36,003 bases of DNA from Sphingopyxis sp. GTDB taxonomy: Bacteria; Pseudomonadota; Alphaproteobacteria; Sphingomonadales; Sphingomonadaceae. How positions within the stretch are numbered: position 1 is the first letter of the stretch; every line of letters begins with the position of its first letter. The stretch is taken from contig NZ_JAOZVW010000105.1 of NCBI RefSeq assembly GCF_025869345.1, positions 1 to 36,003 of the forward strand, given 5' to 3'. Made by a program: the position numbers and the translations under genes. Shown piece after piece: positions 1 through 36,003 of the stretch. The notes under the pieces are model-generated. The model had not been told where the DNA came from. It made no database searches and worked only from the letters and a program-made list of their open reading frames with translations.

Positions 1-590
1 AGCTGACCGCGACGCCGGGGTCGGACGTGGCCGAAACGGCCTTGGTGCCGATGCCGCGGATAGAGATATTGTAGCTGGTGAAGTTCGACTTGCTGAACGT
101 CAGGTTCGGCACCGCCCGCATGATGTCGGAGCCGCTCTCGATCTTCTGCTCTTCGAGATTCCTCTGCGACAGCGCCGTCATCGCGATCGGCACGTCCTGA
201 ATGGACTCCACCCGCTTTTGCGCGGTGACGACGATTTCGTTGCCGGTGTAGGCGTTATCCGCGGCTGCCTGCGGTTCGGTTGCGGCAACGACGGACCAGG
301 TTTGCGGCCCGGTCTGCCGCGCAACGAGTCCGGTGCCCTTCAACAGCATTGCAACGGCTTGCTCGACCGTCATGTCGCCCTGAACGGCGTTGACCTGTTT
401 GCCTTCGGTATCTCTGCGGGCGGCGACGATCTGGATGTCAGCCTGGCGTCCGAGTTCGGCGATACCGGTGGTCGCAGACTGCGCCGGCACGTCGAACGAC
501 TTGGCCTGTGCGTAAGCCGGCGTCGCCGTCGCCACGCAAACGATCGCGGTCGTGGCCATGAATGCGCTGCGGCCGATTCCAATCCCCATG
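1..590 (-). CDS. TonB-dependent receptor with STN signalling domain, 5' part only
   Basis: Outer-membrane active-transport receptor of the FecA-like transducer class. Its 3' end lies outside the window, so only about 196 residues are visible. The ATG at 588-590 follows a strong GGGAGGG ribosome binding site. Residues 1-27 form a signal peptide ending in TPAYA. Residues about 30-102 form an STN (secretin/TonB short N-terminal) domain, which contacts a FecR partner. NEIVVTAQKR near residue 117 is a TonB-box-like segment. The start of the plug domain follows, with VPIAMTALS and a later SIRGIG motif. It lies directly downstream of fecR-like and fecI-like genes on the same strand, so it is the expected target and sensor of that sigma factor. 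An ECF-type promoter precedes it. The substrate (siderophore, carbohydrate or other) cannot be told from this part. Confidence 0.93.
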
Positions 591-628
591 TTTCCCTCCC
601 ATATCGGGCGCCCGATCTGGCGCCTCAG

Positions 629-661
629 ACCTACAAGAGTTCCGGGCCGCCATTTTCCTTC
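629..661 (-). promoter_or_regulatory. ECF sigma promoter of the TonB-dependent receptor
   Basis: On the minus strand GAAGGAAAAT (652-661) is followed after exactly 12 bases by CTCTTGTAGGT (629-639). The same two blocks with the same spacing occur upstream of the fecI-like gene (2253-2285). The site lies between the end of the fecR-like gene and the receptor start, about 40 bases before the start codon. A GGAAAA-type -35 is usual for iron-starvation-type ECF sigma factors. That the neighbouring sigma factor uses it is inferred. Confidence 0.7.
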
Positions 662-679
662 ACCCCGGCGGAAACTTTT

Positions 680-1636
680 TTACCGGCCGAGCGCGCCAAT
701 GCGAATATGAGCCGAATCCGACACGTCGATCGGCACGCCCAAGGTAATGTGAACCGCCTGTGCGAAGCCTTCGGGATCGTCGGTCCGAAACACGCCGTCG
801 AGCCGTTCGCCGGCGATGGCGGGATTGGCGACGACGAGCTTGCGTTCGTTATAGCGATTGAACTCGGCGACCGCGCTGTCGAGCCGGTCGCCGGAAAGAT
901 CGACCTTGCCGCTGCGCCAGGCGAGCGTGCGGTCGATCGCCGATGGTTCGGCCGATTCCTGTTTGATCGCCGCATTGTCGGCGATGAAGCCGCGCGATCC
1001 CGCGCTGATCCGAACACGATGCCCCTCGGCCCCGTCGGCCCACACCTCGACCGTGCCCTCGGTGACAAGCACTTCGGCGCCGCCCACGCGCCGCCGCACC
1101 GAAAAGGCCGTGCCGACCGCCCGGATGCGCGCGCGACCCGCCGCGACAACGAACGGGCGCTGCTTGTCCTTGGCGACCTGAAACCAGACTTCGCCTTCTT
1201 CGACACTCACGCGGCGCGCCGCATCCTCCAGCGTAACGCTGATTTCGCTGGCGGTGTTGATCGCGGCGATCGAGCCGTCCGCGAGCGGCACCCGGCGGAT
1301 TTCACCCACCGACGTCGCATAGCTGGTCCCGCCGCCCAGCATCAGCGCGCCCATGAACGACGCCGCCAGGACCGCGCCGCCACCGGCAAACACGCTCCGG
1401 CGGCTGAGCCATCCGGACCGCTTGGGCGCGTCGAGCGGAATGGATTCCGTCGGTCGCGGCGGATCGAGCGACATCCACGCTGCCTGCGCGCGCAGCAGGG
1501 CGCCGGGGTGGCGCGGATCGAGCGCGAGCCAGTCCTGCAAGCCCTCCTCCTGCTCGTCGGACCAGTCGTCGCGGTCCATCTGCGCGACATAGCGCGCGGC
1601 ATCGACATCGATGTCGGTGGCGGTCCGCTGTGTCAT
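680..1636 (-). CDS. FecR-family anti-sigma factor / sigma regulator
   Basis: Inner-membrane protein that carries the receptor signal to its ECF sigma factor. It has 318 residues. The N-terminal cytoplasmic DUF4880-type region (about 10-55, with DEQEEGLQDWLALDPRHPGA) binds sigma. A single membrane segment spans about 82-102. The periplasmic FecR domain (about 110-215) includes EGEVWFQVAKD and VGTAFSV. A C-terminal DUF4974/STN-like segment (about 250-315) would meet the receptor STN domain. Its start overlaps the sigma gene by four bases (ATGA), which suggests translational coupling. The family assignment is secure; the pairing with the adjacent receptor is inferred from gene order. Confidence 0.93.
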   Translation of the reverse strand: MTQRTATDIDVDAARYVAQMDRDDWSDEQEEGLQDWLALDPRHPGALLRAQAAWMSLDPPRPTESIPLDAPKRSGWLSRRSVFAGGGAVLAASFMGALMLGGGTSYATSVGEIRRVPLADGSIAAINTASEISVTLEDAARRVSVEEGEVWFQVAKDKQRPFVVAAGRARIRAVGTAFSVRRRVGGAEVLVTEGTVEVWADGAEGHRVRISAGSRGFIADNAAIKQESAEPSAIDRTLAWRSGKVDLSGDRLDSAVAEFNRYNERKLVVANPAIAGERLDGVFRTDDPEGFAQAVHITLGVPIDVSDSAHIRIGALGR

Positions 1637-2202
1637 GTCCGGTTCTCCCGGCTTTCCAGTTCGCTCAGGCGTGCTTCGGTTTGCGCCTCGCTGTCGCGCC
1701 AGGCGCGCTGGACGGCCTGCACGCCGCGGAAAATCTCGTTCTCGACGATGCTTTCGGTGACGCCGAGCATGTCGGCGATCTCGCGCTGCGAGTAGCCGTC
1801 GATCTTGCGCATCCGCACGATGCGGCGGCGGCGCTCGGGCAATCCGTCGATCAGCGCCAACATGCGGCGGTAATCGATCCGGTCGCCAGCTTCATGTTCC
1901 GGGGAGGGGCGCATTTCGTCCTGGAAGTTTTCGATCTCCGCAAAGGCTTCGATGGGCACAATTCTGGCCCGGCGCAGGCGGTGGACCAGCAGATTGCGCG
2001 CGATCGAGAAGAAATAGGCATCGGGGCGGTCGATATGATCGACGCTATCCAGCGCTGCGCACCGCGAATAGGTTTCCTGAATCAAATCGTCGACATCCTC
2101 CTGTGACGCATGGCGTGCGAGCCAGGCGCGCACCGACTTTTCGTGGGGAATGACATATTCCGTCACCCACGCAGCCATGCGGCGCCGCCGCTCGATAATC
2201 AC
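1633..2202 (-). CDS. FecI-type ECF RNA polymerase sigma factor
   Basis: Extracytoplasmic-function sigma-70 factor. Region 2 contains DVDDLIQETYSRCAAL and PDAYFFSIARNLLVHRLRR. Region 4 contains LPERRRRIVRMRKIDGYSQREIA and ends with an HTH of the form MLGVTESIVENEI. An open frame extends back to a TTG at 2259. However, the predicted ECF promoter has its -10 at 2259-2263, so that codon would fall at or before the transcript start. I therefore prefer the GTG at 2202 (189 residues); the ATG at 2178 is also possible. A purine-rich GGGGGAGGAG lies upstream of the GTG but at long spacing. The gene is first in the sigma/anti-sigma/receptor unit. Confidence 0.9.
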   Translation of the reverse strand: MIIERRRRMAAWVTEYVIPHEKSVRAWLARHASQEDVDDLIQETYSRCAALDSVDHIDRPDAYFFSIARNLLVHRLRRARIVPIEAFAEIENFQDEMRPSPEHEAGDRIDYRRMLALIDGLPERRRRIVRMRKIDGYSQREIADMLGVTESIVENEIFRGVQAVQRAWRDSEAQTEARLSELESRENRT

Positions 2203-2252
2203 GCCCTTCGCCGTGACCTTTCTCTCCTCCCCCTCGCGATTTTGTGTCTTGC

Positions 2253-2285
2253 ACCCCAAAGAGGCGCGGGAGCGGATTTTCCTTC
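2253..2285 (-). promoter_or_regulatory. ECF sigma promoter of the fecI-like gene (autoregulatory)
   Basis: Minus-strand GAAGGAAAAT (2276-2285), a 12-base spacer, then CTCTTTGGGGT (2253-2263). The -35 block is identical to that before the TonB receptor (652-661), the first five bases of the -10 block are identical, and the spacing is the same. This suggests that the sigma factor activates its own gene and the receptor gene. The rest of 2286-2351 is AT-rich non-coding sequence with no other clear signal. Confidence 0.68.
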
Positions 2286-2351
2286 TAGCTTATGCGAAAA
2301 TTTTTTGCCGCCAGAGGAATTTGGCTGTTTGGGCCAGCCTGATATCCGGAG

Positions 2352-2624
2352 TCACCGAATTGTTCGGGGGCGTCCGCCACGCCTGTTCGCGGCGGCGCTG
2401 CTGCCGCTTGCCCATTCGCGGACGATTTCGGGAACCCATCGCGGGCGCCCTAGACCCGCGACGCGCGGAGGCAGCCTGTCAGGTTTCTGCGATACCATGC
2501 GGCAGATCGTGCGTTCCGAATAACCGAGAAACGATGCCAGCTCCCGCTGCGTCCAGAGCTTGTCGTCCTGTGACGCATCGGATCCTGACATCGCAGAGCG
2601 AGTAGCGCGCGTGGTATCGGTCAC
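2352..2624 (-). CDS. Small helix-turn-helix DNA-binding protein (AlpA/excisionase-like)
   Basis: About 90 residues with one central winged-HTH of the AlpA/excisionase type (LWTQRELASFLGYSERTICR, then a wing around GLGRPRWVPEIVREW). Proteins of this kind next to an integrase usually act as recombination directionality factors or regulators of the element. It lies directly downstream of the integrase gene. The GTG at 2624 starts just after the integrase stop. An ATG at 2591 and a TTG at 2648, the latter inside the integrase gene, are alternatives, and none has a clear ribosome binding site. The C-terminal tail is basic (NRRGGRPRTIR). The function is inferred from neighbour and fold. Confidence 0.7.
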   Translation of the reverse strand: MTDTTRATRSAMSGSDASQDDKLWTQRELASFLGYSERTICRMVSQKPDRLPPRVAGLGRPRWVPEIVREWASGSSAAANRRGGRPRTIR

Positions 2625-2625
2625 G

Positions 2626-3648
2626 CTATGCGTCCAGGCGTGCCGCAAGATCGGCCGCCTTTGGCTTGTAGTAAACCTGAAGCATCGAGAGCGATTTGTG
2701 CCCGGTGATCGCCGCCAGTTCGAGCACGTTCGAGAGCTTGGGCGCCATGGTCGTCGCGGCTTCCCTTCGACTGTCGTGGAAATGAATGTGCGACAGATCG
2801 GCGTCGCGCTTGGCTTCGCGGAACAGTTTGTCGAAATGACCTGTCTGCACCGGAACCACCGGCTCCGCCGGTCGGCGATCCTGCACTATCCTAAGCAGCG
2901 CCATCGCCGCCTTCGAAAGCGGCACGTCACGCTCATCGCCGTTCTTGGTCATGTCGAGGTGCGCCCGGCGCTCCTCAAAATCGACATCGGCCCAAGTTAG
3001 GGACAGGATTTCGCCTTTCCGCATGGCGGTTTCCAAGGCCAGGTAGAAGGCGAACGCCACCCATTGCGACTGTGTTTCCGGCTCGCTTTTTCCATCCCAC
3101 CCCAGTTGCTCGATAATCTTCTGTCGTTCGGCGACGGAGACGCGCTGCGTGCGCGGACGGGGCTTGCGAGGCTTCGTAACCTGCGAGCACGGGTTGGCCG
3201 TCAGGCCAAGTCGCCATTCCTTCATGGCTTGCGTGAACACGCTGGAGATAAGACAAAGCTCCCTGTTCACCGTGGATGGCGAAACCTGGACCAGACGAGT
3301 ATCGCGCCATTCGGCGATATCGGCGCCGGTGATCGAGGTGATTGAACGCTGGAATAGCGGATATCGACGGATCAGCATCCGGAGTCTGATCTGCTCCCAT
3401 CGACCGCCTCGCTTGTTTGGCGACACCTCGTCGGCATAACGTTTGATTATGTCGGCGGCCGACGGTGAGACGGCGACAATGTGTTCGCTAACGATCGCCT
3501 CGGCGGCAACTCCGCCTATGATTTTGCTCTCGGTCGTGATAGCCCACGCTTCCGCTTCCACCTTGGAGTCGAAGGTTGCGGAAATAGATTCGCCGTTGCG
3601 GCGGACCTGAGCCCGCCAAGCCTTTTTGCGCTTCTGAATGGTTGCCAT
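2626..3648 (-). CDS. Tyrosine recombinase / phage-type integrase
   Basis: Site-specific recombinase of 340 residues. The N-terminal arm-binding-like domain spans about 1-50, the SAM-like core-binding domain about 60-155, and the catalytic domain about 170-335. The complete catalytic set is visible: R210 (AMRKGEIL), K235 (MTKNGDERD), H291 and R294 (HDSRREA), H317 (TGHKS) and Y326 (LQVYYKP). It is probably active. The ATG has AAAGG about eight bases upstream. It is followed by a small HTH gene. No other mobile genes, tRNA or clear attachment duplication is visible nearby, so this looks like the edge or remnant of an integrated element. Confidence 0.95.
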   Translation of the reverse strand: MATIQKRKKAWRAQVRRNGESISATFDSKVEAEAWAITTESKIIGGVAAEAIVSEHIVAVSPSAADIIKRYADEVSPNKRGGRWEQIRLRMLIRRYPLFQRSITSITGADIAEWRDTRLVQVSPSTVNRELCLISSVFTQAMKEWRLGLTANPCSQVTKPRKPRPRTQRVSVAERQKIIEQLGWDGKSEPETQSQWVAFAFYLALETAMRKGEILSLTWADVDFEERRAHLDMTKNGDERDVPLSKAAMALLRIVQDRRPAEPVVPVQTGHFDKLFREAKRDADLSHIHFHDSRREAATTMAPKLSNVLELAAITGHKSLSMLQVYYKPKAADLAARLDA

Positions 3649-3677
3649 TTTTTGTGCCTTTCATGATCTGTTTCGGG

Positions 3678-3717
3678 TGGCACAGACGACCTAGGCAGCT
3701 TGGCACAGATGGCACAA
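3678..3717. repeat. Three direct copies of TGGCACA upstream of the integrase
   Basis: TGGCACAGA occurs at 3678-3686 and 3701-3709, and TGGCACAA at 3710-3717, all in the same orientation within 40 bases just upstream of the integrase start. Clustered short direct repeats at this position are typical of integrase arm-type or directionality-factor sites, or of one end of an attachment site. The rest of 3649-3932 is non-coding, locally AT-rich (for instance around 3755-3800), and shows no tRNA or other feature I can name. Confidence 0.45.
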
Positions 3718-3932
3718 TAGGGGGTCAGAACAAGTGTCCTGGCTCGAAATCTTTTGAAAAAATATACGTTGAATTCAGTGCATTAGGAAGAAATCCTTGC
3801 GCTGGAACGGCTTCTCGACCGCACCATGAACATTGATTTATCGTTGGTTCGGGCCATTTGGTCAGGCTGAAATCGGAGCGACGGGGGTCGCGCCGGCCTT
3901 ATCGCGCGTGCGCCGGCCGCATCGCCACGGCG

Positions 3933-4880
3933 TCAGCCAAAGTCGCCCGGCCCTTTCCCTTCAAGCTGCCCGCCATCGGCATCGCGGCCAAGGGCGCATT
4001 GCCGCCTGGCCGCCGCGCCGGTCAGGTCGTGATTGGACATGCCCTCGGCAATGAAGCGGTCGAGGCTTTCGAGGAGGCGGGGTTCCAGGCCGATCCGGCG
4101 CTGCGCCTGATCGATGCGAACCAGGCCCTGCGCCTCGGCCGCCAGCAAAAGCTGGCGGACATGCGTGCGCGAGACCGCGAAGCGGCGGCCGAGTTCGGCC
4201 AGCGACAGGTCGACGGTCGGCGTCCCGCGTTCCAGCACCTCCCGGGCCAGCTCGATCAGCACGAACACGCCGGCATCGCGCACGAGAAAGAGCAGAATAT
4301 CGGGGTTGCGGAGCAGGACCATCGCCGACTGCGCGAAGATGCCCGTCGCGACCCGCCGCTGGGCACGCTGGAACGCCCTGTCGCCACCGAGCGGAAGGCG
4401 GTAATCGGTTTCGCCGAACAGGCTGGCGAGCGGCGCATAATGCGCGATCAGCCAGTCCTGGTCGTGCGCCAGCATTCGGGCGGTCGGGATCAGCAGACGC
4501 ACGCGCCGGTCAAGGGGAGAGACCCGGCTTTCGAGGAAATCGGTCTGCACCAGCCGCCCCACGATCTGTTCGATCCGCCGCGGACTGGCGAGGCCGAACA
4601 GCGCCAGCGCCTTTTGGAGGTTGCCGATCGTCGGCCAGGTGTCCCGATCGTCCGGCCGATATCCGGCCTCCATACAGATGGCGACGGCGAAGACCACGAT
4701 CCGCACCGCCTCCATCAGCAACTTGTTGAGGAACGGGTCGTCGCCGTAAAGTGCCAGCACCCTGTCGAAATAGGCTTTGCGCGCGTGCGGGAAATCCGGA
4801 TGGCGAAGGATCGATTCCGCGGACCAATAATCGACCTGGAAATGCGGATCATGGGCCTTGGTGGGGCTGGCTGCACTCAC
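3933..4880 (-). CDS. Transcriptional regulator with two predicted winged-HTH segments
   Basis: A 315-residue soluble protein that I do not recognise as a named family. Two segments look like winged helix-turn-helix units. A MarR-like one spans about 88-135 (GLASPRRIEQIVGRLVQTDF, followed by a basic wing LDRRVRLLIP). A second spans about 225-265 (LSLAELGRRFAVSRTHVRQL, then LLAAEAQGLVRID). The middle region is hydrophobic and may bind a ligand or mediate dimerisation. It starts with GTG at 4880 and is divergent from the M3 peptidase gene, so control of that gene is a reasonable guess. The extreme C-terminus (about residue 285 onward) is low in recognisable structure. Confidence 0.75.
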   Translation of the reverse strand: MSAASPTKAHDPHFQVDYWSAESILRHPDFPHARKAYFDRVLALYGDDPFLNKLLMEAVRIVVFAVAICMEAGYRPDDRDTWPTIGNLQKALALFGLASPRRIEQIVGRLVQTDFLESRVSPLDRRVRLLIPTARMLAHDQDWLIAHYAPLASLFGETDYRLPLGGDRAFQRAQRRVATGIFAQSAMVLLRNPDILLFLVRDAGVFVLIELAREVLERGTPTVDLSLAELGRRFAVSRTHVRQLLLAAEAQGLVRIDQAQRRIGLEPRLLESLDRFIAEGMSNHDLTGAAARRQCALGRDADGGQLEGKGPGDFG

Positions 4881-5007
4881 GCTCTTACTTTGCGATCATC
4901 AACGCCTATTGGATGGAGAAAAGCATCTAGGGGCGATGGTGCGGAAAATATACGCAAAAATTTCCGGCGCCAATCCGGCCGGAGTGCGCTAGCGAGCCAC
5001 AGGGGAA

Positions 5008-5051
5008 ATTCGGGCGGGCGGCGGCGACATGGGGAGCGGGCCCGCCCGAAT
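5008..5051 (+). promoter_or_regulatory. Long stem-loop in the leader of the M3 peptidase gene
   Basis: ATTCGGGCGGGC (5008-5019) and GCCCGCCCGAAT (5040-5051) form a perfect 12-bp stem with a 20-base loop. The stem ends about 10 bases before the ribosome binding site GGGGGAAAG (5061-5069). No T-tract follows, so it is not a standard terminator. It could affect translation or message stability, or serve as an operator. The remainder of the 4881-5075 divergent region presumably holds the promoters; I could not assign them. Confidence 0.45.
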
Positions 5052-5075
5052 CCATTGTCAGGGGGAAAGATCATC

Positions 5076-7085
5076 ATGTCGATGCTGCGTTCGGTTGCGT
5101 TCTCATTCCTGCTCAGCGGAACGGCGGTGCCAGCGCTCGCTGCGGACTATGTGCCGGTTTCGGACAGCGTCATAGGACCTATTCTGGCAGCGCCCGAAAG
5201 CGACGCGGACATCACCGCCCAATGCGGCGGCCGCCTCGACGCACTGGCGAGCCTGCGCGCAAAGGTCGAGGCCATGCCGCTGTCGACGGAGCCGATGACG
5301 CTGCTCGCCGCCTATGACGATCTCTACAATCTCGCGAACACCGCCGTCGCGGAACCGGCGGTCGTCGCAGAAACGCATCCCGATGCCGCGATCCGCAAGA
5401 GCGCTCAGGACTGTATGCAGCGCGCGAACGCCGCCCTCGTCGGAATGTCGATGTCCCGGCCGCTCTACGAGCGTTTGCTGACAGTCCAGAAGGCGGGGGT
5501 CCCGCCTGCCTTGCACTATATGCTGAACCGCCAGCTCGGCGCCTATCGCCGCGCGGGGGTCGACAAGGACGACGCGACGAGAAAGCAAATCGCCGACCTG
5601 CAAAACCGCATCAACGAGGAAATCAGCAAATTCGACAGGGCCATCGCCGACGACGCCCGCAGCGTCACCGCAACCCCCGCGCAGCTTGAGGGGATGCCGC
5701 AGGACTGGCTGGCGGCGCGTCCCGCCGGCGCCGACGGGCTGGTCCGGATCGGCATGTCCTATCCGGATACATGGCCCATCATGACCTACGCCGAAAGCGC
5801 GGATCTGCGAAAGCGCGTGACGTTTGCGTTCAAGAACCGCGCCTATCCGGTCAACGATCCCGTCCTGCGGCATTTGATCGACGACCGCGCCCAATTCGCC
5901 GCGCTGGTCGGTTATCCCAGTTACGCAGCCTATGACTTTGGCAATCGCATGGCCGAAACCCCTGACCGGGTGAAATCCTTCCTCGACGATATCGACCGGG
6001 TCGTGCGGCCGATCGGCGAAGCCGATGCCGCACATATGCTCGCGCGGCTGCGCAGGGACGATCCCTCGCTCGATGCTCTCCATAGCTGGAGCAGCTCCTA
6101 CGCCTCGCGCCTGGTCCGCAAGGAGGATTATGACGTCGATCCCGAGGAGGTCCGCCAGTATTTCGCGTTCGACAAGGTGCAGGCCGGGATGCTCGACCTC
6201 GCCCAGGACCTGTTCGGCGTCGAGATCCGGCCGTGGGCGACCGACGTCTGGGCGCCCGGTGTCACCGCCTATGAAGTGGTCCAGAACGGCGCGGTGATCG
6301 GCCGTTTCTATTTCGACATGCACCCCCGCGACGGCAAATACACCCATGCCGCGATGGCACCGCTGCGGATTGGCATCAAAGGCCGCGAACTGCCGGTCGC
6401 GGTGCTGATGACAAACTTTCCCAACGGCCTGATGGAGCATATGGACGTCGTCACCTTTCTCCACGAATTCGGGCATCTGATGCACTGGATTTTCGCCGGT
6501 CAGCGGAGCTACGCCGCCCAGAATATGATGGAATTGGAGAATGACGTCATCGAGGCGCCTTCGCAGCTTCTCGAGGAATGGGTGTGGGACTATGACACGC
6601 TGAAGCGGTTCGCGACCAATGCGGCGGGCGAGCCGATCCCGGCGGCTCTGGTCGAAAAAATGAATCGCGGCCGCCGCTTCGGCGAGGCGTTCACAACGAT
6701 GACGCAGCTCGGCTATGCCAATGCCTCGCTCGCTTTCTATTCCGGCGTGCCCGAAAGCCGCGAGCTGGCCCAGGTCTATGACGCAGCCTATGGCCGTTAC
6801 GCCGCGGTGCCCGATCCGGAGGGCACCCATGCTTATGCCGCGATCGGCCATCTCGGCGGCTACGGCGCCTCCTATTACACCTATCAATGGTCCAAGGCGC
6901 TGGCGAGCGACCTGCTCAGCGAATTTCGCAAGAACGGCCTGCGCGATCAGGCCACCGCCATGCGCTATCGCAACCTGATCCTCGCGCCCGGCGGGTCGGC
7001 TTCGATGAATCAGCTCGCAAGAGAGTTCCTCGGCCGCGACTGGACGGTCGACGCCTATCGGGCGGAGTTGCAGTCGGGCCGGTAG
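5076..7085 (+). CDS. Exported M3-family zinc metallopeptidase
   Basis: Periplasmic or secreted oligopeptidase of the thimet/Dcp class, 669 residues. Start ATG at 5076 with GGGGGAAAG just upstream; the open frame continues further back, but the signal peptide fixes the start. Residues 1-22 are a Sec signal peptide ending PALA. The zinc site is complete: H463-E464-F465-G466-H467, with the third ligand E493 in DVIEAPSQLLEEW, matching the M3 pattern of HExGH followed about 25 residues later by E. The C-terminal part carries the GY-rich segment typical of the family (GHLGGYGASYYTYQWSKALA). It probably degrades short peptides in the periplasm. A regulator gene is divergent from it, and an FGE-like lipoprotein gene follows after 113 bases. 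Confidence 0.93.
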   Translation: MSMLRSVAFSFLLSGTAVPALAADYVPVSDSVIGPILAAPESDADITAQCGGRLDALASLRAKVEAMPLSTEPMTLLAAYDDLYNLANTAVAEPAVVAETHPDAAIRKSAQDCMQRANAALVGMSMSRPLYERLLTVQKAGVPPALHYMLNRQLGAYRRAGVDKDDATRKQIADLQNRINEEISKFDRAIADDARSVTATPAQLEGMPQDWLAARPAGADGLVRIGMSYPDTWPIMTYAESADLRKRVTFAFKNRAYPVNDPVLRHLIDDRAQFAALVGYPSYAAYDFGNRMAETPDRVKSFLDDIDRVVRPIGEADAAHMLARLRRDDPSLDALHSWSSSYASRLVRKEDYDVDPEEVRQYFAFDKVQAGMLDLAQDLFGVEIRPWATDVWAPGVTAYEVVQNGAVIGRFYFDMHPRDGKYTHAAMAPLRIGIKGRELPVAVLMTNFPNGLMEHMDVVTFLHEFGHLMHWIFAGQRSYAAQNMMELENDVIEAPSQLLEEWVWDYDTLKRFATNAAGEPIPAALVEKMNRGRRFGEAFTTMTQLGYANASLAFYSGVPESRELAQVYDAAYGRYAAVPDPEGTHAYAAIGHLGGYGASYYTYQWSKALASDLLSEFRKNGLRDQATAMRYRNLILAPGGSASMNQLAREFLGRDWTVDAYRAELQSGR

Positions 7086-7198
7086 GCGGCAGCAGATCGG
7101 GGTTCCGCACCGCGGGGCTTTCCTCTATTCGATGCGGCTGCGCGGGTGCGGGGTCGCGACGGGGGCAATGGTGTGCCCGCACGAGGGGAGAGAAGGCC

Positions 7199-8221
7199 AT
7201 GCCGCGTCGCACATTCACGCTTTTCGGCGCGCTGCTGACCGCGGCATCGCTCGCGGCGCTGACCGGGTGCGGAGGCGGAGCGCCGCAGGCGAAGGAGGAA
7301 GCGACCGCCCATGCACGCACCTGCCCGCGCATCGCCGACACGCCGGTGCGCCTCGCGGGCGGCAGCTTCGAAATGGGCGAAGAGGATGTCTATGACGAGG
7401 AAGGGCCGGTGCGGACGACCACCGTCCACGGCTTCTGGATCGACCCGCACGAAGTGACCAACCGCCAGTTCGCCGCCTTCGTCGCGGCGACGCACTATGT
7501 AACGGTCGCCGAAAAGCCGGTCGATCCGAAACAGTTCAACGTCCCCGCCGACCAGATCCCGCCCGACATGCTGAAACCCGGATCAGCGGTCTTCACCCCG
7601 CCCGACTTTCCGTCGAACCGCTATACCGACTGGTGGAAATATGTCCCCGGCGCGTCGTGGAAGAAGCCCTATGGTCCGCACGGTCCCGGCGCGGTGCCGG
7701 ACGAACCCGTCGTGCATCTCGCGTGGGACGACATGGTCGCCTATGCCAGATGGGCGGGCGGGCGCATCCCGACCGAGGCCGAATGGGAATATGCGGCAAG
7801 CGCGGGGCAGCGATCGAAGAATGTTCAGCCCGAAGAGGCGAACAGCTGGCAAGGCGCCTTCCCCAACTACAATGCCGAAACCGACGGCTTCAAGGGCGTC
7901 GCCCCGGTGGGCTGCTACAAGCCCAACGCCAACGGCCTCTACGACATGGTCGGCAACGTGTGGGAGGCGACCTCGGACTTCTTCCGCCCCGGCCACGACC
8001 CGAAGGACACGGATGATCCCAAGGGCCCCGACGAAGGATCGGCCTATGACCCGTTCAGCCCCGACGTGCCATCGCGCACGGTGAAGGGGGGCAGCTATCT
8101 CTGCGCGCCCAACTATTGCCAGCGCTATCGCCCCGCCTCGCGCCAGGGTCGCGACCCGGGAATGGGGACGAGCAACGTCGGCTTCCGTCTCGTTTACGAC
8201 AAGCTGCCGGGCGCTCTTTGA
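7199..8221 (+). CDS. Lipoprotein of the formylglycine-generating enzyme (SUMF1) family with catalytic cysteine pair
   Basis: 340 residues. The start ATG at 7199 follows GAGGGGAGAG. A lipobox LTGC places the lipidated cysteine at residue 24. The rest is an FGE-sulfatase domain, with VRLAGGSFEMGEEDVYDEEG near the start, FWIDPHEVTNRQFAAF, RIPTEAEWEYAAS, and GLYDMVGNVWEATSDFF. The C-terminal motif GGSYLCAPNYCQRYR holds C302 and C307. The spacing and flanks match the copper-binding catalytic cysteines of true formylglycine-generating enzymes, which convert a sulfatase cysteine to formylglycine; many bacterial relatives lack the pair. The family and residues are directly visible. Activity on a sulfatase after export is inferred; no sulfatase gene lies in this window. 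Confidence 0.9.
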   Translation: MPRRTFTLFGALLTAASLAALTGCGGGAPQAKEEATAHARTCPRIADTPVRLAGGSFEMGEEDVYDEEGPVRTTTVHGFWIDPHEVTNRQFAAFVAATHYVTVAEKPVDPKQFNVPADQIPPDMLKPGSAVFTPPDFPSNRYTDWWKYVPGASWKKPYGPHGPGAVPDEPVVHLAWDDMVAYARWAGGRIPTEAEWEYAASAGQRSKNVQPEEANSWQGAFPNYNAETDGFKGVAPVGCYKPNANGLYDMVGNVWEATSDFFRPGHDPKDTDDPKGPDEGSAYDPFSPDVPSRTVKGGSYLCAPNYCQRYRPASRQGRDPGMGTSNVGFRLVYDKLPGAL

Positions 8222-8230
8222 ACCCCGCAT

Positions 8231-8260
8231 CGTCATTGCGAGCGAAGCGAAGCAATGACG
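8231..8260. repeat. Short palindromic repeat between convergent genes
   Basis: CGTCATTGC (8231-8239) and GCAATGACG (8252-8260) form a perfect 9-bp stem around GAGCGAAGCGAA. It lies between the convergent FGE-like gene and the outer-membrane factor gene, where it could end transcription in both directions. A half copy (GCTCGCAATGACGA) occurs at 24036-24049 before the Nudix gene, so this is a dispersed repeat family. Confidence 0.7.
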
Positions 8261-8274
8261 AAAGAAAACTGACG

Positions 8275-9684
8275 CTAGGACGGTTCGACCAGCCCCCCGC
8301 CCAACGCGACATAGAGCGTCACCAGATTGTCGACCTGCGCGCGGCGCAGTTCGATTAGCGCCTGCTCGGACGCGAAGAGGTTGCGTTCGGCGTCGAGCAC
8401 CTCGAGATAGGTCGACACCCCTTCGCGATAGCGCTTGCGCGCAAGGTCGGCGATGCGGCGCGTCGCCTCGGTCCCGCGCTCCTGCGCTTCGACCTGTTCG
8501 GCCAGATGCCGCCGCCCGGCGAGCGCGTCGGCGACCTCGCGGAACGCCGACTGCACGGTCTTCTCATAAGTCGCGACCGCGATATTCTCGCGCGCCTCGG
8601 CGACGGTCAGATTGCCCTTGTTGCGGCCAAAGTCGAAGATCGGCAGGCTGATCGTCGGGCCGAAGCTCCACGTCAGCCCATTGTTACCGAACAGGCTGTC
8701 GAGCGACGACGACGCAAAACCGACATTGCCCGTCAGCGAGATCGACGGGAAGAAGGCGGCACGCGCGGCGCCGACATTGGCACGCGCGGCGCGAAGCTGT
8801 TCCTCGGCCTGCAAGATGTCGGGCCGCGCCACCAGCAATTCGGACGGCAGCCCCGCGGTCAGCGCGGGCGGACGCGACTGGTCGACGAGCGGCAGCGGCG
8901 CGGGCAGGTCGGCCGGAAGCGGTCCGCCGACGAGCACGGCGAGGAAATTATCCGCCTGCGCCTTGGCGAGCTTGAGGCTGGCAAGCTGCGTTTCGGCCTG
9001 CGTCAGCAGCGTCTCGGACTGGCGATAGTCGAGCGCCGAGGTCACCCCGGCGTCGAGCCGCAGCTTGGCGATGCGTAGCCCCTCGCGGCGGCTGGTCACC
9101 GTCGCTTCGGCCAGGACGATCTGCTCCTCCGCCCCGCGCGCGGCGAAATAGGTCGAGGCGGTGTCGCGGATCAGCGATAGGCGAAAGGCCCGCTCGGCCT
9201 GCTGGGTCGCGAAATACTGGCTGCGCGCGGCTTCGGACAGATTCTTCACCCGCCCCCAGAAATCGAGCTCGAAGCCGGTGACTCCGACCCCCACCGAATA
9301 GCGGTTCGAGGTGTCGGGCCCCGGCGGCGTGGTAAAGGCCGAAAAGGCCCGGCTGCGCGTCGCGTCGGCGCTCGCCCCGACGGTCGGCAGGCGGTCGGCG
9401 TCCTGGATGCGATATTGCCCCTTCGCTTCCTCGATCCGCGCGACGGCGATCGCGAGGTCGCGGTTGCGTTCGAGCGCGCGCGACACCAGCGCCGCGAGCT
9501 GCGGGTCGGCGAAGAAATCGCGCCACGATATCTCGGTCGCGCGCTGGCCGAGCGTGACGTCGTTCGCAAAGCCTTCGGGATAGTCGGGCGCGGTCGGCAG
9601 CGCCGGGCGCTCGTGCGGCGGCGCAAGGTTGACGCACCCCGACAGCATCGTCGCCGCGGCGAGGAGCAGGATCGGCTTACGCAT
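8275..9684 (-). CDS. Outer-membrane factor lipoprotein of the RND efflux system (NodT/OprM family)
   Basis: TolC-like outer-membrane channel, 469 residues. I chose the ATG at 9684: AGGAGG lies upstream, and it gives a clean lipoprotein signal with LSGC (lipid Cys17). An ATG at 9702 would add six residues but precedes the ribosome binding site. Two outer-membrane efflux repeats are visible. The first contains WRDFFADPQLAALVSRALERN; the second contains LVARPDILQAEEQLRAARANVGAARAAFFPSI, ending near GRVKNLS-like and DFGRNKGNL segments. It overlaps the end of the RND pump gene by eight bases (ATGCGTAA), so the two are co-translated. It is the last gene of the adaptor-pump-channel operon. Confidence 0.93.
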   Translation of the reverse strand: MRKPILLLAAATMLSGCVNLAPPHERPALPTAPDYPEGFANDVTLGQRATEISWRDFFADPQLAALVSRALERNRDLAIAVARIEEAKGQYRIQDADRLPTVGASADATRSRAFSAFTTPPGPDTSNRYSVGVGVTGFELDFWGRVKNLSEAARSQYFATQQAERAFRLSLIRDTASTYFAARGAEEQIVLAEATVTSRREGLRIAKLRLDAGVTSALDYRQSETLLTQAETQLASLKLAKAQADNFLAVLVGGPLPADLPAPLPLVDQSRPPALTAGLPSELLVARPDILQAEEQLRAARANVGAARAAFFPSISLTGNVGFASSSLDSLFGNNGLTWSFGPTISLPIFDFGRNKGNLTVAEARENIAVATYEKTVQSAFREVADALAGRRHLAEQVEAQERGTEATRRIADLARKRYREGVSTYLEVLDAERNLFASEQALIELRRAQVDNLVTLYVALGGGLVEPS

Positions 9685-12600
9685 GGGTCGGCCCCTCCTC
9701 ATGATGGCTTTTCTCGGACGGCGCCGGGGGCCGCTTGCGGCTGAGCCACTTGCGCACCGACAGGTAGAAGAGCGGGATGAAGAAGATGCCGAGCAGCGTC
9801 GCGGCGATCATGCCGCCCATCACCCCGGTGCCGACCGCGCGGCGGCTCGCCGCCCCCGCCCCGCTCGCGATCACCAGCGGCACCATGCCGAGGATGAAGG
9901 CCATGCTGGTCATGATGATCGGGCGGAGGCGCAGCTTCACCGCCTCCATCACCGCGTCGAGCGTTCCCTTGCCTTCGGCCTCCTGCTCGATCGCGAATTC
10001 GACGATCAGGATCGCATTCTTCGCGGCGAGCCCGATGATCGTGATCAGCCCGACGTTGAAATAAATGTCGGCGGAGAGCCCGCGCAGCATCGAGAAGAGC
10101 ACCGCGCCGAGCACGCCCAATGGCACGACGAGCAGCACCGACACCGGCACCGACCAGCTCTCGTAGAGCGCCGCGAGCAGCAGGAAGACGACGACGAGCG
10201 ACAGGCCCAGCAACATGCCGATTTGCCCCGCCGACTGCTTCTCCTCATAGGAGATGCCCGTCCATTCATAGGCGAAGCCCGCGGGCAGCGCCTGCGCCAG
10301 CCTCTCCATCTCGGCCATCGCCTCGCCGGTCGACTGGCCGGGCGCGGGCTCGCCCGAGATCGTCATCGCGGGATAGCCGTTGTAGCGCTGAAGCTGCGGC
10401 GCCTGCGCCGACCATTCGGCGGTGCTGAACGATCCGAAAGGCACCATCTCGCCCGCCGCGCTGCGCACCTTGAGGTCGAGCACGTCCTGCGGCGTCATCC
10501 GGCTCGCGGCGTCGGCCTGGAGCAGCACGCGCAGCACGCGGCCCTCGCGGGTGAAGTCGTTGGCATAGGCGCTGCCGAAGCTGATCGCGAGCGTCGCATT
10601 GACGTCGCCGATCGACAGGCCGAGCGCGCGCGCCTTGATGCGGTCGATGTCGACCTTCAGCACCGGTGCATCCTCCTGCCCCTCGGGCCGGACGTTGGCG
10701 AGCGTCTTGCTCTGCATCGCGCCGCCGAGCATCTGGTTGCGCGCGGCGAGCAGCGCATCGCGCCCGGCGCCGCCGCGGTCCTGCAGCTTGAAGGTGAAGC
10801 CGCTCGACGTGCCGAGTTCGGGGATCGACGGCGGGCTCAGCGAAAAGACGAACGCCTCCTTGATGCCCATGAAGGCGCCCATCGCCTTGCCCGCGATCGC
10901 CTCGGCGCTGTTCTCCTTGCCGTGGCGTTCCTTCCACGGCTTGAGCGGGGTGAACATGATCGCGTTCGCCTGCCCCTGGCCGAAGAAGCTGAACCCGCGC
11001 ACGAAGACGGTGTCCGCGACCTGCGGCTGCTCCGCGAAGAATTTCTTGACCTGGTTCGCGGCGATGTCGGTGCGCTGCGTCGTCGCGCCCGGCGGCGCCT
11101 GGACGACGGTGATCAGAAAGCCCTGATCCTCCTGCGGCAGGAACGAACCCGGCAGGCGGAAGAAGAGCAAGGCGGTGATCGCGACGAGCGCGAGGAAAAT
11201 GCCGAGCCAGCGCAGCGGAGCCGACAGCACGTGGCCGACCTGTCCCTGATAGCGGTCGGTCGTGCGCCCGAACCAGCTATTGAAGCCATCGAAGAAGCGG
11301 TCGACGCGCGCGCCGATCGGCCCGCTGCGCTTTGCCGCGTCGTGCGGCTTCAGCAGCGTCGCGCACAGCGCCGGGGTCAGCGTCAGAGCGAGCAGCGCCG
11401 AAAAGCCGATAGAGATCGCCAGCGTCAGCGAGAATTGGCGATAGATGCCGCCCGTCGATCCGGGGAAGAAGGCCATCGGGATGAACACCGCGATCAGCAC
11501 CAGCGTGATGCCGATGATCGCCGAGGTGATCTGGCTCATCGCCTTCACCGTCGCCTCATAGGGCGACAGATGCTCCTCGCTCATGATGCGCTCGACATTC
11601 TCGATCACGACGATCGCATCGTCGACGAGGATGCCGATCGCGAGCACCATGCCGAACAGGGTCAGCACGTTGATCGAAAAGCCCGCCATCCACAGGCCAA
11701 GGCACGCACCGGCGAGCGCGATCGGGACGACGACGGTGGGGATCACCGTCGCGCGCCAGTTCTGGAGGAAGAGGAACATCACGAGGAAGACGAGCGCCAT
11801 CGCCTCGGCGAGCGTCTTCACCACTTCCTCGATCGACAGGCTGATGAAGGGGGTCGTGTCATAGGGGATCGACCAGGTGACGTCGGGCGGGAAACCCTTC
11901 GCCAGCTCGTCCATCCGTTCGCGGATGCCCGCCGCGGTCGAGAGCGCGTTGGCGCCGGGGGTGAGCTGGACCGCGAGCCCCGCCATCGGCTTGCCGTTGA
12001 GTTCGGACGAGAAGAGATAGCTCGCAGCGCCGAGTTCGACGCGGCCGACGTCGCCCAATGTCACCGCCGACCCATCGGGGTTGGCGCGCAGGATGATGCT
12101 TGCGAACTGTTCGGGCTTGGTGAAGCGGCCCTGCGTCGTGATGACGGCGTTAAGTTGCGCGCCCTTGGCGAGCGGCTGATCGCCGAGCTGGCCGCCGGGC
12201 GTCTGGCTGTTCTGTTCCTGCACCGCGCCGAGCGCTTCGGCGGGCGAGAGATTGTAGGAGGCGAGCTTCTGCGGATCGAGCCAGATGCGCATCGCATATT
12301 CGGGCGCAAAGGCCTGAACGTTGCCGACGCCGTTGACGCGGCGCAGCTCGTCGAGCACGCGCGTGTTGGCGAAATTGTTGATCTCCATCGGGTCGGTCTT
12401 GCCGCTCTTCGACGTGATCGCGACGATCAGCAGAAAGCCCGAATTGGCCTCCGTCACCGAAATGCCCTGCCGCCGCACATCCTCGGGCAGGCGTTGCTCG
12501 ACGCGGCGCAGGCGGTTCTGGACCTCCATCTGCGCATTGTCGATGTCGGTCCCCGCTTCGAAGGTCAGGGTGATCGACGCGGTGCCGTTCGATTCGCTGG

Positions 12601-12844
12601 TCGAGGCCATGTAGAGGAAGCCCTCGACCCCGTTCAGCTCCTGCTCGATCACCTGCGTGACATTCTGCTCGAGCGTCCCGGCATCGGCGCCGGGATAGGT
12701 GACGCTGATCGTCAGCGACGGCGGCGCGACCGATGGATATTGCTCGACCGGCAGCCCGCGCAGCGCGATGATCCCGGCGAGCAGGATGCCGATGGCGATG
12801 ACCCACGAGAAGATGGGCCGGTCGATGAAGAAGCGGGGAGTCAT
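9677..12844 (-). CDS. RND efflux pump, HAE1 family (AcrB/MexB-like)
   Basis: Inner-membrane proton-driven multidrug transporter, 1055 residues, the normal length of the family. The start is the ATG at 12844 (MTPRFFIDRPIFSWVIA is the conserved N-terminus); the open frame further upstream overlaps the adaptor gene and is not used. The proton relay is intact: D408-D409 in GILVDDAIVVIENVER (TM4), the lysine of AAKNAILIVEFA (TM10), and a conserved TM11 segment TSMAFILGMVPL. The family motif GSTGGIYRQFSLTLAISIGF is present. Two large periplasmic loops separate the 12 membrane helices. It sits 10 bases after the adaptor gene stop and overlaps the channel gene, so all three form one operon under the divergent TetR gene. 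The drug range cannot be read from the sequence. Confidence 0.96.
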   Translation of the reverse strand: MTPRFFIDRPIFSWVIAIGILLAGIIALRGLPVEQYPSVAPPSLTISVTYPGADAGTLEQNVTQVIEQELNGVEGFLYMASTSESNGTASITLTFEAGTDIDNAQMEVQNRLRRVEQRLPEDVRRQGISVTEANSGFLLIVAITSKSGKTDPMEINNFANTRVLDELRRVNGVGNVQAFAPEYAMRIWLDPQKLASYNLSPAEALGAVQEQNSQTPGGQLGDQPLAKGAQLNAVITTQGRFTKPEQFASIILRANPDGSAVTLGDVGRVELGAASYLFSSELNGKPMAGLAVQLTPGANALSTAAGIRERMDELAKGFPPDVTWSIPYDTTPFISLSIEEVVKTLAEAMALVFLVMFLFLQNWRATVIPTVVVPIALAGACLGLWMAGFSINVLTLFGMVLAIGILVDDAIVVIENVERIMSEEHLSPYEATVKAMSQITSAIIGITLVLIAVFIPMAFFPGSTGGIYRQFSLTLAISIGFSALLALTLTPALCATLLKPHDAAKRSGPIGARVDRFFDGFNSWFGRTTDRYQGQVGHVLSAPLRWLGIFLALVAITALLFFRLPGSFLPQEDQGFLITVVQAPPGATTQRTDIAANQVKKFFAEQPQVADTVFVRGFSFFGQGQANAIMFTPLKPWKERHGKENSAEAIAGKAMGAFMGIKEAFVFSLSPPSIPELGTSSGFTFKLQDRGGAGRDALLAARNQMLGGAMQSKTLANVRPEGQEDAPVLKVDIDRIKARALGLSIGDVNATLAISFGSAYANDFTREGRVLRVLLQADAASRMTPQDVLDLKVRSAAGEMVPFGSFSTAEWSAQAPQLQRYNGYPAMTISGEPAPGQSTGEAMAEMERLAQALPAGFAYEWTGISYEEKQSAGQIGMLLGLSLVVVFLLLAALYESWSVPVSVLLVVPLGVLGAVLFSMLRGLSADIYFNVGLITIIGLAAKNAILIVEFAIEQEAEGKGTLDAVMEAVKLRLRPIIMTSMAFILGMVPLVIASGAGAASRRAVGTGVMGGMIAATLLGIFFIPLFYLSVRKWLSRKRPPAPSEKSHHEEGPTHA

Positions 12845-12854
12845 GCAGTCGGCC

Positions 12855-14051
12855 TCAGCGCTTGGTGGCCGCGGTCTTGGCCGGGGCGGTCTTGGACGGC
12901 GCGGTCCGGGCGGGCTGGGGCCGGGTCGCTGCGGTTCCCGCAACCTTCACCGGCTGTCCCGGCTGGACCTTTTGCAGGCCGTCGACGATCACGCGGTCGC
13001 CGGGCCGCAACCCGTCGAGGATCGCCCATTGCCCGCCCTGCATCTCGCCCAGCTTCACCGGACGCAGCGTCGCGGCATTCTTGGCATCGACGATCATCAC
13101 CGTCGCGGCGTCGGCGGACAGCTTGACCGCGCGCTGCGGGATCAGGATGCCGTTGGGCCGCACCCCCGCCTTGATCCGCGCGCGCACGAACTGCCCCGGC
13201 AGCAAGGCATTGCCGGCGTTCGGAAACTCCGCGCGCAGCGCCGCGGTGCCGGTCGCCTCATCGATCGAAAGGTCGAAGAAATCGAGGTGACCGATCACCG
13301 GATAGGGCGTGCCGTCCTCGAGGATCAGCTGCACCTCGACGCGGCCCACCGGCGGGAATTGCAGCCGCCCCGATTCCATGTCGCGGCGGATCGCCATCAG
13401 GTCGGAGCTCGACTGGCCGAAATTGACGTAGACGCGGTCGATCTGCTCGATCGTCGTCAGCAGCGTGCCCTGCGCGGCGCTGACCAGCGCGCCCTCGGTC
13501 ACCTCGGCGCGCCGCGCGCGGCCGCCGATCGGCGCGGTGACGGTCGCATAGCCGAGGCTGAGCCGCGCCGAATCGAGATTGGCCTGCGCCGACTGGACGT
13601 CGGCCTCGGCGGTGCGCTGCGCCGCGACGGCGGCGTCATATTCCTGCTTGCCGATTGCCTGTTCCGACAAGAGCGGTTGATAGCGGTTCACGACCTGCCG
13701 CGCGTTCGCCGCGGTTGCCTGCGCGCGGGCGAGCTGCGCGCGCGCGGCGTTGACGTTGGCGGTGAGCTGCCGCGGATCGATGCGAAACAGCGCCTTGCCC
13801 GCGGCGACATAGCTGCCCTCCTCGAACAATCGCCGCTCGACGATGCCGTCGACGCGCGCGCGCACCTCGGCGGTGCGATAGGCCTGGACGCGGCCGGGCA
13901 GTTCGATGACGTTCGGCACCGCCTGGGTGCCGACGGTCACGATATTGACCTCGGGCGGCGGCGGCGCGGGCGGCGCCTCGGACGAGCAGGAAGCCAGCAC
14001 GAGGGCCAGCGCAGCGCAGGCGGCGCTTGCCACGGGACGAAGGCGAATCAT
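12855..14051 (-). CDS. RND periplasmic adaptor subunit (AcrA/MexA-like lipoprotein)
   Basis: Membrane-fusion protein of 398 residues linking the RND pump to the outer-membrane channel. The lipobox LASC puts the lipid cysteine at residue 22. It is followed by a Pro-rich linker, a first lipoyl half (VEVRARVDGIVERRLFEEGS), an alpha-hairpin (about 95-165, rich in Ala and Gln), the second lipoyl half (LGYATVTAPIGGRARRAEVT), a beta-barrel domain and a membrane-proximal domain. The C-terminus is an Ala/Pro/Lys/Thr-rich tail, longer than usual. It is the first gene of the operon. Its promoter must lie in the 109-base region shared with the TetR gene, which contains a palindromic operator candidate. 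Confidence 0.95.
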   Translation of the reverse strand: MIRLRPVASAACAALALVLASCSSEAPPAPPPPEVNIVTVGTQAVPNVIELPGRVQAYRTAEVRARVDGIVERRLFEEGSYVAAGKALFRIDPRQLTANVNAARAQLARAQATAANARQVVNRYQPLLSEQAIGKQEYDAAVAAQRTAEADVQSAQANLDSARLSLGYATVTAPIGGRARRAEVTEGALVSAAQGTLLTTIEQIDRVYVNFGQSSSDLMAIRRDMESGRLQFPPVGRVEVQLILEDGTPYPVIGHLDFFDLSIDEATGTAALRAEFPNAGNALLPGQFVRARIKAGVRPNGILIPQRAVKLSADAATVMIVDAKNAATLRPVKLGEMQGGQWAILDGLRPGDRVIVDGLQKVQPGQPVKVAGTAATRPQPARTAPSKTAPAKTAATKR

Positions 14052-14118
14052 AAGGACCCCTGGAAAATCGATGTTTGCTGAACGTAAAACGGGCCGGAAC
14101 CGTTGCGTTGAATCGCCG

Positions 14119-14134
14119 TGTAATATAAATTACA
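14119..14134. promoter_or_regulatory. Candidate TetR operator
   Basis: TGTAAT-ATAA-ATTACA is a perfect 6-bp inverted repeat with a 4-base spacer, in the 109-base region between the divergent adaptor (minus) and TetR (plus) genes. It lies 26 bases before the TetR start codon and is the only clear palindrome there. Its AT-rich make-up contrasts with the surroundings. Binding here could repress both directions, as for other TetR-controlled RND operons. Confidence 0.6.
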
Positions 14135-14160
14135 GTCAAGAGCAAGGGAGAGAATAGGCG

Positions 14161-14796
14161 TTGGAAAAGTGCGAATCGACGATATGTCAGGCGGATAGGC
14201 CGACCCCGCGCGAACGGCGGCACGGGGCGATTCTCGATGCGGCCGAAACTTTGTTCATCGAACAGGGCTATGACCGCACCAGTCTTGCCGAAATCGTCCG
14301 CCGCTCGGGCGGGTCGCTCGCGACGCTCTACGAGCTTTTCGGCAACAAGCAGGGGCTGCTCCACGCGATCGCGACGCGCTGGCGCGACCAGACGGTGCTG
14401 AGCCGCATGGAACGCGGCGACATCGCGGCGCAATCGAATGTCGAAACGCTGATGAACTATGTCGAGAGCGAGCGCGAATTCCGCCGCTCGCCGCGCGCGA
14501 TCGCGCTGATGAAGATGCTGGTTTCCGAATGTCTGCGCGACCGGGACTTCGCGCTGCAAATCTATCGCGACCTGCATATGCCTGCGGTCCACGAGCTTTC
14601 GGAGCTGTTCGCCGACTGGGCGGCGGCAGGCGAAGCCGAGATCGACGATCCGGAAGCCGCCGCCCAACTGTTCGTCTCGACCGTCTCGGGCGATTCGATG
14701 CTCAGCACCCTGGCGGGGGTCGAGGACGGGATGCTCGACGAGGATCAGGTCCGCTGGCGGCTCCGCCCCTTCCTCTCGCATTTCCGGATCGTTTAA
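14161..14796 (+). CDS. TetR/AcrR-family repressor of the RND efflux operon
   Basis: 211 residues. The N-terminal TetR HTH spans about 18-65, with ILDAAETLFIEQGYDRTSLAE and a recognition segment GGSLATLYELFGNKQGLL. The C-terminal ligand-binding domain resembles the AefR-like group (EFRRSPRAIALMKMLVSE). The start is TTG at 14161 with GGGAGAG upstream. It is divergent from the adaptor-pump-channel operon, the usual place for its local repressor. Its stop codon overlaps that of the convergent second outer-membrane factor gene: the four bases TTAA serve both. Confidence 0.92.
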   Translation: MEKCESTICQADRPTPRERRHGAILDAAETLFIEQGYDRTSLAEIVRRSGGSLATLYELFGNKQGLLHAIATRWRDQTVLSRMERGDIAAQSNVETLMNYVESEREFRRSPRAIALMKMLVSECLRDRDFALQIYRDLHMPAVHELSELFADWAAAGEAEIDDPEAAAQLFVSTVSGDSMLSTLAGVEDGMLDEDQVRWRLRPFLSHFRIV

Positions 14797-16148
14797 TCCG
14801 CCCCTCCCCCAAGCGCCTGATAAAGCGCGACATAGGCGCTGAGCCGGTCGGCGCGAAGCTGGATCAGCGCCTGATCGACCGCGAGCAGCGCGCGCTGCGC
14901 GTCGATCTGCTCGAGATAGGGCGAATAGCCCGCGCGATAGCGGTTCGTCGCGTGGCGCAGCACTTCGGCGACGGCATTGTGCTGCGCAAGCAGCGCCTGT
15001 TCCTGCGCGCCGAGCCGGTCGATCAGCGCAAGCTGATCCTCGACCTCGCGGAAGGCGGTGAGCACCGACTTGCGATAGGCGAAGGCGGCCTGGTCGCGCT
15101 GCGCGGTCGCGGCGTCATATTGCCCCTGCAACCGCCCGCCCTGAAAGATCGGCGCCAATATGCTGCCGCCGATCGACCAGATGCTGATCGGGTCGCCGAG
15201 CAGGTTCGACGCCGCCGCCCCGGCCGAGGCCGAAAGCCGGATCTGCGGCAGGAACTGCGCGCGCGCGGCGCGCAGATTGGCGTCGGTCGCGGCGAGCGCA
15301 TATTCGGCCTGCGCGATGTCGGGCCGGCGGCGGACGAGATCTGACGGCAGGACGGCGGGCACCACCGGCGTCGCGAGCGCATCGAAACGCGCCCCGCGCG
15401 CGATCGCATGCGGCGTGTCGCCGACGAGCAAGGACAGCCCATTTTCCTGCCGCGCGATCGCCGCCTCGATCGCCGGAATCTGCTGCTCGGCGGCGCGATA
15501 TTCGGCCTCCGACTGCCGCAGTTCAAGCTGGGAGGTATAGCCCGCCTCGGCGCGGTCGCGCGCGATGCGCAGCGCTTCGCCGCGCGAAACCAGCGTCTGC
15601 TTCAGAAGATCGCGCCGCGCGTCGAGCGCAAGCAGCGTGATATAGCCGCTCGCCGCCGCCGCGCTGACCGACAGCATCGCCGCCTCACGCGCCGCCGCGA
15701 CCGCCGCGGCATTGGCGCGCGCCGCATCGCGCCGCGCCGCATTGCCGCCGAACAGGTCGACCTCATAGGCCGCCTGGAAGGTCGGCTGCGCCGAAACGCT
15801 CTCGCTCGGCTGGCCGAAGGCATTGACCGTCCGCGCTTCCGATCCCGGCAGGCTAGCCGACAGCGTGGGCAGCAGCAGCGATCGCGCGACGCGCTCCTGC
15901 GCGCGCGCTTCGGCGACGCGGGCGGCGGCGATGGCGAGGTCGCTGTTGTTCGCGCGCGCCTGTTCGACCAGCGCGGTGAGCTGCGGATCGCCGAAGCGTC
16001 CCCACCAGGCGGCGTCGATCGGTCCGTCGGCGGGCAATGCCGTGCGCCAGTCGGCGGGCGGCGCGACGGTGCTGCCCTCGGGGCGCGGCGTCAGTGCCGG
16101 CACGCAGGCGCCGAGCAGCAGCGGCAGAAGCAGCGCGGCGCGTCTCAC
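14793..16148 (-). CDS. Outer-membrane factor lipoprotein of the EmrAB-type system (NodT family)
   Basis: 451-residue TolC-like channel. Lipobox LGAC, lipid Cys15. The first outer-membrane efflux repeat begins around AWWGRFGDPQLTALVEQAR. The second follows at LVRRRPDIAQAEYALAATDANLRAARAQFLPQI, with GRLQGQYDAATAQRDQAAF. Its start overlaps the adaptor gene stop by four bases (16145-16148), so translation is probably coupled. It is the third gene of the pump-adaptor-channel operon that runs from 19056. It is clearly a different protein from the channel at 8275-9684. Confidence 0.93.
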   Translation of the reverse strand: MRRAALLLPLLLGACVPALTPRPEGSTVAPPADWRTALPADGPIDAAWWGRFGDPQLTALVEQARANNSDLAIAAARVAEARAQERVARSLLLPTLSASLPGSEARTVNAFGQPSESVSAQPTFQAAYEVDLFGGNAARRDAARANAAAVAAAREAAMLSVSAAAASGYITLLALDARRDLLKQTLVSRGEALRIARDRAEAGYTSQLELRQSEAEYRAAEQQIPAIEAAIARQENGLSLLVGDTPHAIARGARFDALATPVVPAVLPSDLVRRRPDIAQAEYALAATDANLRAARAQFLPQIRLSASAGAAASNLLGDPISIWSIGGSILAPIFQGGRLQGQYDAATAQRDQAAFAYRKSVLTAFREVEDQLALIDRLGAQEQALLAQHNAVAEVLRHATNRYRAGYSPYLEQIDAQRALLAVDQALIQLRADRLSAYVALYQALGGGAD

Positions 16149-17377
16149 CGCCCGCCATCCCTATCGGCGCTGCCCGTATAGACGGTGGCGACGACCGACA
16201 TGCCCGGCCCCAGCCGCGCCGCCAGCTTCTGGCCCGGATCGATGCGGATGCGCACCGCGATGCGCTGCGGCACCTTCACGAAATTGCCCGATCCGGTGTC
16301 GGGCTTGATGACGCTGAACTCGCTTCCCGCCGCGGGCGCGATGCTTTCGACCGTGCCCTTGAGCGCCTCCCCGCCGAGCGCGTCGATGCGCATCCGCGCC
16401 TTTTGCCCGACGCGGATGTTCGCGGTCTGCGATTCCTTGAAATTGGCGACCACCCAATGCGTCTGCGGCACCAGATACATGAGCTGGGTGCCCGGATTGA
16501 CGAGTTGGCCGACGCGCACCGACACCTCGCTGAGACTGCCCGAGCGCGGCGCACGGATCACCGTGCGGCCAAGATCGATGGCGGCAAGCCCGCTCGCCGC
16601 CTTGGCATTCTCCACCCCGGCTTCCAGCCCGCTGCGTCCGACCGTGACCGACCGCACCTGCTCGACCGCGATCTGGTGCTGCGCCTGCGCCTGGCGCACC
16701 GCCGCCTCGGCCTGGCGGAGCGCCGCGAGCGTCTGGTCGCGCTCGCGCAGCGACACCGATCCTGCGTCGACGAGCTCATTGACGCGCCGCATGTCGGCCT
16801 GTGCGCGCTGAAGCTGCGCCTGCGCGTTGGCGACGGCGGCGTCCTGCAACCGCACCTGCGCCTCGGCCGAGCGCTGGCTCTGCTCGCTGTTGCTGAGGCT
16901 CGCGCTCTGCGCCGCGATATTCGCCGTCCCCTGCGCGGCGCGCTGGCGATAGATGCTGTCGTCGATCCGCACGAGCACCTGTCCCGCCGCGACACGCTCG
17001 AAATCCTGCACCAGCACTTCGGTCACATAGCCGCCGACCTGCGGCGCAATGATCGTCGTCTGGCCGCGGATATAGGCGTTGTCGGTGGTCTGGCTGTCGG
17101 GCCGGAACGGCGGCAGGCCCCAGGCATAAAGGATGGCGAGCGCGCCGGCGAGGATGATCGCGCCGAACAATATGATCCGGCCGCGCGACTGCGGCGGCCG
17201 CCAGCCCGCGGGCGGCGGGCCGATCTGGTCGTCGGGCGATCCCTTATGCGCTTCGGGCGCAGGCTCCGCTGCCGGGGGCGGCGCGGAAGCCTTCGGTGCG
17301 GGCGCCTTCGGTGCGGGAGCCTTCGGCGCAGGCTCGGGCGTTTCCGGCTGCGGCGTGTCGGACCTGTCGTCGCTCAT
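16145..17377 (-). CDS. HlyD/EmrA-family membrane-fusion adaptor
   Basis: 410 residues. The cytoplasmic N-terminus is rich in Pro, Ala and Lys, with near-perfect tandem APKAP units (about residues 17-32, DNA 17281-17330). One membrane anchor spans about 69-88. The first lipoyl half follows (TTDNAYIRGQTTIIAPQVGG, then VLVQDFERVAAGQVLVRID), with a long coiled-coil hairpin (about 130-230), the second lipoyl half (TVIRAPRSGSLSEVSVRVGQ) and a beta-barrel. TDNAY is the EmrA-type signature. It connects the MFS pump to the outer-membrane channel. Both ends overlap neighbouring genes by four bases. Confidence 0.93.
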   Translation of the reverse strand: MSDDRSDTPQPETPEPAPKAPAPKAPAPKASAPPPAAEPAPEAHKGSPDDQIGPPPAGWRPPQSRGRIILFGAIILAGALAILYAWGLPPFRPDSQTTDNAYIRGQTTIIAPQVGGYVTEVLVQDFERVAAGQVLVRIDDSIYRQRAAQGTANIAAQSASLSNSEQSQRSAEAQVRLQDAAVANAQAQLQRAQADMRRVNELVDAGSVSLRERDQTLAALRQAEAAVRQAQAQHQIAVEQVRSVTVGRSGLEAGVENAKAASGLAAIDLGRTVIRAPRSGSLSEVSVRVGQLVNPGTQLMYLVPQTHWVVANFKESQTANIRVGQKARMRIDALGGEALKGTVESIAPAAGSEFSVIKPDTGSGNFVKVPQRIAVRIRIDPGQKLAARLGPGMSVVATVYTGSADRDGGR

Positions 17378-19056
17378 TGGTTCTGCGCCCTCATTTTCTG
17401 CAATGCTTCCAATTCCTTCGCCAGCGGGTTGTGCCCGCGCCGCCGGTCATAGGCCCAACGCACGAATAGCGGAACGAACGCCAGCGCGGAAAAGGCGCCG
17501 ATGACGAAGAAGACGTCGTTGAACGCCAGGATCGTCGCCTCGCGCGCCGCCTCGCGCACCACCTGCGACCCGGCGACCGCGCTGCGCAGCACCGGGTCGG
17601 TCATGTCGCCGGTGAGCGCAGCGGCCAGGCTGTTGATCCCCTGCGCGACCGCGGGATTATTGGTCGAGATGCTTTGCCCCAGCGTCATCAGATGCGCCTT
17701 GGTGCGCAGTGTATGAAAGGCCGACAGCGCCGCAACGCCCGCAAGGCCGCCGAGCGTCTGCGACAGGCTGAACACCCCGACGAAGCTGACGAGATAGGAC
17801 GGCCCCTTGGTCAGCGCGCGGAGCAGCCCCTCCATCATCATCGGCCCCATGAAATAGACCGCGGCAAAGGCAATCGCCGCCTGCGAGAAATAGAGGTTCA
17901 CCGGCCCGGTGCGCAGCCCCGAATGGGTGTCGAGAAAGGCGCCGACCGCGATCACCGCGAGCGATACGAGCACCGGACGGCGCAGATCGGTGGGGTCGAG
18001 CCGCAGGATCGCGAGGATCGCCCCCGCGAGCGTCGCACCGGTCAGCACCCAATAATAGGAGACGAGCTGTTCGTTGATGAGGCCGGTCGCCGCCAGCAGT
18101 CCCGATGCGCCGAAATTCTGCTCCGACGTCAGGACGCGCACCAGCGCCCCGATCAGCGCGAACTGGACGAGCTCGGCGCTGCCCAGCCAGCGCGTCCGGA
18201 GCATCGGGTTCTGCCGGTTGTGCTCGATCAGAAACGCCGCGCCGATCAGCACCACCGAGGCCGCGAGCGCGCCGCCGAGCCACGGGGTCGACCACCATAT
18301 GATGCGCCCCTGGACCAGAAAGGCGCAGAGCAGTCCGACCCCGGCCGCCAGCATCGGAAAGGTGAGCAGGTCGAGCTTCTCGAAGGATTTGATCGTCTCG
18401 CCCGGCGGCACCTGCAACAGGAAAACCAGCCCGACCGCGACGAGCGACAGCGCGAACTGGAAATCGAACAGATGCGACACGTCGCCGTCGAAGAGCAGCA
18501 GCGGCGAGATGGCGCGGGCAAAGGGCACCGCGACCTGCGTCAGGCCGATCGCGAGCAGAAAGCCCGCGATGCGCTTTTCCGCGGGCAACCCCTGCATCAG
18601 GTAAAAGGCCGCGAGCGTGGTGAGGCCGCTCGCCGCGATCCCCGACACGCCGCGCGCGATCAGCTCCATCCGGTATCCGGCATCGAAAAGCTGAAGGAAA
18701 TTGGCGACGAGCAGCGCGATCATGATCACGCGCACGAAGCGCTGGATGCCGAACTGCTGACGCGATTTATAGAGCAGGATGCTCATGCAGGCGTTCGTCA
18801 TATTATAGGCGACGGTCACCCAGCCGCCTTCGGCCGGGGTCAGGTCCATATGCCCCTGGATGCTCGTCAGGTTCGCGATCAGCAGGCCGTTGGTGAAACC
18901 CCCGACGATCGCGAGATAGAGGCCGATGAAGAAATAGCCGATCTTGCGCCGCACCGGATGATCGGGCGACGCGGGCGAACCCGGCATGAAGGGGCGCTCG
19001 TGCGGCTTGAAGACATATGGCTGCGCCGGCGCGGCGGTGGGGCGCGCCTCAGCCAT
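17374..19056 (-). CDS. DHA2-type MFS multidrug transporter (EmrB-like)
   Basis: 560-residue inner-membrane drug/proton antiporter with about 14 hydrophobic helices, beginning near residue 34 (IGYFFIGLYLAIVGGFTNG). The segment after helix 2 (GGWVTVAYNMTNACMSILLY) matches the EmrB/QacA pattern of an EGGWVTxAY-like loop. It is the first gene of the operon with the EmrA-like adaptor and a channel gene. The 122 bases upstream (19057-19178) should hold the promoter, but I see no local regulator or clear operator. The sequence is more divergent than classical EmrB, so the substrate is unknown. Confidence 0.92.
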   Translation of the reverse strand: MAEARPTAAPAQPYVFKPHERPFMPGSPASPDHPVRRKIGYFFIGLYLAIVGGFTNGLLIANLTSIQGHMDLTPAEGGWVTVAYNMTNACMSILLYKSRQQFGIQRFVRVIMIALLVANFLQLFDAGYRMELIARGVSGIAASGLTTLAAFYLMQGLPAEKRIAGFLLAIGLTQVAVPFARAISPLLLFDGDVSHLFDFQFALSLVAVGLVFLLQVPPGETIKSFEKLDLLTFPMLAAGVGLLCAFLVQGRIIWWSTPWLGGALAASVVLIGAAFLIEHNRQNPMLRTRWLGSAELVQFALIGALVRVLTSEQNFGASGLLAATGLINEQLVSYYWVLTGATLAGAILAILRLDPTDLRRPVLVSLAVIAVGAFLDTHSGLRTGPVNLYFSQAAIAFAAVYFMGPMMMEGLLRALTKGPSYLVSFVGVFSLSQTLGGLAGVAALSAFHTLRTKAHLMTLGQSISTNNPAVAQGINSLAAALTGDMTDPVLRSAVAGSQVVREAAREATILAFNDVFFVIGAFSALAFVPLFVRWAYDRRRGHNPLAKELEALQKMRAQNQ

Positions 19057-19178
19057 GCGACTCGTGTCGCGCTTCGGCAGCGTTTTTCCGTGCGCTTTGC
19101 AGGGTCGGGGCCATCGGCATCGTCACCGCACAATATGCGCGGGCGCGGCACGCGGAAACCCCTTTCGCTATCCGCTCG

Positions 19179-19814
19179 TCACACGGCCTCGCCCGCCGCC
19201 GCACCCGCCAGATCGCTGCGTGCATGGCGGAACACGTCGATGCTGCCCCAGATGGCAAGCCCCGCCATGATAGCCGCGACCAGAAGGTCGGGCCAGCCCT
19301 GCCCCGTGCCGAGCACGCCCAATGCCGCCGCCATCACCGCGAGATTGCCGATCGCGTCGTTGCGCGAGCAGACCCATACCGACCGCATGTTCGCGTCGCC
19401 GGTGCGCCAGCGATAGAGCATCAGCGCGACGACGACATTCGCGGCCAGCGCCAGCGCGCCGATGATCCCCATCGTCTCCGCCTCGGGCGTCGTGCCCGCG
19501 ACGAAGCCCCAGACGGCGGATGCGAAGACCCAGAGGCCGAAGGCGAGCATCGTCGCCGCCTTGAGCAGCGCCGCCCGCGCCCGCCAGCCGATCGCCATGC
19601 CCGCAACGCCCAGGCTGATCGCGTAATTGGCGCTGTCGCCCAGAAAATCGAGCGCGTCGGCCTGCAACGCGCGCGAATCCGCCGCGACACCCGCGACGAT
19701 CTCGACCCCGAACATCGCGGCGTTGACGATCAGCGCGATCCACAGCACGCGCCGCCAGCGCGGATCGTTGAGCGCGGTCTTGCCGCTTTTTCCGGCACAG
19801 CATTGATCGGCCAT
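19179..19814 (-). CDS. Short cation-diffusion-facilitator transporter, MerR-controlled
   Basis: 211-residue membrane protein with six hydrophobic helices and no C-terminal cytoplasmic metallochaperone-like domain, so it is shorter than typical CDF proteins (about 300). The start is ATG 19814 with GGAGG eight bases upstream; an ATG at 19847 would lie at the promoter and is excluded. TM2 carries D56 and D60 (QADALDFLGDSAN). TM5 carries C149 and D153 (CSRNDAIGN), where many zinc exporters have HxxxD. The N-terminus has a vicinal C5-C6 pair. Divergence from a CadR-like MerR gene suggests export of Cd, Pb, Zn or a similar metal; the exact metal is inferred. Confidence 0.88.
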   Translation of the reverse strand: MADQCCAGKSGKTALNDPRWRRVLWIALIVNAAMFGVEIVAGVAADSRALQADALDFLGDSANYAISLGVAGMAIGWRARAALLKAATMLAFGLWVFASAVWGFVAGTTPEAETMGIIGALALAANVVVALMLYRWRTGDANMRSVWVCSRNDAIGNLAVMAAALGVLGTGQGWPDLLVAAIMAGLAIWGSIDVFRHARSDLAGAAAGEAV

Positions 19815-19849
19815 CGCCGAAGCCTCCTTACATCGTCGAGTCGGCATCC

Positions 19850-19880
19850 TATATGCAGCCTGTAGCCACTACAGGGTCAA
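19850..19880 (-). promoter_or_regulatory. MerR-type promoter/operator of the CDF gene (19-bp spacer)
   Basis: On the minus strand -35 TTGACC (19875-19880), a 19-base spacer, and a weak -10 CATATA (19850-19855). The spacer contains the perfect dyad CTGTAG-TGG-CTACAG (19860-19874). An over-long spacer with a dyad between -35 and -10 is the hallmark of promoters that MerR-family activators untwist. The dyad resembles known CadR/PbrR sites. It lies just before the regulator start codon, so the regulator probably also controls itself. Confidence 0.85.
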
Positions 19881-19883
19881 GCG

Positions 19884-20294
19884 ATGAAAATCGGCGAACT
19901 GTCGCGTGCCACCGGCACCAACATCGAAACCATCCGCTATTACGAGCGGATCGGCCTGCTCCCGCCGCCCGCGCGCACCGACGCCAATTATCGCAGCTAT
20001 GATGGCGGGCACCGCGCGCGGCTCAGCTTCGTGCGCCATTCGCGCGACCTCGGCTTCACGATCGAGGAGATTCGCTCGCTGCTCGACCTGTCGGACCATC
20101 CCGACCGGGATTGCAGCGAAGCCGACCGGATCGCGACCAGGCATCTGCAACAGGTCGAGGAAAAGATCGCGCAGCTATCGGCGCTCCGCGACGAACTCCA
20201 ACGCATCGTCGGCCGCTGCCGCGGCGGCCTCGCGGGCGACTGCCGCGTGATCGAGGCACTGGGCGATCATGGGCAATGCGAGGGGGCGCATTGA
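19884..20294 (+). CDS. MerR-family metal-responsive regulator (CadR/PbrR-like)
   Basis: 136 residues. The N-terminal winged HTH (about 1-70) begins MKIGELSRATGTNIETIRYY, the metal-sensor MerR type. A dimerisation helix spans about 80-110. Metal-binding cysteines are C77 (DRDCSEAD), C112 and C120 (RCRGGLAGDC), a pattern close to CadR; C132 and two C-terminal histidines (H129, H136) could add a second site. It is transcribed away from the CDF gene and has the expected 19-bp-spaced promoter beside it. It would activate that gene when Cd, Pb or Zn is bound. The metal is inferred from the cysteine pattern and operator. Confidence 0.93.
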   Translation: MKIGELSRATGTNIETIRYYERIGLLPPPARTDANYRSYDGGHRARLSFVRHSRDLGFTIEEIRSLLDLSDHPDRDCSEADRIATRHLQQVEEKIAQLSALRDELQRIVGRCRGGLAGDCRVIEALGDHGQCEGAH

Positions 20295-20308
20295 TTCCAT
20301 TAATCGCC

Positions 20309-20396
20309 GTCGCCCCCGCGCAGGCGGGGGCCGCTGGCGGTCTTGCCTTGCGGCGCCGCGTAGACCGATGGCGGCCCCCGCCTGCGCGGGGGTGAC
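20309..20396. repeat. Inverted pair of GC-rich palindromic repeats
   Basis: Two 26-base arms, 20309-20334 and 20371-20396, are reverse complements with a single mismatch. Each contains the smaller palindrome CCCCCGC-GCAG-GCGGGGG or its complement. The 36 bases between are not repetitive. It follows the MerR gene and may terminate it. Units of this kind are commonly dispersed in sphingomonad genomes (general knowledge, not tested here). Confidence 0.75.
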
Positions 20397-20423
20397 GCAT
20401 GAAAATATCGGAAAGGAAAGGGT

Positions 20424-20486
20424 GGGACGATTCTGTTGCCCGGCTCGTCCCCAGCCGCTGGTATCCGATTCTGTTGCCCGGTTCGG
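20424..20486. repeat. Tandem stem-loops with a conserved 13-base loop core at the tail of ssrA
   Basis: A 16-base direct repeat CGATTCTGTTGCCCGG occurs at 20428-20443 and 20466-20481. Each copy forms the loop of a hairpin with a 14-base loop: stem GGGACGA/TCGTCCC (20424-20430 with 20445-20451) and stem CCGA/TCGG (20465-20468 with 20483-20486). Loop bases are conserved while stems differ. The first copy in the tmRNA direction also overlaps a CGGTTC/GAACCG hairpin at 20479-20495. These may belong to the 3' part of the tmRNA coding piece. Confidence 0.6.
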
Positions 20487-20780
20487 TCCGAACCGCGTTC
20501 TATTTGAATAACCTTAGGCCGTGAGGCTTATCGGTTACGCAGCCAGAGCGAGTGCTTCGTTATCGTTAGCACTTATAGGTTTGAGCCTTGAACGGGTTAC
20601 TCAGCCCGGAAGAAAACATCGTCTTTGAACACACGTCGATCCTGGTTCGGCCCCGTCAGAAGCCCGCGCCCCATTTTTACGTGAGCGCGCGGGTTTGTGG
20701 TGGAGCCGCCGGGTACTGCCCCCGGGTCCGCTGTGTCTATTCCACGACACCATTTATCCTCATAGCCGGCCGAAACCGGC
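20445..20780 (-). ncRNA. ssrA: Two-piece (circularly permuted) transfer-messenger RNA
   Basis: Rescues stalled ribosomes by adding a degradation tag. The tag frame is at 20535-20570 on the minus strand: GCT AAC GAT AAC GAA and on to TAA, reading ANDNEALALAA. The acceptor piece comes first (about 20780 to 20698). It has a T-arm CCGGGGGCAGTACCCGG and ends CGGCTCC-ACCA, the CCA being at 20698-20700. A spacer (20655-20697) with a CCCGCGC/GCGCGGG stem is presumably removed. The coding piece starts at 20654 with GGGGCCGAACCAGGATCGAC, and its first seven bases pair with the acceptor 3' strand. This order is the permuted alphaproteobacterial form. The 3' end of the coding piece is not fixed by the sequence; it could lie anywhere from about 20425 to 20485, and 20445 is an estimate from the usual length. 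Confidence 0.93.
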
Positions 20781-20786
20781 ACAACC

Positions 20787-20815
20787 CATATAGGAAGCCC
20801 GCCCGCGCTTGGAAA
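20787..20815 (-). promoter_or_regulatory. Predicted ssrA promoter
   Basis: Minus-strand -35 TTTCCA (20810-20815), a 17-base spacer, and -10 TATATG (20787-20792). The predicted start near 20780 gives an acceptor piece of about 83 bases, which agrees with the known size of such pieces. The element overlaps the hairpin following mscL. Confidence 0.55.
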
Positions 20816-20829
20816 GGGCGCGGACGGGC
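20797..20829 (-). terminator. Stem-loop after mscL
   Basis: GCCCGCCCGCGC (20797-20808) pairs with GCGCGGACGGGC (20818-20829), 12 bp with one wobble pair and a 9-base loop. It starts 28 bases after the mscL stop codon. Only a weak T-run follows on the minus strand, so termination efficiency is uncertain. It overlaps the predicted ssrA promoter. Confidence 0.6.
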
Positions 20830-20856
20830 CGTTCATCCCGTTATGGGCGTTTATCC

Positions 20857-21273
20857 CTATTTCTTCCGCAATTCGTCGCGGATTTCGGTGAGGATATCGA
20901 CCTCGGTCGGCCCCGCGGGCGCATCGGGGCCGCGGCGCGTCACCCGATTCACCATTCTCACCAGCAGGAAGATGACCCAGGCCAGGATCAGGAAATTGAT
21001 AACTGCGGTGATGAAGGCGCCATAGCCGACCATCGCGACACCGGCCTTCTTGAGCGCGGCATAGTCGGTTGCGGCGATCCCGTCGGGGACGCTGCCGAGC
21101 AGGATGAACTTGCTCGAAAAATCGACCCCGCCAAAGATCCAGCCGACGAGCGGCATGATCAGATCCTCGGTCAGCGAGCCGGTGATCGTTGCGAACGCGC
21201 CGCCGATGATCACACCGACCGCCAGGTCCATGACATTGCCCTTGGCAATAAATTCCTTGAATTCCGACAACAT
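20857..21273 (-). CDS. mscL: Large-conductance mechanosensitive channel
   Basis: 138-residue inner-membrane channel that opens under high membrane tension and releases solutes during osmotic downshock. The N-terminal amphipathic helix and TM1 are clear (MLSEFKEFIAKGNVMDLAVG, then VIIGGAFATI). So are the periplasmic loop with LMPLVGW-like IMPLVGWIFGGVDFS, TM2 (about 80-105, FITAVINFLILAWVIFLLV), and a charged C-terminal helix with EVDILTEIRDEL. Length and motifs are normal for the family. The ribosome binding site GGGGAG lies before the ATG. It is divergent from the LemA gene and is followed by a stem-loop and ssrA. Confidence 0.97.
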   Translation of the reverse strand: MLSEFKEFIAKGNVMDLAVGVIIGGAFATITGSLTEDLIMPLVGWIFGGVDFSSKFILLGSVPDGIAATDYAALKKAGVAMVGYGAFITAVINFLILAWVIFLLVRMVNRVTRRGPDAPAGPTEVDILTEIRDELRKK

Positions 21274-21323
21274 GTTGCTGCTCCCCGGATGATATATTCC
21301 GTGGCGCGAAATTGCCGCGACGA

Positions 21324-21352
21324 TTGCGCAAAGGCAAGCACGATCCTATTAT
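21324..21352 (+). promoter_or_regulatory. Predicted housekeeping promoter of the LemA operon
   Basis: -35 TTGCGC (21324-21329), a 17-base spacer, and -10 TATTAT (21347-21352), about 40 bases before the LemA start codon. This is the best sigma-70-like match in the 118-base region between the divergent mscL and LemA genes. Confidence 0.55.
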
Positions 21353-21391
21353 GTGTATTGTTGCGGCAAAACGCCGCGCGAGGGAGCATTG

Positions 21392-21994
21392 ATGACCATG
21401 ACCTATCGTTCCGCCCGCTGGCTGATCGTTCCGCTTGCCGCCGTCTCGCTGTCCGCGTGCGGTATCAACAGCGTTCCCACCAAGGAAGAGGCCGCAAAGG
21501 CCAAGTGGGCGAATGTCGAGGCCGCCTATCAGCGGCGCGCCGACCTGATCCCCAACCTCGTCGAAACCGCGAAGGGCGCGGCGAAGATCGAGCAGTCGAC
21601 GCTCGAAGGCGTGATCCAGGCGCGCGCCTCGGCGACGCAGGTCAAGCTCAGCACCGACGACCTCGAAGACCCGGCGAAGGTCCAGGCATTCCAGCAGGCG
21701 CAGGGCAATGTGTCGAGCGCGCTCGGCCGCCTGCTCGTCACCGTCGAACAATATCCCGAGCTCAAGAGCCAGGCGCGCTTCGCCGACCTGATGACCCAAC
21801 TCGAAGGCACCGAGAACCGGATCAACGTCTCGATCCAGGATTACAACGGCGCGGTGCAGGATTATAACACGACGATCCGCACCTTTCCCGACATCATCGG
21901 CGCGAAGATCGTCCACGGCGCCAAGCCGATGACGCCGTACAAGGCGGTCAGCCCCAATGCGAACGTCGCGCCGAAGGTCGATTTCGGTCAATAG
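21392..21994 (+). CDS. LemA-family lipoprotein
   Basis: 200 residues. Start ATG 21392 with GAGGGAG upstream; the frame open to 21353 is ignored because it would break the signal peptide. Lipobox LSAC, lipid Cys23. The LemA domain follows: WANVEAAYQRRADLIPNLVE is the family signature, and NRINVSIQDYNGAVQDYNTT is the second conserved block before a terminal FPDIIGAK. LemA proteins are mostly helical, periplasm-facing and of unclear function. They are often next to TPM-domain proteins, as here. The next gene starts two bases after this stop. Confidence 0.93.
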   Translation: MTMTYRSARWLIVPLAAVSLSACGINSVPTKEEAAKAKWANVEAAYQRRADLIPNLVETAKGAAKIEQSTLEGVIQARASATQVKLSTDDLEDPAKVQAFQQAQGNVSSALGRLLVTVEQYPELKSQARFADLMTQLEGTENRINVSIQDYNGAVQDYNTTIRTFPDIIGAKIVHGAKPMTPYKAVSPNANVAPKVDFGQ

Positions 21995-21995
21995 G

Positions 21996-22520
21996 ATGCG
22001 CGCCGCCGCTCTTGCCGTTCCGCTCGCGATCCTGGCGGTCGCGGGCGGCTGCAAGGCGGCACCCGAACCGGTTGCCGCAAAGGAAACGGCGGCCTGCGAC
22101 GGCGTTCCCCAAATGGCGCTCGCGGGCCGCGTGACCGACGCGGCGGACCTGTTGACCGCCGAAGAGGAGGCGCGCTTGTCCGAGCGTCTGGCCCGCTACG
22201 AACGTGACACCCGGCATCAGATGGTCGTCGTGACAGTCTCCGACCTCAACGGCGCGCGGGTCGACAACTTCGGCACCTGCCTCGGCAACCGCTGGAAGAT
22301 CGGACGCAAGGATCAGGACGACGGCATCGTCGTCCTGATCGCACCGAAGAAACGACAGATGCGGATTGCCACAGGCACCGGCATGGAAAAGACACTGACC
22401 GACGACAAGGCGCAGGCGATCGTCCACCGGATGACGCCCTATTTCGCCAAGGCGGATTATGCGGGCGGCCTGTCGGCCGGAGTCGACGCCATCGCCGCCC
22501 AGACCGGAGACACGCCATGA
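21996..22520 (+). CDS. TPM-domain lipoprotein
   Basis: 174 residues, start ATG 21996. Signal peptide with lipobox-like AGGC (lipid Cys19). One TPM (TLP18.3/Psb32/MOLO-1) domain spans about 40-170, with VTDAADLLTAEEEARLSERL, the central HQMVVVTVSDLNG, and the conserved DQDDGIVVLIAPKKRQMRIA. There is no C-terminal membrane helix, so it is anchored only by lipid. TPM domains in other systems bind metals or assist membrane-complex assembly or repair; the role here is unknown. It overlaps the next gene by four bases (ATGA). Confidence 0.9.
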   Translation: MRAAALAVPLAILAVAGGCKAAPEPVAAKETAACDGVPQMALAGRVTDAADLLTAEEEARLSERLARYERDTRHQMVVVTVSDLNGARVDNFGTCLGNRWKIGRKDQDDGIVVLIAPKKRQMRIATGTGMEKTLTDDKAQAIVHRMTPYFAKADYAGGLSAGVDAIAAQTGDTP

Positions 22521-23341
22521 GATCGCTCCTGCTCGGCTGGGCGCTGGGCCTTTCGCTGCTCGCGGCCCCCGCGACCGCGCAGACCTTTCCCAAGCTCACC
22601 GGCCGCGTCGTCGATCAGGCGGACATCATCCCGCCGGCCGAGGAAGCCAATCTCAGCGTCCAGCTCGAACAGCTCGAAAAGACCACCGGACATCAGCTCG
22701 TCGTCGCGACGGTGAACAGCCTCGAAGGCAATGACGTCTCCGATTACGGCTACAAGCTCGGCCGCGCCTGGGGCATCGGCGGCAAGGACAATAACGACGG
22801 CGTCGTCTTCCTCATCGCCCCGAACGAGCGGCGGATGAATATTTCGGTCGGCTATGGCCTCGAGCCCGTGCTGACCGACGCCTTGTCGGGCCGCATCATC
22901 CGCGACGACGTCACCCCGAAATTCAAGGCGGGCGATTATCCCGGCGGCATCCAGGCCGGAGTCGATGCGATCGCGCAGCAGATCCAGCTCCCGCCCGAGG
23001 AGGCCGCCGCGCGCGCCGCCGCCGCCGACAAGGCCGCGCGCGACCGCGCCGACGACGGCGATTTCGGCGGGCTCTTCTTCATCGGCTTCATCGTCTTTTT
23101 CTTCTTCATCCTGCCGATGCTTTCGGCCTTCCGCGGCCGCGGCAAGCGGCATCGCAGGAACCGCCCGTGGGGCGGCGCGCCGATCATCATCTGGGGCGAC
23201 AACGACTGGGGCGGCGGCGGCGGATCGTCGTGGGGCGGCGGCGGTTCCTCATGGGGAGGCGGCGGCGGTTTCGGCGGGGGCGGCGGCTTTTCGGGCGGCG
23301 GCGGCAGCTTCGGCGGCGGCGGCGCCTCGGGCGGCTGGTAG
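22517..23341 (+). CDS. YgcG-like TPM-domain membrane protein with Gly-rich tail
   Basis: 274 residues. Signal peptide 1-21 (ending ATAQ), a TPM domain (about 28-155, with DNNDGVVFLIAPNERRMNIS), an Ala-rich linker, one membrane helix (about 183-205, very Phe-rich), a basic patch (RGKRHRRNR), then about 50 residues of glycine broken by Ser, Trp and Phe (GGGSSWGGGG units). The topology places the TPM domain outside and the Gly-rich tail inside. This matches the YgcG family, which travels with LemA. The tail is coded by GGC-rich repeats (23205-23338), a likely site of length variation. Confidence 0.92.
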   Translation: MRSLLLGWALGLSLLAAPATAQTFPKLTGRVVDQADIIPPAEEANLSVQLEQLEKTTGHQLVVATVNSLEGNDVSDYGYKLGRAWGIGGKDNNDGVVFLIAPNERRMNISVGYGLEPVLTDALSGRIIRDDVTPKFKAGDYPGGIQAGVDAIAQQIQLPPEEAAARAAAADKAARDRADDGDFGGLFFIGFIVFFFFILPMLSAFRGRGKRHRRNRPWGGAPIIIWGDNDWGGGGGSSWGGGGSSWGGGGGFGGGGGFSGGGGSFGGGGASGGW

Positions 23342-23353
23342 GGGAGCGGAGCG

Positions 23354-24034
23354 ATGAAAGTCAGTCACGTCAGCGAAGCCGACCATGACCGCGTCACCGC
23401 CGCGGTCGCCGCGGCCGAGGAACACACCAGCGGCGAGATCGTAACCGTGATCGCCGCACAGTCGAACGATTATGACGATGTCGCGCTCGTCTGGGCGAGC
23501 ATGATCGCCTTCCTCGCCATGTCGATCGTCGCGCTGTTCCCCGATTTCTATCAGGGCCTTTATTATCGCATCACCGGCGGCTGGGGCCACGAACTGACGT
23601 CCAATCAATGGCTCGGAACGGTGATCGCGATCGGCGTCCTCAAATGGATCGGCGTATGGCTGATCCTGCTATGGCGTCCGCTCCGCCTGTGGCTGACGCC
23701 GCGCGCGATCCTGGCGGCGCGCGTGCGCGCCCGCGCGATCGACCTGTTCAAGGTCGGCACCGAGGCGAAGACATTGGGCCGCACCGGCATCCTCCTCTAC
23801 GTCAGCCTGCGCGAACATCGCGCCGACATCGTCGCCGACGAAGCAATCGCCGCCAAGGTCGCGCCCGAGGTCTGGGGCGACGCGATGGCGGCGCTGATCG
23901 ACCTCGTCCGCAAGGGCCAGCCCGGCGAAGGCATGGCCGAAGCGGTGCGCCAGATGGGGCTGGTCCTCGCCGACCATTTCCCGCGCGGGAGCGAGAATCC
24001 GAACGAACTGCCCGATCGGCTGATCGAGCTCTAA
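23354..24034 (+). CDS. TPM-domain membrane protein without signal peptide
   Basis: 226 residues. The N-terminal part (HVSEADHDRVTAAVAAAEEH, then TSGEIVTVIAAQSNDY) resembles the first half of a TPM domain. Two membrane helices follow (about 46-65 and 91-112). The C-terminal half continues with LGRTGILLYVSLREHRADIVADEAIAAKV, the TPM second half. The domain is therefore split by a membrane hairpin, as in COG3762-like proteins. It follows the YgcG-like gene by 12 bases with GGGGAGCGG as ribosome binding site. It is the third TPM gene in a row. Confidence 0.88.
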   Translation: MKVSHVSEADHDRVTAAVAAAEEHTSGEIVTVIAAQSNDYDDVALVWASMIAFLAMSIVALFPDFYQGLYYRITGGWGHELTSNQWLGTVIAIGVLKWIGVWLILLWRPLRLWLTPRAILAARVRARAIDLFKVGTEAKTLGRTGILLYVSLREHRADIVADEAIAAKVAPEVWGDAMAALIDLVRKGQPGEGMAEAVRQMGLVLADHFPRGSENPNELPDRLIEL

Positions 24035-24059
24035 TGCTCGCAATGACGACAGGATAGAT

Positions 24060-24608
24060 ATGCCCATCCCCTCCCCCGACACCCCCATCGAAACCCGCTG
24101 GGAGGGCCGCTTCATCACCGTCAAACAGCAGGGGACGTGGGAATATGTCTCGCGCTCGCGCGGCATCCACGCCGCGGTGATCCTCGCGATCGACGAAGCA
24201 TCCGACGGACGCCACGTCCTTCTGGTCGAGCAATATCGGGTGCCGCTCAAGGTCCGCTGCCTCGAACTGCCCGCCGGCCTCGTCGGCGACGATACCGCGG
24301 GCGAGGCTTCGGAGATCGCGGCGCGGCGCGAACTGGAGGAAGAGACCGGCTATCGCGCCGCCGACTGGCGCACCGTCGGCGAATTCTACAGCTCGCCCGG
24401 CATGGTGAGCGAAAGCTTCACCCTGCTCGTAGCGAAAGGGCTGACCAGGGTCGGCGAAGGCGGCGGGGTCGATGGCGAGGACATCATGGTCCACCGCGTC
24501 CCGCTGGACGGCATCGAAGATTTCGTCGCGGCCAAACGCGCCGAAGGCTGCGGGATCGACGTGCGCGTGGCGATGCTGCTGGCAGGCGGGTTGCTGAAGG
24601 CCTGCTAA
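24060..24608 (+). CDS. Nudix hydrolase, ADP-ribose pyrophosphatase-like
   Basis: 182 residues. A complete Nudix box spans residues 76-98 (G76, E82, R90-E91, E94-E95, G97), matching GX5EX7REUXEEXGU. The box binds Mg2+ and cleaves nucleoside diphosphate derivatives. VEQYRVPLKVRCLELPAGLV before the box is typical of the ADP-sugar pyrophosphatase branch (NudF-like). Start ATG 24060 with AGGA upstream. It is co-directional with the TPM genes after 25 bases, which contain half of a dispersed repeat (24036-24049). The link to the LemA/TPM set may be positional only. Confidence 0.9.
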   Translation: MPIPSPDTPIETRWEGRFITVKQQGTWEYVSRSRGIHAAVILAIDEASDGRHVLLVEQYRVPLKVRCLELPAGLVGDDTAGEASEIAARRELEEETGYRAADWRTVGEFYSSPGMVSESFTLLVAKGLTRVGEGGGVDGEDIMVHRVPLDGIEDFVAAKRAEGCGIDVRVAMLLAGGLLKAC

Positions 24609-24609
24609 T

Positions 24610-24691
24610 TCCGTTCGTGTCGAGCGAAGTCGAGACACCATGAGGCAATGCGGCCCCGATGGGTGTCTCGACTTCGCTCGACACGAACGGA
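24610..24691. repeat. Perfect 30-bp inverted repeat between convergent genes
   Basis: Arms 24610-24639 and 24662-24691 are exact reverse complements over 30 bases, with a 22-base loop. Each arm contains TCGAGCGAAGTCGAGA or its complement, itself a small palindrome. It lies between the ends of the Nudix and rhomboid genes and can form one long hairpin on either strand, so it may act as a two-way terminator. The exactness suggests recent duplication or a constrained dispersed element. Confidence 0.85.
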
Positions 24692-24702
24692 TAAATGAAG
24701 AA

Positions 24703-25338
24703 TCATCGCCCCCCGAACCGCCAGCGCAGCAGCGGCCTTGCCAGCACCAGCCCCGCCAGAAACCCGCCGACATGCGCCCAGATCGCGACCGCGCCGAAGC
24801 CGCCGCCGCCCGCGATGCCGAGCGCGAGTTGCAATCCGATCCACGCCGCAGCCAGCCAGAGCGCGCGCACCCAATGCGCCGGGATCGGCCCGATCGCCGA
24901 CGTCTGCGTGCGGCTGAAGATCAGTGCGAACACCGCGAGCAGCGCCGAAATCGCCCCGCTCGCCCCGATCATCGGGATGGCCGACCCCGGATCGGCAAGG
25001 AACTGCGCGAGCGCGCCGGCATAGGCGCCGGCGAGCAGCAGCACCGCCATCGCCTTCGCGCCCAGCGGCGCTTCGAGCTGGCGGCCGATGAACAGCAGCA
25101 TCACCATGTTGAAGATCAGGTGCAGCCAGCCGCCGTGCAGAAAGGCCGAACTCAGCGGCGTCAGGAAAAAGGGCAGCATCGTCCCCGGCGGGGCGATGAC
25201 CTCGGTCCCGAACCGTGCTGGAATGAAGCCCGCGCGGACGATCGCATCGACCTGAAAGCCGGTGATCTGGAGCAGGACGAACAGGACCACGCAGACGAGC
25301 GCATAGCCCGTGATCAGCGGCGCATCCTGCGGCTTCAT
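24703..25338 (-). CDS. Rhomboid-family intramembrane serine protease
   Basis: 211 residues with six membrane helices. Catalytic serine S127 in GASG (IGASGAISALL), catalytic histidine H189 in AIWAHVGGFLAGL, and the oxyanion/HxxxN segment H73-N77 (WLHLIFNM), so the site is complete. It cleaves membrane proteins within or near their helices; its substrate is unknown. It starts 16 bases after the greA stop on the same strand and probably shares its transcript. Confidence 0.94.
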   Translation of the reverse strand: MKPQDAPLITGYALVCVVLFVLLQITGFQVDAIVRAGFIPARFGTEVIAPPGTMLPFFLTPLSSAFLHGGWLHLIFNMVMLLFIGRQLEAPLGAKAMAVLLLAGAYAGALAQFLADPGSAIPMIGASGAISALLAVFALIFSRTQTSAIGPIPAHWVRALWLAAAWIGLQLALGIAGGGGFGAVAIWAHVGGFLAGLVLARPLLRWRFGGR

Positions 25339-25354
25339 CGCTCGCGCTCCGGGA

Positions 25355-25831
25355 TCAGACGAATTCGATCTTGGTGACCAGATAATATTTGTCGCCCGCG
25401 GGCACGGTGACCTCGATCTCGTCGTCGACGCGGCGCCCGATCAGCGCGCGGCCGAGCGGCGAATTATAGCTGATCCGGCCGTCCTTGGCATCGGCTTCGG
25501 CCTGCCCGACGATCTGATATTTCACCGGCTTGTCGTCCTCGTCGGCCAGGGTGACGGTCGCGCCGAACACGATGCGGTCGCCCGACAGCGTCGTCGGGTC
25601 GATGATCTGGGCGCGCGACAGCCGGTCCTCGAGGTCGCCGATCGTCGCTTCGACCTGCCCCTGGCGTTCCTTCGCGGCGTGATATTCGGCATTTTCCGAA
25701 AGGTCGCCATGCGCGCGCGCTTCCTCGATCGCATCGACGATGAGGGGGCGCTCGGCTTTCAGAGCCGCGAGCTGCGCGCTCAGCTTCTCATAGCCTTCCG
25801 CCAGCATCGGCACCTTTTCAACGCTTGCCAT
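25355..25831 (-). CDS. greA: Transcription elongation factor GreA
   Basis: 158 residues, the standard GreA length, with the ATG at 25831 and AAGGA upstream. The N-terminal coiled coil holds the conserved [15 protein letters not shown] tip with the two acidic residues that promote RNA cleavage in backtracked polymerase. The C-terminal FKBP-like domain includes [20 protein letters not shown]. It lies 96 bases downstream of carB on the same strand. The intervening bases (25832-25927) show no convincing terminator, so some read-through from carB is likely. Confidence 0.97.
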
Positions 25832-25927
25832 TATCCTGTTGTCCTTCGTCAAAAATTCCGCCTCGGCGGGTGAGCGCCGGGCGGCTGAGCCGCTGTTTCC
25901 GTCGATGTCGGGGGGAGGAGCGGTTCG

Positions 25928-29247
<3,320 letters not shown>

Positions 29248-29248
<1 letters not shown>

Positions 29249-29565
29249 TATTTCTGTTCTTCTCTTGGATGCATTTCGTTGCCGACGAAGCCGAATTTGA
29301 TGTGGTTAGCGAACTGGGGTTTCTTCAGTTCGCGAACAAGACAATCGACCGCTTCATATTTTTCATCGGCCGAGGGCGTTACGATGACTTGATTATCGCT
29401 TCCGAGCTTCAAGGTGCTGTGTTTGATTTCGCACTTCGCCTCAACGTGTGCCATCATCGATTTTAGCCGCTCGGCATTGGCGTCTACAGAAGGGTCCGTT
29501 GGATTTTTTGCGCACCCCGCAAGCAACGCAACGAGAATGATCGCCCGGACTGCGGAGTCGTTCAC
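29248..29565 (-). CDS. Small lipoprotein gene inserted between carA and carB
   Basis: 105 residues, unknown family. GTG start at 29565 overlaps the carA stop (GTGA), and the TAA stop overlaps the carB start (TAATG), so it is fully embedded in the operon. The signal peptide ends in LLAGC with lipid Cys18. The mature part has about 87 residues, is highly charged, and contains two further cysteines, C45 (VEAKCEIKH) and C75 ([10 protein letters not shown]), which could form a disulfide in the periplasm. Base composition is visibly less GC-rich than in carA and carB (for example 29280-29420), which suggests later acquisition. The function is not known; I see no catalytic motif. Confidence 0.82.
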
Positions 29566-30722
29566 TTCAACCCGCCCACAAACTTCTCGAACAGATAGAA
29601 GCTGTCCTGCGGCCCCGGGCTCGCCTCGGGGTGGTATTGCACGCTGAACGCCTGCTTGCCCGTGATCGCGAGGCCGCAGTTCGATCCGTCGAACAGGCTC
29701 TTGTGCGTCTCGACCACGCCCGCGGGCAGCGTCGCGGCATCGACCGCGAAGCCGTGGTTCATGCTGGTGATCTCGACCACGCCGTCCTCGGCGCGCTGGA
29801 CAGGGTGGTTTGCGCCGCGGTGGCCCTGATGCATCTTCATGGTTCTGGCGCCGACCGCCAGCCCAAGCATCTGGTGGCCGAGGCAGATGCCGAATAGCGG
29901 AATGTCGCGCTCCAGCAGCTCCTTGATCACCGGCACCGCATAATCGCCGGTCGCAGCAGGATCGCCGGGACCGTTCGACAGGAAGACGCCGTCGGGCTTG
30001 TGGCTCAGCACCTCGTCGAGGCTCACGGTCGCGGGCACCACGGTGACACGCGCGCCGGCCTTCACGAGGTTGCGGAAGATATTGTCCTTCGCGCCATAGT
30101 CGATCGCGACGACGTGCGGGCGCTCGCCGCCGTCCCCGGTCGCATAGCCATGCCCGAGCGTCCACGCGCCGCCGGTCCAATCGCCCGTATCGGTCCGGCT
30201 GACCTCCTTCGCGAGGTCCATGCCCTCCAGCCCCGCCCAACCCCGCGCCATCGCGAGCAGCTCGTCGACGTCGAACTTGCCGTCGGGGCTGTGCGCGATC
30301 ACCCCGTTCGGCGCGCCCGCATCGCGGATGCGGCGGGTCAGTGCGCGGGTGTCGATCCCGGCGAGCCCGATCACCCCCTGTTCGGCCATCCATTCGGGCA
30401 GCGTCTGGACGCTGCGAAAATTGCTTGGGCTTGTCGGCAGTTCGCGCGTGATGCTGCCGACCGCGCCGTGAACGCCGCGCTCCATATCCTCGGGGTTCGC
30501 GCCGACATTGCCGATGTGCGGAAAGGTGAAGGTGACGACCTGCCCGGCATAGCTCGGATCGGTAAGGATTTCCTGATAGCCGGTCATCGACGTGTTGAAG
30601 CAGATCTCGCCGACCGCCGCGCCCGCGGCGCCATATCCCACGCCCCACAGGATCGTGCCGTCGGCAAGGACGAGGACGCCGGTCGCTCCAGAAGGCGCGA
30701 CGGAAGGATTGGCTGGTGCCAT
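29562..30722 (-). CDS. carA: Carbamoyl-phosphate synthase small (glutaminase) subunit
   Basis: 386 residues. Hydrolyses glutamine and passes ammonia to CarB. The N-terminal CPSase small-chain domain (about 12-150) contains FNTSMTGYQEILTDPSYAGQ. The class I glutamine amidotransferase domain has C280 (LFGICLGHQMLG), H364 and E366 (YHPEASPG), the complete triad. Start ATG 30722 with GGAG upstream. It is the first gene of an operon with a small lipoprotein gene, carB, and probably greA and the rhomboid gene. A stem-loop with a T-tract lies in its leader. Confidence 0.98.
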   Translation of the reverse strand: MAPANPSVAPSGATGVLVLADGTILWGVGYGAAGAAVGEICFNTSMTGYQEILTDPSYAGQVVTFTFPHIGNVGANPEDMERGVHGAVGSITRELPTSPSNFRSVQTLPEWMAEQGVIGLAGIDTRALTRRIRDAGAPNGVIAHSPDGKFDVDELLAMARGWAGLEGMDLAKEVSRTDTGDWTGGAWTLGHGYATGDGGERPHVVAIDYGAKDNIFRNLVKAGARVTVVPATVSLDEVLSHKPDGVFLSNGPGDPAATGDYAVPVIKELLERDIPLFGICLGHQMLGLAVGARTMKMHQGHRGANHPVQRAEDGVVEITSMNHGFAVDAATLPAGVVETHKSLFDGSNCGLAITGKQAFSVQYHPEASPGPQDSFYLFEKFVGGLK

Positions 30723-30769
30723 TTAATCTGCTCCGGATGGAAGGCTAAACGGCCGACCAAGTAGGAGCC

Positions 30770-30804
30770 AAAAAAATGATTCACAAGCTATCGGATTGTG
30801 AATC
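30770..30804 (-). terminator. Terminator-like stem-loop in the carA leader (possible attenuator)
   Basis: GATTCACAA (30778-30786) and TTGTGAATC (30796-30804) form a perfect 9-bp stem with a 9-base loop. On the minus strand, A then seven T residues follow (30770-30776), giving the form of an intrinsic terminator reading toward carA. It stands 47 bases before the carA start codon. As an attenuator it would control carAB by early termination. It could instead be an operator for the divergent yqeY promoter, or stop antisense transcription. Confidence 0.55.
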
Positions 30805-30854
30805 TTGCCGCTAGAGAGGGCCTTTCCGAAATTTGCAGCGCAAAGAGGACACGC

Positions 30855-31307
30855 ATGATTCGCGATGACATCAAGGCTGCGCAGGTTGCCGCGATGAAAG
30901 CGGGCGACAAGGCGCGTTTGGGCACGATCCGGCTGATGCTGGCGAAGATCAAGGACCGCGACATCGAACTCAGGACCGGCACCGCGCCGGCCGACGACGA
31001 TGTGCTCGTCACCGACGTGTTGCAGAAGATGGTCAAGCAGCGCCGCGAATCGATCGCCATGTACGAACAGGGCGGCCGCCAGGAACTCGCCGACGCCGAA
31101 GCGGCCGAGGTGGTGGTGATCGAGGATTTCCTGCCCGCGCAGCTTAGCGACGATGAAGCGATGGCGGCGATCAAGGCGATCGTCGCGGAACTCGGCGCCG
31201 CGAGCCTCAAGGACATGGGCCGCGTGATGGCGGCGGTGAAGGAACGCCACGGCTCCGAGCTCGACATGAGCAAGGCGAGCGGATGGGTGAAGGCGGCGCT
31301 GGGCTGA
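30855..31307 (+). CDS. GatB/YqeY-domain protein
   Basis: 150 residues, mostly helical. Start ATG 30855 with GAGG upstream; the open frame further back is not supported. It matches the YqeY family, related to the C-terminal tRNA-binding domain of GatB: MIRDDIKAAQVAAMKAGDKA at the start, VLQKMVKQRRESIAMYEQGG, EAAEVVVIEDFLPAQLSDDE, and a C-terminal KDMGRVMAAVKE. The precise role is unknown; a link to aminoacyl-tRNA handling is suggested by homology only. It is divergent from carA and first in the yqeY-DUF559-dnaG-rpoD series, an order common in alphaproteobacteria. Confidence 0.93.
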   Translation: MIRDDIKAAQVAAMKAGDKARLGTIRLMLAKIKDRDIELRTGTAPADDDVLVTDVLQKMVKQRRESIAMYEQGGRQELADAEAAEVVVIEDFLPAQLSDDEAMAAIKAIVAELGAASLKDMGRVMAAVKERHGSELDMSKASGWVKAALG

Positions 31308-31311
31308 GACA

Positions 31312-31404
31312 CGCCCTCCCCTAGCCCCTCCAGCAAGCAGGAGGGGACAGACGGCCGCAAGTGCATTCTCCCCTCCCGCTTGCGGGAGGGGTCGGGGGAG
31401 GGCC
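31312..31404. repeat. Two GGGAGGGG palindromic repeat units in inverted orientation, upstream of the DUF559 gene
   Basis: The first unit has stem CCCCTCC (31325-31331) with GGAGGGG (31340-31346), preceded by GCCCTCCCCTAG. The second, in the opposite sense, has stem CCCCTCCCGC (31370-31379) with GCGGGAGGGG (31382-31391), followed by TCGGGGGAGGGC. The second unit is the inverse of the unit at 31752-31791 on the other side of the DUF559 gene. The region lies between the yqeY stop and the DUF559 start. Confidence 0.85.
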
Positions 31405-31406
31405 TG

Positions 31407-31793
31407 TTGGACAAGGGCTACAAACGACCGACCGCAAGATCGCGCGAACTCCGGCTCAACGCCACCAACGCCGAACGAAGACTTTGGCAGCAGATCAGCG
31501 CCCGCAAGATCGCAGGCATCCGCTTCAATCGCCAATTCCCTATCGGCCCTTTCATCTGCGATTTCGTCTCACGCACGGCCAGGCTCGTCATCGAAGTCGA
31601 TGGCGGCCAGCACGCGGTTGATGTAGCGAAGGATCAAGCGCGCACGGCCTATCTGGAAGCACGGGGTTATCGAGTGATCCGGTTCTGGAACAATGATGTG
31701 ATGGAGCGGATTGAGGGAGTCGTGAACGAGATCGAACGTATTCTCGAAACATGCCCTCCCCCAGCCCCTCCCATAAATGGGAGGGGAGATTAG
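31407..31793 (+). CDS. DUF559 (VSR/PDDEXK-like) endonuclease-domain protein
   Basis: About 128 residues. The domain begins ELRLNATNAERRLWQQISAR and carries a PD-(D/E)xK-like core: D in PFICDFVS, then IEVDGGQH with the ExD pair, and a final YRVIRFWNNDVM. The family is related to very-short-patch-repair endonucleases, but its biological role is not established. I chose TTG 31407, just after GGGGGAGGG; a TTG at 31380 would put repeat sequence into the protein. The last residues (PPPAPPINGRGD) are encoded by the downstream repeat unit. Its stop overlaps the dnaG GTG (TAGTG). The gene is enclosed by inverted repeats, which suggests mobility as a unit. Confidence 0.85.
   Translation: MDKGYKRPTARSRELRLNATNAERRLWQQISARKIAGIRFNRQFPIGPFICDFVSRTARLVIEVDGGQHAVDVAKDQARTAYLEARGYRVIRFWNNDVMERIEGVVNEIERILETCPPPAPPINGRGD
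31752..31791. repeat. GGGAGGGG palindromic repeat unit at the DUF559/dnaG junction
   Basis: Stem CCCCTCCCAT (31765-31774) with ATGGGAGGGG (31777-31786), preceded by GCCCTCCCCCAG. It is the inverse of the unit at 31368-31404 across the DUF559 gene. It encodes the C-terminus of the DUF559 protein, and its right arm supplies the Shine-Dalgarno sequence of dnaG (GGGAGGGGAG, then TTA, then GTG at 31793). Confidence 0.85.
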
Positions 31794-33670
31794 TGGCCCT
31801 CACCCCGCAATGGCTGGACGAACTGCGATCGCGCATCACCCTGTCGACCCTCATCGGCCGCACGGTGAAGATCACCCGCGCCGGCCGCGAATATAAAGCC
31901 TGCTGCCCCTTCCATAACGAGAAGACGCCCAGCTTCACGATCAACGACGAGAAAGGCTTCTACCACTGCTTCGGTTGCAGCGCGCATGGCGATGCGATCC
32001 GCTGGATGACCGACCAGCGCGGCCTCTCCTTCATGGACGCCGTCAAGGAACTCGCGGCGGAAGCGGGCATGGACGTCCCCGCCCCCGACCCGCGCGCCGC
32101 GAAAAAGGCTGAGGAGCAGGCGAGCCTGCGCGACGTGACGCAGGCCGCGGCCGACTGGTTCACCCAGCAGCTCGGCAGCAGCAACGGCGCCCCAGCGCGC
32201 GATTATCTGAAGAAGCGCGGCATTTCGGACGCCACCCGCGCCGCCTTTGGCTTCGGCCTCGCGCCCGAAAGCCGCAGCGCGCTGAAAGAAGCGCTCAAGA
32301 AATTCCCCACCGCGATGCTCGTCGAATCGGGGATGCTGATCGCGGTCGAAGAGAAAGAGCCCTACGACCGTTTCCGCGGCCGGCTGATGATCCCGATCCG
32401 CGACGCGCGCGGGCGGGTGATCGCGTTCGGCGGGCGCATCCTCGGCGACGGCGAGCCCAAATATCTGAACTCGCCCGACACGCCGCTTTTCGACAAGGGC
32501 CGCACCCTCTTCAACCTCGACAAGGCGAGCCCCGCGTCGCGGCAGACCGACCGGATCATCGTCGTCGAGGGCTATATGGACGTGATCGCGCTCGCCGAGG
32601 CGGGGATCGCCGACGCGGTCGCTCCGCTCGGCACCGCGCTCACCGAGAATCAGCTCGGCCTGCTCTGGCGGATGGTGCCGGTGCCCATCCTCTGCTTCGA
32701 CGGCGACGCGGCGGGGCAGAAGGCCGCGATGCGCGCGGCGATGCGCGCGCTGCCGCTGCTCCGCCCCGGTTTCAGCCTCGCCTTCGCGACGCTCCCCGCC
32801 GGGCAGGACCCCGACGACCTCGTCCGCGCGCGCGGCGCCGAAGGCTTTGCGGCGGTCCTCGACGAAGCGCAGCCGCTGGTCGAACGGCTCTGGGCGCACG
32901 AGGTCGCGGCCGGGCCGCTCGCGACGCCCGAGGAGCGCGCCGCCCTCAAGACGCGGCTCCTCGCCCACGCCGACGCGATCGAGGACGCCGACGTGCGCCA
33001 CCATTATCGCGAGGCATTCCGCGAAAAGCTCGACACCCTGTTTACCCGTCAACGCCCCGAGCGCGGCCCGCGCGTGCCCTGGGCGCCGCAGCCCCAGCGC
33101 GGCGGCCGCCGCTTCGCGCCCGACCCGCGGCTACAGCCCCCCGCCGACGAAACCCGCGCGCTCAGCCGGACCGGCATCGAGGCGCCTTATGCGGCCGCGC
33201 TGCTCGGCGGATTGCTCCGCTACCCGCAGGCCATTGGGCGCAACGACGAGGCTCTTTTTCGCCTCGCCATCCCCGATTCCGGCGATGCCGAACTGCTGGG
33301 CGTGATGCTTGACATCGCAAATGCCCAGGAAGGGCTTGATTGCGAGGGGTTGCTTGCCATATTGGAGCCCATGAAAGTGTATAATAGGGCGACGACATTG
33401 CTCAGAGCCGACGGAATGCACTTCTCATTCAATCGAAGGCTTGAAGGCGAAGAGGCTGATGCAGCACGCGAAATCGCGCTGCGCGACCTTGACGAATATA
33501 TCGGCGTGCTGGTCACCCAGCCCGAAATCCGCGCCCGGCTGGCAGAGGCTACCGCGGATTTCCAGCGCACGATGGATGAGGAAGGATTTGCGCGGCAGCA
33601 AAAGCTGCGCGCGATCGACAAGGAACTGACCCGCCGCCTGGCCGCGCTGTCCGACAGCAGCAGCCAGTGA
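31793..33670 (+). CDS. dnaG: DNA primase
   Basis: 625 residues from GTG 31793, where a strong GGGAGGGGAG precedes; the ATG at 31751 lies inside the repeat and is unlikely. Synthesises RNA primers at the replication fork. The zinc-binding CHC2 domain has C38, H41, C59 and C62 ([13 protein letters not shown], then [12 protein letters not shown]). The catalytic core follows ([20 protein letters not shown]) with the Toprim segment [15 protein letters not shown] and [12 protein letters not shown] linker rich in Pro and Arg (about 415-450) leads to the C-terminal helicase-binding domain. The last part (about 33305-33440) uses unusual AT-rich codons and contains promoter-like sequences. It overlaps the DUF559 stop by one base. 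Confidence 0.97.
33335..33385 (+). promoter_or_regulatory. Promoter-like elements inside dnaG, probably for rpoD
   Basis: Within the dnaG 3' region there is a perfect -10 hexamer TATAAT (33380-33385). Upstream is CTTGATT (33335-33341), then 15 bases, then CCATATT (33357-33363), loosely like a heat-shock sigma-32 promoter; a TTGACA also occurs at 33309-33314. No ideal -35 stands 17 bases before TATAAT. The local codons are unusual for this genome (ATA, AGG, TTG), so DNA-level selection is plausible. In E. coli a heat-shock promoter for rpoD also lies within dnaG. Confidence 0.4.
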
Positions 33671-33708
33671 AGACCGACCCTTTTGATGCCCCAAGGCAGG
33701 AAGATTTG

Positions 33709-35721
<2,013 letters not shown>

Positions 35722-35742
35722 GGCCAGCGAACGGTGGAAACG

Positions 35743-35775
35743 AAAGGGGCGGTCCGGGAACGGGCCGCCCCTTTT
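35743..35775 (+). terminator. Intrinsic terminator of rpoD
   Basis: Stem GGGGCGGTCC (35746-35755) with GGGCCGCCCC (35762-35771), 10 bp with one wobble pair and a 6-base loop, flanked by AAA and followed by TTTT (35772-35775). It lies 21 bases after the rpoD stop codon. Position and form are standard. Confidence 0.9.
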
Positions 35776-35811
35776 CATGTCCGCTTTGGGGTGAACAGCG
35801 GCCCTAACCCT

Positions 35812-35975
35812 CCCCTCCTCTTCAGAGGAGGGGCAGTGAGACTTGGTCCGGCGCAGCCGGGCCTTAGGCGAGCGGGGTGGTGGCCGAAGGCCAGCGCAGC
35901 CCCGCATGCACCACCCCGCTGCGACTAACGAACAAGTTCGTAAGTCTCGCTGGCCCCTCCTCTGAAGAGGAGGGG
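35812..35975. repeat. Nested palindromic element of about 164 bp at the right edge
   Basis: Each end is a hairpin: CCCCTCCTCT-TC-AGAGGAGGGG (35812-35833) and CCCCTCCTCT-GA-AGAGGAGGGG (35954-35975). With their inner flanks (CAGTGAGACTT and, on the other strand, CCAGCGAGACTT) they form long inverted arms, 35812-35844 and 35943-35975. Inside is a further inverted pair, GCGGGGTGGTG (35872-35882) with CACCACCCCGC (35909-35919), and a small GGCC-GAA-GGCC hairpin. No coding sequence is present. It resembles a miniature non-autonomous mobile element. 35976-36003 shows nothing further. Confidence 0.8.
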
Positions 35976-36003
35976 CTTGGGATGGCCGCTCCCGGTCACC
36001 TGC

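Follow-up and report, generated by a model that had tools for sequence, protein, structure and literature searches.

A FecIRA-type gene cluster of Sphingopyxis with paired promoter-like boxes and a probable ACG start codon in its sigma factor gene

The window (the whole stretch of DNA analyzed here, contig C105, 36,003 nucleotides) belongs to a 4.0 Mb Sphingopyxis draft genome (3,996,317 bases, 167 contigs), and every result and conclusion reported here is computational. Read on the minus strand from position 2285 to 1, the window carries a promoter-like box, an ECF sigma factor gene, a FecR gene, the box once more, and the start of a TonB receptor gene (Table 1). The sigma protein contains PF04542 and PF08281, both above the Pfam cut-off, and the adjoining FecR-like protein matches PF04773 (71.8 bits; cut-off 24). 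The receptor fragment comprises the first 196 codons; its STN (PF07660) and plug (PF07715) domains score above cut-off at residues 53-188, and the barrel lies beyond the contig end. By these domains (sigma factor, adjacent FecR, TonB receptor with STN), the cluster is a FecIRA-type cell-surface signaling module, in agreement with an earlier note that had placed one copy of the box before a fecI-like gene and the other before a TonB-receptor gene. The sigma and FecR proteins are not E. coli FecI or FecR equivalogs; they score 50.2 and 95.9 against the respective NCBIfam equivalog models, below the cut-offs of 260 and 385. The closest named orthologs of the cluster are from Sphingopyxis (Sphingopyxis sp. 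GW247-27LB, 82%; S. granuli, 78%), and the genome has seven FecR genes in all.

A tyrosine-type phage integrase gene (2626-3648, minus strand) lies directly upstream of the putative sigma promoter, with a small open reading frame (2352-2648) between them, and the cluster may adjoin an integrated element. Elsewhere in the window, positions 8275-17377 (minus strand) hold two neighboring efflux gene sets, one with an OEP, an AcrB-type pump and an HlyD-type protein, followed by one with an OEP and an HlyD-type protein.

Table 1. Features of the signaling cluster in the window (promoter, start codon and leader assignments are predictions).
Feature	Position	Strand	Description
Putative promoter copy before sigma gene	2259..2285	-	-35 block GAAGGAAAAT 2285-2276, -10 block CTCTT 2263-2259; exact repeat; GGAA-N16-TC conserved in relatives
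Shine-Dalgarno site of sigma gene, GGAGGAGAG	2222..2230	-	Basis: sequence; duplex energy
FecI-like ECF sigma gene	1633..2214	-	Proposed start ACG 2214-2212, 193 aa, stop 1635-1633; Pfam sigma regions 2 and 4
FecR-like regulator gene	680..1636	-	Pfam FecR; ATG 1636-1634 overlaps sigma stop as ATGA; possible ribosome site GGGAG 1649-1645
Putative promoter copy before receptor gene	635..661	-	GAAGGAAAAT 661-652, CTCTT 639-635; exact repeat; conserved before relatives' receptor genes
Hairpin in predicted receptor leader	603..630	-	Fold -14.3 kcal/mol; just past predicted start site
TonB receptor gene	1..589	-	ATG 589-587, ribosome site GGGAGGG 600-594; truncated by contig end

The repeat has the form GAAGGAAAAT-N12-CTCTT. 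The copy before the sigma gene reads GAAGGAAAATCCGCTCCCGCGCCTCTT and the copy before the receptor gene reads GAAGGAAAATGGCGGCCCGGAACTCTT; both blocks and the spacing are identical, and the spacers are different. The exact motif occurs twice in the whole genome, both times in the window. One further match has one mismatch and lies inside open reading frames, seven have two mismatches, and the reversed control pattern has no match. The earlier note had reported the repeat at these two places and nowhere else, and both statements hold for the 4.0 Mb genome. Within the window, five matches were found at up to three mismatches (0.33 expected; five were reached in 0 of 100 shuffles). The expectation that a genome scan with the motif would mark other FecI, FecR or receptor genes was not borne out; there is no exact match elsewhere in the genome, so none lies before such genes. 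Two paralogous clusters (L052 and L053) each have a variant pair of their own by eye, of the CATCCTAC and CATCGT type respectively, and the L053 pair fails the strict GGAA-N16-TC pattern. The other four of the seven FecR clusters (L048-L051) were outside promoter scoring. A looser pattern, AAGGAA-N15-CTCTT, has four matches in the genome: the two in the window, L204, and L205, the last of which is inside open reading frames. Matches L204 and L205 were taken as chance. L204 (C117:92964-92989) sits in the gap separating two open reading frames that resemble tolB and pal by eye, and it may be chance or a third target. No sigma70-like site was found in positions 550-2450, where the chance expectation is only 0.2.

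Conservation of the paired boxes was evaluated in sigma relatives drawn from 60 genomes of the genus, 397 genomes of the family, 50 named loci, and 8 of 14 plasmid records. After 16 of 135 hit places without a usable anchor were dropped, 96 distinct genes were left, of which 93 had an accompanying FecR gene and sufficient flanking sequence; with eight plasmid genes, the resulting 104 genes were reduced to 77 non-redundant ones at 90% protein identity. When GGAA-Nd-TC was counted in the 93 clusters, a spacing of d = 16 gave 59 matches before sigma genes and 64 before receptor genes. Apart from d = 9 before sigma genes, every other spacing between 8 and 29 gave 1-15 matches; GGAA-N9-TC stands out with 35 matches before sigma genes versus 4 before receptor genes. 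In the 77 non-redundant clusters, the N16 element precedes both genes in 36, the sigma gene only in 8, the receptor gene only in 10, and neither in 23. Identical blocks and spacing with different spacers had been interpreted in the earlier note as a shared ECF promoter, and the recurrence of the paired layout in 36 of 77 relatives supports that interpretation. In a control table, which excludes plasmid loci without a mapped FecR end, N16 occurs in both regions of 33 clusters, and none of the eleven other spacings does so in more than one. Absence of the element from one or both genes in many relatives is partly due to the strictness of the pattern; some of the misses carry GGAT for GGAA by eye (L149, L151, and L152). 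An unrestricted search for two-block matches between the regions upstream of sigma and receptor genes gave 11.60 (of 13) within clusters and 11.04 between clusters, a weak excess because good matches are found between any two regions of this kind. The spacing counts are more informative.

Agreement between the two boxes of a cluster can indicate whether one sigma factor reads both. Among 35 clusters with one unambiguous site per side, the two bases before GGAA are equal on both sides in all 35 (permutation mean 12.6; 35 reached in 0 of 10,000), and the base before TC is equal in 32 (permutation mean 13.9). Spacers are barely more alike within clusters (4.5 of 12) than between them (4.0 of 12). 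The boxes also vary with the sigma protein: factors with an RPD-like loop have AAGGAA or TAGGAA and mostly CTC (mostly CTCTT), and those with SGR or SPR loops have ACGGAA and mostly CATC. Phylogenetically independent pairs number 1-3 for both promoter agreement and loop-to-promoter covariation because the tree has few independent switches. At the sequence level, the interpretation of the boxes as paired promoters used by the neighboring sigma factor is well supported. A shared ECF-type promoter before the sigma and receptor genes is likewise supported, which makes autoregulation probable; autoregulation, probably insulated, is the best reading. The earlier note had proposed autoregulation plus separate control of the receptor. 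Its first part is probable, and the second is better described as the same control present twice.

The start of the sigma gene is the second feature of interest. The first T of an upstream TTG (2259-2257) is also the final T of CTCTT; the codon overlaps the -10 box and is therefore upstream of any start site given by that box. As the earlier note argued, a transcript from that promoter would not offer it as a start. Three in-frame candidates lie in the window after the box and ahead of the conserved region, ACG 2214, GTG 2202, and ATG 2178, with ribosome-site duplex energies of -10.5, -3.7, and -5.0 kcal/mol; only the ACG has a good site. From sequence comparison, the gene most likely starts at this ACG. 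Sphingomonas relatives (L070-L075) have the same ACG after GGGAG or AGGAG, and none of ATG, GTG or TTG occurs from there to an invariant Trp. Plasmid-borne Novosphingobium relatives (L147-L152) also have the ACG; for the L152 protein, WP_230487916.1, the deposited start is a TTG that lies 30 codons into the homologous region. The plasmid records carry one annotated feature each for L147-L150 and none for L151. Two further loci (L153 and L154) have canonical starts in the deposited annotation, and many family relatives use ATG, GTG or TTG.

Two observations concern neighboring codons at sigma starts. ACG and GTG are adjacent in two relatives (ACG GTG in L121, GTG ACG in L149), possibly lineages shifting between ACG and GTG starts. 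In the CATCGT clade (L053, L066, L087, L089, and L090), a minimal ATG-ACG-TGA frame overlaps the sigma GTG start; the corresponding frame in L065 is ATG-TCG-TGA.

Recurrence of the ACG was quantified across the relatives. In eight of 77 genes, the 22 codons ahead of the Trp include no canonical start codon, and seven of these genes have ACG (L147, L148, L151, L030, L115, L074, and L077); the eighth, L038, is probably mis-anchored, and L147 has an in-frame ATG farther upstream, adjoining the -10 box. In 57 genes without a canonical start 4-10 nt past the Shine-Dalgarno core, ACG stands at that distance more often than any other codon (18 of 57 versus 1.7 expected; 18 reached in 0 of 100,000 simulations), with relatives counted as independent and kinship ignored in this and the following enrichment test. 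The 18 include L080 and L153, where other candidates are present, and leave out the window, whose ACG follows AGGAG by 9 nt and the core used by the parser by 11 nt. As a frame control in 76 genes, ACG occurs at Shine-Dalgarno distance 18 times in frame and 4 and 3 times in the other frames; ATG occurs there in frame 13 times. At least nine changes between ACG and canonical starts are required on a quick tree of 76 rows, from which 4 ambiguous rows were omitted. Two further searches of 396 genomes each served as a fresh test and gave 18 loci, 12 of them new, with possible redundancy among the 12. ACG has the best site in eight of the new loci (L207, L208, L214, L217, L218, L219, L220, and L223), of which L217 and L219 are close calls and L220 is weak; four have canonical starts (L206, L210, L211, and L216).

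A second initiator tRNA reading ACG was sought in the draft genome with ARAGORN; no initiator-like tRNA with anticodon CGT is among the 41 tRNA matches, and the normal initiator was not recognized there either, probably because of an assembly gap. Three ordinary Thr tRNAs are among the 41. A separate tRNA pattern search had six matches, none with anticodon CAT or CGT, which were read as chance or tRNA-Ile.

Downstream signals were compared between the genes of each cluster. In 19 ACG-candidate clusters, surveyed for canonical FecR starts only, the FecR ATG overlaps the sigma stop in 12, and 10 of these 12 have a ribosome site of -6.5 kcal/mol or better. Predicted folding of the window leaders gave z -1.88 for the receptor and z -0.89 for the sigma gene (dinucleotide shuffles). 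With mononucleotide shuffles, 41 receptor leaders have a mean z of -2.02, about 23 (56%) of them below -1.5, versus a mean of +0.21 and 7% below -1.5 for 40 sigma leaders, which are shorter. Receptor leaders thus tend to have a 5' hairpin of varying sequence, located after the predicted transcript start and ahead of the ribosome site, and sigma leaders are without one. The hairpin may protect or tune receptor mRNA. Overall, the reading given in the earlier note is partly supported; it missed the hairpin and the probable ACG start.

Other explanations of the boxes would detach them from the neighboring sigma gene. GGAA-type -35 elements are also read by other ECF factors, and the genome has 12 matches to the window sigma protein, so a general-stress ECF factor or a paralogue could be imagined as the reader of both boxes. 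Yet the elements differ between sigma clades while agreeing within clusters (35/35 and 32/35), and they follow the sigma loop (A-GGAA and mostly CTCTT with RPD-like loops, C-GGAA and mostly CATC with SGR or SPR loops), which makes this improbable. It is still harder to credit that the boxes are chance matches, or a repeated operator of another regulator. Their promoter role is deduced from sequence and the independent phylogenetic pairs are few (1-3), but a fixed N16 with an unconserved spacer stands before both genes in several genera, and the receptor-leader hairpins sit just past the predicted start site.

The more serious alternative accepts the paired autoregulatory promoters and takes the ACG as a plain Thr codon, with translation starting at GTG 2202, at ATG 2178, or at a codon near a leaderless 5' end. 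GTG and ATG are both in frame downstream of the ACG in the window, and an in-frame ATG or TTG is close to the predicted transcript start in the window and in L057, L058, L063, L147, and L152, where initiation may be leaderless. In E. coli, ACG is a poor initiator. Among the five genus orthologs (the window and L055-L058), however, two have lost the GTG and one the ATG, and the ACG is kept in all. In six relatives an in-frame stop lies shortly before the ACG (L070, L071, L075, L115, L207, and L223), and the first five of them have no canonical codon from the ACG to the invariant Trp. The upstream codon that a leaderless start would use does not occur in L055, L056, L062, L074, L077, L030, L148, or L151. 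Against a plain Thr codon, the other Thr codons are nearly missing at the same distance in the 76 genes (ACC 0, ACA 1, and ACT 1, versus 18 for ACG). We therefore regard a start other than the ACG as unlikely, and prefer initiation at the ACG.

Taken together, the sigma factor, a switch for a nutrient-uptake receptor, very likely also activates its own gene from a matching promoter. In the proposed circuit, it would read two copies of its own promoter, one driving sigma-fecR (positive autoregulation) and the other driving the receptor gene. The loaded receptor would signal through FecR, and active sigma factor would then raise its own operon and the receptor together. Output would be set after transcription. 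With ACG as its start, even behind a strong Shine-Dalgarno site, the sigma frame would be expected to be translated weakly. The FecR ATG overlaps the sigma stop, and the receptor transcript would combine a 5' hairpin with a strong ATG site. Low sigma factor relative to FecR would prevent spontaneous firing of the loop, and one promoter type could give two outputs, low sigma factor and high receptor, through the leaders. We consider this whole explanation, an autoregulated FecIRA-type module with paired promoters, a weak ACG sigma start and leader-set outputs, to be likely. A broader proposal is tentative, with the odds slightly against it: that in an autoregulated FecI-like clade of Sphingopyxis, Sphingomonas, and Novosphingobium, a natural ACG start is a conserved, IF3-sensitive brake that sets the threshold of positive feedback, and the same promoter yields high receptor via hairpin and ATG.

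TonB receptors are particularly abundant in sphingomonads, according to excerpts of PMC9249621, and a cluster-specific paired promoter code would predict which sigma factor controls which receptor. The recurring ACG start is more surprising than the paired promoters. If true, it extends the short list of characterized non-canonical bacterial starts by one conserved across at least three genera, and it links nutrient sensing with the fidelity of translation initiation. It would also explain why WP_230487916.1 is annotated without the conserved N-terminus; annotation limited to ATG, GTG, and TTG would misplace such starts. ACG seems hardly ever to be reported as a bacterial start, and here it would keep a sigma switch weak until needed. 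In literature titles and abstract openings, a coverage that left most subscription papers outside, no natural ACG start was found described for bacteria or for sigma genes, the nearest case being the GTC of sigR; the word ACG is absent from the accessible part of PMC13245402.

Several known systems resemble the window cluster (statements on them reflect the accessible portions of the sources). In the FecI-FecR-FecA system of E. coli, sigma factor, FecR and a TonB receptor with a signaling domain are likewise clustered, and an ECF-type promoter precedes the receptor gene (PMC9249621). E. coli fecIR, however, is described as transcribed by sigma70 under Fur and not autoregulated (PMC9249621), whereas the window sigma gene carries the box of the receptor; in line with the earlier note, the circuit would differ from that of FecI. 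HasI (PMC9249621) and HemI of Stenotrophomonas maltophilia (PMC12772443) are similar in having a FecI-like factor, a FecR-like partner and a TonB receptor, and differ in that hasI and hemI are described as not autoregulated. Many ECF factors do autoregulate (PMC12772443).

For the start codon, bacterial infC offers a regulatory start outside ATG, GTG, and TTG, but it is ATT or ATC and lies in the IF3 gene itself rather than in a sigma gene (PMC5472188). The closest parallel is sigR-rsrA. Streptomyces sigR has a proven, IF3-repressed GTC start (GTT in two species), and when a canonical codon takes the place of GTC, sigma factor is in excess and its regulon becomes constitutive (PMC5472188). The window ACG is predicted only, and the anti-sigma class and signal differ from those of sigR-rsrA (PMC5472188). 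Window-type sigma genes have the conserved in-frame non-canonical codon at Shine-Dalgarno distance by which starts of the sigR kind are recognized. Both systems combine an ECF sigma factor, a non-canonical start (predicted in the window) behind an extended ribosome site, an adjoining anti-sigma gene and an autoregulatory promoter, which is probable here (PMC5472188). As proposed for the window, sigR-rsrA pairs a weak start of the sigma gene with a normal one of the anti-sigma gene (PMC5472188).
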